The notes below the pieces were generated by a model. It was not told the origin of the DNA. It saw nothing but the letters and a program-made list of their open reading frames with translations, and did not search any database. This document shows, in pieces, positions 1 through 64,000 of a stretch of 64,000 nt of DNA (within the stretch, counting starts at the first letter, position 1; every line of letters begins with the position of its first letter). Source of the DNA: Phyllobacterium sp. OV277 (GTDB taxonomy: Bacteria; Pseudomonadota; Alphaproteobacteria; Rhizobiales; Rhizobiaceae); NCBI RefSeq assembly GCF_900104355.1, contig NZ_FNIY01000002.1, positions 186,001 through 250,000 of the forward strand, in the 5' to 3' direction. The translations under genes were made by a program, and so were the position numbers.

Positions 1-682
1 GCGAGGACAGGCAGAGCGGCATGATGTGGCGCAGGACAATCCGAAAGGGCGATGCACCCATCAGGCGCACGGCTGCAATATAGTCGGAGTTGCGTATGGT
101 GAGCGTCTCGGCTCTGGCAATACGGGCATAGGGTGGCCACGAGGTGACGGCGATGGCCAAGACCGCATTCTCAATGCCGGGTCCCAGGGCTGCGACCAGC
201 GCCAGCGCCAGAATGAGCTTTGGAAAGGCAAGGAAAATATCCGTCAGGCGCATCAGGATCGAATCCACCCAGCCACCCGCATAACCGGCGACAGTGCCGA
301 CGATCAGGCCGATAGGTGCCGCGATGATAGCGACGAGAATCACCACATAGAGTGTCAGGCGCGAGCCATAGATCAGGCGCGAGAGAATATCGCGGCCCTG
401 ATCATCAGTACCAAGCCAATAGTCACCACCGGGCGGCAACAGGCGCGCATTGCGCAAATCGCCAATGACAGGCGAATGCGGTGCGAGAACATTGGCCAGG
501 GCGGCCACCAGCAACAGCGCGATGATGATGGCAAGACCGGCAAGGGCGAGCCGGTTGCTGGCAAAGCGGCCCCACACCAGATAGGCGCGCCCAAGCCTTG
601 CCTGCAGGCGCGATTGCGGACGGTCGCTCATCAGCCATTCACGGCGGGACATGGGTTGTGGTGTCTTGATTGTCTGGCTCAT
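1..682 (-). CDS. dppC: Peptide ABC transporter permease, DppC/OppC type (3' end outside window)
   Basis: Inner-membrane permease subunit of a peptide/nickel-class ABC importer. The 227 visible residues start MSQTIKTPQPMSRREW. They show the cytoplasmic N-terminus, a first membrane helix (about residues 43-66), the family signature WLGTDDQGRDILSRLIYGSR (about 88-107), further helices, and the EAA-loop region DYIAAVRLMGAS (about 203-214) that contacts the ATPase. The remaining C-terminus lies beyond the left edge. The ATG overlaps the dppB stop by 4 bp (ATGA), so the two are probably translationally coupled. ATPase genes (dppD/dppF) would be expected further left. Substrate is inferred only from the family and the dipeptidase in the same operon. 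Confidence 0.93.
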   Translation of the reverse strand, partial: MSQTIKTPQPMSRREWLMSDRPQSRLQARLGRAYLVWGRFASNRLALAGLAIIIALLLVAALANVLAPHSPVIGDLRNARLLPPGGDYWLGTDDQGRDILSRLIYGSRLTLYVVILVAIIAAPIGLIVGTVAGYAGGWVDSILMRLTDIFLAFPKLILALALVAALGPGIENAVLAIAVTSWPPYARIARAETLTIRNSDYIAAVRLMGASPFRIVLRHIMPLCLSS

Positions 683-1746
683 CGTGCACGCGTCCGTGGG
701 TCAAGCACCCGATACAAAAGATCGGACAGAAGATTGATGGCGATGAACACTGTACCGATGACGATGGTGCCACCAAGCACAGCGTTCATATCGGCGTTTT
801 GCAGGGAGTTGGTGATGTACATGCCGAGACCCGGCCATGAAAAGACTGTTTCAGTCAGGACTGATCCCTCAAGCAAATTGGCGTAGGACAGGGCAATGAC
901 CGTCACCAGTGGCACCGCCGCATTGCGCAGCGCATGGGCCCAGATGATACGGGTTTCGGACAGGCCCTTGGCACGGGCGGCTACGATATATTCCTGTTCC
1001 AGTTCATTCAGCATAAAACTGCGGGTCATGCGGCTGATATAGGCAAGCGAGAAATAACCGAGCAGCGAGGCGGGCAGGATGATGAAGGAGAAGATATTCC
1101 GGAAGGCTTCCCAATTGCCCTGCAGCACGGCGTCAAGGAGATAGAAGCCTGTTATGGGCGTGAAAGTATATTCATAGATGACATCAATACGGCCGGGGCC
1201 AGAGGTCCAGCCGAGTTTTGCATAGAACACCAGAAGCGCCAGCAGCCCAAGCCAGAAGATTGGCATGGAATAGCCGATCAGACCGATAAGACGCACGATC
1301 TGGTCAACAAGGCTACCGCGCTTGACAGCGGCGAGCACACCAAGCGGTACGCCGAAAAGCGTGCCTATGAGTGTACCGAAAGTGGCAAGTTCCATCGTCG
1401 CGGGAAATACCCTGCGGATGTCGGTCATCACAGGATTGGACGTTAAAACCGAATTGCCGAAATTGCCCTGCAATGCGCCTTTCACGTAAAGGATGAACTG
1501 CTGATAGATCGGCAGGTTCAACCCATATTCTTCCCGGATACGTTCGACCACATGGGCCGGGGCTCGATCACCAACGATCGCCAAGGCGGGGTCAATGGGA
1601 ATGACCCGCCCGATGAAGAACGTGACGGCAAGAAGGCCAAGGAAGGTGATTGCACCGATCAGCACAAAACGGCCAATGGCAAGGGCAAGGCTGGAGACCC
1701 AGGCGCCTGAGCGCCTGGCCTCCAGTTGGGTATCGGTCGTTGTCAT
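679..1746 (-). CDS. dppB: Peptide ABC transporter permease, DppB/OppB type
   Basis: Inner-membrane permease partner of DppC, 355 residues, normal for the family. It has an N-terminal helix (SLALAIGRFVLIGAITFLG), the periplasmic stretch typical of DppB, then about five more helices, and the EAA loop EYIVAARAKGLSETRIIWAH near residues 245-264. I chose the ATG at 1746 (MTTTDTQLEA) because the longer reading frame to 1857 would run 83 bp into the end of the binding-protein gene. The binding-protein stop lies 28 bp upstream and the dppC start overlaps the stop. Specificity (dipeptide, oligopeptide or other) cannot be read from the permease. Confidence 0.92.
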   Translation of the reverse strand: MTTTDTQLEARRSGAWVSSLALAIGRFVLIGAITFLGLLAVTFFIGRVIPIDPALAIVGDRAPAHVVERIREEYGLNLPIYQQFILYVKGALQGNFGNSVLTSNPVMTDIRRVFPATMELATFGTLIGTLFGVPLGVLAAVKRGSLVDQIVRLIGLIGYSMPIFWLGLLALLVFYAKLGWTSGPGRIDVIYEYTFTPITGFYLLDAVLQGNWEAFRNIFSFIILPASLLGYFSLAYISRMTRSFMLNELEQEYIVAARAKGLSETRIIWAHALRNAAVPLVTVIALSYANLLEGSVLTETVFSWPGLGMYITNSLQNADMNAVLGGTIVIGTVFIAINLLSDLLYRVLDPRTRAR

Positions 1747-1774
1747 CGTTTCAGCCTTGGGCGTTTGCCCCAGT

Positions 1775-3385
1775 TCATTTCGATACGTTGAAGACGTAGT
1801 TGGTATCGAATGATGGTCCAAGCTTAAGGCCCTTGAGGGTTGAGCGGTAACCAGCAACTTCCGTCTGCTGGAACAACATCACAAACGGGCTTGTTTCAAG
1901 AACCTTCTTCTGCAGATCCACGTAGATCTGCGCACGTTTGGCCGTGTCGCGTTCAAGCAAAGCGGCCTTGGTTTCCTTGGTCAACTCAGGCACGTCCCAG
2001 GCATTGCGCCATGCGAGCGTCTTGTTGGTGCCCGTATCGGCATTATCAGGATTGCTGGTGAAGGTTTCCGCATTGGAATTCGGGTCCCAGTAATCAACGC
2101 CCCACTGGCCGATATAGATGTCGTGCGTGCGGGCACGGAATTTTGTCAGGGTCTGCTTGCCGTCGCCGGGGATAATCTCCAGCTTGACGCCGCCCTGTGC
2201 AAACGTCTGCTGTACGGATTCGGCAATGCCCGTTACCGGCTGGCCGTTACGCACATCCATTGTCACCGAGAAGCCGTCCTTCAGACCTGCCTTATCAAGA
2301 AGCTCCTTGGCCTTTGCCACGTTGAGCGAATAGGGCTTTTCATCCAGTTCGCCCAGAATGCCTTTCGGCAGGAACGTCTGGTGGATTTCGCCGATACCCT
2401 TGATCAGCTTTTCGCCGATGGCATCGTAATCAACGAGATACTTCAGCGCTTCGCGCACCTCCGGCTTGGCCAGATTGGCGTTCTTCTGGTTAAGACTGAA
2501 ATAATAGATCGTGCCCTTTGGCGCACTTGTCGTCTTGATGTCGCTGTTCTTCACAACCTGTTCCAGATCGTTCGGTTCCAGATTGCGGGCAACATCAATA
2601 TCGCCTTTCTCCAGAAGCAGGCGCTGCGTCGCGCTTTCCTTCACATGGCGATAGATAACGCGGTTGAGTATCGACTTGGTGCCGTAATAATTGTCATTGC
2701 GTTCCAGAACGAGGATTTCATTGGCACGCCAGTCGCGGATTTTCATCGGACCGGACCCGGCATAGTTGGTCTTCATCCAGGCATTGCCGTAATCATTGTC
2801 GACGATGTGCTGGGAGACGAGCTTCTTGTCGACAACCGAGGCGACCGTTGCGGTCAGACAGTTGAGCACAAAGCTTGGCGCATAGGGCTGATCAACGGTG
2901 AAGACGAACGTGTTCGGGTCTGTCGCCTTGGCCTTTTCGGTCACATTGTCAGGCTTCAGGCCAAACTGGGTGAGAATGAACGCCGGGCTCTTGTCGATCT
3001 TGATGGCGCGCTCGAAGGAATAGGCAACGTCTTCGGCAGTCAACGGGTTGCCGGAGGCGAATTTGAGGCCCTGCTTCAGCTTGAACGTATAGGTCAGGCC
3101 ATCATCAGAAACCGTCCAGCTTTCGGCAATATCGGGGATAATCTTGGAAGGATCGTTGATATCGAGACGAACCAGCTTGTCATAGGTATTGCCGTTGATC
3201 TCACCCATGGTGAGCTCGAATGCTTCGCCCGGATCAAGCGTGATGACATCATCAATCGCCCACGCTTCGACAAGCGTGTCCGCCGGTGTTGCCGCCCACG
3301 CAGGCACGCCCGACACAATAAGCGCTGACAGCGCCGCGCTGCCGACGAGCAGTCGGAATTTTGCGTTTATCTGATTGATCAACAT
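1775..3385 (-). CDS. Peptide ABC transporter substrate-binding protein (SBP family 5)
   Basis: Periplasmic binding protein of 536 residues feeding the DppB/DppC channel. The start at 3385 has AGGGG 8 bases upstream and gives a clear signal peptide (MLINQINAKFRLLVG..., cleavage probably after VPAWA near residue 31). The mature protein has the family-5 pattern: DTLVEAWAIDDVITLDPGEA near the N-terminus, the central SFERA region of the SBP_bac_5 domain, and a long C-terminal lobe ending NYVFNVSK. The frame is open further upstream, but that part lacks a signal peptide and would overlap the dipeptidase gene. It sits 28 bp after the dipeptidase, so the operon order is dipeptidase, binding protein, dppB, dppC. 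Peptide ligand is inferred. Confidence 0.92.
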   Translation of the reverse strand: MLINQINAKFRLLVGSAALSALIVSGVPAWAATPADTLVEAWAIDDVITLDPGEAFELTMGEINGNTYDKLVRLDINDPSKIIPDIAESWTVSDDGLTYTFKLKQGLKFASGNPLTAEDVAYSFERAIKIDKSPAFILTQFGLKPDNVTEKAKATDPNTFVFTVDQPYAPSFVLNCLTATVASVVDKKLVSQHIVDNDYGNAWMKTNYAGSGPMKIRDWRANEILVLERNDNYYGTKSILNRVIYRHVKESATQRLLLEKGDIDVARNLEPNDLEQVVKNSDIKTTSAPKGTIYYFSLNQKNANLAKPEVREALKYLVDYDAIGEKLIKGIGEIHQTFLPKGILGELDEKPYSLNVAKAKELLDKAGLKDGFSVTMDVRNGQPVTGIAESVQQTFAQGGVKLEIIPGDGKQTLTKFRARTHDIYIGQWGVDYWDPNSNAETFTSNPDNADTGTNKTLAWRNAWDVPELTKETKAALLERDTAKRAQIYVDLQKKVLETSPFVMLFQQTEVAGYRSTLKGLKLGPSFDTNYVFNVSK

Positions 3386-3413
3386 TATGATTACCCCTGT
3401 TTTTTGTATTGTT

Positions 3414-4469
3414 TCAGTTTGTTTCGTGCCAGGCCGACCCAAGAACGCGCATCCAGTTCCCGCGGCAAATCTTGGCAAGGTCCTCTTCAGAATATCCCGC
3501 CTCTCCCAGCGCGTTGACGAGCGCCTGATTACCCGCTGCATCACCAATTTCGCCGGGGATTTTAGCACCATCAAAATCTGAGCCAAGTGCCACGCAGTCA
3601 ATACCCATACGATTGACCATATAATCAATATGACGAACCATATCGCTGAGCGGTGTATCGGCATTTTCGCGCGCGTCAGGACGCAGCATCGCCACAGCGT
3701 AATTCAGGCCAACCAGCCCCTTGCGCTCCCGGATAGCGTCGAACTGTTTGTCCGTCAGATTGCGGGCGACCGGGGTCAGCGCATGAACATTGGAATGGCT
3801 GGCGACCAGCGGCTGATCGCTGATACGGGCGACATCCCAGAAACCTTTTTCGGTGATGTGGGCGAGATCGACAAGAATACCGAGGCGATTGCAGGCCTTG
3901 ACGAGATCCTCGCCAGCGGCGGTCAAACCGGGGCCCGTATCGGGGTCCATGGGGTAAGCAAAGGGAACCCCATGGCCAAAAACATTGTTGCGGCTCCAGA
4001 CAGGCCCCAGAGAGCGCAAACCGGCAGCATAGAAGACATCCAGCGCGGAAAGATCAGCGCCAATACCTTCGCAGCCCTCAATATGCAAGACCGCAGCAAA
4101 AAGGCCCTTGCCCATCGCTTCCTCGATATCGGCAGTGGACCGGCATAATTTCCAACCGCCCGCCTGTTCGAGACGCAGCGCAATTGAAGCCATTTCCAGC
4201 GAGATGTCGAGAGAGGGCGCACGCTCCAAAGGCGCGGCAAGCGGCGTAGAGTAATGACCTTTTGCATCAGGCGCCTTGAAGGCGAGATCGCCGGATGGGA
4301 CATAGATGGCACAAAGTCCACCAATCAACCCGCCCTTCAGCGCACGCTTCTTGTCGATATGCCCTGATGTGGTGCCGTCGATGAATTCCCTGATCGGGTC
4401 GGCTCCGTCTCTTGAATGTTTCCACAACCGGTAAAGCACATCGTTGTGACCATCAAAGACAGGCTGCAT
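3414..4469 (-). CDS. Membrane dipeptidase family (M19) zinc peptidase
   Basis: Zinc dipeptidase related to renal dipeptidase, 351 residues, probably cytoplasmic because no signal peptide is visible. Metal-site motifs of family M19 are present: the H-x-D pair in FDGHNDVLYRLW (H8, D10), the bridging Glu in HIEGCEGIG, the His of VDLAHITEKGFWD, SHSNVHALTPVARNLTD, and the Asp of LGSDFDGAKIPG. Two ATGs are close together (4481 and 4469). The second has GGGA at better spacing and I prefer it. As first gene of the peptide-transport operon it would cleave imported dipeptides. Family members also hydrolyse D-residue dipeptides, so cell-wall peptide recycling is an alternative. Confidence 0.9.
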   Translation of the reverse strand: MQPVFDGHNDVLYRLWKHSRDGADPIREFIDGTTSGHIDKKRALKGGLIGGLCAIYVPSGDLAFKAPDAKGHYSTPLAAPLERAPSLDISLEMASIALRLEQAGGWKLCRSTADIEEAMGKGLFAAVLHIEGCEGIGADLSALDVFYAAGLRSLGPVWSRNNVFGHGVPFAYPMDPDTGPGLTAAGEDLVKACNRLGILVDLAHITEKGFWDVARISDQPLVASHSNVHALTPVARNLTDKQFDAIRERKGLVGLNYAVAMLRPDARENADTPLSDMVRHIDYMVNRMGIDCVALGSDFDGAKIPGEIGDAAGNQALVNALGEAGYSEEDLAKICRGNWMRVLGSAWHETN

Positions 4470-4718
4470 TTCAATTCCCAATCCGGTTGTTCGGCAAGGC
4501 GCGGGTACCGATAAATCGTTTCATCAATTCCGGCATCACGCACTTCTTCTTTGACAAAAGATCATGTCACCGGCGAACAGGCAAGATAGTAATTGTACAA
4601 AAGTATAATAGCCGCCGCATTTGTGCGCGGGCTGCCTATGACGACTGATTGCAACCTGTGGGTCGTGGTTAAAACCCAGCTTTCAGGCTACCAATTGAGA
4701 TATTTCACAATTCGTGTT

Positions 4719-4761
4719 TTGTATGATGTTAATTTTAGCATATGATATTTCTAGCATATGA
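4719..4761 (+). promoter_or_regulatory. Putative promoter and direct-repeat operator of the TumE/TumA-like pair
   Basis: TTGTAT (4719-4724) and TATGAT (4741-4746) are spaced by 16 bp, as for a housekeeping promoter. The 10-mer TAGCATATGA occurs twice, at 4736-4745 and 4752-4761, with a 16-bp period; each copy contains the palindrome CATATG. The first copy overlaps the -10 element and the second contains the toxin start codon. I infer this is where the HTH antitoxin binds. If the -10 is right, the mRNA leader would be only a few bases long, which fits the absence of a Shine-Dalgarno sequence before the ATG. The remainder of 4470-4718 shows no clear gene. Confidence 0.45.
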
Positions 4762-5057
4762 GGAAATCCGCGATCCTTATTCGAGACGAGCGATTTGATT
4801 TTCCGGATGGTCTGATCGTGCAGATCAAAATATGGAAATTACCTTACTCGACTACAGAGCGACCCCATGGTTTGAAATATTCGCTCTTTTTTGGTCGAAG
4901 AGGCGAGAGAATAATAGGTTATGATAATGAGGCGGGGAAAGGCGATCATCGTCACTATCGCCACCAAGAAGAACCATATGCGTTCAGGTCAATGGTCGTG
5001 CTGGTCGAGGATTTCTTGGCCGACATCCGTCGTGAGATGAAAGGAAGCCGCTCATGA
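4758..5057 (+). CDS. TumE-like toxin (DUF6516 family)
   Basis: Small basic protein of 99 residues, first gene of a two-gene cassette. The pattern (RDERFDFPDGLIVQIKIWKLP, then HGLKYSLFFGRRGERIIGYDNEAGKGDHRHY) resembles the TumE/DUF6516 toxin-antitoxin family, in which a small protein is always followed by an HTH partner. The molecular activity is not shown by the sequence. The ATG lies inside the second TAGCATATGA repeat and lacks a recognisable ribosome binding site. The stop overlaps the next start by 4 bp. The cassette is visibly richer in A+T than gyrB or the dpp operon, suggesting later acquisition. Family assignment is from memory of the motif pattern and should be taken as likely, not certain. 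Confidence 0.68.
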   Translation: MRKSAILIRDERFDFPDGLIVQIKIWKLPYSTTERPHGLKYSLFFGRRGERIIGYDNEAGKGDHRHYRHQEEPYAFRSMVVLVEDFLADIRREMKGSRS

Positions 5058-5416
5058 ACGAATTAAAAATTCTAATCGAGCGATTCGAAGATTTTTCGAA
5101 GCGGTCTGTCGAAACTGCAAAGCTTCTTGATGCGGGAGATTATAAGAATCAGCCCGCCACGCTTTCGTTTAACAGCATGCAAACACTTTTAAAGGTGTTG
5201 ACGCCCAATCGTTGGACCTTGGTGGAAAAACTAAGCGAGATTGGCCCGTCGTCCATACGCCTATTGGCCCAACAGTTAAAACGTGATTATCGGGGAGTTC
5301 ATGCCGATGTTAAGGCATTGGAGGACGAGGGGCTTATAATCCTGCACTCCGGCAAGATCAGCGTTCCCTGGTGCAAAATTACCGCTGTCTTTGAAATAGG
5401 CGGTATAGCGGCATGA
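5054..5416 (+). CDS. Winged-helix antitoxin partner (TumA-like, HVO_A0114-type DNA-binding protein)
   Basis: Protein of 120 residues with an N-terminal helical segment (about 1-50) and a winged-helix DNA-binding region: NRWTLVEKLSEIGPSSIRLLAQQLKRDY (about 55-82), then the recognition-helix stretch RGVHADVKALEDEGLIIL. This matches MarR/ArsR-like HTH proteins found directly downstream of TumE-like toxins. It overlaps the toxin gene by 4 bp, so synthesis is likely coupled. By analogy it would neutralise the toxin and repress the shared promoter, where two direct repeats are seen. The order is toxin first, the reverse of most classical type II modules. Confidence 0.68.
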   Translation: MNELKILIERFEDFSKRSVETAKLLDAGDYKNQPATLSFNSMQTLLKVLTPNRWTLVEKLSEIGPSSIRLLAQQLKRDYRGVHADVKALEDEGLIILHSGKISVPWCKITAVFEIGGIAA

Positions 5417-5421
5417 GGAAA

Positions 5422-5449
5422 GGCACCTCCGTAACATTACGAAGGTGCC
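5422..5449. terminator. Hairpin between convergent tumA-like gene and gyrB
   Basis: A 28-nt near-perfect hairpin: GGCACCT (5422-5428) pairs with AGGTGCC (5443-5449), and the inner CGTAA/TTACG closes a 2-nt loop with one C/A mismatch. It lies between the stops of two converging genes. On the gyrB strand it is followed by TTTCCTC, a weak T-tract; on the plus strand there is no T-tract. It probably serves mainly gyrB. Confidence 0.5.
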
Positions 5450-5456
5450 CGAAACC

Positions 5457-7904
<2,448 letters not shown>

Positions 7905-8091
7905 TCAATCTTTTCTTGGCGCCGTGAGCTGGCGTGAAGGACCCGGGCGAATCATGCCCGGTTACAGACTTAGATATAGTGGTTAATGTGGGTTTTTCCA
8001 ATTCTTGAGCACCAGGCTATCCACGGATGATGGCTAAATTAGTGGACATTGGGAATAATTATACCCACATCGTGGCTCTGGAGGCTGCCAA

Positions 8092-9471
8092 ATGGACACT
8101 GTCAGAACCGCATTCATTCCCCCTGCACCTGTACCGCGTACGGGACCGGTTGGTACGATTGAGCTAATCCGCACCATTTACCGCAATCCACTCGAATTAT
8201 GGGGCGAGCCCTCCTACAATGATCCGTGGGTATCAATCGATTGGGCCTTCCAGCATACGATCATCGCCAATGATCCCGGATTGATCCGGCATGTGCTTGT
8301 CGACAATGCCAAGAACTACAAAATGGCGGCAGTGCGCCAGCGCATCCTGCGCCCAATCCTGCGCGATGGGCTTTTGACTGCCGAAGGCGAAACATGGAAG
8401 CGCTCGCGCAAGGCCATGGCCCCGGTGTTCACCCCGCGCCATATCAATGGCTTTGCCGAAGCTATGAAGCGAACGACCGAAAACTTTGCCCAGCGCTATG
8501 AAAGCGTGGCCGGAACCGTCGATGTCTCCCGCGATATGACGATGCTCACCTATGACATTCTGGCGGAAACTTTATTCTCAGGCGAAATCGCCGGGGAAGC
8601 GGATCAATTTGCCCACGAGGTTGACCGGCTGTTCGAGACGATGGGCCGCGTCGATCCGCTTGACCTTCTCGGTGCGCCAAGCTGGCTGCCGCGCTTTACC
8701 CAGATACGCGGGCGCCGGGCGCTGGCTTTCTTTCGCAAGATCGTTGCCGAGACCATCGTCCTGCGCAAGGCACGGATGGACCGTGACGGTGATAAGGTTC
8801 CCAATGATTTCCTCACGCTACTCTTGCGCGCAGAAGGGCCGGAGGGGCTGTCGCGTGCCGAGATCGAAGACAATATCATCACCTTCATCGGTGCCGGGCA
8901 CGAAACCACGGCGCGCGCGCTTGGCTGGACGCTTTATCTGCTGGCGCAGGCACCATGGGAGCGCGACCTGATCGAGCAGGAAATCGATGCCTTCATGCAG
9001 CAGGACTCTTTGCCCGCGCCGCATGATTGGCTGAACGCCCTACCCTTCACCCGCGCAGCCTTTGAGGAAGCCATGCGGCTCTACCCGCCCGCCCCCTCGA
9101 TCAATCGCGAGCCGGTGGAAGACGATCAGTACAAGGACCTGTTTATTCCCAAGGGCTCGGCCATTCTGGTCATGCCATGGACCGTGCATCGCCACCGGCT
9201 CTATTGGGACAACCCCGAGGCTTTCGTGCCCGCCCGCTTCCATCCAGATAATCGCGACAAGATTGACCGTTTTCAGTATCTGCCGTTCGGCGCCGGACCG
9301 CGCGTCTGCATCGGCGCCAGCTTTGCCCTGCAGGAAGCCATCATCGCGCTTGCAATACTGCTGCACCGCTTCCGCTTTGATACGGTTGGCGCAGGCAAAC
9401 CATGGCCGGTACAGAAGCTGACCACCCAACCCGATGGCGGCTTGCCCATGGCTGTTACCGGGCGGAGATAA
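8092..9471 (+). CDS. Cytochrome P450
   Basis: Soluble heme-thiolate monooxygenase of 459 residues, no membrane anchor visible. The oxygen-activating I-helix is FIGAGHETTARALGW, the ExxR motif lies in FEEAMRLYPPAPS, and the heme loop is FGAGPRVCIGASFALQE with the ligand Cys at residue 406. This resembles the bacterial CYP4/CYP102-like group that hydroxylates fatty acids or hydrophobic compounds. Start supported by GGAGG 8 bases upstream. It stands alone: no ferredoxin, ferredoxin reductase or fused reductase domain is adjacent, so electron donors must be encoded elsewhere. Substrate unknown. Confidence 0.93.
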   Translation: MDTVRTAFIPPAPVPRTGPVGTIELIRTIYRNPLELWGEPSYNDPWVSIDWAFQHTIIANDPGLIRHVLVDNAKNYKMAAVRQRILRPILRDGLLTAEGETWKRSRKAMAPVFTPRHINGFAEAMKRTTENFAQRYESVAGTVDVSRDMTMLTYDILAETLFSGEIAGEADQFAHEVDRLFETMGRVDPLDLLGAPSWLPRFTQIRGRRALAFFRKIVAETIVLRKARMDRDGDKVPNDFLTLLLRAEGPEGLSRAEIEDNIITFIGAGHETTARALGWTLYLLAQAPWERDLIEQEIDAFMQQDSLPAPHDWLNALPFTRAAFEEAMRLYPPAPSINREPVEDDQYKDLFIPKGSAILVMPWTVHRHRLYWDNPEAFVPARFHPDNRDKIDRFQYLPFGAGPRVCIGASFALQEAIIALAILLHRFRFDTVGAGKPWPVQKLTTQPDGGLPMAVTGRR

Positions 9472-9477
9472 GAGAGT

Positions 9478-9530
9478 GAGCGTTGCATGAACGTGGTTCG
9501 TGGTTCGACATAACAACCATGAGGGAGATA
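9478..9530. repeat. Repeat family C fragment (rhizobial intergenic repeat)
   Basis: On the minus strand this segment reads TCTCCCTCATGG followed by TGTCGAACCACGAACC, matching 19224-19256 in the opposite orientation. It is the start of a 655-bp gene-free stretch after the P450 gene made up almost wholly of repeat pieces. A related piece, CCTCATCCTGAGCTTGTCGA, occurs at 9714-9733. Confidence 0.6.
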
Positions 9531-9537
9531 TCTCCTC

Positions 9538-9646
9538 CCGTCATCCTCGGGCTTGACCCGAGGACCCGTAACCCCAAAGTGCTGAATATCGGGATTCACC
9601 TAATCTCCTTAGTCGTGGGTCCTCGGGTCAAGCCCAAGGATGACGG
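9538..9646. repeat. Repeat family A: palindromic intergenic element, copy 1
   Basis: Two 30-nt arms that are inverted copies: CCGTCATCCTCGGGCTTGAC... (9538-9567) and its near-complement ending AAGGATGACGG (9617-9646), separated by about 49 nt. Each arm also contains its own short hairpin (CCTCGGGcttgaCCCGAGG). A second copy lies at 19053-19167. Elements of this type are abundant between genes in Hyphomicrobiales. Confidence 0.85.
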
Positions 9647-9847
9647 TGGGGTGGGTTGCTGAGGAGTCAAGTTCTGCAATGGTGGAGATTAGTTTTGCAA
9701 CCAAACCAAACCCCTCATCCTGAGCTTGTCGAAGGGCGCAACAATCGATTTGCAGCCGACATGATTAAGCTTCCCCATTGCCACGCCCGCTTTTGCGTCT
9801 GGCTATTGAAAGGTGGGAAAGACGGGCGATCCAAAAACGGCGGCATT

Positions 9848-10008
9848 CACCCCCCTCTGTCCTGTCGGACATCTCCCCCACAAGGGGGGAAATCAGCTGT
9901 CAGTACTGCCTTTGCACAATTTGAAATGCTTCCTGTTGTGGGAAAGCGTTTGTGTCGATGTGATCTCCCCCCTTGTGGGGGAGTAGTCCGACAGGACAGA
10001 GGGGGGTG
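9848..10008. repeat. Repeat family B: 160-bp palindromic element, copy 1
   Basis: Left arm CACCCCCCTCTGTCCTGTCG... through CACAAGGGGGGA (9848-9890) is inverted at 9964-10008. The interior (TCAGCTGT...CTTTGCACAAT...GTTGTGGGAAAGCGTT) is also conserved in the copy at 22355-22514, so the whole 160 bp behaves as one element. Reading frames crossing it are repeat-derived and are not genes. Confidence 0.88.
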
Positions 10009-10074
10009 AAATGCCTCGACCCAATGGCAGAAAGCCCCCTGCAACCCCGCATAGACAAACAATAAACCTGCCAA

Positions 10075-10103
10075 TTGATTTCACATGAAATAAACGCTAT
10101 ATT
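10075..10103 (+). promoter_or_regulatory. Promoter of the Xre/RES module
   Basis: TTGATT (10075-10080), 17-bp spacer, TATATT (10098-10103): close to the housekeeping consensus with ideal spacing. Transcription would begin near 10110, which argues that translation starts at the ATG at 10127 with AAAGG upstream and not at the ATG at 10112. Confidence 0.65.
10078..10091. promoter_or_regulatory. Operator palindrome 1 of the Xre/RES module
   Basis: ATTTCACATGAAAT is a perfect 14-bp palindrome apart from its central CA. It overlaps the -35 element and the spacer. A near-identical site follows 27 bp (centre to centre) downstream. Confidence 0.6.
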
Positions 10104-10119
10104 CCTTTCAGATGAAAGG
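10104..10119. promoter_or_regulatory. Operator palindrome 2 of the Xre/RES module
   Basis: CCTTTCAGATGAAAGG, 16 bp, shares the TTTCAnnTGAAA core with operator 1. It covers the expected transcription start. Together the two sites bracket the -10 element, the layout expected for cooperative autorepression by the antitoxin or the toxin-antitoxin complex. Confidence 0.6.
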
Positions 10120-10126
10120 TATGATT

Positions 10127-10510
10127 ATGTCGGCACTCACTCAACGCACACCGGAACGCTCCAGCAAGACTGCGGTTGTCTCGAAAGCCTTGTTGCGCTC
10201 GGCAGAGTTGCTCGGGCTGACCGCCAAGGAGCTGTCAACAGTGGTTGGATTGTCGGAGCCGACCATATCACGCCTGAAGCGCAGTGAGGATGGCACGCCG
10301 CTGACCGGCAAGAGTTACGAACTGGCGCTCCTGTTCATCCGTCTTTACCGCTCCCTCGACGCCATTGTCGGTGGTGACGATACCGTCGCCCGGCACTGGA
10401 TTCGCACTGACAACAGCATGCTTGGCGGCAAGCCGCTCAACCGCATCAAAACCATTGACGGTCTCGCCCATGTCCTCGCCTATCTGGACGCCCGACGCGC
10501 TCCGATCTGA
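10127..10510 (+). CDS. Xre/MbcA/ParS-type antitoxin
   Basis: Antitoxin of 127 residues for the adjoining RES toxin. It has an Xre-like helix-turn-helix (LLGLTAKELSTVVGLSEPTISRLKRSE, about residues 29-55) followed by a C-terminal toxin-binding domain (former DUF2384) ending ...LAHVLAYLDARRAPI. In-frame ATGs at 10112, 10121 and 10127 compete; I chose 10127 because AAAGG lies 7 bases before it and because a good promoter places the transcript start near 10110. The gene overlaps the toxin gene by 41 bp. By family knowledge the protein blocks the toxin active site with its C-terminus and represses the operon through its HTH. Confidence 0.85.
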   Translation: MSALTQRTPERSSKTAVVSKALLRSAELLGLTAKELSTVVGLSEPTISRLKRSEDGTPLTGKSYELALLFIRLYRSLDAIVGGDDTVARHWIRTDNSMLGGKPLNRIKTIDGLAHVLAYLDARRAPI

Positions 10511-11222
10511 GGCGCGTGACAGGCACGGCGCCTGCTGGCGTCTTGTTGAAGCCCAGCACCGCGTTTCCACCATGAAACTTGTCGATACGCTCGACGAGCA
10601 GGCTTTGCTTGAAGACGAGATCGAAGCGACAAAACCACCCCTTCCGCAAGCCTGCGTGCATCTCGACTATCTGCTGGCAACGCCGTTCCGCTATGGCCGT
10701 TATCCCGGTAATTCACGTTTCCGGCGCGAAGGCTATTCCCCCGGCGTGTTCTATGCCAGCGAAGTGGTGGAGACAGCCGTTGCGGAAACGGCCTTCTACC
10801 GGCTGCTGTTCTTCAGCGAGAGCCCCGGCACGCCATGGCCGCGCAATGCGCTGGAATTCACCGCATTTGAAGCCCGCTACGCCACCAAGCGCGGCATCGA
10901 TCTGATGGCTGCGCCCTTTGTGCAGCATGCGGAGCACTGGACGCACCTGTCCGATTACTCGGCCTGTCTTGCGCTTGCCGATGCGGCACACGAGGCTGAA
11001 ATCGAGATTATCCGCTACAAGTCGGTGCGCGATCCATCGGGCGGCGCCAATCTCGCGCTTCTCTCCTGCGCCGCCTTTGCCATGCCCCGCCCGACGCATA
11101 CGACGACGTGGCGGCTGGTGTTTTCCAATTATGGCGTCAAAGCCATCTGCGATCAGCCTGATATTCGGCTGGGTTTCAGCCGTGCGATCTTTGCCAATGA
11201 TCCACGCATGGCACGGGTCTAG
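10470..11222 (+). CDS. RES-domain toxin
   Basis: Toxin of 250 residues in the RES family, whose characterised members either degrade NAD+ or ADP-ribosylate a host protein. The start at 10470 gives MSSPIWTPDALRSEARDRHG, the usual N-terminus for this subfamily, followed by CWRLVEAQHRVSTMKLVDTL. The RES fold residues are visible: Arg in FRYGRYPGNSRFR, Glu in VVETAVAETAFYRLLF, and the YSACLALADAA helix. The frame remains open upstream but that part lies inside the antitoxin gene. The 41-bp overlap with the antitoxin suggests coupled translation. The stop converges on, and overlaps by 4 bp, the stop of fghA. Confidence 0.88.
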   Translation: MSSPIWTPDALRSEARDRHGACWRLVEAQHRVSTMKLVDTLDEQALLEDEIEATKPPLPQACVHLDYLLATPFRYGRYPGNSRFRREGYSPGVFYASEVVETAVAETAFYRLLFFSESPGTPWPRNALEFTAFEARYATKRGIDLMAAPFVQHAEHWTHLSDYSACLALADAAHEAEIEIIRYKSVRDPSGGANLALLSCAAFAMPRPTHTTTWRLVFSNYGVKAICDQPDIRLGFSRAIFANDPRMARV

Positions 11223-12052
11223 CCAAGCCGCGCCGCATGCCAGGTGATGTGATCGGCCATGAAAGTCGAGATGAAGAAATAGGAATGGTCATAGCCATCG
11301 CGCATGTTCAGCGTCAGCGGAATACCGGCGCGCTTGCAGGCGACTTCCAACAGCCATGGACGCAGGCCATCATCGAGAAAACCATCGGCCTTGCCCTGAT
11401 CCACCAGCAATTCCGGCACCCGGTGGCCGTCTTCGATCAGAAGCACGCTGTCATAGGCGCGCCAAGCCGCCTGATCCGTGCCAAGATATTTCTCAAAAGC
11501 GGGACGTGACCAGCCCGCAACGCCCGGACGGGTAATCGGAGCGAAGGCCGATACGGACCTGAATCGATCAGGGTTTTTGAGCGCCAGCGTGATCGCGCCG
11601 TGCCCGCCCATGGAGTGGCCGAAAATGCCTTGACGCGCCATATCAACGGGGAAATTAGCGGCGATCAGCGCGGGCAGTTCCTCGGCGATATAACTTGCCA
11701 TGCGATAATTGGTGGCATAGGGCGCCTGTGTGGCATCGAGATAAAAGCCCGCGCCTTTACCGAATTGCCAATTGTCCGTTTCGTCGGGCACATGCTCGCC
11801 GCGCGGGCTGGTATCCGGGCAGATGATGGCCACTCCATGCTCGGCGGCGGCACGGCGATATTCGCCCTTGTCCATGACATTCTGGTGGGTGCAGGTAAGA
11901 CCCGACAGATACCACAGCACCGGTACTGGACCATCCTTTGCCTGCGGCGGCAGGAAAACCGCAAAGGTCATGTCGCATTGGCATGCATCGCTGCGATGAC
12001 GATAGACCCCTTGCGTACCGTCAAAACTTTTGGCGATCGATAGCGTTTCCAT
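11219..12052 (-). CDS. fghA: S-formylglutathione hydrolase
   Basis: Esterase that splits S-formylglutathione into formate and glutathione, the second step of glutathione-dependent formaldehyde oxidation. At 277 residues it has the family length. The nucleophile elbow is GHSMGGHGA (Ser about 147), the catalytic Asp lies in LLVDQGKADGFLD, and the His in RDGYDHSYFFISTF. The N-terminal SGLTCTHQNVMDKGEYRRAA is characteristic. It is the last gene of a four-gene minus-strand operon headed by adhC, the first enzyme of the same pathway. It is cytoplasmic. Confidence 0.95.
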   Translation of the reverse strand: METLSIAKSFDGTQGVYRHRSDACQCDMTFAVFLPPQAKDGPVPVLWYLSGLTCTHQNVMDKGEYRRAAAEHGVAIICPDTSPRGEHVPDETDNWQFGKGAGFYLDATQAPYATNYRMASYIAEELPALIAANFPVDMARQGIFGHSMGGHGAITLALKNPDRFRSVSAFAPITRPGVAGWSRPAFEKYLGTDQAAWRAYDSVLLIEDGHRVPELLVDQGKADGFLDDGLRPWLLEVACKRAGIPLTLNMRDGYDHSYFFISTFMADHITWHAARLG

Positions 12053-12081
12053 GACAATTCCCGTGAGATTTTATGTGTTGA

Positions 12082-12738
12082 TTATTGGCCGAGCGAGACG
12101 GCGACATTCACCGCTGCCGCGACAAGAACGGTGTTGAAGAAGAATGAAACAATGGCGTGCAGCAGATTGACCTTGCGCATTTCGGTGCTGGTGACAGCGG
12201 TATCCGAGGTCTGCGCCGTCATGCCGATGACAAAGGAAAAATAGAGAAACTCGATGCCGCCGGGCTCTTTTTCTCCCGGAAAATCCAGCCCGCCGACATG
12301 TTTGCGCGGTGCGTCCTTTGCCCCTTCCGCCGTCTCATCCGGCTGCCAGTAAAGATGGGCATAATGAATGGCGGTCATCATATGAATGGTGAACCAGCCA
12401 AGCGGCACTGCAGCCAATGCCAGAGAAAGATCCAGCAAATGCGGGTTTTTCTCACTGTTGATCAAGACGAAAAGCGAGCCCACAGCCACGACAACCGTGC
12501 AGAATGTCACGGCAAAAATGATCCAGATCGGCTCATCGGAACGGGCGGCATTCTTCCTGAGAAAGGCTGCGGTCAGACGATGAATCTTGAATGCGGAGAG
12601 CACGAGATAGACAATGAAAAAGGCGTTTGCGCCGATCACATAGGCAAGGCGCGGGTAGAACGCCAGAGCGAGCGCCAGCGCCGCAAGGCCGACAATTGCT
12701 GCAAGATAAAAAGGATTGTGCCGCCTCAGTATCAACAT
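12082..12738 (-). CDS. DUF1345 family membrane protein
   Basis: Integral membrane protein of 218 residues with about five hydrophobic helices (residues 10-30, 33-50, 74-97, 105-125 and the C-terminal SFFFNTVLVAAAVNVAVSL). The family hallmark FSFVIGMTAQTSDTAVTSTEMRKVNLLHAI is present. Function is not known for this family. It lies 29 bp before fghA and 1 bp after the GNAT gene, so it is co-transcribed with the formaldehyde genes, but nothing in its sequence links it to that pathway. Confidence 0.85.
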   Translation of the reverse strand: MLILRRHNPFYLAAIVGLAALALALAFYPRLAYVIGANAFFIVYLVLSAFKIHRLTAAFLRKNAARSDEPIWIIFAVTFCTVVVAVGSLFVLINSEKNPHLLDLSLALAAVPLGWFTIHMMTAIHYAHLYWQPDETAEGAKDAPRKHVGGLDFPGEKEPGGIEFLYFSFVIGMTAQTSDTAVTSTEMRKVNLLHAIVSFFFNTVLVAAAVNVAVSLGQ

Positions 12739-12739
12739 C

Positions 12740-13213
12740 CTACCCCGCTTTTGCCGTCACTGGCCGTTGCATATCCACATGAGGAATATTGTCTTCGAGA
12801 TATTCCCCGGAAACCGGCAAAAAGCCAAAGGATTCGTAAAACCGCTGCAAATGGCTTTGGGCGGACAATGCAATGGGACTATCCGGGTAGCGCCGTTCAC
12901 ATTCGGCAATCGCCTCCGCCATCAACCGGTCGCCCAGCCGCTTGCCGCGATGAACAGGCGAGACGACGACCCGGCCGATACGTGCATCGCTGCCAGCGCC
13001 ATGCGGCTGGCGCAGACGGGCGCTCGCCACCAGCTCATCACCGCTGAAAAGCCTCAGATGCAACGCCTCAATGTCTTTGCCATCCAATTCCGGATAGGGG
13101 CATTTCTGCTCGACAATGAACACGTCAACCCGCATGCGCAGCATGGCATAGAGATCGCGCGGGCTGAATTCATCAATCCCGCGCACATCCACCGTGTAAT
13201 CGGCAGGGTTCAT
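12740..13213 (-). CDS. ElaA-like GNAT acetyltransferase
   Basis: Predicted acetyl-CoA-dependent N-acetyltransferase of 157 residues. The ElaA-type N-terminus (LYAMLRMRVDVFIVEQKCPYPELDGKD) and the acetyl-CoA pyrophosphate-binding loop RIGRVVVSPVHRGKRLGDRLM (about residues 80-100) are clear, followed by the C-terminal FYESFGFLPVSGEYLEDNIPH. The acceptor substrate is unknown. The ATG shares its A with the adhC stop (TGATG), so translation is probably coupled to adhC. Confidence 0.85.
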   Translation of the reverse strand: MNPADYTVDVRGIDEFSPRDLYAMLRMRVDVFIVEQKCPYPELDGKDIEALHLRLFSGDELVASARLRQPHGAGSDARIGRVVVSPVHRGKRLGDRLMAEAIAECERRYPDSPIALSAQSHLQRFYESFGFLPVSGEYLEDNIPHVDMQRPVTAKAG

Positions 13214-14325
13214 CAGAAGACCACAACCGAGCGGATCGACTTGCCTTCGTGCATCAGATCGAAGGCGGTGTTGATTTCATCAAGCGGCATGGTGTGGGTG
13301 ATGAGCGAGTCGATCTCGATCTTGCCTTCCATGTACCAGTCGACGATTTTCGGCACATCCGTGCGGCCGCGTGCGCCGCCGAAGGCCGTACCGCGCCAAT
13401 TACGCCCGGTGACCAGCTGGAACGGCCGGGTTGCGATTTCCTTGCCGGCTTCCGCAACGCCGATAACAATGCTGGTGCCCCAACCACGATGGCAGCATTC
13501 CAGCGCCTGCCGCATGACATTGGTATTACCAGTGGCATCAAAGGAGAAATCCGCGCCCCCATCGGTCAGGTCCTGAATGGCCTGCACGACCTTGTCATTG
13601 CCCACTTCGTTGGGGTTGACGAAATGGGTCATCCCGAACTTTTTCGCGATCTCAACCTTCGCTGGATTGAGATCAACGCCGATGATCTTGTCCGCACCCA
13701 CCATGCGGGCACCCTGAATGACATTGAGGCCGATACCGCCAAGGCCAAACACGACAACATTCGCGCCGGGCCAGACCTTGCCCGTATAGATGACCGCGCC
13801 GATGCCCGTCGTTACACCGCAGCCGATATAACAAATCTTGTCGAATGGCGCGTCTTCACGCACTTTCGCCAAAGCGATCTCAGGCAGGATGGTGAAATTG
13901 GAGAAGGTCGAGCACCCCATATAATGGAACACTTCACCGCCATCGCAGGAAAAGCGGCTGGTGCCATCGGGCATAACGCCCTGCCCCTGGGTCGAGCGGA
14001 TGGAGGTGCAGAGATTGGAGCGCTGCGACAGGCAGGTTTTGCACTGGCGGCATTCCGGCGTGTAAAGCGGGATGACATGATCGCCGACTTTGAGCGACGT
14101 GACGCCAGCGCCGAGTTCGCGCACAATGCCTGCGCCCTCATGGCCAAGGATGGCGGGAAATTTACCTTCGGAATCAAGCCCGGAGAGTGTGTAAGCATCC
14201 GTATGGCACACGCCGGTGGCCATGACTTCCACCAGAACCTCGCCCGGCTTTGGCCCGCCAATCTCGATTGTCTCGATGGTCAGTGGCTTCTTGGCTTCCC
14301 AGGCAACGGCGGCGCGCGATTTCAT
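13213..14325 (-). CDS. adhC: S-(hydroxymethyl)glutathione dehydrogenase / class III alcohol dehydrogenase
   Basis: Zinc, NAD-dependent enzyme of 370 residues that oxidises the glutathione adduct of formaldehyde to S-formylglutathione. Catalytic zinc residues lie in TGVCHTDAYTLSG and LGHEGAGIVRELG; the four structural-zinc cysteines are in CRQCKTCLSQRSNLC; the Rossmann loop is FGLGGIGLNVIQGARM. AGGGAG precedes the ATG. It heads the operon adhC, GNAT, DUF1345, fghA. Class III enzymes also reduce S-nitrosoglutathione, so protection against nitrosative stress is a second plausible role. Confidence 0.96.
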   Translation of the reverse strand: MKSRAAVAWEAKKPLTIETIEIGGPKPGEVLVEVMATGVCHTDAYTLSGLDSEGKFPAILGHEGAGIVRELGAGVTSLKVGDHVIPLYTPECRQCKTCLSQRSNLCTSIRSTQGQGVMPDGTSRFSCDGGEVFHYMGCSTFSNFTILPEIALAKVREDAPFDKICYIGCGVTTGIGAVIYTGKVWPGANVVVFGLGGIGLNVIQGARMVGADKIIGVDLNPAKVEIAKKFGMTHFVNPNEVGNDKVVQAIQDLTDGGADFSFDATGNTNVMRQALECCHRGWGTSIVIGVAEAGKEIATRPFQLVTGRNWRGTAFGGARGRTDVPKIVDWYMEGKIEIDSLITHTMPLDEINTAFDLMHEGKSIRSVVVF

Positions 14326-14406
14326 TCAAACTCTCCCTGATACGTCTTTTAAGTGCGGTGTACTGATTTGCTGTTGTGCAGGATGATAGCCGGTGTCGTC
14401 AATCAA

Positions 14407-14431
14407 ATCGGCGACATTTCCCGTCGCCGAT
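14407..14431. other. Inverted repeat upstream of adhC / hrpB
   Basis: ATCGGCGAC and GTCGCCGAT form a perfect 9-bp stem around a 7-nt loop in the 200-bp region between the divergent adhC and hrpB genes. It could be an operator or an RNA hairpin; the sequence does not decide. Confidence 0.4.
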
Positions 14432-14525
14432 CAGGGCAACCGACAGGGAGGGAGGCACAAGGCTATGGACTTGCGACAGTAAACCTTGTCAAAACGGCCT
14501 GACATTTCATCCTTGGATTTCGCCC

Positions 14526-16973
14526 GTGCCCGATCTGCCTCTCCTGCCCGTTACCGAGATTTTTCCAGCGCTGGATGAAGCGCTGGCAGGCGGCCATGCG
14601 GCGGTTGTCGTTGCGCCGCCCGGTGCGGGCAAAACCACGCTCATTCCCCTGCACCTGCTTGACGCCAGCTGGCGCGGCGAGCGCACCATTATTCTGCTCG
14701 AACCGCGCCGTCTGGCAGCGCGGGCAGCAGCAAGCCGCATGGCCAGCCTGCTTGGCGAGGAGGTTGGCGCCACCGTTGGCTATCGCATGCGGCTTGAAAA
14801 CAAGGTTTCGGCTAAGACACGCATTCTGGTTGTGACCGAAGGCGTTTTTGCCCGCATGATCCTTGATGATCCTGATCTTAAGGACGTCGCGGTGGTGCTG
14901 TTCGATGAATTCCACGAGCGTAGTCTCGATGCGGATTTCGGTCTGGCGCTGGCGCTTGATGTGCAGGCAGCCTTGCGGCCGGACCTGAAACTTCTGGTGA
15001 TGTCGGCAACGCTTGACGGCGCGCGGGTCGCGCAGCTTCTGGGAAATGCGCCTGTGCTGGAAAGCAAAGGCCGTTCATTTCCCATCGAAACGCGTTATCG
15101 CGAGCGCAAGCCCGATGAAAAGATCGAAGATGCCATGGCCAAGGCGATCCGCGATACGCTGGCGACCGAGGCCGGAAGCATCCTGGCGTTTCTGCCCGGC
15201 CAGCGCGAGATTGAGCGAACCGCCGGGGCATTGGAAAGGCGTGTCGGCGCAGATACGATGATCGTGCCGCTCTATGGCGCGCTTGAGGGCCGCGATCAGG
15301 ACGCGGCAATCAAGCCTGCACCCACGGGCAAACGCAAAGTGGTGCTGGCCACCTCCATCGCCGAGACGTCAATCACTATCGACGGCGTGCGCGTTGTCAT
15401 CGATAGCGGCCTTGCGCGCCTGCCCAAATTCGAACCGGCAACCGGCCTGACCCGGTTGGAAACTGTGCGCGCCGCCCGGGCAGCGGTGGACCAGCGGGCG
15501 GGACGTGCGGGGCGCACGGAACCGGGTATCGCCTTGCGCCTGTGGCGGGCGGAACAGACGGCGGCACTGGAAGCATTCGCGCCACCCGAAATTCTCGAAG
15601 CTGATCTTACCGGGCTGGTGCTTGATTGTGCGGCATGGGGTGTTGGCGATCCGCGCAGCCTGTCATTTCTGGATTTGCCGCCAGCGCCTGCCATCAAGGA
15701 AGCCAAGGCTTTGCTTGAAAACCTTGGCGCACTGGATGGTGACCGCATCACCCCGATGGGCAATGCCATGCGCGCCCTCGCCCTGCCGGCGCGTCTGGCG
15801 CATATGGTGTTGACAGCGCGCGAACGCGGACAGGCCCTGCGCGCGTCAGAAATTGCCGTGCTTCTGACCGAACGCGGGCTTGGCGGCAATGATATCGACC
15901 TTGACGTGCGTCTTTCCCGCTTCCAGCGTGAACGCGGCGACCGTGCGACACGGGCGCGCGGCCTCGCCAAACGGCTGGCGGGACGCGACGCCATGTATGC
16001 GCCGGAACCGGATAGCGTTGGACGATTGCTCATCGATGCCTATCCTGATCGTATCGCCAAATCGCGCGGCAATGGCCAGTTCACGCTGGCCAATGGGCGC
16101 GGCGGCGAGGTTGACGCGGCGACGTCACTGGCACGTTCCCCGTGGCTGGTGGTTGCCGATCTGGCTGGCCGCGCCGGAAAAGCGCGTATCCTCGCAGCAA
16201 CGGAAATATCCGAAACTGAAATCCGCGAGGCGCTGGCTGATCGCATTATCAGCGGCAAGCAGGTTACATACGATGCCGCCCGCAATGCTTTGCAGGCCCG
16301 CGACGCCACCCGGATCGGGGCCATAGCGCTATCGGAAAAGAACCTGCCCGCACCCACAGGCGAACAGGCCAATCAAGGTGTTGTCGAAGCGGTGCGCAAT
16401 CACGGCCTTGATATCCTGCCCTGGTCGAAGGAAGCGACCATCCTGCGGCGGCGCCTTGCATGGCTGCACAAGGGCCTTGGCACTCCATGGCCATCCATGG
16501 CGGATGCGGACCTGATCGCGGCGCTTGATGACTGGTTGCTGCCATTCCTGTCAGGCGCATCAAATCTCAACCAGATACCCGTGCATGTGCTGACGGATGG
16601 ATTGCGTTCGCTAGTGCCTTACGATTTGCAACGCAAGATCGACACATTGGCACCGACGCATTTCGAGGTGCCAACAGGATCGAACATTCCCATCCGCTAT
16701 GATGCCGATGACCCCGTTCTTGCGGTACGTGTGCAGGAACTGTTCGGGCTTGGCACCCATCCTGCCATCGCTGAAGGTACGATCCCGCTGCTGCTTGAGC
16801 TCCTCTCCCCCGCACACCGGCCAATCCAGATCACCCGCGATCTGCCGGGGTTCTGGAAAGGCTCATGGGCCGATGTGCGCAGCGACATGCGCGGGCGCTA
16901 TCCAAGACATGTCTGGCCTGAGGACCCGGCGCAGGCCCTGCCCACCAGCCGCGCCAAGCCGCGCGGCACCTAA
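14526..16973 (+). CDS. hrpB: ATP-dependent RNA helicase HrpB
   Basis: DExH-box superfamily-2 helicase, 815 residues from the GTG at 14526. The reading frame is open upstream to 14376, but that part has no helicase homology, and the GTG start (VPDLPLLPVTEIFPALDEAL) gives the length typical of HrpB; no strong ribosome site marks either choice. Motifs in order: Walker A APPGAGKTTLIP, Walker B LFDEFHERS (DEFH instead of DEAH), motif III VMSATLDG, motif VI VDQRAGRAGRT, then the HrpB-specific C-terminal domain. The biological role is poorly defined in the family. It stands alone between adhC and regB. Confidence 0.9.
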   Translation: MPDLPLLPVTEIFPALDEALAGGHAAVVVAPPGAGKTTLIPLHLLDASWRGERTIILLEPRRLAARAAASRMASLLGEEVGATVGYRMRLENKVSAKTRILVVTEGVFARMILDDPDLKDVAVVLFDEFHERSLDADFGLALALDVQAALRPDLKLLVMSATLDGARVAQLLGNAPVLESKGRSFPIETRYRERKPDEKIEDAMAKAIRDTLATEAGSILAFLPGQREIERTAGALERRVGADTMIVPLYGALEGRDQDAAIKPAPTGKRKVVLATSIAETSITIDGVRVVIDSGLARLPKFEPATGLTRLETVRAARAAVDQRAGRAGRTEPGIALRLWRAEQTAALEAFAPPEILEADLTGLVLDCAAWGVGDPRSLSFLDLPPAPAIKEAKALLENLGALDGDRITPMGNAMRALALPARLAHMVLTARERGQALRASEIAVLLTERGLGGNDIDLDVRLSRFQRERGDRATRARGLAKRLAGRDAMYAPEPDSVGRLLIDAYPDRIAKSRGNGQFTLANGRGGEVDAATSLARSPWLVVADLAGRAGKARILAATEISETEIREALADRIISGKQVTYDAARNALQARDATRIGAIALSEKNLPAPTGEQANQGVVEAVRNHGLDILPWSKEATILRRRLAWLHKGLGTPWPSMADADLIAALDDWLLPFLSGASNLNQIPVHVLTDGLRSLVPYDLQRKIDTLAPTHFEVPTGSNIPIRYDADDPVLAVRVQELFGLGTHPAIAEGTIPLLLELLSPAHRPIQITRDLPGFWKGSWADVRSDMRGRYPRHVWPEDPAQALPTSRAKPRGT

Positions 16974-17048
16974 GTCCAGATTCTGAACCGTAACCAACGA
17001 TGTAAAACGAGAATTCCCTTTGCATCGGGTTTGTTCTAAAGCTCGCCC

Positions 17049-18353
17049 ATGGCTCAAGAATTCGGCATACGTTCCTCCTATCTGTCGCGGCGACTGCGGC
17101 TGACAACATTGATCCGCCTGCGCTGGCTGGCGGTTGCTGGTCAGAGCATCGCGGTTCTCTTTGTCGCGCTCTATCTGAAATTCCCGTTCCCGGTCAGCAT
17201 CTGCTTCGCATTGATTGCCTGCTCGGCATGGTTGAATCTGCTTTTGTCGTTCCGCTACCCGATCAATCACCGCCTTGAACCACGGGCAGCGATCACCGTA
17301 CTTGCCTTCGATATCCTGCAGGTGGCCGGACTGCTTTATATGACTGGCGGTCTGCAGAACCCCTTTGCCGTGCTGATGATTGTTCCGGTCATTATCTCCG
17401 CAACATCACTGCCGGCATCATCCACCGTCATACTCGGCATTCTTGTGACCGTCTGCGCAACGGCACTGGCCTATTTTCACCTTCCCTTGCCCTGGTACCC
17501 TGACGAGACACTGCAATTGCCCTTTGTGCTCGTCGCGGGCGTCTGGTGTTCCGTTGTATCCGCGCTGGTCTTCACCGCCGTCTATGCCTACCGCGTTGCC
17601 GAAGAAGCCCGCCTGCTTGCCGACGCGCTCACCGCGACGGAACTGATCCTGCAACGCGAACAGCACCTTTCGGCACTTGATGGCCTTGCCGCAGCAGCAG
17701 CGCATGAACTTGGCACACCGCTTGCCACCATCGCGCTTGTCGCCAAGGAAATGCAGCGGGCACTGGCACAGGATGATCGCTTTGCCGAAGATGTCGAGCT
17801 TTTACGCTCGCAGACGGATCGCTGCCGGGAAATTCTGAAGCGCCTGACCAGCCTTTCCTCCGAGAGCGAAGAGCATATGTCCCGGTTGAAGATTTCCTCG
17901 CTGATCGAGGAAGTCATCGAACCCAACCGCAATTTCGGCATCAGCATCGAGGTAACAAAACTGCGCGGCGAAGGCCACGAGCCGGTTATCCGCCGCAATC
18001 CGGGGATCATTTATGGCCTTGGCAATCTGGTTGAGAACGCCGTGGATTTCGCTCGCGAGACCATTGAGGTCAGTTGGGGCTGGACTGACAAGACGGTGCA
18101 GATTGTCGTCGCCGATGACGGAAAAGGTTTCCCGGCTGATATTCTCGACCGAATCGGCGAGCCCTATACCACTGGCCGCGACCGCGAGATCAATGAACAT
18201 GGTGGCGGTCTGGGCCTCGGGCTATTCATCGCCAAAACCCTGCTGGAACGCTCCGGCGCAGCCATAACCTTCCGTAATCGCAATGATCCGGGCCAAGGCG
18301 CGGAAGTTGTCGTGACATGGCCACGCAACCAACTTGATGAACAAAACGGATAA
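17049..18353 (+). CDS. regB: Redox-sensing histidine kinase RegB/ActS/PrrB
   Basis: Inner-membrane sensor kinase of 434 residues that adjusts energy metabolism to redox state. About six membrane helices fill residues 25-185. The quinone-binding heptapeptide GGxxNPF is present as GGLQNPF. The phosphorylated His is H219 in AAAAHELGTPLATIALVAKEM, the H-box particular to this family. The redox-box Cys is seen in RSQTDRCREILKRL. The ATPase domain has NLVENAVDFA, DDGKGFP and GGGLGLGLFIAKTLL. The response regulator follows 68 bp downstream. Confidence 0.95.
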   Translation: MAQEFGIRSSYLSRRLRLTTLIRLRWLAVAGQSIAVLFVALYLKFPFPVSICFALIACSAWLNLLLSFRYPINHRLEPRAAITVLAFDILQVAGLLYMTGGLQNPFAVLMIVPVIISATSLPASSTVILGILVTVCATALAYFHLPLPWYPDETLQLPFVLVAGVWCSVVSALVFTAVYAYRVAEEARLLADALTATELILQREQHLSALDGLAAAAAHELGTPLATIALVAKEMQRALAQDDRFAEDVELLRSQTDRCREILKRLTSLSSESEEHMSRLKISSLIEEVIEPNRNFGISIEVTKLRGEGHEPVIRRNPGIIYGLGNLVENAVDFARETIEVSWGWTDKTVQIVVADDGKGFPADILDRIGEPYTTGRDREINEHGGGLGLGLFIAKTLLERSGAAITFRNRNDPGQGAEVVVTWPRNQLDEQNG

Positions 18354-18421
18354 CCTTTGACTTTTTGTTCATTGCGAACCATTAACGGAGTATATTTGTA
18401 AGAAATGAGCAGGAAACCCTG

Positions 18422-18985
18422 ATGGAACACACGGATCAGGACGATATTGCGGCCATAGGCGGCGATCGAACGTTGTTACTGGTTGACGACGACAAGCCCT
18501 TTTTGCAGCGCCTTGCGCGCGCCATGGAATCCCGCGGGTTTACGGTGGCGATCGCTGAATCGGTCGAGGCCGGACTTGCCAGCGTCAAGACGCACGCACC
18601 TGCCTATGCGGTTGTTGACATGCGCCTTGGTGATGGCAATGGTCTCGATATCATCGAAGCAATCCGGGCGCGCCGCGAAGATACCCGCGCAATTGTCTTA
18701 ACCGGCTACGGCAATATCGCGACTGCTGTTAACGCCGTGAAGCTGGGTGCCATCGATTATCTGTCGAAGCCTGCCGATGCGGACGAGGTGTTTGCTGCAC
18801 TGACCCGGCGCTCCGGTGCCAAGGTTGCGCCGCCTGAGAATCCGATGTCAGCGGATCGTGTTCGCTGGGAGCATATTCAGCGTGTCTATGAAATGTGCGA
18901 CCGCAATGTTTCCGAAACAGCGCGCCGCCTCAACATGCATCGCCGCACGCTGCAACGCATCCTCGCCAAACGCGCCCCGCGCTGA
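18422..18985 (+). CDS. regA: Redox response regulator RegA/ActR/PrrA
   Basis: DNA-binding response regulator of 187 residues, partner of RegB. Receiver domain about residues 18-135 with LLVDDDKPFLQRL, the phospho-acceptor D66 in VVDMRLGDG, and the conserved Lys in YLSKPADADE. A Pro-containing linker (APPENPMSADRVRWEHIQRVYE) leads to a Fis-type helix-turn-helix, NVSETARRLNMHRRTLQRILAKR, which is almost invariant in this family. AGGAAACC lies upstream of the ATG. Expected targets include oxidase and nitrogen or carbon metabolism genes elsewhere in the genome. Confidence 0.95.
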   Translation: MEHTDQDDIAAIGGDRTLLLVDDDKPFLQRLARAMESRGFTVAIAESVEAGLASVKTHAPAYAVVDMRLGDGNGLDIIEAIRARREDTRAIVLTGYGNIATAVNAVKLGAIDYLSKPADADEVFAALTRRSGAKVAPPENPMSADRVRWEHIQRVYEMCDRNVSETARRLNMHRRTLQRILAKRAPR

Positions 18986-19052
18986 GTTTCCATGTCATCG
19001 GTTTTTGCAGCCTATGCAGTAGGCGCAACTCACCATGACAGAGACACGCCTC

Positions 19053-19167
19053 CCGTCATCTTCGGGCTTGACCCGAGGACCCATGATCGAGAAACACGGG
19101 AGTTACCGGCATTGTAGTGGTTTTGCCGCTTTGTCGTGGGTCCTCGGGTCAAGCCCGAGGATGACGG
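19053..19167. repeat. Repeat family A, copy 2
   Basis: Arms CCGTCATCTTCGGGCTTGAC... (19053-19082) and its inverse ending CCCGAGGATGACGG (to 19167). It fills most of the 301-bp gap between regA and mmcB. It matches 9538-9646 in both arms, but the roughly 50-nt interior differs, so only the arms are conserved. Confidence 0.85.
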
Positions 19168-19205
19168 AAAGAGGGGCATGGCCAATTTTTCTGCACCTGT
19201 GCGAT

Positions 19206-19256
19206 TAGCGTTGCATCCTCACTCTCCCTCATGGTGAGCTTGTCGAACCACGAACC
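19206..19256. repeat. Repeat family C, copy 2
   Basis: TCTCCCTCATGGTGAGCTTG followed by TCGAACCACGAACC. It is the inverse of 9495-9530, and its GAGCTTGTCGA core recurs at 9714-9738. It lies immediately downstream of family A copy 2, the same neighbour relation as at 9.5 kb. Confidence 0.6.
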
Positions 19257-19286
19257 TGCAACAACTCTGCAACACATCACAAACAC

Positions 19287-19781
19287 CTACTCCACATCCG
19301 TCTCAGGCAAATGTATCCCCGACAGTTCAGCAAGCGTCATGCGTGCGGCGCTTACCCGCGCAAAACGCAGGGTCATCGCCTTGCGGGTGGCGCCGGGCAA
19401 TTTGTGCTCCGGGGCATCGCGCAGGATTTCAGCGCCATAACCATCCGATAATATGAACCCGCAATCATCAGGGAAAATATCTGCCGGAACGCCGGGATGG
19501 GTGGCAAAGAACAGCCTGTCGCAATGGGCGCGGTATTCGGGCCATTTCCTGTCGACCTTCCAGTCCTCAATCGATGACTTGATTTCAACAATCCATATTT
19601 CACCATTACGCGACAAAGCCACCAAATCCGCACGTCGTCCGGAGGCCAGCGGCAGCTCCGGCACGACAGCCAAACCAAGCTCCAGAAACAGCCGCTGCAC
19701 GCCGCGGCGCACCAGCATGGCATTTTCTGACTGGCGTCCATCGATGAGCGGACTGGTCTGACCGGGAATCACAAGGGGCAT
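19287..19781 (-). CDS. mmcB: MmcB family DNA repair protein
   Basis: Small nuclease-fold protein of 164 residues matching MmcB (PF06319), a DNA-repair-related protein of alphaproteobacteria. The PD-(D/E)xK-like core is readable: GLAVVPELPLASGRRADLVALS followed by GEIWIVEIKSSIEDWKVDRKWPEYR, with D and ExK as presumed catalytic residues. The rest (CDRLFFATHPGVPADIFPDDCGFILSDGYGAEI) is also family-typical. It is a single gene, divergent from the L,D-transpeptidase across a 179-bp gap that contains a CtrA-type box and GANTC sites. Confidence 0.88.
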   Translation of the reverse strand: MPLVIPGQTSPLIDGRQSENAMLVRRGVQRLFLELGLAVVPELPLASGRRADLVALSRNGEIWIVEIKSSIEDWKVDRKWPEYRAHCDRLFFATHPGVPADIFPDDCGFILSDGYGAEILRDAPEHKLPGATRKAMTLRFARVSAARMTLAELSGIHLPETDVE

Positions 19782-19876
19782 GGCGCAAGTATCTTTGAAA
19801 ACTCTGCAACCGAATACGGCAAAAATGCACCAGTTGGTTGAAGAAAACGTGGTTAACAGAAAACTACGCTTTACGG

Positions 19877-19892
19877 TTAATCAAGCATTAAC
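19877..19892. promoter_or_regulatory. CtrA-type box
   Basis: TTAA (19877-19880), 7 nt, TTAAC (19888-19892) is an exact match to the alphaproteobacterial CtrA consensus TTAA-N7-TTAAC. It lies about 70 bp upstream of the L,D-transpeptidase start and about 100 bp upstream of mmcB. Two GANTC sites (19922-19926 GAATC, 19933-19937 GATTC), targets of the CcrM cell-cycle methylase, follow. Confidence 0.5.
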
Positions 19893-19960
19893 AATAATGG
19901 CAGTAATGAGGGAAGACAACTGAATCGCCTTGGATTCGGCCAATACTTGATGGGGTGACT

Positions 19961-20578
19961 ATGCAACTCAAGACGATCGCTCTTGCAGTTGGACTGATGG
20001 GTGCAACTGCTCTGACCGGCTGTTCCACGTTCGGCTTCAACTATTCCACTGCCTCCTATTCTTCTGTGACTGACGCGGGATATGTGCTTCCAGCCATTCC
20101 ACGCGCCAAAATTCCTCCGCAGTTCCTGCGTCAAGAAGTTCGCTATGATAGTGGTGAAGCACCGGGGACAATCATTGTCGATACCAATGCAAAGTTCCTC
20201 TACTTCATGCTTGGGGATGGTCGCGCCATGCGTTACGGCATCGGCGTCGGCAAGCAGGGTTTTGAATGGTCCGGCTCTGCCCGCATTGCCCTGAAGCGCG
20301 AATGGCCGACCTGGACACCGCCAAAGGAAATGATCAAGCGCAAGCCGGAACTGGCTGAATTCCGCGACGGCATGGACCCCGGCCTGCAGAACCCGCTTGG
20401 CGCACGTGCGCTCTACCTCTTCAACAAGGGTGGCGATACGGGCTACCGCCTGCACGGCACCCCCGAATGGTGGTCCATCGGCAAGGCGATGTCCTCCGGC
20501 TGTATCCGCCTGATGAATCAGGACATTATCGACCTCTTCAACCGCGCCGAGGTGGGTGCGAAGGTCGTTGTTCTTTAA
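19961..20578 (+). CDS. L,D-transpeptidase (YkuD) lipoprotein
   Basis: Envelope enzyme of 205 residues that cross-links peptidoglycan or ties outer-membrane proteins to it. A lipoprotein signal peptide ends in the lipobox L18-T19-G20-C21. The YkuD domain (about residues 65-205) contains the conserved His in RLHGTPEW and the active-site motif SSGCIRLMNQD with the nucleophilic Cys. I chose the ATG at 19961 over the in-frame GTG at 19955 because GGGG lies 6 bases before it and the signal peptide then starts MQLKTIALAVG. The upstream region has a CtrA-type box and two GANTC sites, pointing to cell-cycle control. A strong terminator follows. Confidence 0.93.
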   Translation: MQLKTIALAVGLMGATALTGCSTFGFNYSTASYSSVTDAGYVLPAIPRAKIPPQFLRQEVRYDSGEAPGTIIVDTNAKFLYFMLGDGRAMRYGIGVGKQGFEWSGSARIALKREWPTWTPPKEMIKRKPELAEFRDGMDPGLQNPLGARALYLFNKGGDTGYRLHGTPEWWSIGKAMSSGCIRLMNQDIIDLFNRAEVGAKVVVL

Positions 20579-20602
20579 TTTTCCGGCTTATGAATTGCAC
20601 GA

Positions 20603-20629
20603 AAAGGCTGCCCCTCGGGCAGCCTTTTT
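20603..20629 (+). terminator. Rho-independent terminator after the L,D-transpeptidase
   Basis: AAAGGCTGCCC (20603-20613), loop CTC, GGGCAGCCTTT (20617-20627), running into TTTTT. An 11-bp stem with a T-tract, a textbook terminator. Confidence 0.9.
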
Positions 20630-20658
20630 ATTTATCGAACTGATTTTTGCCTTGTTGA

Positions 20659-22344
<1,686 letters not shown>

Positions 22345-22354
22345 GGAGCGGTTT

Positions 22355-22514
22355 CACCCCCCTCTGCCCTCTCGGGCATCTCCCCCACAAGGGGGGAGAT
22401 CAGCTGTATTGCCGCCTTTGCACAATCTGCAACGTTTTCTGTTGTGGGAAAGCGTTCATGCCAATGTGATCTCCCCCCTTGTGGGGGAGATGTCCGACAG
22501 GACAGAGGGGGGTG
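22355..22514. repeat. Repeat family B, copy 2
   Basis: A 160-bp element 11 bp after the pgm stop and 30 bp before the mrp stop, homologous over its whole length to 9848-10008. In the left arm the short hairpin is GCCC-TCTC-GGGC where copy 1 has GTCC-TGTC-GGAC, a paired change. It probably doubles as transcription terminator for the converging pgm and mrp genes. Confidence 0.88.
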
Positions 22515-22544
22515 AAAACCACCCCACCAACACACAGAACACAG

Positions 22545-23762
22545 CTATTCAAACACGATAGCCGGAGCCGCCCTGCCCTGGGTCTTCGCCGTCTGCAACT
22601 GATCCCAGACCTTTGCCGCAATCTCGCGGTAAACCTTAGCCTGCGGCCCCTCAGGATTGCTGATCACAACGGGCGTTCCAGCGTCAGACATTTCGCGGAT
22701 TTCCATCACCAGCGGCACTTCGCCGAGGAAGGGAACACCGAGCCGCTCCGCTTCCGCACGCGCTCCGCCATGACCGAAAATGTCATAGCGATTGCCGGTA
22801 TCGGGCGCGATGAAATAGCTCATATTCTCGACAATACCGAGCAATGGCACATCGACCTTTTTGAACATGTTGAGGCCCTTGCGCGCATCGATCAACGCCA
22901 GATCCTGCGGGGTCGAGACGATCACCGCGCCAGCCAGCGGCACCTGCTGTGCCATGGTCAATTGTGCGTCGCCGGTGCCGGGCGGCATATCGACAACGAG
23001 AACATCCAGATCGCCCCATTGCACTTCGCGCAGCATCTGCGTCAGGGCCGACATGACCATTGGGCCACGCCAGATCATCGGCGTTTCCTCATCGACGAGG
23101 AAGCCGATCGACATGACTTTCAGACCGTAGCCTTCCATGGGCTTGAGCACGCGGCCGGAGACGACTTCCGGTTTGCCTGAGATGTGCAAAAGGCGCGGCA
23201 TGGACGGGCCATAAATATCCGCATCGAGAATCCCGACGCGGTGGCCATTGGCCTGCAATCCAAGCGCCAGATTGACGGCGGTTGTCGACTTGCCGACACC
23301 GCCCTTGCCGGAAGCCACAGCGATAATCGCGCCAACACCGGGAACACCTGATTTAACCGGCGCGGCGGCGTGGCCATGCTGGTGAGTTGCCGCAGGCTGT
23401 GCGGCAACGCGGGGCGGCGGAACAGCACCGGCAGGCGCGGGCCGCTGGGCAGGGCGTTGCGGGGCAGTAGGTGCCGGACGCGGTACGGCATCATCGCTGG
23501 TCGGGCCACCCTTTTTCTCGGCGGTCAGCGCGACAATAGCGCCCGCCACATCGGGCATGTTCTTGACAACCCGTTCGGCTGCAGAGCGCAGAGGCTCCAG
23601 TTCCTGGGCACGCGCCGCCGGAACAGTGATGGAGAAAAACACCTTGTTGTCAGCAATGAAAATATCCGAGACGAGCCCCAGATCGACAATATTGCTGTTG
23701 AAATCAGGTCCGGTCACTGTTTTCAGCTGATCGAGAACCTGCTCCTTGCTCACGCCTGCCAT
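22545..23762 (-). CDS. mrp: Mrp/ApbC-type P-loop ATPase (cysteine-free)
   Basis: Iron-sulfur cluster carrier ATPase family, 405 residues. Start at 23762 (MAGVSKEQVLDQLKTVTG) with AGGGA upstream; the longer frame to 24050 has no homology. Domains: MIP18/DUF59 domain about 1-85, a Pro/Ala-rich linker with HQHGH, then the NTPase with the deviant Walker A ASGKGGVGKSTTAVNLAL, DADIYGPSMP, VDMPPGTGDAQL and STPQDLALIDARKG. The usual C-terminal CxxC that binds the bridging cluster is replaced by APDT in NMSYFIAPDTGNRYDIFGHGG, and I find no cysteine anywhere in the 405 residues. The cluster-carrier role is therefore doubtful or needs other ligands. Confidence 0.93.
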   Translation of the reverse strand: MAGVSKEQVLDQLKTVTGPDFNSNIVDLGLVSDIFIADNKVFFSITVPAARAQELEPLRSAAERVVKNMPDVAGAIVALTAEKKGGPTSDDAVPRPAPTAPQRPAQRPAPAGAVPPPRVAAQPAATHQHGHAAAPVKSGVPGVGAIIAVASGKGGVGKSTTAVNLALGLQANGHRVGILDADIYGPSMPRLLHISGKPEVVSGRVLKPMEGYGLKVMSIGFLVDEETPMIWRGPMVMSALTQMLREVQWGDLDVLVVDMPPGTGDAQLTMAQQVPLAGAVIVSTPQDLALIDARKGLNMFKKVDVPLLGIVENMSYFIAPDTGNRYDIFGHGGARAEAERLGVPFLGEVPLVMEIREMSDAGTPVVISNPEGPQAKVYREIAAKVWDQLQTAKTQGRAAPAIVFE

Positions 23763-23886
23763 GCTTGTTGTCCCTATTATTTCCCAACGCTTCACATAGT
23801 GCAGTTGAACAGAAACGCCAATGGGGCAATGCGCATCATCCGCTGCGGCCGACCGTGAGAGCCACAGCGGAATGCATAAGTTGGGA

Positions 23887-24345
23887 TCAGACTTTCCACA
23901 CACCCGGTATCTGCCGGGTGGCGATGTTGAGACGGTTCCACACATTGACGTTGGCAATGGCCAGAACGAGGTCTCCGAGCTGCCTTTCATCGAAATGCTT
24001 TGCGGCTTCATTCCAGATGTCATCCGGTACCGGGTCGGATTTGTCGGCAACGCGGGTCACAGCTTCCGTCAACGCCAGCGCGGCACGCTCGGCATCGGAG
24101 AAATAAGGCGTATCGCGCCATGCCGAGACAGCAAAGAGGCGCTCATCGGTTTCGCCAGCCTTGCGGGCCATGCGTGGATGCATATCAACACAGACGCTGC
24201 AGCCATTGATCTGGCTGGCCCGCAAATGGACCAGTTCCAGCATACCTTTGGGGAACTCGCTCGTGCTGGTGGAAGCGGCGAGCGCCTGCAAGGCTTTCAT
24301 GGCTTCAGGATTGATCATTGCCGGGTTGCTCATACGTGCTTGCAT
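23887..24345 (-). CDS. Carboxymuconolactone decarboxylase (AhpD-like) family protein
   Basis: Small helical protein of 152 residues in the CMD/AhpD family. The redox-active motif is NGCSVCVDMHPRMARKAGE: CxxC with the conserved His three residues later, as in AhpD-type peroxidase adaptors. The start at 24345 has AGGAAAG upstream; a further ATG at 24360 is not better placed. It faces away from the ECF sigma-factor gene, the classic genome arrangement of ECF41-type sigma factors, and its promoter carries the same TGTCACA-N16-CGTC motif. A role in oxidant or quinone handling is inferred from the family. Confidence 0.9.
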   Translation of the reverse strand: MQARMSNPAMINPEAMKALQALAASTSTSEFPKGMLELVHLRASQINGCSVCVDMHPRMARKAGETDERLFAVSAWRDTPYFSDAERAALALTEAVTRVADKSDPVPDDIWNEAAKHFDERQLGDLVLAIANVNVWNRLNIATRQIPGVWKV

Positions 24346-24425
24346 TTTCTTTCCTCTCATTTTTCAGGGTCCGGTGTGTGCATAACCGGGCATTTGCTCT
24401 TGACGGTCCGGCGGCTCCGATTTCT

Positions 24426-24452
24426 TGTCACATCCGCCGGTTTTCGTTCGTC
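24426..24452 (+). promoter_or_regulatory. ECF41-type promoter for the sigma-factor gene
   Basis: TGTCACA (24426-24432), 16 bp, CGTC (24449-24452), identical to the promoter motif described for ECF41 sigma factors. Transcription would start near 24459, leaving a leader of about 30 nt before the ATG at 24489. Confidence 0.75.
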
Positions 24453-24460
24453 ATTGCTTT

Positions 24461-24487
24461 GACGGAACAGGATGAGGAAATGTGACA
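24461..24487 (-). promoter_or_regulatory. ECF41-type promoter for the CMD gene
   Basis: On the minus strand: TGTCACA (24487-24481), 16 bp, CGTC (24464-24461). It is the mirror image of the sigma-gene promoter, and the two -10 elements are only 8 bp apart. The CMD transcript would have a leader of about 110 nt. Confidence 0.75.
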
Positions 24488-24488
24488 G

Positions 24489-25352
24489 ATGAACGAGAAA
24501 AAATTTCTGGCAGAGCAATTCGAGGCCAATCGCACGCATTTGCGGCAGGTTGCCTACCGCATGCTGGGCTCCATGACCGAGGCCGAGGATGCGGTGCAGG
24601 AAGTGTGGCTGCGGCTCAACCGCGCGGAAATGGATGGTGTCGATAACCTTGGCGGGTGGCTGACAACCGTGATCTCCCGCATCTGTCTAGACATGCTGCG
24701 CGCGCGCAAATCCCGCCGTGAGGAACAACTGACCCCGCAAACGCCAGAACCGGTGGCCGGTGGCGACCCTGAACGCGATGTGGTGATGGCGGATTCAGTT
24801 GGTGCAGCGCTCTTGGTGGTTTTGGAGAAGCTGGCCCCGGCGGAGCGGCTGGCTTTCGTGCTGCACGATATGTTCGGCGTGTCCTTTGACGAGATCGCGC
24901 CCATTGTCGATCGCACGCCGGATGCGGCGCGGCAGCTTGCCAGCCGGGCACGGCGGCGGGTGCAGGGAACGGAGACCACGCCGGAACGCAATCTCGCCCG
25001 GCAGCGTGAAGTGGTAACTGCCTTTCTGGCCGCGTCGCGTGGCGGGGATTTCAGCACGCTTCTGGCGCTGCTTGATCCGGATGTGGTTTTCCGTGCCGAC
25101 AGTACTGCGGTGCAGATGGGCTCACTTGCGGAAATTCGTGGTGCCGAGGCTGTGGCCAATACATTCAAGGGACGAGCACAGGGCGCACTGCCAGCACTTG
25201 TCGATGGTGCGCTGGCTATTGTTGTCTCTATCCAAGGTCAGTTACGCGTGGTGCTAAACCTGACAATGATGGACGGAAAAATCACTGGCATCGAGGCTAT
25301 TGCCGATCCGGAACGCCTCGGTGGCTTCGATCTGGTGATGCTGGACAATTGA
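24489..25352 (+). CDS. ECF41/SigJ-like RNA polymerase sigma factor with SnoaL-like C-terminal domain
   Basis: Alternative sigma factor of 287 residues. Region 2 is HLRQVAYRMLGSMTEAEDAVQEVWLRL with VISRICLDMLRARKSRREE (about residues 17-80). Region 4 is LAPAERLAFVLHDMFGVSFDEIAPIVDRTPDAARQLASRARRRV (about 115-158). Residues 170-287 form a SnoaL/NTF2-like extension, which in ECF41 proteins replaces a separate anti-sigma factor. The conserved DGGGK of that extension is not seen; FRADSTAVQMGS stands in its place. No anti-sigma gene is adjacent. The gene is preceded by its own ECF41-type promoter, implying autoregulation, and is divergent from the CMD gene. Confidence 0.92.
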   Translation: MNEKKFLAEQFEANRTHLRQVAYRMLGSMTEAEDAVQEVWLRLNRAEMDGVDNLGGWLTTVISRICLDMLRARKSRREEQLTPQTPEPVAGGDPERDVVMADSVGAALLVVLEKLAPAERLAFVLHDMFGVSFDEIAPIVDRTPDAARQLASRARRRVQGTETTPERNLARQREVVTAFLAASRGGDFSTLLALLDPDVVFRADSTAVQMGSLAEIRGAEAVANTFKGRAQGALPALVDGALAIVVSIQGQLRVVLNLTMMDGKITGIEAIADPERLGGFDLVMLDN

Positions 25353-25358
25353 ACCATC

Positions 25359-25389
25359 ATGAACGAGGCCGGATATTGGCCTCGTTCAT
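25359..25389. terminator. Strong hairpin between convergent sigma-factor and SCO genes
   Basis: ATGAACGAGGCC (25359-25370) and GGCCTCGTTCAT (25378-25389) make a perfect 12-bp stem around a 7-nt loop, in the 49 bp between two converging stops. No T-tract follows on either strand, so it may be a bidirectional barrier or 3'-end stabiliser more than a classical terminator. Confidence 0.6.
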
Positions 25390-25401
25390 TGTTGCGGGAA
25401 A

Positions 25402-25992
25402 TCAGGAAGCGATGAGAAGCCGCAGCTTCTTCAACGCCATCTCTGTGGTTTCCTTGTAGTCGATGGTGCTTTTCAGCCGGGCATCCCGGTCCAGCAGCAT
25501 CACCGATGCCGTGTGGTCCATGGTGTAATCGCCATTTTCCGTCGGCACCTTGCGGGCATAAATCTTCCAGCCCTTGATGAGTTTTTCGACTTCCTTGGGA
25601 TCGCCGGTGATACCAGTGATCCGGTCGGTAAAGGCAGCGGTATAGCCCTTCATCACCTCGGGCGTGTCACGCTCAGGATCAACAGAGATGAAAAAGACAC
25701 GCAGGTCCTTGCCTTCATCGCCCAGTGCCTTGAGCCAGCCCGCCATCTCAAACAATGTTGTCGGGCAGACTTCCGGACAGTGGGTAAAGCCAAAGAACAA
25801 GGCTGTCGGATGCCCCTCGAACGCCGCCTGGGTGATTGGCGCACCGTTCTGATCAATCAGGGAAAACGGAGCACCAAGCTTGACCGGCTCTATCTCATTG
25901 CCATTGCGGGCACTCAGATAGGTAAAGGCAAGGAAGATGATCAAGAGACCGATGACCGACCACAGCGCTATACGAACATTGCGTACATTCAT
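25402..25992 (-). CDS. SCO1/SenC copper chaperone for cytochrome oxidase
   Basis: Membrane-anchored thioredoxin-fold protein of 196 residues that helps load CuA of cytochrome oxidase. One N-terminal helix (about residues 6-26) anchors it with the domain in the periplasm. Copper ligands are visible: CxxxC in THCPEVCPTTLFEM and the distant His in MDHTASVMLLDRD. The ATG at 25992 shares a base with the PCuAC stop (TGATG), so the two are coupled. The GTG three bases earlier is less likely. It is the last gene of a copper-handling cluster. Confidence 0.93.
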   Translation of the reverse strand: MNVRNVRIALWSVIGLLIIFLAFTYLSARNGNEIEPVKLGAPFSLIDQNGAPITQAAFEGHPTALFFGFTHCPEVCPTTLFEMAGWLKALGDEGKDLRVFFISVDPERDTPEVMKGYTAAFTDRITGITGDPKEVEKLIKGWKIYARKVPTENGDYTMDHTASVMLLDRDARLKSTIDYKETTEMALKKLRLLIAS

Positions 25993-26528
25993 CACTGACC
26001 ATGCCCCGTGGAGGTCGCACCGGCGGCTTCCACTTTCAGATTGACCTGAACTTTGCCCGCCTTCTGGAATTCCAGCGTGACGGGAACGGTTTCACCCTGC
26101 TTCAGAGGCTGTTTAATCTCCAACAACATCAGGTGCATGCCGCCGGGCTCAAGTTCGATGGTTCCGCCAGCGGGAATTTCAACGCCATCCTTGAGCTGAC
26201 GCATCTTCATCACCTCGCCGTCCATCTTCATTTCATGCACTTCGACGCGGGCGGCGACCGGGCTGGAGCCGCCGAGCAGACGGTCGGCTTCCTTGGCTTC
26301 GTTGGTGATTGAGATATAGCCGCCGCCCACTTTGGCACCCGGCAATGTGGCGCGGGTGAAAGCATCAGTGAACACAAGATTGCCGACTTTCACCGCGTCC
26401 TGCGTCATATCTTTCTTCATCTTGGCTGCATCGCCCTTACCCATGGCCGCATGATCATGGGCCAGTGCAGGCACTGCAAAGGATGTCGCCAGAAGAGCAA
26501 TGGCGGCAAATTTGAGAGTGGATTTCAT
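25992..26528 (-). CDS. Periplasmic copper chaperone PCu(A)C
   Basis: Secreted copper chaperone of 178 residues that delivers Cu(I) to cytochrome oxidase together with SCO. The start at 26528 has GGAGAA upstream and gives a signal peptide ending in VPALA. A His/Met-rich N-terminal stretch (HDHAAMGKGDAAKMKKDM) follows. The copper site H(M)x10Mx21HxM is recognisable in VEVHEMKMDGEVMKMRQL and PGGMHLMLLEIKQPL. The frame is open 300 bp upstream, but that part lies inside the PepSY gene. The next gene is SCO, with a 1-bp overlap. Confidence 0.93.
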   Translation of the reverse strand: MKSTLKFAAIALLATSFAVPALAHDHAAMGKGDAAKMKKDMTQDAVKVGNLVFTDAFTRATLPGAKVGGGYISITNEAKEADRLLGGSSPVAARVEVHEMKMDGEVMKMRQLKDGVEIPAGGTIELEPGGMHLMLLEIKQPLKQGETVPVTLEFQKAGKVQVNLKVEAAGATSTGHGQ

Positions 26529-26551
26529 GGACGTTCTCCAGTTCCGTTTGG

Positions 26552-27916
26552 TTACGAGAATACGCGTTTGAGCGGGGAAGGAATACGCTGGATCAGCTGA
26601 TCCAGAACAAGCATCGCCAGAATGGCAAACCCGGTGAGCGGGAAGAGCACACCGAAGCCGAGGATGACCAAAGTCAGCGCCGCAAAGACGCTTTTTTGCG
26701 AAGGCATGGGCGGCACACCAAGACGACCGGAAGGACGACGCTTCCACCACATGACCACGGCGGAAACCGCCGCAAGGATGATGGCAAAGCAGGTGATGAG
26801 CATGACAATCTGGTTGAGGAGACCCCAATACTGACCCATGTGAACACCAATGCCGAACTCGATTGCCTTGGCACCCGCGCCATAATCGGCAAACTTCAGA
26901 TCGACCAGCGGCTTGCCGGTGTATTGATCGAAATGGATCGTCCGCTGTTTGGCGATGTCATCGGGAAAGATCGCCGCCGTATAGACACCTTCCGGATCGG
27001 ATGGCAGCGAAACCTCGAAACCGGGGGTAATGCCTTCAGCCTTGGCGGATGTGACGATCTGATCGAGGCCAACGCTCTTTATGACGCCATCAGCCGTCGA
27101 GGTTGGAACGGGTGCGTTCTCAACGGTCCAGCCTGCTTCGGTCAGCACATCCTTTGTCGGGATTTGCGACATGGGTGTCTCGTTCCAGAGCTGCGTGGGA
27201 TAGCCAAGACCGTTATTCGCCAATGTTCCATTGAGCTTTTCACCCCAATAGGACGACCAGGGCATGCCTGTGATGGCAAGAAAGAAGATCAGCGCACCGG
27301 CTACCGCACCGGTCACCGCATGCAGATCGCGCCAGAACACCCGCTTGTCGGGCGTGCCGCGCACTGTAATGACACCGCCACTCTGCTTCCGCGGCCACCA
27401 GAGATAGAAGCCGGTGACAACGAGGATCAATGCGAGACCGCCAACGGCTTCAACCACCCGGTCAAGTGCAAGGCCGAAATAGACCAGACTATGGATCTTG
27501 CGCACGACCCAGTTGAACTCCTGCTTCTCGGCGACCTTGCCAAGAACAGAACCCGTATAAGGGTCAACAAAGACCAGCACCTTTCCGGCATCAGTGCCGA
27601 CGATCACCCGTGCTGATTGGGTTGGTGTCGATGGATCGCGATAACGCAGGATTGTCGAACCGGGCACCGCCGCTTGTGCATTCTTGATCAGCAGTGATGG
27701 CGCAAGCACCTCATTATGGGGCGTGACGACATTGCGATAGGCAAAGACCGTATTGTCGATTTCATCCTTGAAGAGATAAAGCCCGCCGGTGATGGCGAGA
27801 TTGAGCATGAAAGGAATGACCAGAAGGCCAGCGAAAAAATGCCAGCGCCAGATGGCGCGGTAGAGAGATTGACTGATGTCTTTTGGCTTCTCCGAAGCCA
27901 GAGTTGAGACGCTCAT
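26552..27916 (-). CDS. PepSY-associated membrane protein (PepSY-TM)
   Basis: Inner-membrane protein of 454 residues with four long helices (about 29-52, 148-172, 200-220 and 370-440 as a pair) and periplasmic PepSY segments between them. The start MSVSTLASEKPKDISQSLYRAIWRWHFFAGLLVIPFMLNLAITGGLYLFKDE is the usual PepSY-TM opening. Family members often accompany siderophore receptors and are proposed to act in metal reduction or uptake. Here it sits 23 bp before PCuAC and 116 bp after DUF2946, so copper handling is the likelier context. Activity is inferred. Confidence 0.88.
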   Translation of the reverse strand: MSVSTLASEKPKDISQSLYRAIWRWHFFAGLLVIPFMLNLAITGGLYLFKDEIDNTVFAYRNVVTPHNEVLAPSLLIKNAQAAVPGSTILRYRDPSTPTQSARVIVGTDAGKVLVFVDPYTGSVLGKVAEKQEFNWVVRKIHSLVYFGLALDRVVEAVGGLALILVVTGFYLWWPRKQSGGVITVRGTPDKRVFWRDLHAVTGAVAGALIFFLAITGMPWSSYWGEKLNGTLANNGLGYPTQLWNETPMSQIPTKDVLTEAGWTVENAPVPTSTADGVIKSVGLDQIVTSAKAEGITPGFEVSLPSDPEGVYTAAIFPDDIAKQRTIHFDQYTGKPLVDLKFADYGAGAKAIEFGIGVHMGQYWGLLNQIVMLITCFAIILAAVSAVVMWWKRRPSGRLGVPPMPSQKSVFAALTLVILGFGVLFPLTGFAILAMLVLDQLIQRIPSPLKRVFS

Positions 27917-28032
27917 GCGTGTTCCAATCGTCCGAAAGCAACAATGATTGGCCTTTGATCAGGCCAATGGACGCGCCAAAAATGGCGCAACCCTTCCGTT
28001 CGATAGCGGACCAGCGTGCGAAAGGGTTCTTG

Positions 28033-28416
28033 TCAGACGAGTGGGGGAGCCTGCGGCGGCGCTGCCGGAGGATAAAGGCTGCGGGCAATCAGAACCGCTT
28101 CACGCTTGATGGCAAGCGAGCGAACAGGTTCAACCTTCAAGCCACCCGTATGGGGCGGGGTGGCAAGAATGAACGAAGCAGAGAGGCGGCAGGCTTCGCA
28201 GCTATTGCCGTGATAGGCGCTTTTATGCGGGTCCTGATCACCACTACCGGGAAGGCAGAGCACAGGAACGGTGCCGTCAGGCAGCGTATAGGCGGCAAGA
28301 TCAATCTGATCGCCGGGCGATGCAATAACCGGCTGATGGGCAAAGGCGACGAAGACAAGCGCCAGCGCGCACAGCATGCGCACAGCCAGTTGCCAATCGT
28401 ATCCGTATTTGCGCAT
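28033..28416 (-). CDS. DUF2946 family protein
   Basis: Small protein of 127 residues with an N-terminal signal/anchor helix (AVRMLCALALVFVAFAHQPVIA) and a Cys pair in HGNSCEACRLSASFILA. The C-terminus is Pro-rich (YPPAAPPQAPPLV). DUF2946 proteins typically accompany TonB receptors, PepSY proteins and copper chaperones, as here; a metal-binding role through CxxC is likely but unproven. I use the ATG at 28416 with GGGG upstream; a GTG precedes it directly. It is the first gene of the copper cluster DUF2946, PepSY, PCuAC, SCO. Confidence 0.78.
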   Translation of the reverse strand: MRKYGYDWQLAVRMLCALALVFVAFAHQPVIASPGDQIDLAAYTLPDGTVPVLCLPGSGDQDPHKSAYHGNSCEACRLSASFILATPPHTGGLKVEPVRSLAIKREAVLIARSLYPPAAPPQAPPLV

Positions 28417-28505
28417 CACATCCCCATTTTGCGGTTCCGGCTAACCAGATACTCCAGCTCGGCGGCGAAATCTATGCGGCAAAGCGACAAATGCCCGGAG
28501 GATAC

Positions 28506-29057
28506 TCATGACGAGAGAGAATTGATCTCGATGAGCCATGCATGGGATGGCGCGGTTTCGAATGTTGCTGTTTCCGATGTTGCGAGATGCAATACATCGT
28601 CGGACCTGAGCGCTTCACCTGACACCAGCTGTGAATTATCGCGTAGAAGCACAAAAGTCTGCTCGGCGTCGCCACGTACAACCGCCCTGTCCAACCGGCT
28701 AACCCGCGCCTGATATCTTCCGCGCCTGATCATAACATTGAGATCCGTCACCTCGTGCAAGACCACTGCGCTTGTCGGCGTATCGCCGGGAAATGCCATG
28801 GCCTGACAGGACCGATCGAGTTTTTCAGTCGGCCGACCGTCCACCTTCAGCACCATCTCGCCTTCCAGCACGGCCAGCACCCTGTTGATCCCGGCAAAGG
28901 CCGAGAACGGACCTGAATTGGGTACTTTCGCCATGCTGATACGCCAGTCGAAACTGTCGACCGATGCGCCCTCAGGAAAAACGGCAATTTCGGTGGTGAC
29001 ACCCTTGCCGTTCTTCCAGGGCATTTGCCGGTGATCAGCGGCGCGCAGGATGCGCAT
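28506..29057 (-). CDS. hutD: HutD family protein
   Basis: Protein of 183 residues, bicupin-like HutD family, last gene of the hutIHGUD operon. Typical stretches are MPWKNGKGVTTEIAVFPEGA near the N-terminus and FDWRISMAKVPNSGPFSAFAGINRVLAVLEGEGM-like text in the first cupin. In pseudomonads HutD limits excessive expression of histidine utilisation, possibly by binding a pathway intermediate. The ATG shares a base with the hutU stop (TGATG), so it is translated in step with the enzymes. Confidence 0.9.
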   Translation of the reverse strand: MRILRAADHRQMPWKNGKGVTTEIAVFPEGASVDSFDWRISMAKVPNSGPFSAFAGINRVLAVLEGEMVLKVDGRPTEKLDRSCQAMAFPGDTPTSAVVLHEVTDLNVMIRRGRYQARVSRLDRAVVRGDAEQTFVLLRDNSQLVSGEALRSDDVLHLATSETATFETAPSHAWLIEINSLSS

Positions 29058-30727
29058 CAGCCGAGAATGCCCGGCAGGTTGAGGCCCTTCTCCCTGGCGC
29101 AGTCAATGGCGATCTCATAGCCCGCATCCGCATGGCGCATGACGCCGGTTGCCGGATCGTTCCAGAGAACCCGCTCAATACGGCGCTTGGCATCATCAGT
29201 ACCGTCGGCGCAGATAACCATGCCCGCATGCTGCGAAAAACCCATGCCGACACCGCCGCCATGATGCAGCGAAACCCATGTGGCACCGGATGCAGTGTTG
29301 AGCAAAGCGTTGAGCAATGGCCAATCGGAAACCGCATCGGAACCGTCCTTCATGGATTCCGTTTCGCGGTTCGGCGAGGCGACAGAGCCGGAATCCAGAT
29401 GATCGCGACCGATGACAACAGGCGCTTTCAGCTCGCCTGTACGCACCATTTCGTTGAACGCAAGACCAAGGCGATGGCGATCGCCCAGACCGACCCAGCA
29501 GATGCGCGCGGGCAGGCCCTGAAACGCGATACGTTCACGCGCCATATCGAGCCAGTTGTGCAGATGGGTATTGCCGGGTGTCAGCTCCTTCACCTTGGCA
29601 TCGGTCTTGTAGATATCCTCAGGATCACCCGAAAGCGCGGCCCAGCGGAACGGACCAATACCGCGGCAGAACAGCGGACGGATATAGGCAGGAACGAAAC
29701 CGGGGAACGCGAAGGCATTTTCAAGCCCCTCATCCTTGGCGACCTGACGGATATTATTGCCATAATCGAGCGTCGGCACACCGGCATTCCAGAAGGCAAT
29801 CATCGCTTCCACATGTTCGCGCATGGAGGCGCGGGCTGCTTTTTCGACGGCCTTTGGGTCACTTTCGCGCTTGGCTTTCCATTCAGCCATGCTCCAGCCC
29901 TTGGGCAGATAGCCGTTGATCGGATCATGGGCCGAGGTCTGGTCGGTGACGATGTCAGGACGGACGCCGCGACGTACGAGTTCCGGCAGAATTTCAGCGG
30001 CATTGCCGAGAAGTCCAACGGACTTGGCTTCACCAGCCTTGGTCCAGCGGTCGATCATTTCAAGGGCTTCATCCAGCGTTTCAGCCTTGGCATCAACGTA
30101 GCGGGTGCGCAGGCGGAAATCGATGGAATCAGGATTGCACTCAACGGCAAGGCAGCAGGCACCGGCCATGACAGCCGCCAGCGGCTGCGCGCCGCCCATG
30201 CCGCCAAGACCGCCGGTCAGAATCCACTTGCCCTTGAGACTACCGCCATAATGCTGACGGCCAGCCTCGACGAAGGTCTCATATGTTCCCTGAACGATGC
30301 CCTGCGTGCCAATATAAATCCATGAACCGGCGGTCATCTGGCCGTACATGGCCAGGCCCTTCTTATCCAGTTCGTTGAAATGATCCCATGTAGCCCAATG
30401 GGGAACGAGGTTCGAATTGGCGATGAGCACGCGCGGCGCATCCGCATGGGTGCGGAACACGCCAACCGGCTTGCCGGATTGCACGAGCAGCGTCTCGTCT
30501 TCGTTCAATGTCTTGAGCGTTGCGACGATCTTGTCAAAATCATCCCATGTGCGGGTGGCGCGGCCAATGCCGCCATAAACCACCAGTTCATTGGGGTTTT
30601 CGGCGACGTCCGGATCAAGATTGTTCATCAGCATGCGCAGCGGCGCTTCGGTCATCCAGGATTTGGTGTTGAGTTCCGTACCACGGGGGCTACGAATTTC
30701 TCTAATGTTATGGCGCGGATTGTTCAT
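29057..30727 (-). CDS. hutU: Urocanate hydratase
   Basis: Converts urocanate to imidazolonepropionate, second step of histidine breakdown, cytoplasmic, using bound NAD+ as electrophile. It has 556 residues (start [16 protein letters not shown]), the usual size. The NAD-binding glycine run is [15 protein letters not shown] (about residues 175-190) and the active-site region [20 protein letters not shown] contains the conserved Cys. Two adjacent ATGs (30730, 30727) exist; GGGGAG is better spaced for the second. It overlaps both its neighbours, hutG and hutD, by one or a few bases. Confidence 0.97.
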
Positions 30728-30729
30728 CA

Positions 30730-31530
30730 TTAGCTCCCCAGCTTGAAAGCGGTTTGTTCGAGATTTTCGAGAATGTCTTTGAGATGTTTGCGCAGGCGCT
30801 CGGCCTTGGTTTCATCATAGGCAAAGGGCGGCGCTTCGCTCTGCAAATGGGTGGACTGCGCCAGTTCCATCTGGATCGCATGGATGCCCAGTTGTGGCTT
30901 GCCATAATGGCGCGTGGTCCAGCCGCCCTTGAAGCGGCCGTTCATCACCCCATCATAACCGGATGCAGCAAGGGCAAATCGGCCAGTGGCAGCAGCCACT
31001 TCGGGGGCGCAACTGGTGCCCTGATTGGTGCCGATGTTGAAATCCGGCAGCTTTCCCTCAAACAGGAACGGGATGTGCGAGCGGATGGAGTGGCAATCAT
31101 AGAGAATGGCAAGGCCATGAATATCCTGCACGCGCTTGATCTCAGCAGCAAGCGCCTCGTGATAGGGTTTGTGGAACTGCTCCAGACGCGTTTGTGTGTC
31201 GGCGGCGGCAGGCTTTTCACCGTCGCGCCAGATCGCCCTGCCATCAAAATCCGTTTCAGGAATTAGGCCGGTGGTATTCTGTCCGGGATAAAGGCTCACA
31301 CCCTCAGGGTCGCGATTGGCGTCGATGACATAACGATGGAACGTCGCACGCACCGTCGTCGCTTCAGGCAAAAGGCCATCATACAGCGTGTGAATGTGCC
31401 AGTCCGTATCAGCAAGCAGCTTGCCGTTTTCATTGAGGCGGTCCCAGATATCAGCAGGAACCTCCGTGCCCGTATGCGGCAAGCCTAAAATGACCGGGGA
31501 TGAACCCTGTTTGACGTCAACAACACTCAT
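30730..31530 (-). CDS. hutG: N-formylglutamate deformylase
   Basis: Zinc hydrolase of 266 residues giving glutamate and formate, the last step of the five-step histidine route. It is the formylglutamate amidohydrolase type, not the arginase-fold formiminoglutamase type. Family motifs: [18 protein letters not shown] near the N-terminus, the central [17 protein letters not shown], and the metal-site text [28 protein letters not shown]. The presence of hutF downstream confirms that formylglutamate is the intermediate. It overlaps hutH by 4 bp. Confidence 0.95.
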
Positions 31531-33068
31531 AGGGCGGTATCCAGTGCTGGCAGGATATCAGGGGAAATGGCGGCATTCAGAGCGCCGGAGCCAACAAGAT
31601 CAGACACGGCCTTGAGATCGGGCGCCATATAGCGGTCTTCATCCAGCGTCGGCACAACGGAACGGATCGCCGCATGGGCGCGGGAAAGTTCCGGGCTTGT
31701 TTGCAGCGGGCTGCGCAGGTCAATGCCCTGTGCAGCGGTCAGCGCCTCGATGCCAATGATGGAGAACAGATTGTCGGTCATCTGCAATAGGCGGCGCGCG
31801 CCGTGGCAGGCCATGGAAACATGGTCTTCCTGATTGGCTGACGTCGGGGTGGAATCGACCGATGCCGGATGCGACATCTGCTTGTTTTCTGACATCAGCG
31901 CAGCAGAAGTCACTTCGGCAATCATCAGACCGGAATTCAAACCGGGCTTGCGGGCGAGGAAAGCAGGAAGGCCATAGCTCAGGGCCGGATCAACCAGCAG
32001 CGCGATACGGCGCTGCGCAATCGAGCCGATTTCACAGATCGCAAGCGCAATCTGGTCCGCAGCGAAAGCCACGGGTTCCGCGTGGAAATTACCGCCCGAG
32101 ACCACTGAACCATCGCTGAGAACCAGCGGATTATCGGTGACAGCATTGGCTTCGATTTCCAGCGTGCGGGCCGCCATGCGCAGGAGATCAAGACAGGCCC
32201 CGTCCACCTGCGGTTGGCAGCGAATGCAATAGGGGTCCTGAACGCGTTCGTCGCCTTCAATATGGCTTTCGCGGATCGGCGAATTTTCGAGGAGACGGCG
32301 GAGTGCTGCTCCCGTATCGATCTGGCCGCGATGACCGCGCAGGGTATGAATATCCGGATGGAACGGAGCGGAAGAGCCCATCGCCGCATCCGTCGAGAGC
32401 GCGCCGGTGATCAGAGCTGACTGCGCGGAACGGTGCGCGCGGAACAGGCCAGCCAGCGCCAGCGCCGTTGAAACCTGCGTACCGTTGATCAGGGCCAGAC
32501 CTTCCTTGGCGGCAAGCACAACCGGCTTCAGACCAGCCTTCGCAAGTCCTTCGCCGGCGGGCATCTGGGTTCCTGCAAACATCACATCGCCCTCGCCAAT
32601 CATTGCGGCAGCCATATGGGCCAGAGGTGCCAGATCGCCCGAAGCACCGACTGAACCCTTTTCAGGAATAACCGGGATAACACCCTTGGCGAGCATACCC
32701 TCGATCAGGCTGATCAGTTCAGGGCGAACACCAGAAGCGCCGCGACCCAGCGAAATGAGTTTCAGCGCCATGATCAGCCGGACGATATTTTCCGGCAACG
32801 CGTTACCGACGCCGCAGCAGTGCGAGAGGATCAAATTGCGCTGGAGAGTTCCGACATCAGCCGCATCAATACGGATCGAGGCAAGTTTGCCGAAGCCGGT
32901 ATTGATACCATAAACAGGGGCGTTCCCAGCGGCGATTTCGGCGATACGGGCAGCGGCGGCCTCAATGCCCTTATGGAACGAGGGATCAAGCTTGACTGGA
33001 GTTCCCTGCCAGTAGATTTTTTCCAGTTCGGCGAGAGGAACGGAACCGGGGTGGAGGACGACAGTCAT
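31527..33068 (-). CDS. hutH: Histidine ammonia-lyase
   Basis: Deaminates histidine to urocanate, first step of the pathway, cytoplasmic. From the ATG at 33068 ([20 protein letters not shown]) it has 513 residues, the family norm; an upstream ATG at 33122 would run into the end of hutI. The self-made MIO cofactor comes from the ASG triad in [16 protein letters not shown]. Also typical are [11 protein letters not shown] near the N-terminus and [15 protein letters not shown] in the C-terminal part. It lies 2 bp after hutI and overlaps hutG by 4 bp. Confidence 0.98.
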
Positions 33069-33070
33069 GG

Positions 33071-34264
33071 TTAGGCCTTCAAGATGAGCTGGTGGAGGGG
33101 ATTGAAGCCGATGCGGTAGCAAAGTTCTGCTGGCTGCGTGGCGTTCCAGATGGCGATTTCGGCGCGTTTGCCTGATGCGATGGTGCCGAGATCATCCTGC
33201 AATCCAAGCGCATGGGCCGCCTCGCGCGTTGCGCCTGCCAGCGCCTCTTCGGCGGTCAGGCGGAACAGGGTGCAGGCCATGTTCATGGTCAAAAGCAAGG
33301 ATGTCAGCGGCGATGTGCCGGGATTGCAGTCCGTGGCGATAGCGATACGCGCACCGGCTTCGCGCAGGGCTTTGACCGGCGGCGCCCGTTCTTCGCGCAG
33401 CGCATAGAAGGCACCGGGCAACAGCACGGCAACCGTACCAGCAGCAGCCATCGCCTTTGCACCATCTTCATCAAGATACTCAAGATGATCGGCGGAGAGC
33501 GCGCCATAGGAGGCTGCGAGCTTTGCACCGCCAAGATTGGAAAGCTGCTCCGCATGGAGCTTGACCGGGATACCAAGCGCCTTGGCCCGGTCAAAAACGC
33601 GGGCAATCTGCGCGGGCGAGAAAGCTATGCCCTCGCAGAAGCCATCAACCGTATCAACCAGACCTTCCGCATGGGCAGCATCAAGACCGGGCAGGACTAC
33701 TTCGCCGATATAATCATCCGCGCGCCCACGATATTCAGGCGGAACCGCATGGGCCGCAAGATAGCTGGTACGGATGCGCACCGGGCGCACCGTGCCGAGG
33801 CGGCGCGCCACCCGCAGCATTTTCAGTTCCGTTTCGATATTGAGACCATAACCGGATTTGATTTCAACCGTGGAAATACCTTCCGCCAGCAGGGTATCCA
33901 AGCGCGGCAGGCTTTGCGCGACGAGTTCATCTTCCGAAAGGCCATTGGTCGATTTGACCGAGGAAACTATGCCTCCGCCCGCCCGGGCGATTTCCTCGTA
34001 ACTTGCACCTTCGAGCCGCATTTCAAATTCACGGGCGCGGTTGCCGCCGAACACCAGATGGGTATGGCAATCGATCAGCGCAGGCGTTGCCAGACGTCCG
34101 CCGAAATCCTGCGTCTCAACACCTTTCCATTCACCCGGAATGGTCTCGCCGACCCAGGCGATGCGATCACCTTCAATGCCGATGGCACCCGTATCGATCA
34201 GGCCATAGGCCGCACCGGTATTCTCCAGCGTCGCAATTCTCAATCCGGAAAGAATTTTCCTCAT
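33071..34264 (-). CDS. hutI: Imidazolonepropionase
   Basis: Hydrolyses imidazolonepropionate to N-formimidoylglutamate. Amidohydrolase-superfamily enzyme of 397 residues from the ATG at 34264 ([14 protein letters not shown]); ATG 34285 is an alternative and neither has a strong ribosome site. Metal ligands: the HxH of [18 protein letters not shown], the His of [18 protein letters not shown], the His in [16 protein letters not shown], and the Asp of [17 protein letters not shown]. It is the first gene of the minus-strand hut operon, immediately downstream of the palindromic operator. Confidence 0.95.
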
Positions 34265-34307
34265 TGGCCTTGATACCATCCCCATTAGCGCTTGCTCATG
34301 ACGTTAT

Positions 34308-34321
34308 TATGTATATACATA
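34308..34321. promoter_or_regulatory. Putative HutC operator
   Basis: TATGTATATACATA is a perfect 14-bp palindrome in the 85-bp gap between the divergent hutI and hutF genes. It resembles GntR/HutC-type operators (TGTATATACA core). On the minus strand a TTGACA (-35, 34330-34325) is followed directly by the palindrome, which would fill the spacer of the hutI promoter, so bound HutC would block both directions. Confidence 0.65.
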
Positions 34322-34349
34322 TTATGTCAATCCGGGGATGAGAGAAGAA

Positions 34350-35732
34350 ATGAGCGAAGCCAAAAAATCCGTTTTTGCGAATAAGGCCCTCACGGAAAAC
34401 GGCTGGGAAAACGATGTTCTGGTTGAGATCGACACATTGGGGCAGATTGTTTCCGTCAAAGCCAACAGCACCGCCCTCCCCAACAGCCACAGCACCCCTA
34501 TCCTGCTTCCCGCTCAGGCCAATCTGCACAGTCACACCTTTCAACGCGCGATGGCGGGACTGTCAGAAGCGCGCAGCCCTGAAGGCCGGGATAGTTTCTG
34601 GACGTGGCGCGCGATCATGTACCGGTTTCTTGATATTCTCGACCCTGCGGATATTGAGGCCATCGCCGCCTTTGCTTTCGTCGAAATGCTTGAATCCGGT
34701 TATTCCAGCGTTGCGGAATTTCACTATGTCCACCACCAGCCGGGTGGAACGCCCTATGCGAGCCTTGCCGAGTTGTCCGAGCGGATCGCCGCTGCAGCCA
34801 GTGCCACCGGCATCGGCCTGACATTGCTGCCTGTCGCCTACGCGCAGGGCGGTGTCGATGGTCGGGCGCTTGCGGGCGGGCAATTACGTTTCGGCAATGA
34901 TATCGAGCGGTTTTCGCAACTGGCGGAGGCAGCCGAAAAAGCGGCCCGCCAGACCGGGCCGGATGCCGGTTTCGGCGTTGCGCCGCATTCAATCCGCGCC
35001 GTCAATGAGCATGACCTTCTGGAGCTTGAGCGCCGGTTTAGAGCCATGCCGTTCCATATTCACATTGCTGAGCAGCTTCCCGAGCTTGAAGAGGTTCAGG
35101 CTGTCTATGGCCAACGCTCCATGAGCTGGCTGCTGGATCACCTGCCCGTCAATGAACGCTGGTGCCTCATCCACTCGACACATATGACGCCGGAAGAAAC
35201 ATTGCGCGTGGCGAAAAGCGGCGCGGTTGTCGGCCTTTGCCCGCTGACGGAAGCCAGTCTTGGCGATGGCATTTTCGATGGTGTGCGCTACCTCAATGCG
35301 GGTGGACGCTTTGGTACGGGTTCGGATTCCAATATCCGCATTTCACCATCGGAAGAACTGCGCCAGCTTGAATATAGCCAGCGCTTACGCGATGTCTCGC
35401 GGGTGACGCTTTCAGTTGACGGCAAATCAAACGGGCGAACGCTTTACGACACAGCACTTATCGGCGGAGCACAGGCACTCGGCCGCAATGCTGGCAGTCT
35501 GGCGGCCGGGAAATGGGCCGATATGGTCGCGCTCGATGCCGATACTCCTGCGATCCTTGGCCTTAAGGGCGACCGGCTGCTTGACGGCTGGATTTTTGCA
35601 GGCGACAGGCATGCGGTGACCGATGTGTGGTCGGCAGGCCGCCATGTGGTGCATAACGGACGCCATCATGCGCGAGAACAAATCTTTGCAACTTACAAGA
35701 CGCGGCTTGCGTCAATTCTGGAGCGGGTGTGA
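34350..35732 (+). CDS. hutF: Formimidoylglutamate deiminase
   Basis: Zinc amidohydrolase of 460 residues converting N-formimidoylglutamate to N-formylglutamate with release of ammonia, which commits the cell to the five-step route finished by HutG. Metal motifs: HSHTFQRAMAGL with PAQANLHSHTF (HxH), FHIHIAEQLPELEEV, LIHSTHMTPEE and GTGSDSNIRISPSEELR. I prefer the ATG at 34350 (MSEAKKSVFANKALTENG), preceded by GAGAGAAG; an in-frame ATG lies 12 bases earlier. The last bases overlap the start of hutC (GTGA). Confidence 0.95.
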   Translation: MSEAKKSVFANKALTENGWENDVLVEIDTLGQIVSVKANSTALPNSHSTPILLPAQANLHSHTFQRAMAGLSEARSPEGRDSFWTWRAIMYRFLDILDPADIEAIAAFAFVEMLESGYSSVAEFHYVHHQPGGTPYASLAELSERIAAAASATGIGLTLLPVAYAQGGVDGRALAGGQLRFGNDIERFSQLAEAAEKAARQTGPDAGFGVAPHSIRAVNEHDLLELERRFRAMPFHIHIAEQLPELEEVQAVYGQRSMSWLLDHLPVNERWCLIHSTHMTPEETLRVAKSGAVVGLCPLTEASLGDGIFDGVRYLNAGGRFGTGSDSNIRISPSEELRQLEYSQRLRDVSRVTLSVDGKSNGRTLYDTALIGGAQALGRNAGSLAAGKWADMVALDADTPAILGLKGDRLLDGWIFAGDRHAVTDVWSAGRHVVHNGRHHAREQIFATYKTRLASILERV

Positions 35733-36430
35733 CAGCAACAGCGCGAAAATCCTTCCACGCCATCAAGGCTGAAATGGCCCGGCGCATCGCCGAGCGGGTC
35801 TGGGCTCCCGGGGCGCTTATTCCCGGCGAGGAAGTTTTATCGGTTGAGTTTGGCTGTGCCCGCGCAACTGTCAATCGCGCCCTGCAGGAATTGGCGCGTG
35901 GCGGTGTGCTTGTACGCAAGCGCAAGGCCGGAACACGGGTTGCCCTGCATCCAATGCGCGAGGCACGCTTCGTCATTCCTATTATCAGGCAGGAAATCGA
36001 GACAAAGGGCGGAAAATACCAATTCAAGCTGCTTTCCAACCAAGTTGAGAAAGCCCCCGCTAGCATTACCCAGCGCATGGGCCTCACCAAGGGCAAGGAG
36101 ATGCTGCATGTACGGTGCCTGCATCTGTCCGATGGCAAGGCCTATCAATATGAGGACCGCTGGGTCAATCTGGATGCTGTGCCTTCCATTCGCGGTGAGA
36201 CGTTTGAAACCATCAGCCCAAATGAATGGCTGGTGACCCATTCGCCGTTTTCACAGGCTGAAATTGTCTTTCACGCTGATGTGGCGGGGGCAGAAGAAGC
36301 CGATATTCTCGGTGTTGCCGAAAAGGATGCGGTGTTCATTGTCGAGCGCGTTACATTCGTGCCGCAGAAACCGATCACATTTGTGAGGATGATCCATCCC
36401 TCGTCCCACCGGATGGTCACGCAGCTTTAG
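35729..36430 (+). CDS. hutC: Histidine utilisation repressor HutC (GntR/UTRA)
   Basis: Transcription repressor of 233 residues. N-terminal GntR winged helix (about 8-75): RIAERVWAPGALIPGEEVLSVEFGCARATVNRALQELARGGVLVRKRKAGTRV. C-terminal UTRA ligand domain (about 90-230), which in HutC proteins binds urocanate. The GTG start overlaps the hutF stop by 4 bp. It presumably binds the palindrome at 34308-34321. In Brucella, HutC also links histidine metabolism to virulence-gene control; whether that applies here cannot be seen. Confidence 0.93.
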   Translation: MTATARKSFHAIKAEMARRIAERVWAPGALIPGEEVLSVEFGCARATVNRALQELARGGVLVRKRKAGTRVALHPMREARFVIPIIRQEIETKGGKYQFKLLSNQVEKAPASITQRMGLTKGKEMLHVRCLHLSDGKAYQYEDRWVNLDAVPSIRGETFETISPNEWLVTHSPFSQAEIVFHADVAGAEEADILGVAEKDAVFIVERVTFVPQKPITFVRMIHPSSHRMVTQL

Positions 36431-36550
36431 GCTAAATTCCCGAATTTCCTGAGGATGCGGTTCGCACGGCTTCCACCCGTAAAGACGGCTGAGGTGCGGT
36501 GATTTGTCGGCTTGTCAGAACAATTGTCTACTAAAATACTCATAATTTCC

Positions 36551-36563
36551 TAGAATAATTCTA
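36551..36563. promoter_or_regulatory. Iron-control-element (ICE/Irr box)-like palindrome
   Basis: TAGAA-TAA-TTCTA is a perfect 13-bp palindrome matching the core of the rhizobial ICE motif TTTAGAA-N3-TTCTAAA (11 of 14 defined positions when flanks are counted). It lies in an A+T-rich stretch 39 bp before a TTGACT promoter element and 132 bp before the first gene of the small cluster. The rest of 36431-36694 shows no gene. Confidence 0.45.
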
Positions 36564-36601
36564 AGCTATTGATATTTTTTATTGTTTTCCGAAATTATCG
36601 T

Positions 36602-36650
36602 TTGACTTTGAATTGAACCATTGCCTTTATGCACGAGCACAAGAGTGCAT
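36602..36650 (+). promoter_or_regulatory. Putative promoter and inverted repeat of the small-gene cluster
   Basis: TTGACT (36602-36607), 17 bp, CTTTAT (36625-36630). The inverted repeat ATGCAC-N10-GTGCAT (36629-36650) begins at the end of the -10 element, where an operator or a 5' mRNA hairpin could act. Confidence 0.4.
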
Positions 36651-36694
36651 ACCTTTGATGTCTGGGCCTTGAACCCGTTCGATTGGAGGACCCT

Positions 36695-36877
36695 ATGATA
36701 GGTCTTTTTCTGCCACGCCTGCGCGTGGTTTCTACGCTGCACCCGCGGCGTCCACATTCTGCTTCCGGCCTCAACAGGCTGACGCAGCCCGTTGCCTGGC
36801 TATGCCACAACGAATTTACTGCCTTGATCCGCAACAATGAGCAGGATGGGAGTGGACATGTATCCACGCACATCTGA
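36695..36877 (+). CDS. Small predicted protein, 60 residues, unknown
   Basis: Short frame starting MIGLFLPRLRVVSTLHPR, rich in Arg, His and Leu, with no recognised family. The case for it being real is the ribosome site: TTGGAGGA with GGAGG 5 bases before the ATG, stronger than for most genes in the window. It ends 20 bp inside the next gene in a different frame, so it could act as a leader whose translation controls the Cys-rich protein. Codon use is undistinguished. It may be only a leader peptide, or not translated at all. Confidence 0.35.
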   Translation: MIGLFLPRLRVVSTLHPRRPHSASGLNRLTQPVAWLCHNEFTALIRNNEQDGSGHVSTHI

Positions 36878-37364
36878 AATCGGGAACGGTACGGGTTGTT
36901 ATTTCGACCGCCCCCCGGAAAAGCTCGTACTTGAAGGGTATCGCCGCTGGACTGCCGGGTTTGAAACCGGCTCGGTGATTGCCTGGGAAATGGCTTACGG
37001 ACTTTACAGCGAAATTCTTGGCACCCGTGAAGGCAATCGCGCCCTGTCGGAACTGTCTTTCTTCATCCGCACGCTGCGCCATTGCGCCCTGTGCCCGCTG
37101 AAGACATTCCCCTTCGGCTCGCACCATGTGTGCAAGGAAGAGTGCCTGACTTTGGGTCTGATCGCCGGGCTTCAAAATTGCGACATGCTTGCAGCAAGAA
37201 CCTGCCTCAATGCCATGGCATGTCCCTCCCGGCATGAGGAAGTCGAGAACGCAGCCATCGGTTTTGCCGAAACACTGGTGGAACTGGATCAAGTGCTTTT
37301 GCCGATCCCCAAATTTGCGATCGACGACATCATTTCTCGCCCGGTGCGGGCGAAGTACCATTAA
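36858..37364 (+). CDS. Cysteine-rich conserved-looking protein, unknown function
   Basis: Protein of 168 residues that I do not recognise. The start at 36858 (MYPRTSEIGNGTGCYFDRPP) has GGGAG upstream; in-frame ATGs at 36837 and 36846 are alternatives. It has eight cysteines: C14, then C76, C79, C92, C96, C108, C116 and C122, in the text HCALCP, HHVCKEEC, NCDM, TCLNAMAC, with three His nearby. The spacing CxxC-x12-CxxxC suggests a metal or iron-sulfur site. No signal peptide or membrane helix; the flanks are helical. It lies between hutC and the sulfate operon, behind an ICE-like box, and is followed 17 bp later by a small secreted protein. Confidence 0.7.
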   Translation: MYPRTSEIGNGTGCYFDRPPEKLVLEGYRRWTAGFETGSVIAWEMAYGLYSEILGTREGNRALSELSFFIRTLRHCALCPLKTFPFGSHHVCKEECLTLGLIAGLQNCDMLAARTCLNAMACPSRHEEVENAAIGFAETLVELDQVLLPIPKFAIDDIISRPVRAKYH

Positions 37365-37381
37365 GAAGAAGGGGAAATATA

Positions 37382-37558
37382 ATGATCATCAGCTCCCGCT
37401 TGGAACGACGCCTCTCAATCGCCGCGACTGCCGCATTGACTCTGGCGATTTTCATCACACCGCTCACGGTGCGCGCTTCCATTGAAGCCAAGGCCGTGAC
37501 GAGCACTTTCACGGAAGTTGCGTCGGTGGAACCGGCCGACCTGCTGCTCAGAAAATAA
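37382..37558 (+). CDS. Small secreted protein, 58 residues, unknown
   Basis: Starts MIISSRLERRLSIAATAALT and has a clear signal peptide: positive N-terminus (R6, R9, R10), hydrophobic core ATAALTLAIFITPLTV, likely cleavage after VRA near residue 32. The mature peptide would be about 26 residues, ending VEPADLLLRK, without cysteine. AAGGGG lies 8 bases before the ATG. It follows the Cys-rich gene by 17 bp, so the two are probably co-transcribed, and tandem hairpins follow. No family recognised. A periplasmic or membrane-associated peptide is the most that can be inferred. Confidence 0.55.
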   Translation: MIISSRLERRLSIAATAALTLAIFITPLTVRASIEAKAVTSTFTEVASVEPADLLLRK

Positions 37559-37572
37559 AGGCCTCGAGCCCG

Positions 37573-37612
37573 GTACCGGCCCTGCGCCGGTACTGTCCTT
37601 CAACGCGGACAG
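37573..37612 (+). terminator. Tandem hairpins after the small-gene cluster
   Basis: GTACCGGC-CCTGC-GCCGGTAC (37573-37593) is directly followed by CTGTCC-N8-GGACAG (37593-37612). They lie just after the 58-residue gene. No T-tract follows, so termination is only suggested. The rest of the 326-bp gap to the sulfate-binding gene is A+T-rich; it contains AGACTA twice with a 17-bp period (37754-37776) and TAGAATTTTCTA near 37788, but no gene. Confidence 0.4.
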
Positions 37613-37884
37613 CACAACCTGCCGGTGAAATATTATTTCGCACGCAACCAGTTTTCCTAAGAGTACCAAACCCATCAATCCATTTAATTGGAGCTTGCGC
37701 TTGATAGCCGGAAAGAATCCCATTGCGGGCAAAATTCCGGGTCAGCGGATAATAGACTACTGTTTCTGTAGACTAACGTATTCAGGTAGAATTTTCTAAT
37801 TTATCGATATAAAAGGAATTCTTTCCAACGCCCGCTATGCGGGTCGCTCTGCTACGCTTCAGGTCACACTACACGGAGGCAGGC

Positions 37885-38916
37885 ATGAAACATTCCCGAT
37901 TTTCGCTATCGCTGGCGGCAGCATTGTTCGCCGCAACAGTTTCCTTTCAATCGCTGTCTGCCGCCCATGCGGATACGACGCTTCTGAACGTCTCGTATGA
38001 TCCTACCCGCGAACTCTACAAGGACTACAACGCGGCTTTTGCTGCGAAATGGAAGGCCGATACGGGCGAGACCCTGACCATCCAGACCTCGCATGGTGGC
38101 TCCGGCGCGCAGGCCCGCTCCGTCATCGATGGCCTTGATGCCGATGTGGTGACACTGGCGCTTGAGAGCGATATCTCGGCCATCGTCAAGGCGACCAAGA
38201 AGATCAATCCTGACTGGCGCACCAAATATCCGCACAATTCGGCACCTTACACGTCCACAATTGTTTTCCTCGTGCGCAAGGGCAATCCCAAGGGCATCAA
38301 GGATTGGGGCGATCTGGTCAAGGATGGTGTCGAAGTCATCACGCCAAATCCGAAAACATCCGGTGGCGCCCGCTGGAACTACCTTGCAGCCTGGGCTTGG
38401 GCCTATGGCCAGTACGGCGGCGATGAAGCCAAGATCAAGGACTATATCGGCAATCTGTTCCAGCATGTTCCCGTGCTTGATTCCGGCGCACGCGGTTCGA
38501 CCACTACCTTTGCCCAGCGCGAGCTTGGCGATGTGCTGCTCGCATGGGAAAATGAAGCCTATCTTGCTTCCGATGAATTCGGTGCTGACAAGTTCGACAT
38601 CATTGTCCCGCCGCAATCCATTCTGGCCGAGCCGCCCGTGGCTGTTGTTGACGGCAATGTCGATGCCAAGGGCACACGCAAGGTGGCTGAAGCCTACCTA
38701 CAATATCTCTACTCCGCAGAGGGCCAGACCATCGCCGCCAAGCATTTTTATCGCCCGGCGGAGCCCAAACTGGTGCCTGCTGACATCTTGAAGAAATTGC
38801 CGGAGTTGAAACTGGTGACGATCGATGATCCAATCTTCGGTGGATGGGCTAAAGCACAGCCCTATCACTTCGGAGATGGCGGAACGTTTGACCAGATTTA
38901 CAAGCCGAAAAAGTAA
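37885..38916 (+). CDS. sbp: Sulfate/thiosulfate-binding periplasmic protein
   Basis: Periplasmic sulfate receptor of 343 residues, first gene of the sulfate ABC operon. The ATG at 37885 ([20 protein letters not shown]) has GGAGG upstream and gives a signal peptide ending SAAHA. Family signatures: [64 protein letters not shown] and the C-terminal [11 protein letters not shown]. The ligand loops with the conserved Ser and Gly are intact. Sbp and CysP are hard to separate by sequence. An in-frame start 48 bases earlier has no ribosome site. Confidence 0.95.
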
Positions 38917-38920
38917 CAGC

Positions 38921-39781
38921 ATGCTTTCCAACCTTGCCAAGGCAGGTTGGCGGTTTAAGAGGCCGAGTGTTATTCCAGGGTTCGGAATGACGCTCGGCTT
39001 CACTCTTGCCTATCTGACCCTCATTGTCCTTATTCCACTGGCTGGCCTCGTCTGGCGCTCCGCCTCGCTCGGCTGGGGCGGCATGTGGCATGTCGCAACA
39101 GATCCGCGCACACTGAACGCGCTGAAGATCAGCTTCGGCACGTCGTTCGTGGCCGCGCTTGTTAATGTCGTGTTCGGCGTTATCGTCGCCTGGGTGCTGG
39201 TGCGCTATCGCTTCCCCGGTCGCCGTATCATCGACGCCGTTGTGGATTTGCCCTTCGCTTTGCCAACGGCCGTTGCCGGTATTGCGCTGACAGCGCTCTA
39301 CTCCAAGAATGGCTGGATCGGCAAATGGCTCGATCCGCTGGGAATCAAGGTCGCCTTTACACCGATTGGCATAACGATTGCCCTGATCTTTATCGGACTG
39401 CCTTTCGTCGTGCGCACCGTACAGCCGGTGATGGAGGAAATCCGCAAGGAAGTGGAAGAGGCGGCCGCCACACTCGGCGCCACGCGGTTCCAGACGATCA
39501 CGCGTGTGCTGTTACCCGGACTGACACCAGCGATCCTCACCGGTTTTGCCCTCGCCTTTGCCCGTGCCGTTGGCGAATACGGATCGGTGATCTTCATTGC
39601 TGGCAATCTTCCTTATATTTCGGAAATTGCGCCACTTCTGATCGTTATCAGGCTTGAAGAGTTTGACTATACCGGTGCGACTGCAATTGCGGCCATTATG
39701 CTGATCATTTCGTTCACGATGCTTTTTGTCATCAATCTCATTCAGGCCTGGAGCCGCAGGAGGTATGGCTATGCGACATGA
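38921..39781 (+). CDS. cysT: Sulfate ABC transporter permease CysT
   Basis: First inner-membrane permease of the sulfate importer, 286 residues, about six helices, with the EAA loop [32 protein letters not shown] (about residues 178-209). It begins 4 bp after the sbp stop, at [16 protein letters not shown]; the frame also runs back into sbp, but that part is not homologous. It overlaps cysW by 11 bp. CysT and CysW form the heterodimeric channel driven by CysA. Confidence 0.94.
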
Positions 39782-40655
39782 ATTGCCACAACCTCCGGAG
39801 CCTGCAACCAAAGCCTGGCACCCGGCGACCACGGAAAGCCGAACGGCGCGTTTCGTGCTGATTGGCGTGGCGCTGGCGTTTCTCGGGCTGTTCCTGCTTC
39901 TGCCGCTTATCTCGGTTTTCTTTGAGGCGTTCCGAAAGGGTCCCGCGGCTTACTTTGCAGCCTTTGCCGATGCGGATGCGCTTTCCGCCATTCGGCTGAC
40001 CCTTTTGGTGGCGGTGATTGCTGTTCCACTCAACCTCGTGTTTGGCGTGGTCGCAGCCTGGACGATTGCCAAGTTCGAATTTAAGGGAAAGGCGTTTCTG
40101 ACAACCCTGATCGATCTGCCTTTTTCGGTTTCTCCGGTTATTTCGGGTCTTGTCTATGTGCTCTTGTTCAGCAGTCATAGCGCGCTAGGGCCCTGGCTCA
40201 AATCGCACGGGATCGAAATCCTGTTTGCTGTTCCGGGCATTGTTTTGGCAACGGTTTTCGTGACCTTCCCCTTTGTAGCGCGGGAACTGATTCCGTTGAT
40301 GCAGGAACAGGGCACGACCGATGAGGAGGCCGCGCTTTCGCTTGGTGCCAATGGCTGGCAGACTTTCTGGCATGTCACCCTGCCGAACATCAAATGGGGC
40401 TTGCTCTACGGCGTGCTCTTGTGCAACGCCCGTGCCATGGGAGAGTTTGGCGCAGTGTCCGTCGTTTCAGGCCATATTCGTGGCCTGACCAACACGATGC
40501 CGCTGCAGGTCGAGATTCTCTACAACGAATTCAATACGGTTGCTGCCTTTGCAGTGGCTTCGCTTCTGGCGCTGCTGGCGCTGGTAACGCTCGTTCTCAA
40601 AACTCTTCTGGAGTTGAGATATGGTGCGGAACTGGCTGCCAATGGCGGACACTGA
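39771..40655 (+). CDS. cysW: Sulfate ABC transporter permease CysW
   Basis: Second permease of the sulfate importer, 294 residues. The start at 39771 ([18 protein letters not shown]) has a perfect AGGAGG 7 bases upstream, inside the end of cysT. Six helices; the signature text [19 protein letters not shown] and the EAA loop [31 protein letters not shown] are CysW-specific. The C-terminus [24 protein letters not shown] is also diagnostic. It is followed after 11 bp by cysA. Confidence 0.94.
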
Positions 40656-40666
40656 GAGGAATTAAG

Positions 40667-41704
40667 ATGGACGTTCGCGTAAGTGGTGTACGCAAGGAAT
40701 TTGATCGCTTTCCGGCGTTGCACGACGTGTCGCTCGATATCAATTCGGGGGAATTGATTGCCTTGCTCGGCCCATCGGGATCAGGCAAGACAACGCTTCT
40801 GCGCCTGATTGCCGGTCTGGAGACTCCGACTGAGGGCAAGGTGTTCTTCGGCGACGAAGACGCATCGCTGAAATCCGTGCAGGAACGCAATGTCGGCTTC
40901 GTATTCCAGCATTATGCGCTGTTCCGGCATATGACTGTGATCGACAATGTTGGTTTCGGCCTCAAAGTTCGCCCGTCTGCCAGCCGCCCAAGCAATGAGG
41001 AAATCCGTCGCCGCTCGTCAGAGCTGCTCGATTTCGTGCAGCTTGGTGGACTGGAAAAGCGCTATCCGGCCCAGCTTTCCGGTGGTCAGCGCCAGCGCGT
41101 TGCGCTTGCCCGTGCCATGGCGATTGAGCCGCGCGTATTGCTTCTTGACGAGCCATTCGGCGCGCTGGATGCGAAAGTGCGGAAAGAACTGCGCCGCTGG
41201 CTGCGGGAAATTCACGACAAGACCATGCACACCACGGTTTTTGTGACGCATGATCAGGACGAGGCGCTGGAACTCGCCGACCGTGTGGTGGTGATGAGCC
41301 AGGGCAAGATCGAGCAGATCGGCACACCTGATCAGGTCTATGACACGCCCAATTCCCCGTTCGTCTACGGCTTTATTGGCGAATCAAGTTCGCTTGCCGT
41401 GCGCATCGAAAGCGGAGAAATCTGGCTTACGGACCGTGCACTTGGCATAAAGAGCGATGTGCCTGACGGGGAAGCCGCGCTTTATTTCCGCCCGCACGAT
41501 GTCGAACTGGTCGATGGTTGTGGCGGCTGCATTGCCGGGACTGTCATTGCAAGCCGCCGCGTGGGTGCGACAAGGCGTGTGGAACTTGAAATCGGCGGCG
41601 CGGCAGAACGGGTCGAGATTGAAATTCCCGCTGATCATCCGGCCAAGGAAAAGAGCCGCATCGCCTTTCGCCCCAAGCATTGGCGGGTTTTTCCGAAGGT
41701 TTGA
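40667..41704 (+). CDS. cysA: Sulfate/thiosulfate import ATP-binding protein CysA
   Basis: Cytoplasmic ATPase of 345 residues driving sulfate import. Walker [14 protein letters not shown] (about 36-48), Q-loop [14 protein letters not shown], signature [15 protein letters not shown], Walker [14 protein letters not shown], switch His in [15 protein letters not shown]. The C-terminal third (YFRPHDVEL...) is the TOBE-like regulatory domain of the CysA/MalK group. GAGAGGA precedes the ATG. It ends the operon, with a strong terminator 22 bp after the stop. Confidence 0.95.
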
Positions 41705-41725
41705 TCCTCCTTACGACCGACACGG

Positions 41726-41753
41726 AAAGCCGGAGTTCCCCTCCGGCTTTTTT
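41726..41753 (+). terminator. Rho-independent terminator of the sulfate operon
   Basis: AAAGCCGGAG (41726-41735), loop TTCCC, CTCCGGCTTT (41741-41750), followed by TTT. A 10-bp stem ending in a six-T tract. Confidence 0.9.
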
Positions 41754-42059
41754 GCATGTCCGCTATATTTGCTGTTACTGATCTCGAAACAGTCTGTTCA
41801 CAAAGCCTATGGCATTCCGTGAACGGCTACAACGCGGTTTGCGCGCAATGCCCCTGTGCAGTCCGCTACGAATTGCCTAAGATAAACAGATGGAAATTTG
41901 ACTCATTTTCATCAAAACTGATCGGCAAGGGTAAAAGTGATGGTAGCTTAGTTGCTCCGACCCGATTAGATCGTGACTCCTCTATGGGTCAATCGACCCG
42001 TTATTATCGTCTGTGTTGCAGCCCTGAAGATTTTTTCTTCACAACCGAAACGAAGGCAA
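41754..42059. other. Gene-free leader region of cgs
   Basis: About 300 bp with no credible gene. It holds imperfect direct copies CGACCCGATTAGAT (41959-41972) and CGACCCGTTATTAT (41995-42008), 36 bp apart, and the inverted repeat GGGTC-AATC-GACCC (41986-41999). These may mark the cgs promoter or operator; I cannot assign -35/-10 elements confidently. Confidence 0.35.
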
Positions 42060-45000
42060 ATGGCCCTACTGTCTTTTTTTAAATCTTTCACACCACAGAA
42101 GAATGCCGTTGGTCAGATTTTTTCGGTCCAACCCAATCCAATCAGAGCTCACTACAAATCCGTTGACGATCTGCGAGAGATGGGTGCGCGCGTGGCGCGC
42201 GGCGAAGATATCCGCTTGCCCGATTATGAACCGATGGTCTTTGAGCAACGCACCGTCGAGAATGCGCGGCTGATCCTGCACTCCTATCGTTCCTCCGACG
42301 CGGCTGCACGCAAGGGCGAAACGATTACACCGGCAGCGCAGTGGCTCCTCGACAATTATTATCTCGTTGATCAGAACATCCAGCAGGTCGAACGCGATCT
42401 TCCGAAAAAATTCTTCCGCCAGTTGCCCCCGCTGAAAGGCAAGCCGGAAATTCCGCGTGTCATGGCACTCGCCTGGCTCTATGCAGCCCATACGGACAGC
42501 CAGTTCTCGCTCAGCAGCCTGACCGCCGTGGTCGAAGGCTTCCAGACCGTTTCGCCGCTGCATATTGGTGAGCTTTGGGCGCTGCCTTCAGCTGTGCGCT
42601 TCATCCTTATCGAGAATGCGCGCCGCCTGTCTTTGCGGGTCGAGCGCGCCCGGCGCATGCGCGCCTATGCCAATAGCGTTGCCGATGAAATCACGCTCAA
42701 CGCCGACAAGGACACGCTGCCGCAGCTTCTAGCCCAATATACCACGGCTGCGCGCGACAGCACATTTGCTACCCATTTGCTCTACCGCCTGCGTGGCGGC
42801 GCGATGCATTCCGGCGCCGCTGTCGCCTGGCTGGAAGAAGAGCTGGAGAAGAACGGCAGTGACGCGGAAGACGCCATTATCCAGGAACATACGCGCCAGT
42901 CCACCGGCGGTGTTACCATGGGTAACCTCATTCGCAGCCTGAAAGCCATTGACGACGTCGACTGGATCACATGGTTTGAGACGGTTAGCGGCGTCGATGC
43001 GGTGCTGCGCGAACATTCCAACTTCGACGCGCTCGATTTCCACTCCCGCAACGCCTATCGCGTGGCAATTGAAAAGATCGCGCGCCGCTCCGGCAAGAGC
43101 GAGCAGGACATTACACAGGCCGCACTTGATCTGGCCCATCACAGCGCCGAGACCAAAGGCGACGAGAAAAGCGTTACCGTGCAACGCAAGCGCGATGTCG
43201 GTTATTATCTCGCGGGTGACGGACGCTCCGAACTTGAGGAAACCTGTGGTTCCACACCGACCGTGCTGCAGCGTTGGGTGCGGTTCTACAAGATGCTTGG
43301 CCTTGCCGGTCTGTGGGTCCCTGCCTCCGTTATCTCCATCGGTATTCTGTTTCTGATCCACTATTGGCTGCGCCGCTATGGCCTGCCGAGCGATACGGTT
43401 CTTCTGCTGACGATACTGGCCGTCTTCCCGACGATGGAAACCGCCAATGGTTTCGTCAACTGGATCATTCCGATGTTCATGCCGCCAACACGGCTCATCG
43501 GCTTTGAATATAAGAACGGCCTGCCGCCGGAAGCCAAAACCCTTGTGGCGGTGCCGACGCTGATCACCTCGCGCGATTCCGTTGACGAGCATATCCGCAA
43601 TCTCGAAGTCCACTATCTGACCAATCCGCGCGGTGAAATTTATTTCGCGCTGCTGACCGACTGGGCCGACAGCAAAGTTGAGCAGACCGAGAATGATCTC
43701 GATATTCTTGACTATGCCCGCGAGAAAGTAACCGCGCTCAACCAGCATTATACTCAGGGCGGAAATCCACGTTTCTTCCTCCTGCACCGCAAGCGCCTTT
43801 ACAATGCGCAGGAAGGCCGCTGGATGGGTTGGGAGCGCAAGCGCGGCAAGTTGCACGAACTCAACCTTCTGCTGCGCGGCGATAAGGATACAACCTATTT
43901 CCCCAGCAATGAGGAAGTACCGACAGACATCAAATTTGTGATGACGCTCGACTCCGACACGCGCCTGACGCCGGATTCCGTCAATCGTCTTGCGGGCAAG
44001 CTCAGCCATCCGCTGAACCGTCCAATCTACAAGGAAAAGTCCGGCCGTGTGACGAGTGGTTATGCCATTCTCCAGCCGCGCGTTACGCCTTCGCTAACAA
44101 CAGGTGACGATGCTTCGTTCCTGCAGCGCGTTTTCTCGGTCAATCGCGGCATCGATCCTTATGTCTTTGCCGTTTCAGACGTTTATCAGGACGTGTTGGG
44201 TGAAGGCACATTCACCGGCAAGGGCCTCTACGATATCGACTTCTTTGAGCTGGCGCTTGACGGCAAGATCGATGAGAACACTGTTCTCAGCCACGACCTT
44301 CTCGAAGGTGGTTATGCCCGTGCCGCTCTCGTCAGCGATGTCGAGGTGGTTGAAGATTATCCTACCGGATATAATGTCGACATTTCCCGCCACCATCGCT
44401 GGACCCGTGGTGACTGGCAGCTTCTGCCTTACCTCTTCAGCACCAAGCCGGGGGTAACAGCTGTTACCCGCTGGAAGATGACCGACAATCTGCGCCGCTC
44501 GCTGACGCCTGTTTTCTGGATTATCGCTTCGATTGCCGGCTGGACACTGCTGCCACCGGGTGTTGCCGCGCTATGGCAATTCTTCATGATCTTCAGCATG
44601 TTCATCGTCCCGACGATGATCCTCTTCACCAATCTCGTGCCGACAGATATGAACCTGTCGCTCAAGGGCCATTTTCAGGCGATCCTCACCGATATCTTCT
44701 CCGGTGCCGCCGATATTGCGCTGCGCATTACCTTTATCGCCAACATGGCCTGCCTGATGGCGGATGCCATTGCCCGCACACTCTACCGCGTGTTCATCTC
44801 GCGCAAGAACCTGCTTGAATGGCGTGCTGCGGCACAGGCCAAGGCCAGCGCGCCGGATACGTTGCAATATTATGCCCGCCTGATGTGGCCAGCTGTTATC
44901 GTGGCCATTGTTGCCATTGCACTGCCACTCGCCACCCATAACCGGGCGTGGTTCCTCGCCGTGCCTTTTGCGCTGATCTGGTTCTTCTCGCCTGTCATTG

Positions 45001-48000
45001 CATGGCTCGTCAGCCGTTCGGCCAAGCCGCTGGATGATCTGAACGTCCGCTCTTCGGATAAGAGCGAGTTGCGCCGGTTCGCCCGCCGCACCTGGCATTA
45101 TTACGATACGTTCGTCACCAAAGAGCAGAATTTCATCCCGCCTGACAATTTTCAGGAAGACCCGCACCCGGTTATCGCGACACGCACATCGCCAACCAAT
45201 ATCGGCATGTATCTGCTGTCGACGGTGGCTGCGCGCGACTTTGGCTGGATCGGTTTCAACGAGACGCTGACGCGCATCGATGACACGCTGACCACCCTTG
45301 AGAAGATGGAAAAATATCGCGGCCATCTCTACAACTGGTATGAGACAACGACATTGCGGCCCCTGCTGCCGCTCTATGTCTCCTCAGTGGATAGCGGCAA
45401 TCTCGCCGGTCATCTGGTGGCGCTTTCCTCCGCTTTGGAAAAGTGGGCCGAAGCACCGTCGGTCTATCTGCAAAGCGATCTCGACGGCATTCTCGATGTC
45501 AGCGATATCCTCGAAGAGGCGATCAACGATATTCCCGATGAACGCCGTGTGCTGCGGCCACTGCGCCGCCGTCTCGATGAGCGTGTGGCGAATTTCCGCC
45601 GTGCCATCACGACCATCAAGGAAGAGCCGGAAACCGCATCATTGCGGACCATCAATCTCTCGCTCTTTGCCGGTGACATTCAGCGCCTGACCGAGGAACT
45701 GCACGGCGAACTTGAAAGCCCGCTGAGCACCGTTGCCAATGGCTGGGCGCTGCTTCTGGTCAAGACCTGTCAGGCCCATACGGATGATGCCATCGGAACG
45801 CATGATGGTACGGACAGCCTGCGCGAACGTCTGGTTTCGTTGGCAACCCGGGCCCGGCAACTGGCCTTTGATACGGACTTCACCTTCCTTGAGCGCAAGG
45901 AACGCCGTCTGCTATCAATCGGTTTCCGTGTCGATACCAATGAGCTTGATGCCAGCTGCTACGATCTTCTGGCTTCGGAGGCCCGTCTTGCCAGCCTCTT
46001 TGCCATTGCCAAGGGCGATATACCGGTTGATCACTGGTTCCGTCTTGGCCGTCTTCTGGTTCCGGTTGGCTGGCGCGGTGCGCTGATCTCGTGGTCAGGC
46101 TCCATGTTCGAATATCTCATGCCACCTTTGGTCATGATCGAACCATTGGGCTCCATGCTCGATCAAACCAACAAGCTGATCGTCCAGCGCCAGATCGAAT
46201 ATGGCGAGTCAAAGGGTCTGCCATGGGGTATTTCGGAAGCCGCCTATAATGCGCGCGATCCGGAGATGAACTACCAGTACACCAATTTCGGTGTTCCGAC
46301 GCTCGGCCTGAAGCGTGGCTTGTCCAAGAACTATGTGGTGGCACCCTATGCCAGCATCATGGCGGCCCAATATCGCCCGGCAGAAGCTGTCGTTAATCTG
46401 AAGCGCCTACGCGAGATGGGTGCACTGGGTCAGTACGGTTTCTATGATGCCGTGGACTTCACCCGCTCCCGTGTTCGCGAGGGTGAGGAATATGCCGTCG
46501 TTCGCAATTACATGGCGCACCATCACGGCATGTCGATTGTTGCTGTTAACAATGTGGTGTTCGAAGGCCGCATGCGTGATCGGTTCCATTCGGACCCTGT
46601 GATTGAAGCTGCCGAACTGTTGCTGCAGGAAAAAGCCCCGCGCGAAATTCCTGTCCTGCAGGCCAAGGCTGATAATCCGATGCGCAAGGCCGTGGAAAGC
46701 GGCGAGGAAACGGCGTCTATCCGCTTCATCAAGAACCCGCTTTCCGCCCCGCGCGCCACGCAGATCATGTCGAACGGCCATTACTCGGTTATGGTCACCG
46801 CCAATGGTGGTGGTTACAGCCGCTGGAATGGTCTCGCCATCACCCGCTTCCAGCCAGATCCGCTTGAAAGCGGCTATGGCACCTTCCTGTTCCTGCGCGA
46901 TCTCGACAGCGGTGAATGGTGGTCAGCGACCGGTGATCCTGTCCGGGCTGCCGGTGAAAAAAGCACGACAATCTTCGCTGACTACAAAGCCGAATTCGTC
47001 AAGGAAAACGGCACAATCCAGACCACAGTGGAAACCATCGTCGCTTCGGATTCCGATGGCGAAGGCCGCCGCATCATCATCACCAATACCGGAACAAAAG
47101 ACCGGATCATTGAAGTGACGTCCTATGCGGAACTGGTGTTGACCGCTGACGATACGGATACGGCACATCCGGCATTTGCCAAGATGTTCGTGGAAACCGA
47201 TATCGATCCGCGCGGTGACACGATTTATGCGACGCGCCGCAAGCGTGACAGCAATGAACCCGATATTCACGTGGCCCATGTGGTTACCGATGGTTCTGGC
47301 GCAATGCGCGAAATTCAGGCGGAAACCGACCGGCGGGCATTTATCGGCCGTGGTCGCAACCTGCGCAATCCGGCAGCTTTCGATGAGGGCGTCACTCTTA
47401 ACGGCAGTCAGGGATTTGTGCTCGATCCCATCGCTTCGCTGCGTTGCCGCGTGCGTGTTCCTGCGCACAAGCGTGTGACGCTGGTTTACTGGACCCTTGT
47501 CGGGCCAGACCGGCATGAACTGGAAGAAGTCGTCTCGCGCTTCCGTCACCCGGATTGCTTTGCTCGCGAATTCTCATTGTCGTGGACAAGTTCGCAGGTG
47601 CGGCTGCATCATATCGAGATCAATCCGGATGAGGCCGCGGATTTCCAGCGCGTTGCAACCAGCCTGATTTATACGGACAAGGCCCTGCGCCTGCCCTCCG
47701 AAAGCATCGCATCCGGCCTTGGCAGCCAGTCCGATCTCTGGCCCATGTCCATCTCGGGCGACTTCCCCATCCTTGCACTGCGCATTGATGATGAAGCCGA
47801 TATGGAAACGCTGAAGAATGTGCTGAAGGCACAGGAATACTGGCGGGCGAAGGGTCTTGTGGTTGACGTTGTCGTCATCAATGAGCGCTCCTTCTCCTAT
47901 GCACAGGATTTCCAGCGTGGGCTTGAAGCGATCTGTGAGAACAGCCGCAACCGTGGTGGCCAATATGGACCGCGTGTCCATATCTTCACCGTGCGCAAGG

Positions 48001-50663
48001 ATCAGATGAGCGATGCGAGCTATAATACCCTGCTCGCCTCCGCCCGCATTGTCATGCATGCCCAGAACGGTACGCTGGTCGAGCAGTTGAAGCGTACGGA
48101 AGAACTGGCGGCGGCAGACCTGCAACCAGCCATTACTGCTTCCGGCAAAACGCTCGCTACCGGTGACACCGGTCTTGACGACATGCGCGCCATTGCGCCA
48201 GCGCCGACCCAACTGGCAAGCAAGCGTCGCCAGAAAACAGAGGGTAGTGATCTTGCCTTCTGGAATGGTTTTGGCGGCTTCAACATGAAGACCAATGAAT
48301 ATGTCATCCGTCTTGCCGACCGGGCCAACACGCCGCAGCCTTGGATCAATGTGATTTCCAATGCAGGCTTTGGCTTCCACGTTTCGGCTGAGGGTGCAGG
48401 CTTCACATGGTCCAGCAACAGCCGCGACTATCAGTTGACGCAATGGTCGAACGACCCTGTGATCAACCGGTCGGGCGAAGCGATCTATGTCGTTGATCTC
48501 GACAAGGGCACGGCATTCTCGCCCACGGCTTCGGTGCTGCGCGATCCTTCGGTGCAGTATGAAACACGCCATGGACAGGGCTATTCGACGTTCCTGTCGC
48601 GCCATGGCAATGTTGGCTTGGAACTGACCCACACGATCGATACGGAAATGCCGGTGCGTGTGTCCAGTCTCAAGATCACCAATAATGGCGGAACGGCCAA
48701 ACGACTGCGCGTTTATGGTTTCGTCGAATGGATGCTTGGCAATTCCCGGGCGAAAACGGCGCCGTTCATCGTGCCGTCGCACGATGTGGAAAGCGGTGCA
48801 CTGTTCGCCCGCAATCCCTATGGTGCTGACCGGAAAGATCATGTGGCATTCTTTGCTTCAAACGTGAAACCGCAATCGGTGACATCCGACAGGACAGAGT
48901 TTTTCGGCCCATTGGGTTCGGTTGATCAGCCAAGTGCAGTGCTACAGGCAAAGACACTTTCGAATGTGGTTGAAGCAGGCGGTGATCCCTGTGCGGCAAT
49001 GGCTGTCGATGTGGAAATCGCAGCCGGAGAGACCAAGGAAATCCTGTTCTATATCGGCGATACTGCCGGTGCCACAGAAGCCCGCCGTGTGCTTTCCGAA
49101 CAGCTGAAAAAGCCGTTTGAAAAGACGCTTGCCGCTTCCAAGGCAATCTGGACCGGGTTCCTCGACGGGTTGCAGGTGGATACGCCTGATGATGCGTTCG
49201 ACGTGATGGTCAATCGCTGGCTGCCTTATCAGAGCCTTGCCTGCCGCATCTGGGCACGCACGGCCTTCTATCAGGCCAGTGGTGCCTTCGGTTTCCGCGA
49301 CCAGTTGCAGGATACACTGTCCATGCTGGTTCTCGATCCGTCTCTGGCCCGTCACCAGATCCTGAATGTCGCTGCCCGCCAGTTCAAGGAAGGCGATGTT
49401 CAACACTGGTGGTTGCCAACCTCAGGCGCCGGTGTGCGGACGATGATTTCCGATGACGTGGTCTGGCTTGGCTATGCCATTGCGCACTACACCTCGGTAA
49501 CTGGCGACATGAGCATTCTGGATGAGCAGATCGCCTTCATCGAGGGCAAGGCTCTGGAAAATGGCGAACATGACGCTTTCTACCAGCCGGTAATCGCTGG
49601 TGATAAAGTAACAGTCTATGAACATGCGGCGCGGGCGCTTGATCTCGCCATTGCCCGCACTGGTTCGCATGGTCTGCCACTTATGCTCACCGGCGACTGG
49701 AACGACGGCATGAACCGTGTCGGCGAAGAGGGCAAGGGCGAGAGTATCTGGCTGGGCTGGTTCCTGATCAGCACCTTGCGCGATGTTCTGCCGATTGCCC
49801 GTCAGCGCAAAGACACTGACCGTGTCAAGCGATGGGAAGCCCATATTGAAAGCCTCAAGGCCGCGCTTGAAAAAGATGGCTGGGACGGTGAATGGTACCG
49901 CCGCGGCTATTTCGATGACGGTTCGCCTCTGGGTTCCAAGACGAGCGAGGAGTGCAAGATTGACTCGATCGCCCAGTCCTGGAGCGTGCTCTCGGGTTAC
50001 GGCGATGCGGATCGTGCCAGGCAGGCGATGCAGTCTGTGGCGACGCATCTGGTGGATGACGAAGTGGATATCATCAAGCTGTTCACACCGCCCTTCAACA
50101 AGTCGCGCCACGATCCGGGTTATATCAAGAGCTATCCGCCGGGCGTGCGCGAAAATGGCGGTCAATACACCCATGCGGCCACTTGGGCTGTGCTTGCCAT
50201 GGCAAAGCTCGGCAATGCCGATGAAGCCTATCGCTGGTTCAGCAAACTCAATCCGGTGAACCATTCGCTGGATGCCGATAAGGCCGAATCCTATCGGGTT
50301 GAGCCCTATGTTGTCGCTGCTGACGTTTATTCGGTTGATCCGATGCGCGGACGCGGTGGCTGGACCTGGTACACGGGTTCCGCCGGCTGGCTCTACCGGG
50401 TGGCGACGGAAGGCATTCTCGGCATCAGCCGCCAGAATGACCGGCTGTTCGTCGATCCTGCCCTGCCAACCGCATGGACCAATGGCTTCAGCTTCGTCCT
50501 GCGCAACGGCAAGGCGCGTTATACGGTCGAGGTGAAACCAGCCGCCAAGGGCGGCAGGAAAATCACTGTGGATGGCAAGAAGCTGGCGAAGGCCGATGCG
50601 GGCATTCCGCTTGAGACATCGGGCGAACACAAGGTGCTTGTGGAAGTCGTGCCGGGAAAATAG
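42060..50663 (+). CDS. cgs: Cyclic beta-1,2-glucan synthase (Cgs/NdvB/ChvB)
   Basis: Giant inner-membrane enzyme that initiates, elongates, cyclises and trims periplasmic cyclic beta-1,2-glucans from UDP-glucose. It has 2867 residues from the ATG at 42060 (MALLSFFKSF, GAAGG upstream), the size of the Brucella enzyme. Helices near residues 412-478, 815-860 and 935-985 frame the GT84 transferase, whose motifs are TLDSDTRLTP (about 630), ENTVLSHDLLEGG (about 740) and RHHRWTRGDWQ (about 776). A glucoamylase-like domain follows (about 1000-1500). The C-terminal half has carbohydrate-binding and GH94 phosphorylase-like domains, with TGDWNDGMNRVG near 2543. The glucans serve hypo-osmotic adaptation and host interaction. 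A separate glucan exporter gene is not in the window. Confidence 0.97.
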   Translation: MALLSFFKSFTPQKNAVGQIFSVQPNPIRAHYKSVDDLREMGARVARGEDIRLPDYEPMVFEQRTVENARLILHSYRSSDAAARKGETITPAAQWLLDNYYLVDQNIQQVERDLPKKFFRQLPPLKGKPEIPRVMALAWLYAAHTDSQFSLSSLTAVVEGFQTVSPLHIGELWALPSAVRFILIENARRLSLRVERARRMRAYANSVADEITLNADKDTLPQLLAQYTTAARDSTFATHLLYRLRGGAMHSGAAVAWLEEELEKNGSDAEDAIIQEHTRQSTGGVTMGNLIRSLKAIDDVDWITWFETVSGVDAVLREHSNFDALDFHSRNAYRVAIEKIARRSGKSEQDITQAALDLAHHSAETKGDEKSVTVQRKRDVGYYLAGDGRSELEETCGSTPTVLQRWVRFYKMLGLAGLWVPASVISIGILFLIHYWLRRYGLPSDTVLLLTILAVFPTMETANGFVNWIIPMFMPPTRLIGFEYKNGLPPEAKTLVAVPTLITSRDSVDEHIRNLEVHYLTNPRGEIYFALLTDWADSKVEQTENDLDILDYAREKVTALNQHYTQGGNPRFFLLHRKRLYNAQEGRWMGWERKRGKLHELNLLLRGDKDTTYFPSNEEVPTDIKFVMTLDSDTRLTPDSVNRLAGKLSHPLNRPIYKEKSGRVTSGYAILQPRVTPSLTTGDDASFLQRVFSVNRGIDPYVFAVSDVYQDVLGEGTFTGKGLYDIDFFELALDGKIDENTVLSHDLLEGGYARAALVSDVEVVEDYPTGYNVDISRHHRWTRGDWQLLPYLFSTKPGVTAVTRWKMTDNLRRSLTPVFWIIASIAGWTLLPPGVAALWQFFMIFSMFIVPTMILFTNLVPTDMNLSLKGHFQAILTDIFSGAADIALRITFIANMACLMADAIARTLYRVFISRKNLLEWRAAAQAKASAPDTLQYYARLMWPAVIVAIVAIALPLATHNRAWFLAVPFALIWFFSPVIAWLVSRSAKPLDDLNVRSSDKSELRRFARRTWHYYDTFVTKEQNFIPPDNFQEDPHPVIATRTSPTNIGMYLLSTVAARDFGWIGFNETLTRIDDTLTTLEKMEKYRGHLYNWYETTTLRPLLPLYVSSVDSGNLAGHLVALSSALEKWAEAPSVYLQSDLDGILDVSDILEEAINDIPDERRVLRPLRRRLDERVANFRRAITTIKEEPETASLRTINLSLFAGDIQRLTEELHGELESPLSTVANGWALLLVKTCQAHTDDAIGTHDGTDSLRERLVSLATRARQLAFDTDFTFLERKERRLLSIGFRVDTNELDASCYDLLASEARLASLFAIAKGDIPVDHWFRLGRLLVPVGWRGALISWSGSMFEYLMPPLVMIEPLGSMLDQTNKLIVQRQIEYGESKGLPWGISEAAYNARDPEMNYQYTNFGVPTLGLKRGLSKNYVVAPYASIMAAQYRPAEAVVNLKRLREMGALGQYGFYDAVDFTRSRVREGEEYAVVRNYMAHHHGMSIVAVNNVVFEGRMRDRFHSDPVIEAAELLLQEKAPREIPVLQAKADNPMRKAVESGEETASIRFIKNPLSAPRATQIMSNGHYSVMVTANGGGYSRWNGLAITRFQPDPLESGYGTFLFLRDLDSGEWWSATGDPVRAAGEKSTTIFADYKAEFVKENGTIQTTVETIVASDSDGEGRRIIITNTGTKDRIIEVTSYAELVLTADDTDTAHPAFAKMFVETDIDPRGDTIYATRRKRDSNEPDIHVAHVVTDGSGAMREIQAETDRRAFIGRGRNLRNPAAFDEGVTLNGSQGFVLDPIASLRCRVRVPAHKRVTLVYWTLVGPDRHELEEVVSRFRHPDCFAREFSLSWTSSQVRLHHIEINPDEAADFQRVATSLIYTDKALRLPSESIASGLGSQSDLWPMSISGDFPILALRIDDEADMETLKNVLKAQEYWRAKGLVVDVVVINERSFSYAQDFQRGLEAICENSRNRGGQYGPRVHIFTVRKDQMSDASYNTLLASARIVMHAQNGTLVEQLKRTEELAAADLQPAITASGKTLATGDTGLDDMRAIAPAPTQLASKRRQKTEGSDLAFWNGFGGFNMKTNEYVIRLADRANTPQPWINVISNAGFGFHVSAEGAGFTWSSNSRDYQLTQWSNDPVINRSGEAIYVVDLDKGTAFSPTASVLRDPSVQYETRHGQGYSTFLSRHGNVGLELTHTIDTEMPVRVSSLKITNNGGTAKRLRVYGFVEWMLGNSRAKTAPFIVPSHDVESGALFARNPYGADRKDHVAFFASNVKPQSVTSDRTEFFGPLGSVDQPSAVLQAKTLSNVVEAGGDPCAAMAVDVEIAAGETKEILFYIGDTAGATEARRVLSEQLKKPFEKTLAASKAIWTGFLDGLQVDTPDDAFDVMVNRWLPYQSLACRIWARTAFYQASGAFGFRDQLQDTLSMLVLDPSLARHQILNVAARQFKEGDVQHWWLPTSGAGVRTMISDDVVWLGYAIAHYTSVTGDMSILDEQIAFIEGKALENGEHDAFYQPVIAGDKVTVYEHAARALDLAIARTGSHGLPLMLTGDWNDGMNRVGEEGKGESIWLGWFLISTLRDVLPIARQRKDTDRVKRWEAHIESLKAALEKDGWDGEWYRRGYFDDGSPLGSKTSEECKIDSIAQSWSVLSGYGDADRARQAMQSVATHLVDDEVDIIKLFTPPFNKSRHDPGYIKSYPPGVRENGGQYTHAATWAVLAMAKLGNADEAYRWFSKLNPVNHSLDADKAESYRVEPYVVAADVYSVDPMRGRGGWTWYTGSAGWLYRVATEGILGISRQNDRLFVDPALPTAWTNGFSFVLRNGKARYTVEVKPAAKGGRKITVDGKKLAKADAGIPLETSGEHKVLVEVVPGK

Positions 50664-50692
50664 CCAGCGGCTTTCACCGCTGACTTCGACGT

Positions 50693-51544
50693 TTACTCCG
50701 CCGCCTGCGCTTCTGCGCTGGCGGCGGTTCTTTTTCTGGAAACGAGAAACGCCAGAATGAAGCTTGCTGTCAGCAGAAGCACGATAGTCGGTGCGGGAGC
50801 ACTATCGAGGAAGAAACTCAGATAGATACCGGCGAGCGACGTCACCACGGCAACCGCCGCTGAGACGAGCAGCATCTGCTCGAAGCGTCTGGTCAGCAGG
50901 AATGCAATCGATCCCGGCGCTATCAGCATTGCAACGGCAAGGATGATACCAACGGCCTTGAGTGCACCGACGATGGTAAGCGACAGGATGCAGAGCAGGC
51001 CATAGTGCAGGAATTTGACCGGCAGGCCGATAGCCTGCGCGTGCTGCGGATCAAAGGCATGCAGCAGCAGATCGCGCCGCCAGATGCCCAAGGCCAGCAA
51101 AGTGACCGCTGCAATGACACCTGTCTCGGCAATATCACTCCATGCCACCCCCAGCATATCGCCGAACAGAATATGGTCGAGATGCACGTCGGACTGGATC
51201 TTGGTATAAAGCACGATGCCAAGCCCGAACATGCCGGAGAATACCACGCCCATAACCGTGTCTTCCTTGACCCGGCTGTTCTGCTTGAGAAAACCGGTTG
51301 CCAGCGCACAGATCATACCCGCAGCAAAAGCGCCGATGGCAAGTGGTATGCCCGCGATATAGGCAAGGACCACACCGGGCAGCACCGCGTGCGAAATGGC
51401 ATCACCCATCAGCGACCAGCCTTTCAGAACAAGAAAGGGAGAGAGCAGGCCCATGGGGATGGCCACCAGCAGCGTGATGACAAAGGCCTGCTGCATGAAG
51501 CCGAAATTGAATGGCTGCAACAGAAGCTGGACAAGATCGCTCAT
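50693..51544 (-). CDS. sitD: Manganese/iron ABC transporter permease SitD
   Basis: Membrane subunit (283 residues, about eight helices) of a family-3 metal ABC importer. Characteristic text: GWSLMGDAISHAVLPGVVLAYIAGIPLAIGAFAAGM and HLDHILFGDMLGV. The C-terminus FLVSRKRTAASAEAQAAE is cytoplasmic. It overlaps sitC by 4 bp and is the last gene of sitABCD. Assignment to Mn/Fe and not Zn rests on the four-gene layout with two permeases and on the adjacent Mur-type regulator. Its stop converges on cgs across 29 bp containing a weak hairpin (AGCGG/CCGCT) and no T-tract. Confidence 0.9.
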   Translation of the reverse strand: MSDLVQLLLQPFNFGFMQQAFVITLLVAIPMGLLSPFLVLKGWSLMGDAISHAVLPGVVLAYIAGIPLAIGAFAAGMICALATGFLKQNSRVKEDTVMGVVFSGMFGLGIVLYTKIQSDVHLDHILFGDMLGVAWSDIAETGVIAAVTLLALGIWRRDLLLHAFDPQHAQAIGLPVKFLHYGLLCILSLTIVGALKAVGIILAVAMLIAPGSIAFLLTRRFEQMLLVSAAVAVVTSLAGIYLSFFLDSAPAPTIVLLLTASFILAFLVSRKRTAASAEAQAAE

Positions 51545-52401
51545 GCCCCCTCCTCCAGTGCCAGTTTGGCACGGCGGCGCGCGGCAAGTGTTCCGTGTTT
51601 GGGTGCGAAGACAAAGGCGGTGAGAAAGACGAGGGTTTGCAACACCACGATAATGCCGCCGGTGGCGCCATCAAGGAAGTAGCTCAGATAGGATCCGACA
51701 AAACTGGTCAGCGCGCCAATAGCCACACTCGTCTGGATCAGACGCGGGAAACGATCATGCAGCAGGTAAGCCGTCGCTCCGGGAGTGACAACCATTGCCA
51801 CAACCAGAAACGCGCCCACCGTCTGCATGGCTGCAACCGTCGATGCGCTGAGCAGTGTGAAGAAGAGGATTTTGAGAACTGGCGGATTGAGGCCGATGGA
51901 CCGGGCGTGGTTTTCATCGAAGAACGTCACCATCAGATCTTTCCATTTGACGAGAAGGACGGCGAGCGAGACGCCGCAAATGATGACCAGTTGCAACGTG
52001 TCTTCAGGCGTGATGGCGAGAATGTTGCCGAGCACAATGGTCTGGATATTCACCGAGGCCGGTGACAACGACATCATGAACAGGCCGAGCCCAAAGAAGG
52101 AGGTAAAGATAAGACCGATGATGGCGTCCTCTTTCAGCTTCGTTCGCTGGTTGAGAAACAGCATGGCAATGGCCGCAAGACCACCGGAGAAGAACGCACC
52201 GATGGAAAAGGGCAGGCCGAGCATATAGGCACCGGCAACGCCCGGTACGATGGAATGGGAGAGCGCATCGCCAATCAGCGACCAGCCTTTCAGCATCAGA
52301 TAGGCAGACAGGAAGGCGCACACGGCGCCAACCAGCGCGCTTACCCACATGGCATTGACCATGTAATTATAGGAGAATGGTTCAAGCAGGATTTGCGTCA
52401 T
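51541..52401 (-). CDS. sitC: Manganese/iron ABC transporter permease SitC
   Basis: First permease of the sit system, 286 residues, paralogous to SitD. Text in common includes [40 protein letters not shown]. The helix-loop [20 protein letters not shown] and the stretch [40 protein letters not shown] are typical of SitC/MntB proteins. It overlaps sitB and sitD by 4 bp each (ATGA), so all four genes are one tightly coupled operon. Confidence 0.9.
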
Positions 52402-53297
52402 GGCTTCGACTTGCCTTTGCCACTCTTGGGCTCGCCATAGATAACGAATGGGCGTTCGTCATCGCTAAGCACAGTCACGCTGCGCGGGTCGGCGTCATCA
52501 TGCAAATCAACACCACCCAAAATGAAGTGCCGGAGCACACCGCCGAAAGTCATTTCCAGATTGGCCTGCGTGAACACTTTTTTGGTCGGACCAGAGGCAA
52601 GAACCGTGCGGTTGACCAGCACTGCCCGGTCGCAGAATTCGGGGACACTGCCGAGATTATGGGTGGAGACCAGCATAACCTTGCCATCATCGCGCAGTGA
52701 TCGGAGCAGGCCGATAATCGCCTCTTCGGTGCGCACGTCGACGCCGGTAAATGGCTCATCCAGCAGAATGATATCCCCTTCCTGCGCCAGCGCGCGGGCC
52801 AGAAACACCCGCTTCTTCTGGCCCCCGGAGAGTTCGCCGATCTGGCGCTTACGGAAATCGGTCATACCGACCCGTTCGAGCGCCGCCGTCACCATGTGCT
52901 GGTCACGCTTCTTGGGTATACGCAGAAAGTTCATATGGCCGTAACGTCCCATCATCACGACGTCCTCGACCAGTACAGGAAAATTCCAGTCGACATCCTC
53001 GCTCTGCGGGACATAGGCAACGACATTGCGCTTCAGCGCCTGTCCCGCCTTTTCGCCAAGGATCGATACCGATCCCTTGGCAAGCGGGACAAAACCCATG
53101 ATTGCCTTGAACAGGGTGGACTTGCCGCTGCCATTGACACCCACCAGAGCGGTGATCGACCCGCGCGGGATATCGAAACTGGCATTGCGCAGGGCCGTAT
53201 GACCATTGCGATAGGTGACGGTGACGTCATGTACGGAGAGGCCAGCCCCTCGCTTTGCGGCGGAGGGACTGGCGGGCGCTTGGGAGGTTGCGCTCAC
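52398..53297 (-). CDS. sitB: Manganese/iron ABC transporter ATPase SitB
   Basis: Cytoplasmic ATPase of 299 residues. Walker [19 protein letters not shown]-loop [32 protein letters not shown] (the SEDVDW text is typical of Mn/Zn family ATPases), signature [17 protein letters not shown], Walker [13 protein letters not shown], switch His VSTHNLGS. A basic C-terminal tail ends [12 protein letters not shown]. It overlaps sitA by 4 bp. Confidence 0.93.
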
Positions 53298-54187
53298 TGG
53301 GTAAATCCTTTGGCAACGGTTTGCGCCGTAGTTCGCAACAGGTCGAGATAGGTGGGCACCGGTCCATCGGGATCGCTGAGCGAATCGACATAGAGGACAC
53401 CGCCATATTTCGCGCCGGTCTCGCGCGCCACCTGCTTGGCGGGCGAGGCGGAAATTGTGCTTTCGCTGAACACAACCGGGATTTTTTCGGCACGTACCTT
53501 GTCGATGACCTTACGAACCTGCTGGGGCGTACCCTGCTGATCCGCATTGATGGGCCAGAGGTAAAGCTCCTTCATGTCGAAATCACGGGCGAGATAGCTG
53601 AAGGCACCTTCACTGGTCACAAGCCAGCGATGCTCGGCAGGAACGGCAGCAAGGCTTTCGCGGATGGGCGCGACGGTGGCCTTGATCTTATCCGAATAGG
53701 CCGCAGCATTGCGGTCATAGATTGCCTCATTATCGGGGTCATATTTGCCGAGGGCCTTGCGGATATTCTCCACATAGATCAGAGCGGCATTGGGCGACAT
53801 CCACGCATGGGGATTTGGCTTGCCCTCATAGGGCCCCTCGGAAATACCCATGGGCTCAACACCCTCGCTGACAACAGCACTTGGCACGTTTTTCACATTG
53901 CCAAAGAATTTTTCGAACCAGCGCTCAAGGCCAAGACCATTCCAGAGGACGAGATTGGCGTCCTGTGCTTTCAAAATATCACCGGGTGTGGGCTGGTAAT
54001 CGTGAATTTCCGCATTGGGCTTGGTGATCGAATCCACATCTGCTGCATCACCCGCAACATTGCGTGCCATATCAGCAATGATCGTGAAGGTAGTGACCAC
54101 CTTGAATTTCTTGCCATCAGCAGCGGATGCCGGGCCGAGAATCATGAAAAGAGCAAAAACAGCAATCAACAGTCGGTAAAATCTCAT
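53294..54187 (-). CDS. sitA: Manganese/iron-binding periplasmic protein SitA
   Basis: Cluster-9 (TroA-like) metal receptor, 297 residues. The ATG at 54187 ([18 protein letters not shown]) has GGAGG upstream and gives a signal peptide ending PASA; the upstream ATG at 54235 is not supported. Expected ligands: His in [12 protein letters not shown], His in [15 protein letters not shown], Glu in [14 protein letters not shown], Asp in [10 protein letters not shown], the His-His-Glu-Asp set seen in Mn/Fe receptors. There is no His-rich loop of the kind found in zinc receptors. It is the first gene of sitABCD, preceded by a palindromic Mur-box candidate. Confidence 0.93.
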
Positions 54188-54276
54188 ATCGCCTCCAGCA
54201 TACAAGGGAAAATGGCGCGGCTTTTTCAGCGCCATTGTTACTCCATAACGTTCGATTTTTCATCCGTCAATGCAAA

Positions 54277-54291
54277 TGCAAATGATTTGCA
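54277..54291. promoter_or_regulatory. Candidate Mur box upstream of sitABCD
   Basis: TGCAAATGATTTGCA is a perfect 15-bp palindrome around a central G, 90 bp upstream of sitA and 134 bp upstream of mur. A further TGCAAATGC half-site overlaps its left side. Fur-family Mur proteins of rhizobia bind TGCAAAT-type palindromes at the sit promoter, so Mn-dependent repression is the expected function. Confidence 0.6.
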
Positions 54292-54424
54292 AAAAGAAAT
54301 TTTCACCGGAAGACTGACACGCCGGTTGCTCCAATCACTGAAATTCTGTGCAACAATGCCGATATCTGGGCGAGCCAGTTGAGAATCTTTGCAACTGAAC
54401 GCGTTCTGGCGCATAATCACGCTC

Positions 54425-54859
54425 ATGAAACATGCACTAAATCAGAAGCCGGATTACGAGAAAGAGTTACGCAAGGCAGGCGTTCGGATCACCCGCCCCC
54501 GCCGAATCATTCTCGATATTCTGACCTCGACGGAAGACCATCCGGATGCGATGAAAATCTTCCACCGGGCCATCGAAATTGACGACAGCATTTCGCTCTC
54601 GACCGTGTATCGTACCATGAACCTTTTGGAAGAAATGGGGGCGATCCATCGCCACGCGTTCAATGGCGGACCCTCGCGTTTTGAACAGGCGCACGGCGAG
54701 CATCATGATCATCTGATCGATGTCGATACGGGTGACGTTATCGAATTCCAGTCCGATAAGATCGAGAAGTTGCAGGAAGAAATCGCCCGCGCCCTTGGCT
54801 ATGACATCATCCATCACCGGCTTGAGCTTTACGGACGGAAATCAAAACGGCCTGAATAA
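54425..54859 (+). CDS. mur: Fur-family manganese-responsive regulator (Mur)
   Basis: Fur-type repressor of 144 residues divergent from sitABCD, the arrangement known from Sinorhizobium. Winged-helix about residues 1-85 ([32 protein letters not shown], then [20 protein letters not shown]); dimerisation domain with the metal site [13 protein letters not shown]. There is no cysteine at all, so the structural CxxC zinc site of classical Fur is missing, which is usual for Mur. The ATG at 54425 has only a weak ribosome site; an in-frame TTG at 54389 is less likely. It should repress sit when manganese is sufficient. Confidence 0.9.
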
Positions 54860-54891
54860 GTCTGCTCTGAGCAACGGATTGACAAAAAACA

Positions 54892-55803
54892 ATGACCGCC
54901 TTTCCTCCCTTTCTCGGGTTTCCTGAACGACTGACCGAGGGCCATACGCCCCGCATGGTGATCTTCGGAGCCGGTCACGGCAGCACTTATCCCGGCAAGG
55001 ACAGCAGCGCCTATCACTCGGCTGCCAACGCGATCCGCGCTGCGAGTCAAGACGATACCGCACTCGTCGAGCACTGGGATTTTGATCTCGGCGGTCCACT
55101 TTTTGACGGCAAGCCGGTCTGTTGCGTCGATACGGGTGACATTCCAACGACGATGTATGACAACGCTGGCAACCGGGCCCGGATCGAAGCGCGGACGCGC
55201 GCGGTTCTGGCATTGCCAGCCTTACCCATCGTGCTCGGCGGCGACTGCTCTGTCACCATACCCTTCCTCGCCGGCTTTGCAGATCACGGGCCTGTCTGGA
55301 TTCTTCAGATAGACGCTCATATTGACTGGCGCGACGAAGTGCATGGCGAGCGCCACGGTTATTCGAGCCCGATGCGCCGGGCGAGCGAGATGTCGCACGT
55401 CGCCGGGATTGTGCAGGTCGGCCTGCGCAGCGTTGGTAGCGCGCGCCTTACCGACATTGAAGCAGCCCGGCACTATGGCAGCCGTTTTGTGACTGCCCGC
55501 GAAGTTCATACTCAAGGCGTCGAAGCCGCTCTCCGGCATATCCCTGAAGGAGCACGCGTTGTTGTTACCCTCGACTGCGATAGCCTTGATCCCAGCATTA
55601 TGCCGGGTGTGGCGGCGCGTACGCCGGGTGGCCTTACTTACACGCAGGTCATCGACCTGATCGCGGGTCTCAGCAAGTGCGCCAGTATCGCAGGATTCGA
55701 CCTTGTCGAACTCTATCCGCCCGCCGATATTGACAGCCTCTCGGCGCTGACCGCCGCACGCATTATCGTCAATGTCATCGGCACCCTCGTCCGGCAGGTT
55801 TGA
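54892..55803 (+). CDS. Arginase/agmatinase-fold ureohydrolase with altered metal site
   Basis: Ureohydrolase-family protein of 303 residues, 32 bp after mur. The family motifs are present: LGGDCSVTIPFL (about 116-127), LQIDAHIDWRDEVHGERHGY, VTLDCDSLDPSIMPGVAARTPGG, and VELYPPADID near the end. The first motif reads GGDC where most arginases and agmatinases have GGDH, so one manganese ligand is a Cys, and the third reads DCD in place of DID or DVD. Substrate (agmatine, guanidinobutyrate or other guanidino compound) cannot be chosen. The active-site histidines of DAHxD and HGxx are kept, so it is probably an active enzyme of a divergent subgroup. Confidence 0.85.
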   Translation: MTAFPPFLGFPERLTEGHTPRMVIFGAGHGSTYPGKDSSAYHSAANAIRAASQDDTALVEHWDFDLGGPLFDGKPVCCVDTGDIPTTMYDNAGNRARIEARTRAVLALPALPIVLGGDCSVTIPFLAGFADHGPVWILQIDAHIDWRDEVHGERHGYSSPMRRASEMSHVAGIVQVGLRSVGSARLTDIEAARHYGSRFVTAREVHTQGVEAALRHIPEGARVVVTLDCDSLDPSIMPGVAARTPGGLTYTQVIDLIAGLSKCASIAGFDLVELYPPADIDSLSALTAARIIVNVIGTLVRQV

Positions 55804-55969
55804 CCTTGCGAGGTTACGGCGCAGAAGAACATCAGACCCGTTCGGGGATGCAGCGTTATAGCCGAAAGGGCAAACGCCGGAACAAGTCTTTTCCTGCGCA
55901 CAAACGTACAAGACCGCTGTTCCCGATTGGCGGATAACTCCCGCTTGCGATTATCCAAGGGAGTCATGC

Positions 55970-56353
55970 ATGCAGTCCGCCCCGTCAAAGCCTTATAATG
56001 CCATCAATTTTTCCCAGAAATTTGGCCTGTTCACCGAACAGTGGCAGCCCAAAGTGGTGGCTGAACTCAACGATTATCAATTCAAGATTGCCCGTCTCGA
56101 AGGCGATTTCGTCTGGCATGACCATCCGGAAACCGATGAGGCATTCATCGTTTTGGATGGCGAATTGCGCATCGATTTTCGCGATGGGTCCGTGACGATC
56201 AAACCGGGTGAAATGTATGTGGTGCCCAAGGGGGTCGAGCATAAGCCCTATGCGGAGAGGGAAGTTCGCTTAATGATGATCGAGCCGCGCGGGGTGGTCA
56301 ATACCGGCCGCGAAGGTGGCGCGCGGACAGCACAGAACGACGTTTGGGTCTAA
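55970..56353 (+). CDS. Cupin-domain protein
   Basis: Single-domain cupin of 127 residues. Motif 1 is GDFVWHDHPETDEAFIVLDGELRIDF (residues about 45-70: two His and the Glu of the metal site), motif 2 is KPGEMYVVPKGVEHKPYAE. Such small cupins act as isomerases, dioxygenases or sugar or amino-acid binders; nothing here tells which. AAGGGAG stands before the ATG. It lies 166 bp after the ureohydrolase gene, in a gap with no other gene, and converges on the LysR gene with only 3 bp between stops. Confidence 0.85.
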   Translation: MQSAPSKPYNAINFSQKFGLFTEQWQPKVVAELNDYQFKIARLEGDFVWHDHPETDEAFIVLDGELRIDFRDGSVTIKPGEMYVVPKGVEHKPYAEREVRLMMIEPRGVVNTGREGGARTAQNDVWV

Positions 56354-56356
56354 AAC

Positions 56357-57214
56357 TCACACTATCTGCGCAAGGTTCCGCCGCAGGAAATCATCAAGCC
56401 GGTTAACAGCGGCATCCGTTGAAGTAGGGTTACGCATAACCCCGACCTCAAGGTCATGCAGCGGCGGCAGGCCCTCATTCTCGCCGACTATGCGCAGTGA
56501 GGACGGTACACTGCAGGCGGCAAGCCCCGCCACCGCCAGCCCCGCTTGAACAACGGCGATCAGACCAAGCAGGCTGGCGCTGGAGTAAGTGCAGCGATAA
56601 CTGCGATCCGCATCACCCAGCGCTTGTAAGACATGGGTGCGTCCCGCACAGCCCGACTCGAACAGGGCAATGGGAAGCGGGTCATTTTCCCAGGTAACGT
56701 GCGTTGGTGATGCAACCCAGACAAAACGTTCGCGCCGGATAATTTCAAGCGGCTGCTTTTGAACGCGTGTCACAATAGCCAGATCGACCCGGTTATCCTC
56801 AATCGCCTTGACCAGCGATGTGGACTGTTCACACACCAGCTCCACAGTAACCAGCGGATGGTCAGCGGCGAACCGCGACAGGATGGGTGGCAGGAGGAAG
56901 GCGGCATAATCATCCGGCACCCCCAGACGCACGCTGCCGGTTTCCTCAGGGCGGGTGACATTGGCCCACGCCTCATCCGATAATCGCAACAGCCGCCGTG
57001 CATAATTCAGAAAACTTTCGCCGGCTAAATTGGGTTCGACTGAACGCGGATTGCGAATCAGAAGCTGCTTGCCGACTGCCTGCTCCAGCCGCTGCATCTG
57101 CATACTGACAGCTGACTGGCTTCGGCCAACGCGCGGCGCAGCCGCCGAAAGGCTGCCGCTTTCGACGACAGCAACAAAGGTTCGCAGCAGATCAAGGTCG
57201 AGGGGTGCGGCCAT
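56357..57214 (-). CDS. LysR family transcription regulator
   Basis: LysR-type regulator of 285 residues. N-terminal winged HTH: DLDLLRTFVAVVESGSLSAAAPRVGRSQSAVSMQMQRLEQAVGKQLLIRNPR (about 4-58). The effector domain occupies residues 90-285. It is divergent from the EamA transporter gene, the usual arrangement for a LysR regulator and its target, with an inverted repeat CGAATAG-N12-CTATTCG in the gap. The effector is unknown. Confidence 0.92.
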   Translation of the reverse strand: MAAPLDLDLLRTFVAVVESGSLSAAAPRVGRSQSAVSMQMQRLEQAVGKQLLIRNPRSVEPNLAGESFLNYARRLLRLSDEAWANVTRPEETGSVRLGVPDDYAAFLLPPILSRFAADHPLVTVELVCEQSTSLVKAIEDNRVDLAIVTRVQKQPLEIIRRERFVWVASPTHVTWENDPLPIALFESGCAGRTHVLQALGDADRSYRCTYSSASLLGLIAVVQAGLAVAGLAACSVPSSLRIVGENEGLPPLHDLEVGVMRNPTSTDAAVNRLDDFLRRNLAQIV

Positions 57215-57230
57215 AATGCCATCAGCATAA

Positions 57231-57256
57231 CGAATAGTTTCTTACAAATCTATTCG
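57231..57256. promoter_or_regulatory. LysR-type operator between the regulator and the EamA permease
   Basis: CGAATAG (57231-57237), 12 nt, CTATTCG (57250-57256): perfect 7-bp inverted repeat in the 102-bp gap, 17 bp upstream of the LysR start codon and 60 bp upstream of the permease ATG. The ATAG/CTAT arms contain the T-N11-A pattern of LysR boxes. Confidence 0.6.
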
Positions 57257-57316
57257 TTTGTTTGGATGAAACTATCGAGGCTAACTGGGCATCCAATTAT
57301 TCAGGAATGACCCGTC

Positions 57317-58213
57317 ATGGCCGAGCCGCTTTCAGAACGTTTTCCAGCTGCCCGGCTTGCCATTGCCATGGTCATCATTGGCACAGTGGGCGCATTTGCA
57401 ACGGAAACACGGCTTGATCCGGTAACGATTGTGTTCTGGCGCTGCGTGTTTGGTACGATCTTTCTCGGCGCATGGTGCTTTCTGCGCGGCTATCTGCCTG
57501 ATCGGACGCTCTCCTGGTCGCGACTGGCACGCGCAGCGCTTGGCGGGATTTGCATGGTGCTAAGCTGGGTTTCGTTCTTTGCCGGTTTCCGCATGACGTC
57601 CATTGCAACCACCACAATCATCTATCACATCCAACCATTCTTCGTTGTCCTCATCGGCGCAACCCTACTCAAGGAACGCATCACCCGTGATCAGATCATC
57701 TGGATGCTCGGCGCGTTTCTTGGCGTCGTACTGGCCAGTGGTCTTGTTGGCAGCACAGCACCCATCAGCACAATCTGGGTTCTTGGTATTGTCATGTCAC
57801 TCGGCGCGGCCATGCTTTATGCAGCGGCAACGATTCTCGCCAAGGGTCTTGGCGAGCAGCGCCCTGAGATCACCGTGCTTTGTCAGACAATCGTCGGTAT
57901 TTTCATGCTCGCACCGTTTGCCAATCTGACGGGACCTGTCCCGCTGGCTTCGTGGGGCTGGCTTGCCAGCATTGGCATTTTCCATACGGGCATTGCCTAT
58001 ATCCTGATCTATTCGGCCTATCCGCGCCTGCAGACACCTGTCATCGGCGTATTGACCTTCATCTATCCGATCGTCGCCATCATTGTTGACTGGGCAATTT
58101 ACGGCCATCCATTGGGAATAGCGCAGGCCGCCGGAATGCTGCTGATTGCCTGCGGCACACTTGGTGTGCGGCTCGGCTGGCAAATCCCGTTCCGGCATGC
58201 TTCGGCTGCCTGA
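57317..58213 (+). CDS. EamA/DMT family permease
   Basis: Drug/metabolite-superfamily transporter of 298 residues with ten predicted helices, as two EamA repeats (about 12-140 and 155-290). Signature text: VTIVFWRCVFGTIFLGAWC in the first repeat, YHIQPFFVVLIGATLLKERIT and GVLTFIYPIVAIIVDWAIYGHPLG at the ends of the two repeats. Members export amino acids, metabolites or toxic compounds; the substrate here is unknown. Divergence from a LysR regulator with a shared operator suggests inducible export. Confidence 0.92.
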   Translation: MAEPLSERFPAARLAIAMVIIGTVGAFATETRLDPVTIVFWRCVFGTIFLGAWCFLRGYLPDRTLSWSRLARAALGGICMVLSWVSFFAGFRMTSIATTTIIYHIQPFFVVLIGATLLKERITRDQIIWMLGAFLGVVLASGLVGSTAPISTIWVLGIVMSLGAAMLYAAATILAKGLGEQRPEITVLCQTIVGIFMLAPFANLTGPVPLASWGWLASIGIFHTGIAYILIYSAYPRLQTPVIGVLTFIYPIVAIIVDWAIYGHPLGIAQAAGMLLIACGTLGVRLGWQIPFRHASAA

Positions 58214-58272
58214 TGTATGGAAACGAAAAAACCGCCCGGAGGCAGCTTTCTCTTCAAACAATATAAAAAGAA

Positions 58273-58737
58273 TCAGGCGGCGTTGGATGCAGGCTGCGCC
58301 GTCAGCAATTCATAGATAAGGCTCGCATCATGGGCGGTGCGCAATTTGGCAATTCTCTCGGGATCACGCAGCATACGTGCAATGCGTGACAAAGCCTTCA
58401 GATGATCAGCACCGGCATTTTCAGGCGCCAGCAGAAGGAAAACAATATCCACAGGCTGATCATCAAGCGCTTCGAAATCGACAGGCGTTTCGAGCTGCGC
58501 AAAGACCCCGGTAATTCGCTTCACGCTGTTGATCTTGCCATGCGGAATGGCAATGCCATTGCCAACACCGGTCGAACCAAGGCGCTCCCGCTGCAGGACA
58601 GTGTCGAACACTTCCCGCTCCGTCAAACCGGTCAAGGCGGCTGCCTTTTCCGACATGATTTGCAAAAGCTGCTTTTTGGAATTGACTTTCAATGCGGGCA
58701 GGACAGCGTCGGGCTGAATGAGATCACCCAGATCCAT
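58273..58737 (-). CDS. ptsN: PTS nitrogen-regulatory protein EIIA-Ntr
   Basis: Phospho-acceptor protein of the nitrogen PTS, 154 residues. The phosphorylated residue is H66 in GVGNGIAIPHGKIN. The family text VDFEALDDQPVDIVFLLLAPENAGADHLKALSRIARMLRD follows. It regulates potassium transport, stress responses and carbon-nitrogen balance instead of moving sugar. It lies downstream of hpf and rpoN, a layout kept across proteobacteria, with a strong intergenic hairpin between hpf and ptsN. Confidence 0.95.
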   Translation of the reverse strand: MDLGDLIQPDAVLPALKVNSKKQLLQIMSEKAAALTGLTEREVFDTVLQRERLGSTGVGNGIAIPHGKINSVKRITGVFAQLETPVDFEALDDQPVDIVFLLLAPENAGADHLKALSRIARMLRDPERIAKLRTAHDASLIYELLTAQPASNAA

Positions 58738-58756
58738 TATTCTCTTCCTTCCTGAT

Positions 58757-58787
58757 TACCGTCCGCGCTTTTAGAGCGCGGACGGTA
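58757..58787 (-). other. Intergenic hairpin between hpf and ptsN
   Basis: TACCGTCCGCGCT (58757-58769) and AGCGCGGACGGTA (58775-58787): a perfect 13-bp G+C-rich stem with a 5-nt loop. No T-tract follows on the minus strand. It may end or stabilise the hpf mRNA and allow different levels of Hpf and PtsN. Confidence 0.6.
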
Positions 58788-58800
58788 GTTCAAATTTCGC

Positions 58801-59394
58801 CTATGAGCCGGCGCCGTTCTGACCGGCAACGGCCGATGGATCGATCCAGCCGATGTTGCCGTCAGCGCGGCGGTATACGATATTCACCTGCGTACTTCCA
58901 GAGTTGCGGAAGACAACCACTGGACTATCTTTCAGATCAAGCTCGACCACAGCAGACGCGACACTCATGCTTCTGAGCGCCATGGACGTCTCAGCCACGA
59001 TTGTCGGTGCGTAATCTTCCGGAATATCCTCATCCTCATCCGGTACAGGGGCTACGACCCGGTAGGAAATATCGTCGAAAACACCGTTGGAGCCCGGTGC
59101 CTGATGCGATTTCAGACGCCGCTTGTAACGGCGAAGACGCTTGTCCACGCGTTCTCCGGCTGCATCGAAAGCAAGCTGAGGATCCTGTGCCTCGCCCGCT
59201 GCCTGCAACACCGTGCCGGTATCGAGACGGATCAGGCAGTCTGCGATAAAACGCGACCCCTGCTTCTCCACTGTGACGTGGCCTGTATATCCGCCATCGA
59301 AATACTTGGTAACCATCTCGCCGATCCGTTCGTCAATGCGAATGCGGAAAGCGTCACCAATGTCCATATGTTTCCCAGATACACGCAGACTCAT
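58801..59394 (-). CDS. hpf: Long-type ribosome hibernation promoting factor
   Basis: Ribosome-binding stasis factor of 197 residues. The N-terminal domain (about 1-105: MSLRVSGKHMDIGDAFRIRIDERIGEMVTKYFDGG...) binds the decoding site; a linker (about 106-140) leads to the C-terminal dimerisation domain (EDIPEDYAPTIVAETSMALRSMSVASAVVELDLKDSPVVVFRNSGSTQVNIVYRRADGNIGWIDP) that joins ribosomes into 100S dimers. The presence of this second domain makes it the long form. The 206-bp gap to rpoN gives it its own promoter region. Confidence 0.94.
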   Translation of the reverse strand: MSLRVSGKHMDIGDAFRIRIDERIGEMVTKYFDGGYTGHVTVEKQGSRFIADCLIRLDTGTVLQAAGEAQDPQLAFDAAGERVDKRLRRYKRRLKSHQAPGSNGVFDDISYRVVAPVPDEDEDIPEDYAPTIVAETSMALRSMSVASAVVELDLKDSPVVVFRNSGSTQVNIVYRRADGNIGWIDPSAVAGQNGAGS

Positions 59395-59579
59395 GATACC
59401 TCACCTTCGTTGTGACTTTTCATTGCCCGAGCCAATCTACACTGTTGTTGTAAGACGAGCAAAGACATCCCGCACATTCCCTGCGAGCGATTCATCACAT
59501 TTCACTTTCTGATTCTTCATATCCAAAGGCGCGCTTTCGCTTCAATTGACGCAAATTACCGGCGCTTCACTCTCCCTTG

Positions 59580-59600
59580 ACCGGACTTCTATGGTCCGGT
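59580..59600 (-). terminator. Hairpin directly after rpoN
   Basis: ACCGGAC (59580-59586) and GTCCGGT (59594-59600) form a 7-bp stem with a 7-nt loop immediately beyond the rpoN stop codon. No T-tract follows. The remaining gap to hpf (59395-59579) shows no gene. Confidence 0.45.
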
Positions 59601-61265
59601 TCATTTACCCACTCGTCGCGATTCTACACCTGTGTGGCGGATGAATCCAGAGTTTCCGTCACCCTTGCGCACAGAAGCCTGTGCTTTTTTCTCGCGGCGC
59701 CTTTGGACCGAGGAAGCGATGTTCATCGCTTCCCGGTATTTCGCAACGGTACGCCGTGCAATATCAACGCCCTGGCCCTTCAAAAGATCCACAATTGTAT
59801 CGTCGGACAAAATATCCTCAGGCTTTTCATTGTCGATAAGAAGCTTGATTTGATGCCGGACAGACTGTGAAGAATGCTGCTCGCCGCCTTCGGTGGCCGA
59901 AATTCCGGCATTGAAGAAGTAACGCAACTCGAAAACACCACGCTTCGTCAGCATGTATTTATTGGCGGTTACGCGGCTCACTGTTGATTCATGCATACCG
60001 ATGGCGTCAGCCACATTTCGCAGGTTAAGCGGCTTTAGATGTGCCACGCCAAATTGCAGAAACTCCGACTGCTGGCGTACAATTTCCGTCGCCACTTTCA
60101 AAATTGTCTGTGCTCGCTGGTCCAGACTGCGGGTCAACCAGTTGGCATTTTGCAAACATTCGCTCAAAAAACCCTTCTCGGCCGGAGATGCGGTGACTTT
60201 GGCAATCGTCGCATAATAGGTGTTGTTGACGAGAACGCGTGGCAAAGCATCGGGATTGAGTTCGATATTCCAAGTCCCATCAGGCGCCATATCAACCTGA
60301 ACGTCCGGAATGATGCTATCAGCCACGCCAGAGGAAAATGCTGTTCCCGGCTTTGGATCCAGCAGCCTGATCTCCTTGAGCATATCGAGAAGGTCCGTAT
60401 CCGTGACACGGCACAGCTTTCTCAAGGTCTGGAAATCCCGCTTGGCGAGCAGTTCCAGATTCTGCAGAAGCATCGTCATCGCCGGATCGAGCCGGTTTTT
60501 GGCGCGGAGCTGAATGGCCAGACACTCAGCCAGATCGCGGGCAAAAAGGCCCGCGGGTTCGAATGTCTGCAAGACTGTGACGAGCTTACAGATATGGGCC
60601 GCATCAACACCCAATCTCTCGGCAATTTCATCCACATCAGCGCGCAGATAGCCCATTTCGTCAAGATGATCGGCGAGCTCCGCCGCAATCAACCGGTCCG
60701 CAGCATCAACAAAAGCAAAGATGATCTGTTCGCCCACATGGTCGCGCAAAGTCAGAGGCGAAGCCGTCACCTGTTCGAGGTTGAACCCTTCACCACCCGT
60801 CGACACATACCCATCACCGGAAGATGATTTCCACTGCGTCGCAAGATCGCCTGCAATGAAATCATGGGTTCCGGGGTCATCGGGAAAGATATTTTCCAGC
60901 GAACTGTCGAATGTATCGGACATCGAACCGGAGCTGGTGGTCTCGCCACTGACGAGCCAGTGCTCAGTCTGTTCGCCCGTGTCGGATGTATCCCGATGTT
61001 CACCAGCGTCGCCACTATTGACACTCCGGGAGTAATCACCAGCCTCTCCGGGTCCCCGCTCGTCTGATGTGCCCCTGCTTTCAAAGGAAAAATGCTCGCT
61101 TGCCGGATCATCGCGTTCCAGCAGAGGATTTTTTTCAATCTCCTGTTCGATAAACTGCTCAAGCTCGACATAGGTCAATTGCAACAGCCGAATCGACTGC
61201 ATTAGCAGTGGCGTCATCACCAGCGACTGTGTTTGCCTCAAATCGAGTTTTGGCGACAATGCCAT
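59601..61265 (-). CDS. rpoN: RNA polymerase sigma-54 factor
   Basis: Alternative sigma factor for nitrogen and other regulons, 554 residues. Region I is the Gln/Leu-rich LDLRQTQSLVMTPLLMQSIRLLQLTYVELEQFIEQEIEKNPLLE. The acidic region II spans about 55-150 and is Ser/Asp/Gly-rich. The core-binding region and HTH include the text IGMHESTVSRVTANKYMLTKRGVFELRYFF. The RpoN box is ARRTVAKYRE near the C-terminus. It lies in the conserved series lptB, rpoN, hpf, ptsN. The start MALSPKLDLRQ has no strong ribosome site; an inverted repeat CTGTAC-N15-GTACAG lies 18-44 bp upstream. Confidence 0.96.
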   Translation of the reverse strand: MALSPKLDLRQTQSLVMTPLLMQSIRLLQLTYVELEQFIEQEIEKNPLLERDDPASEHFSFESRGTSDERGPGEAGDYSRSVNSGDAGEHRDTSDTGEQTEHWLVSGETTSSGSMSDTFDSSLENIFPDDPGTHDFIAGDLATQWKSSSGDGYVSTGGEGFNLEQVTASPLTLRDHVGEQIIFAFVDAADRLIAAELADHLDEMGYLRADVDEIAERLGVDAAHICKLVTVLQTFEPAGLFARDLAECLAIQLRAKNRLDPAMTMLLQNLELLAKRDFQTLRKLCRVTDTDLLDMLKEIRLLDPKPGTAFSSGVADSIIPDVQVDMAPDGTWNIELNPDALPRVLVNNTYYATIAKVTASPAEKGFLSECLQNANWLTRSLDQRAQTILKVATEIVRQQSEFLQFGVAHLKPLNLRNVADAIGMHESTVSRVTANKYMLTKRGVFELRYFFNAGISATEGGEQHSSQSVRHQIKLLIDNEKPEDILSDDTIVDLLKGQGVDIARRTVAKYREAMNIASSVQRRREKKAQASVRKGDGNSGFIRHTGVESRRVGK

Positions 61266-61282
61266 GGTGAACGCAAGGACCC

Positions 61283-61309
61283 CTGTACGAAATTCTTTTC
61301 AATGTACAG
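61283..61309. promoter_or_regulatory. Inverted repeat upstream of rpoN
   Basis: CTGTAC (61283-61288), 15 nt, GTACAG (61304-61309), 18 bp before the rpoN start codon. A candidate operator or mRNA hairpin controlling rpoN; no sigma-54 -24/-12 promoter is seen here. Confidence 0.35.
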
Positions 61310-61399
61310 AACTGGCCCAATCCTTGCTTGTCAATTCCGACAAAGCAAAAAACGACTCTTTTTCAGGAAAATTCGTCTTGATACACGGCTCAGGAAGCA

Positions 61400-61425
61400 A
61401 TTTCTGGCGAAAAGTCACCAGAAAT
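61400..61425 (-). terminator. Hairpin between lptB and rpoN
   Basis: ATTTCTGG (61400-61407) and CCAGAAAT (61418-61425) form a perfect 8-bp stem around a 10-nt loop, 8 bp after the lptB stop. The T-tract is weak. It probably separates the lpt transcript partly from rpoN. Confidence 0.45.
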
Positions 61426-61433
61426 CGACAAAA

Positions 61434-62258
61434 TCAAAGCTTGAACTGATCGCCGAGATAAAGACGCCGAACATCCGGATTGGCAATAATTTCATCCGGA
61501 CGGCCATGGGTCAGAACCTGACCAGCATGAATAATATAGGCACGGTCGATCAGCTTCAATGTCTCGCGCACATTGTGGTCAGTGATGAGCACACCGATGC
61601 CACGGCTGGTCAAATGGCGCACGAGTTGCTGAATATCGGCCACCGCAATCGGGTCAACACCGGCAAAGGGTTCGTCCAGCAGCATGAAATTGGGCCGCGA
61701 AGCCAAAGCGCGCGCAATTTCGAGACGCCGCCGCTCGCCACCCGACAGCGAAAGCGCCGGGGCCTTGCGCAGATGGGCAATGTGAAACTCTTCCAAAAGG
61801 GAATCCAGTTCCTGTGCCCGCGCCGAGCGATCCTTCTCGACAACTTCGAGTACGGCCTTGATATTGTTTTCGACGGAGAGACCACGGAAAATGGACGCTT
61901 CCTGCGGCAGATAACCAATGCCAAGGCGCGAACGGCGATACATCGGCATTGTCGTGACATCAAAGCCATCGATCTCGATATTGCCCTTATCAACGGGCAC
62001 CAGCCCGGTGACCATGTAAAAACAGGTGGTCTTGCCAGCGCCGTTCGGACCCAGAATACCAACAGCTTCACCGGCGCGCACGCCGAAGGAAACGCCATTG
62101 ACCACCTGACGGCCATTATAGCTCTTGGTGATGCCGCGCGCGACGAGCGTGCCCTTCATCCGATCCGTAGCAGTTGGATCAGCGGCCCGCATTTCCTGAG
62201 AAATGCGAGCGTCTGGCGATACGGGAGTCTGGGTGGATCGACGCGAGAACAGGGACAC
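61434..62258 (-). CDS. lptB: LPS export ABC transporter ATPase LptB
   Basis: Cytoplasmic ATPase of 274 residues powering lipopolysaccharide extraction through LptFG and the LptC-LptA bridge. Walker A GILGPNGAGKTTCFYMVTGL, Q-loop IGYLPQEASIFRGLSVENNIKAVLE, signature LSGGERRRLEIARALA, Walker B FMLLDEPFAGVDPIA, switch His VLITDHNVRETL. An N-terminal extension of about 35 residues (MSLFSRRSTQTPVSPDARIS...) precedes the ATPase domain and is common in rhizobial LptB. It follows lptA by 13 bp. Confidence 0.96.
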   Translation of the reverse strand: MSLFSRRSTQTPVSPDARISQEMRAADPTATDRMKGTLVARGITKSYNGRQVVNGVSFGVRAGEAVGILGPNGAGKTTCFYMVTGLVPVDKGNIEIDGFDVTTMPMYRRSRLGIGYLPQEASIFRGLSVENNIKAVLEVVEKDRSARAQELDSLLEEFHIAHLRKAPALSLSGGERRRLEIARALASRPNFMLLDEPFAGVDPIAVADIQQLVRHLTSRGIGVLITDHNVRETLKLIDRAYIIHAGQVLTHGRPDEIIANPDVRRLYLGDQFKL

Positions 62259-62271
62259 TTATACCGCCGGT

Positions 62272-62904
62272 CTAGTTTTTCGGAGCACTTTTCGGTGCGA
62301 CAACGATAGAGACACGGCCAGTCTGGCCATTCTTGCAGCTTTCAAGCTGGGCCTGTCCGCTCTTCATCTGCACGGTCAGCTTGCAGCCGACACCGACATT
62401 GTCGCCCTGAGACAGAACAACCTTGCTACCGGTCAGGACCAGAACCTGGGTCTTCATGTCAAACGTACCGTGATCGCCCGTGGCAACCTGATCCTCTGAC
62501 TTGACGTAGACCTTGTCATTGACCTCGATATGATCAATGTCCTGGGCACCGGCTCCTGCAGGCGAAGCAGGGTTGGTTTCCGTCTTTTTCGCAGCTTTGT
62601 CGGCTGCTTTTTCCGCCTCGGTCTTCTCAGGCTTCTTCACGTAATAAACGACCATCGAGCCGGCCTTCATCAACGTGGTGCCCTGTACAACCGATACATT
62701 GCCAGTAAAAGTTGCTGTACCGACATCATTGTGAACATCGAGCCGATCAGAATCGATCTGGATGGGCTGATCGCTCGAAAGCTTCATACCGTTTGGAGCA
62801 ACGGCCTTGCTCGCATCCTGTGCTGCGACAGGACCAATCATGGAGGTTGCCAAAATACCCAATGCAACAGTCGATATGCTGATCAGTCTTGTCCCGCGCG
62901 ACAT
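62272..62904 (-). CDS. lptA: LPS transport periplasmic protein LptA
   Basis: Periplasmic bridge protein of 210 residues that carries LPS from LptC to LptD. Signal peptide MSRGTRLISISTVALGILATSMIGPVAA, then the OstA-like jelly-roll text QPIQIDSDRLDVHNDVGTATFTGNVSVVQGTTLMKAGSMVVYYVKK. A Lys/Ala/Glu-rich charged insert (KKPEKTEAEKAADKAAKKTET, about residues 92-112) interrupts the fold, as in many alphaproteobacterial LptA proteins. It sits between lptC (44 bp) and lptB (13 bp). Confidence 0.93.
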   Translation of the reverse strand: MSRGTRLISISTVALGILATSMIGPVAAQDASKAVAPNGMKLSSDQPIQIDSDRLDVHNDVGTATFTGNVSVVQGTTLMKAGSMVVYYVKKPEKTEAEKAADKAAKKTETNPASPAGAGAQDIDHIEVNDKVYVKSEDQVATGDHGTFDMKTQVLVLTGSKVVLSQGDNVGVGCKLTVQMKSGQAQLESCKNGQTGRVSIVVAPKSAPKN

Positions 62905-62948
62905 TGTCTCAATCTCCTAAATCCGGGATATCCCCATGAGGCCCACAA

Positions 62949-63686
62949 TCACTGTTGTGATTTGGCTTCCTTGCGACCTTCTTGCAGCTTTGCGGGCTGA
63001 ATGACAAGCCTGACACCCTTTTCAAAGACCATTACTTTGCCGCTCTGAGTAATTTTCATGCTGTCTGCGACAATACTGGCACTGCTATTCTCGATCCTGA
63101 CCGGCTGATCGGTCGACATCGTGTTCGCTTCTATATTGATATCGGCGGATTTCAACTGTGCCTTCATACCATCTGAAGTTGTCAGCGTTATGTCGTTGTC
63201 CAGCTTCAGCTGACGGTTGGCATTGTCATAAAGACCTGACTTGGCATGCACCTGCGCACGCAATTCCGCGCCAACAGGAATTTCAGCATTGATATTCTCA
63301 AGCGTGATCAGGGAGCTGTTACCGACATCCTGAAGCGCGCGTTCCGCACCCATCTTGTAGGGGAGCTTGTCCTTGGTGAAGCCATCAAGCTTCGGATTGG
63401 TCATGACAAGCTTGCCGTCCTGAATGCCGGCACTGTCCAACGAGATATTGCTTGGAATATTGGTCGTGGAAAAGAAAGTGAACCAGGAAAACACACCGGC
63501 GCCAACCAATGCGATCGTCGGCAGCGCGAACTTCAGGAAGCGCACACGCCTGGAATGACGCTCCGCCGCACGAAAAACGTGCGATTCCTTTTCGGTGGCA
63601 GCAAATTGCCGCGCAACTTCCGCATGCTGCGCAGCAGCGGCTGTTGCATCACCGTTAGGATGCGTATGTTTAAGTTCAATGGACAT
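62949..63686 (-). CDS. lptC: LPS export system protein LptC
   Basis: Inner-membrane protein of 245 residues with one anchor helix (FLKFALPTIALVGAGVFSWFTFF, about 50-72) and a periplasmic LptC/OstA-like domain (KLDGFTKDKLPYKMGAERALQDVGNSSLITLENINAEI, then GMKAQLKSADINIEANTMSTDQPVRIENSSASIVADSM). It passes LPS from LptBFG to LptA. The roughly 48-residue cytoplasmic N-terminus is longer than in enterobacteria, usual for this order. It heads the transcription unit lptC, lptA, lptB. The 259-bp gap to its right shows no gene on either strand until 63946. Confidence 0.92.
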   Translation of the reverse strand: MSIELKHTHPNGDATAAAAQHAEVARQFAATEKESHVFRAAERHSRRVRFLKFALPTIALVGAGVFSWFTFFSTTNIPSNISLDSAGIQDGKLVMTNPKLDGFTKDKLPYKMGAERALQDVGNSSLITLENINAEIPVGAELRAQVHAKSGLYDNANRQLKLDNDITLTTSDGMKAQLKSADINIEANTMSTDQPVRIENSSASIVADSMKITQSGKVMVFEKGVRLVIQPAKLQEGRKEAKSQQ

Positions 63687-63945
63687 AAGTTGGTTATACT
63701 ACCGATTGATATCTACTGGCGCTGCGTTAGTTGAACGCCAATGTGGTTATTTTTCGATGAAACGAACGAGCGCCCATGGCAAAAGTCGCATCTGATCGAA
63801 CAAGTATGCCGTCATCTGCCCATATACAAGGTGCGCGGCGAATTGCCTATATCGTTCAGTACACCAGACTCAAGGCTCTGGACATCCTCAGAATGTTGCC
63901 GCAGAAGAATGCTTGCATTCAATTGGACAGGAAACGGACAAGACG

Positions 63946-64000
63946 ATGGCAAACACCGCTGACGCAATTATCGACAGGCGTCGTCTCCGGCGCAAGCTGA
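63946..64000 (+). CDS. Start of a further gene, possibly signal peptide peptidase SppA (truncated by window edge)
   Basis: The last 55 bases encode MANTADAIIDRRRLRRKL in an open frame, a short N-terminus with the DRRRLRRKL stretch that precedes the membrane anchor in rhizobial SppA-type signal peptide peptidases. AGGAAACGG lies about 10 bases upstream. With 18 residues visible, both the existence of the gene and the name are tentative. Confidence 0.4.
   Translation, partial: MANTADAIIDRRRLRRKL

Follow-up and report, generated by a model that had tools for sequence, protein, structure and literature searches.

Face-to-face ECF41 promoters joined by an 8-bp gap: a probable bidirectional promoter between a sigma factor gene and a CMD-type gene in Phyllobacterium sp. 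OV277

The 64,000-nucleotide stretch of Phyllobacterium sp. OV277 DNA analysed here (the window) raises the question of why two promoters for the same group of sigma factors should point toward each other over the same base pairs. Positions 24426-24487 read TGTCACA-N16-CGTC-N8-GACG-N16-TGTGACA, and lie between divergent genes for a CMD/AhpD-like protein with a CxxC motif and an ECF41-type sigma factor (Table 1). The 16-bp spacer is identical in length on both strands. The initial annotation had described an exact ECF41-type promoter half on each strand with identical spacing, and this description is accurate in sequence and coordinates; both halves are consensus, and each is aimed at its own gene. 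The pattern TGTCACA-N14..18-CGTC matches twice in the window, both times at the palindrome, against a mean of 0.10 in shuffled sequence, where two matches were reached in 1 of 100 shuffles. Genome-wide, the pattern matches seven times (the two here and five unpaired) compared with nine for a reversed control pattern, indicating that a lone match is uninformative and that the pairing is what counts.

Table 1. Coordinates of the genes and promoter elements, in window positions
Feature	Position	Strand	Basis
CMD/AhpD-like protein with CxxC (CSVC)	23887..24345	-	CMD domain; start from orthologues L009-L011
Face-to-face ECF41 promoter pair, interrupted palindrome, 62 bp	24426..24487	.	sequence; geometry common to 108 of the 118 collection matches listed
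-35 element TGTCACA, ECF-ward promoter	24426..24432	+	sequence; kept in 7/7 same-genus orthologues
-10 element CGTC, ECF-ward promoter; the +1 G predicted for the CMD-ward transcript is its last base read on the minus strand	24449..24452	+	sequence; S. meliloti start distance
8-bp gap ATTGCTTT, predicted shared discriminator of both promoters	24453..24460	.	length 8 in 108 of the 118 matches listed; inner 6 bp of about random identity between distant loci
-10 element CGTC (GACG on +), CMD-ward promoter; includes, at 24461, the +1 G predicted for the ECF transcript	24461..24464	-	sequence; S. meliloti start distance
GAGGAA, likely to be the ECF gene's ribosome-binding site, within the CMD-ward promoter spacer	24474..24479	+	sequence
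-35 element TGTCACA, CMD-ward promoter; follows the likely ECF Shine-Dalgarno and precedes the start codon	24481..24487	-	sequence; outer positions changed in 5/7 same-genus orthologues
ECF41-type (SigJ-like) sigma factor of 287 aa, extended at the C terminus by a SnoaL_2-like region	24489..25352	+	domain and structure-sequence matches

The sigma protein matches Pfam Sigma70_r2 and Sigma70_r4_2 above gathering and SnoaL_2 just below it (E 5e-5, 24.3 bits, gathering score 27), while the SigJ structure sequence 5xe7 covers residues 9-279 (E 8.9e-45). The presence of regions 2 and 4, the weak SnoaL_2 match and the SigJ alignment over residues 9-279 thus indicate an ECF41-type factor. The curated NCBIfam cut-offs for SigJ (263.8 vs 271) and SigX4 (228.8 vs 323.25) are missed; they delimit subfamilies rather than ECF41 as Wecke et al. 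defined it. A COE neighbour and a TGTCACA-N16-CGTC promoter, both characteristic of ECF41 loci, are found here, the adjoining protein having a CMD domain with CSVC. The CMD gene probably starts at 24345 rather than 24360, because the ATG at 24360 is absent in the orthologues L009-L011; the ATG at 24345 is preceded by a good ribosome-binding site. The same genome harbors a second ECF41-like gene (G000 contig C11, 80433-81805; L002) of 37% identity with a single TGTCACA-N16-CGTC about 500 bp upstream, and both sigma factors could therefore cross-activate.

Among 39 genomes searched, 20 of them of the same genus (own included), a sigma orthologue was found in seven, with 68-100% identity. The initial annotation had named the loss of one motif in close relatives as evidence against paired promoters. 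All seven same-genus orthologues, the one from OV277 included, keep the ECF-ward TGTCACA-N16-CGTC, both -10 boxes and the 8-bp gap, but the CMD-ward -35 box is perfect in only two and has changed outer positions in the other five (TGTCACG twice, CGTCACG, GGTCACA and GTTCACA), leaving conservation complete in the one direction and partial in the other. All seven also keep CTTGACG (24399-24405; CGTCAAG on the minus strand, TTTGACG in L013) about 40-60 bp upstream of the CMD gene, at a distance of 16, 20 or 24 nt from the palindrome.

The layout recurs far outside the genus. Contigs of a collection holding one genome per species were scanned with TGTCAC-N17-CGTC-N0..30-GACG-N17-GTGACA, which gave at least 118 matches. 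Among the 118 listed, the gap is 8 in 108, 9 in three and 13 in two, with 7, 11, 12, 24 and 30 occurring once each. Every one of the 108 listed gap-8 matches adjoins an ECF41-like or CMD gene, and an ECF or CMD gene also adjoins the matches with gaps of 9 (three), 11 and 12, making 113; the five listed matches with gaps of 7, 13, 13, 24 and 30 adjoin neither. ECF and CMD genes stand on opposite sides in 55 of the listed gap-8 loci, ECF and another frame in 46, and CMD and another frame in three; in the other four, which are close to an end of the examined stretch, one side has ECF or CMD and the other yielded no frame. By their record labels, which include several metagenome bins and may err, these 108 loci belong to Actinomycetota (68), Pseudomonadota (28), Acidobacteriota (6) and Myxococcota (2), with single loci in Armatimonadota, Cyanobacteriota, FCPU426 and Chloroflexota, or at least eight phyla in total. 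The partner genes of these loci vary in family and the promoter box remains unchanged: 50 of the 54 listed non-CMD side proteins, several of which are simply the longest frame on that side and make this an impure group, include 17 NAD(P)-binding/NmrA-like, four PNPOx, three DoxX_2 and two glyoxalase proteins. In L074, L078 and L079, the gap-8 palindrome has CMD on one side and a short frame unmatched to the sigma query on the other; an ECF41-like gene is present somewhere within the L074 locus, and none was obtained in L078 and L079.

The listed gap-8 loci also share a compact arrangement on the sigma side. The purine-rich ribosome-binding region of the sigma gene sits inside the spacer of the partner-ward promoter, where Shine-Dalgarno-like four-base runs occur in 72 of 108 loci, compared with 7 of 108 on the partner side. 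With start codons chosen mechanically, the commonest offset places the start of the sigma frame 1 nt past the palindrome (40/108).

Searches that do not depend on the motif yield a similar picture among close homologs. A profile built from 18 ECF41 proteins matched 99 of 397 genomes of the same order. At a score of 300 bits or more there are 17 sigma matches, counting that of OV277 itself; the gap-8 layout is present in 15 of them, with 19-22 of 22 motif bases, and absent from L200 and L201. The 13 lower-scoring loci examined (L203-L215) have one strict promoter each and no mirror copy, with best mirror scores of 13-17 of 22. On plasmids, 12 loci were chosen among the 60 listed of 352 records with a match. 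The layout is present in all four Rhizobium plasmid loci (L223, L224, L225 and L227, the last being the same place as scan match L067), and the full layout in none of seven Streptomyces/Nonomuraea plasmid loci fetched by homology. Of these actinobacterial loci, L219 retains the CMD-ward promoter only and L222 the ECF-ward promoter only, and neither half was found in the other five, save one imperfect lone match in L220.

Back-to-back promoters take the place of the palindrome in the S. meliloti LMB1 plasmid locus. Separate back-to-back ECF41 promoters are found in L226 (with an annotated divergent CMD), L015 and L228, indicating that overlap is not required to drive a divergent ECF41 pair. These three loci resemble the palindrome in having the same sigma group, the same motif and two promoters aimed apart, but differ in that their adjacent -35 boxes are about 30 bp apart and their melted regions do not overlap. 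The exact-motif form of this layout, with 10-40 bp between the -35 boxes, occurs in 1 of 397 genomes of the same order; this is L228, where the consensus promoters lie about 100 bp from an ECF41-like gene (G405:C1). ECF42-like boxes in the face-to-face layout matched in 3 of 398 genomes, with gaps of 17, 19 and 23 and no preferred gap. A one-and-a-half-site pattern was discarded as a search tool, being too loose (153/397 genomes matched).

The gap is conserved in length and not in sequence. When gap-8 loci with sigma proteins of less than 50% identity are compared (2148 pairs), the inner 6 bp of the gap agree in 24% of positions compared with 27% expected from composition, so that identity is close to random between distant loci while the length stays. 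In the same pairs, the 16-bp spacers agree in 34-36% (27% expected) and the boxes in 98-100%, the latter figure being largely imposed by the search pattern.

A possible source of this fixed length is the position of the transcript starts. The ECF41 motif of S. meliloti lies 9 nt upstream of a mapped start (PMC3616915), and a printed sequence ends 9 nt past CGTC (PMC6180224). In 47 other strict ECF41-type promoters, base 8 after CGTC is a pyrimidine in 44 and base 9 a purine in 43, and GACG begins at base 9 in only three. This comparison set comprises all strict matches in 46 loci (none in three loci, two each in L015 and L180, three in L178), some of them probably chance matches inside genes that were retained in the count. 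In the palindromes, base 8 is a pyrimidine in 108 of 108 listed loci, and in 106 of 108 when read from the opposite strand; base 9 is the G of the opposite GACG by construction of the pattern. L170, which was found by homology, has an A at base 8. A purine directly follows CGTC in 106 of the 108 listed palindromic loci and in 11 of the 47 other promoters, which would be expected if the same base pair is also the -1 pyrimidine of the opposite start. Two genuine starts, each within the -10 box facing it, would demand such a pattern; the Fisher p value of 4e-23 overstates the case, because the rows in all counts are related by descent.

Based on the S. meliloti distance and the pyrimidine-purine step, the starts are predicted to lie 9 bp apart, at 24461 (+) and 24452 (-), where each would fall on the innermost base pair of the -10 box facing it. 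These positions are more likely than 24459 (+) and 24454 (-), near which the initial annotation had placed them. The sigma gene would then have a 28-nt leader and CMD one of about 107 nt. The stretch usually melted by RNA polymerase extends from -11 to +2; if so here, the two melted stretches would be 24450-24462 and 24451-24463, and thus almost identical. The gap-11 and gap-12 loci have a pyrimidine-purine step at bases 8/9 on both strands. In the three gap-9 loci, T-G stands at bases 9/10 of either strand, which would suit a start one base later. The pyrimidine-purine rule alone was rejected as the cause of the gap of 8, as gaps of 10 or more could satisfy it too.

Taken as a reading of sequence, the 62 bp are likely to be a bidirectional promoter of the ECF41 sigma factor that couples autoregulation to expression of the target. 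RNA polymerase with the ECF41 sigma factor would bind in either orientation, one at a time; rightward firing would transcribe the sigma gene, resulting in positive autoregulation, and leftward firing the CMD gene. Each transcript would begin at a G, 24461 or 24452, that pairs with the final C of the opposite CGTC, and the 12-13 bp melted in one open complex would be almost those melted in the other. With each predicted +1 G on the innermost position of the opposing -10 box, the 8 bp would serve both promoters; because they would be the -10 to +1 distance of both, a small indel would harm both starts, and the gap would have become locked after one old origin. The two -35 boxes would set the ratio of sigma factor to enzyme, and autoactivation would be capped by the sharing of one site.

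The initial annotation had further held that only one of the promoters can be occupied at a time, giving a competitive or toggle-like split of transcription. Two RNA polymerases could hardly coexist on this DNA, an argument that is steric and leans on precedent from E. coli, where opposed polymerases at bidirectional promoters exclude each other and where, in five tested, competition appeared only as activity rose (PMC12825309). Since both directions match the consensus here, competition under full induction is plausible. The toggle part of the claim is not supported: the same sigma factor would act both ways, no repressor or mutual repression was seen at the locus, and lasting states are not expected because both directions would use one sigma factor.

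Whether the geometry is itself the function, through the shared bubble or strict mutual exclusion, is a refinement of the bidirectional-promoter reading rather than its competitor, and appears somewhat unlikely. It would account for the retention of gap 8 across at least eight phyla with differing partner genes, and for the rarity of larger gaps among the matches listed even though gaps above 9 would permit independent starts. On the other hand, variants with gaps of 9, 11 and 12 exist, and the history of the locus offers another account. In a quick-search tree of 151 of the 184 sigma rows (short and near-identical rows dropped), 39 rows without the layout split from 112 rows with SH-aLRT support of 100; the larger side holds all 99 gap-8 rows, four rows with gaps of 9, 11 or 12, and nine rows without the layout, and layout versus none needs seven changes on the tree. 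One old origin with several losses is the simplest reading, and because the tree fits one origin and a few losses, history and the double constraint on the gap would suffice. A more ambitious proposal, that the palindrome represents a distinct ancient class of bidirectional promoter for alternative sigma factors, with a shared melted stretch, a start base in the opposite -10 box, and a geometry kept to fix the regulator:target ratio and cap autoregulation, can be put forward tentatively, at rather less than even confidence.

It is quite unlikely that only the sigma-ward direction works, in autoregulation, with the mirror motif a relic or minor promoter and CMD driven from elsewhere. Such a scheme fits the altered CMD-ward -35 box in five of seven same-genus orthologues, the separate conserved stretch containing TTGACG some 40-60 bp upstream of CMD, and the lone ECF-ward promoter of L222. 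It sits badly with the CMD-ward -10 box and gap kept in all seven of these orthologues, with the retention of a pyrimidine at -1 of the partner-ward start by 106 of 108 listed distant loci, and with the lone CMD-ward promoter of L219. Moreover, the CMD gene is the sigma-dependent target in the two species tested by Wecke et al. (PMC3426412). A role as operator is highly improbable, in which a dimeric regulator, or free sigma factor dimerizing via its SnoaL_2-like domain, would bind the palindrome and the use of promoter boxes would be incidental: the dyad symmetry, the rigid length and an inner CGTCR-N6-YGACG resembling the inverted repeat of a dimer would suit it, but ECF41 promoters that have no mirror copy show the same boxes and 16-bp spacers, the start-site rule predicts the additional conserved bases, the partner genes vary, and no shared regulator gene was seen among the two flanking genes.

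Two published systems come closest to the bidirectional promoter proposed here. In the available text of Wecke et al. (2012; PMC3426412), the motif precedes the ECF gene in 36 of 55 divergent ECF41 loci and the COE (CMD/oxidoreductase/epimerase) gene in 41, the COE genes are the only detectable targets apart from the sigma gene where it is cotranscribed, and ECF41-dependent activity is reported for the single promoters of ydfG (-10 TGTT) and RSP_0606 (-10 CGTC). The sigma group, the partner families and the promoter TGTCACA-N16-CGTC are alike, whereas the overlap, the palindrome and the fixed gap are not mentioned in that text. The presence of the motif before both divergent genes is thus already known, and the fixed overlap, the gap and the shared start bases appear to be new, none of them having been found in the part of the ECF41 literature that was searched.

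The bidirectional promoters compared from the literature serve the housekeeping sigma factor of E. coli (Warman, Grainger et al.; PMC12825309). These share pseudo-symmetry and the exclusion of opposed polymerases, which is a steric argument at the present locus; overlap of opposed elements, by which they are defined, is seen here in the sequence geometry. Their divergent starts are 10-23 bp apart, with small variations possible, and the closest class, at about 10 bp, compares with the 9 bp predicted here. The -10 element is the shared part in E. coli, whereas the ECF41 palindrome has separate -10 boxes and shares the stretch between them. The ECF41 element differs further in having consensus boxes on both sides, in recurring across phyla and, as proposed here, in being read by an alternative sigma factor that drives its own gene.

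For an alternative sigma factor, consensus-strength promoters of this kind, in which the gap is fixed, the bases drift and both start sites are predicted to the base at more than 100 loci, would offer a natural setting in which to test cleanly the effects of start-site spacing and of polymerase exclusion. As a simple cassette in which one sigma factor would fire itself and its target from one site, it could be useful for orthogonal circuits. Two of the Rhizobium plasmid loci (L223 and L224) have a possible third promoter, CMD-ward, that reuses the ECF-ward -35 box, this box being nearly its own reverse complement (TGTGACA-N16 or N15-CGTC), and that would leave a leader of roughly 20 nt ahead of the CMD start. 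Among the 108 listed gap-8 loci, CGTC occurs 32 times 8-27 nt outside the outer box on the partner side and never on the ECF side.
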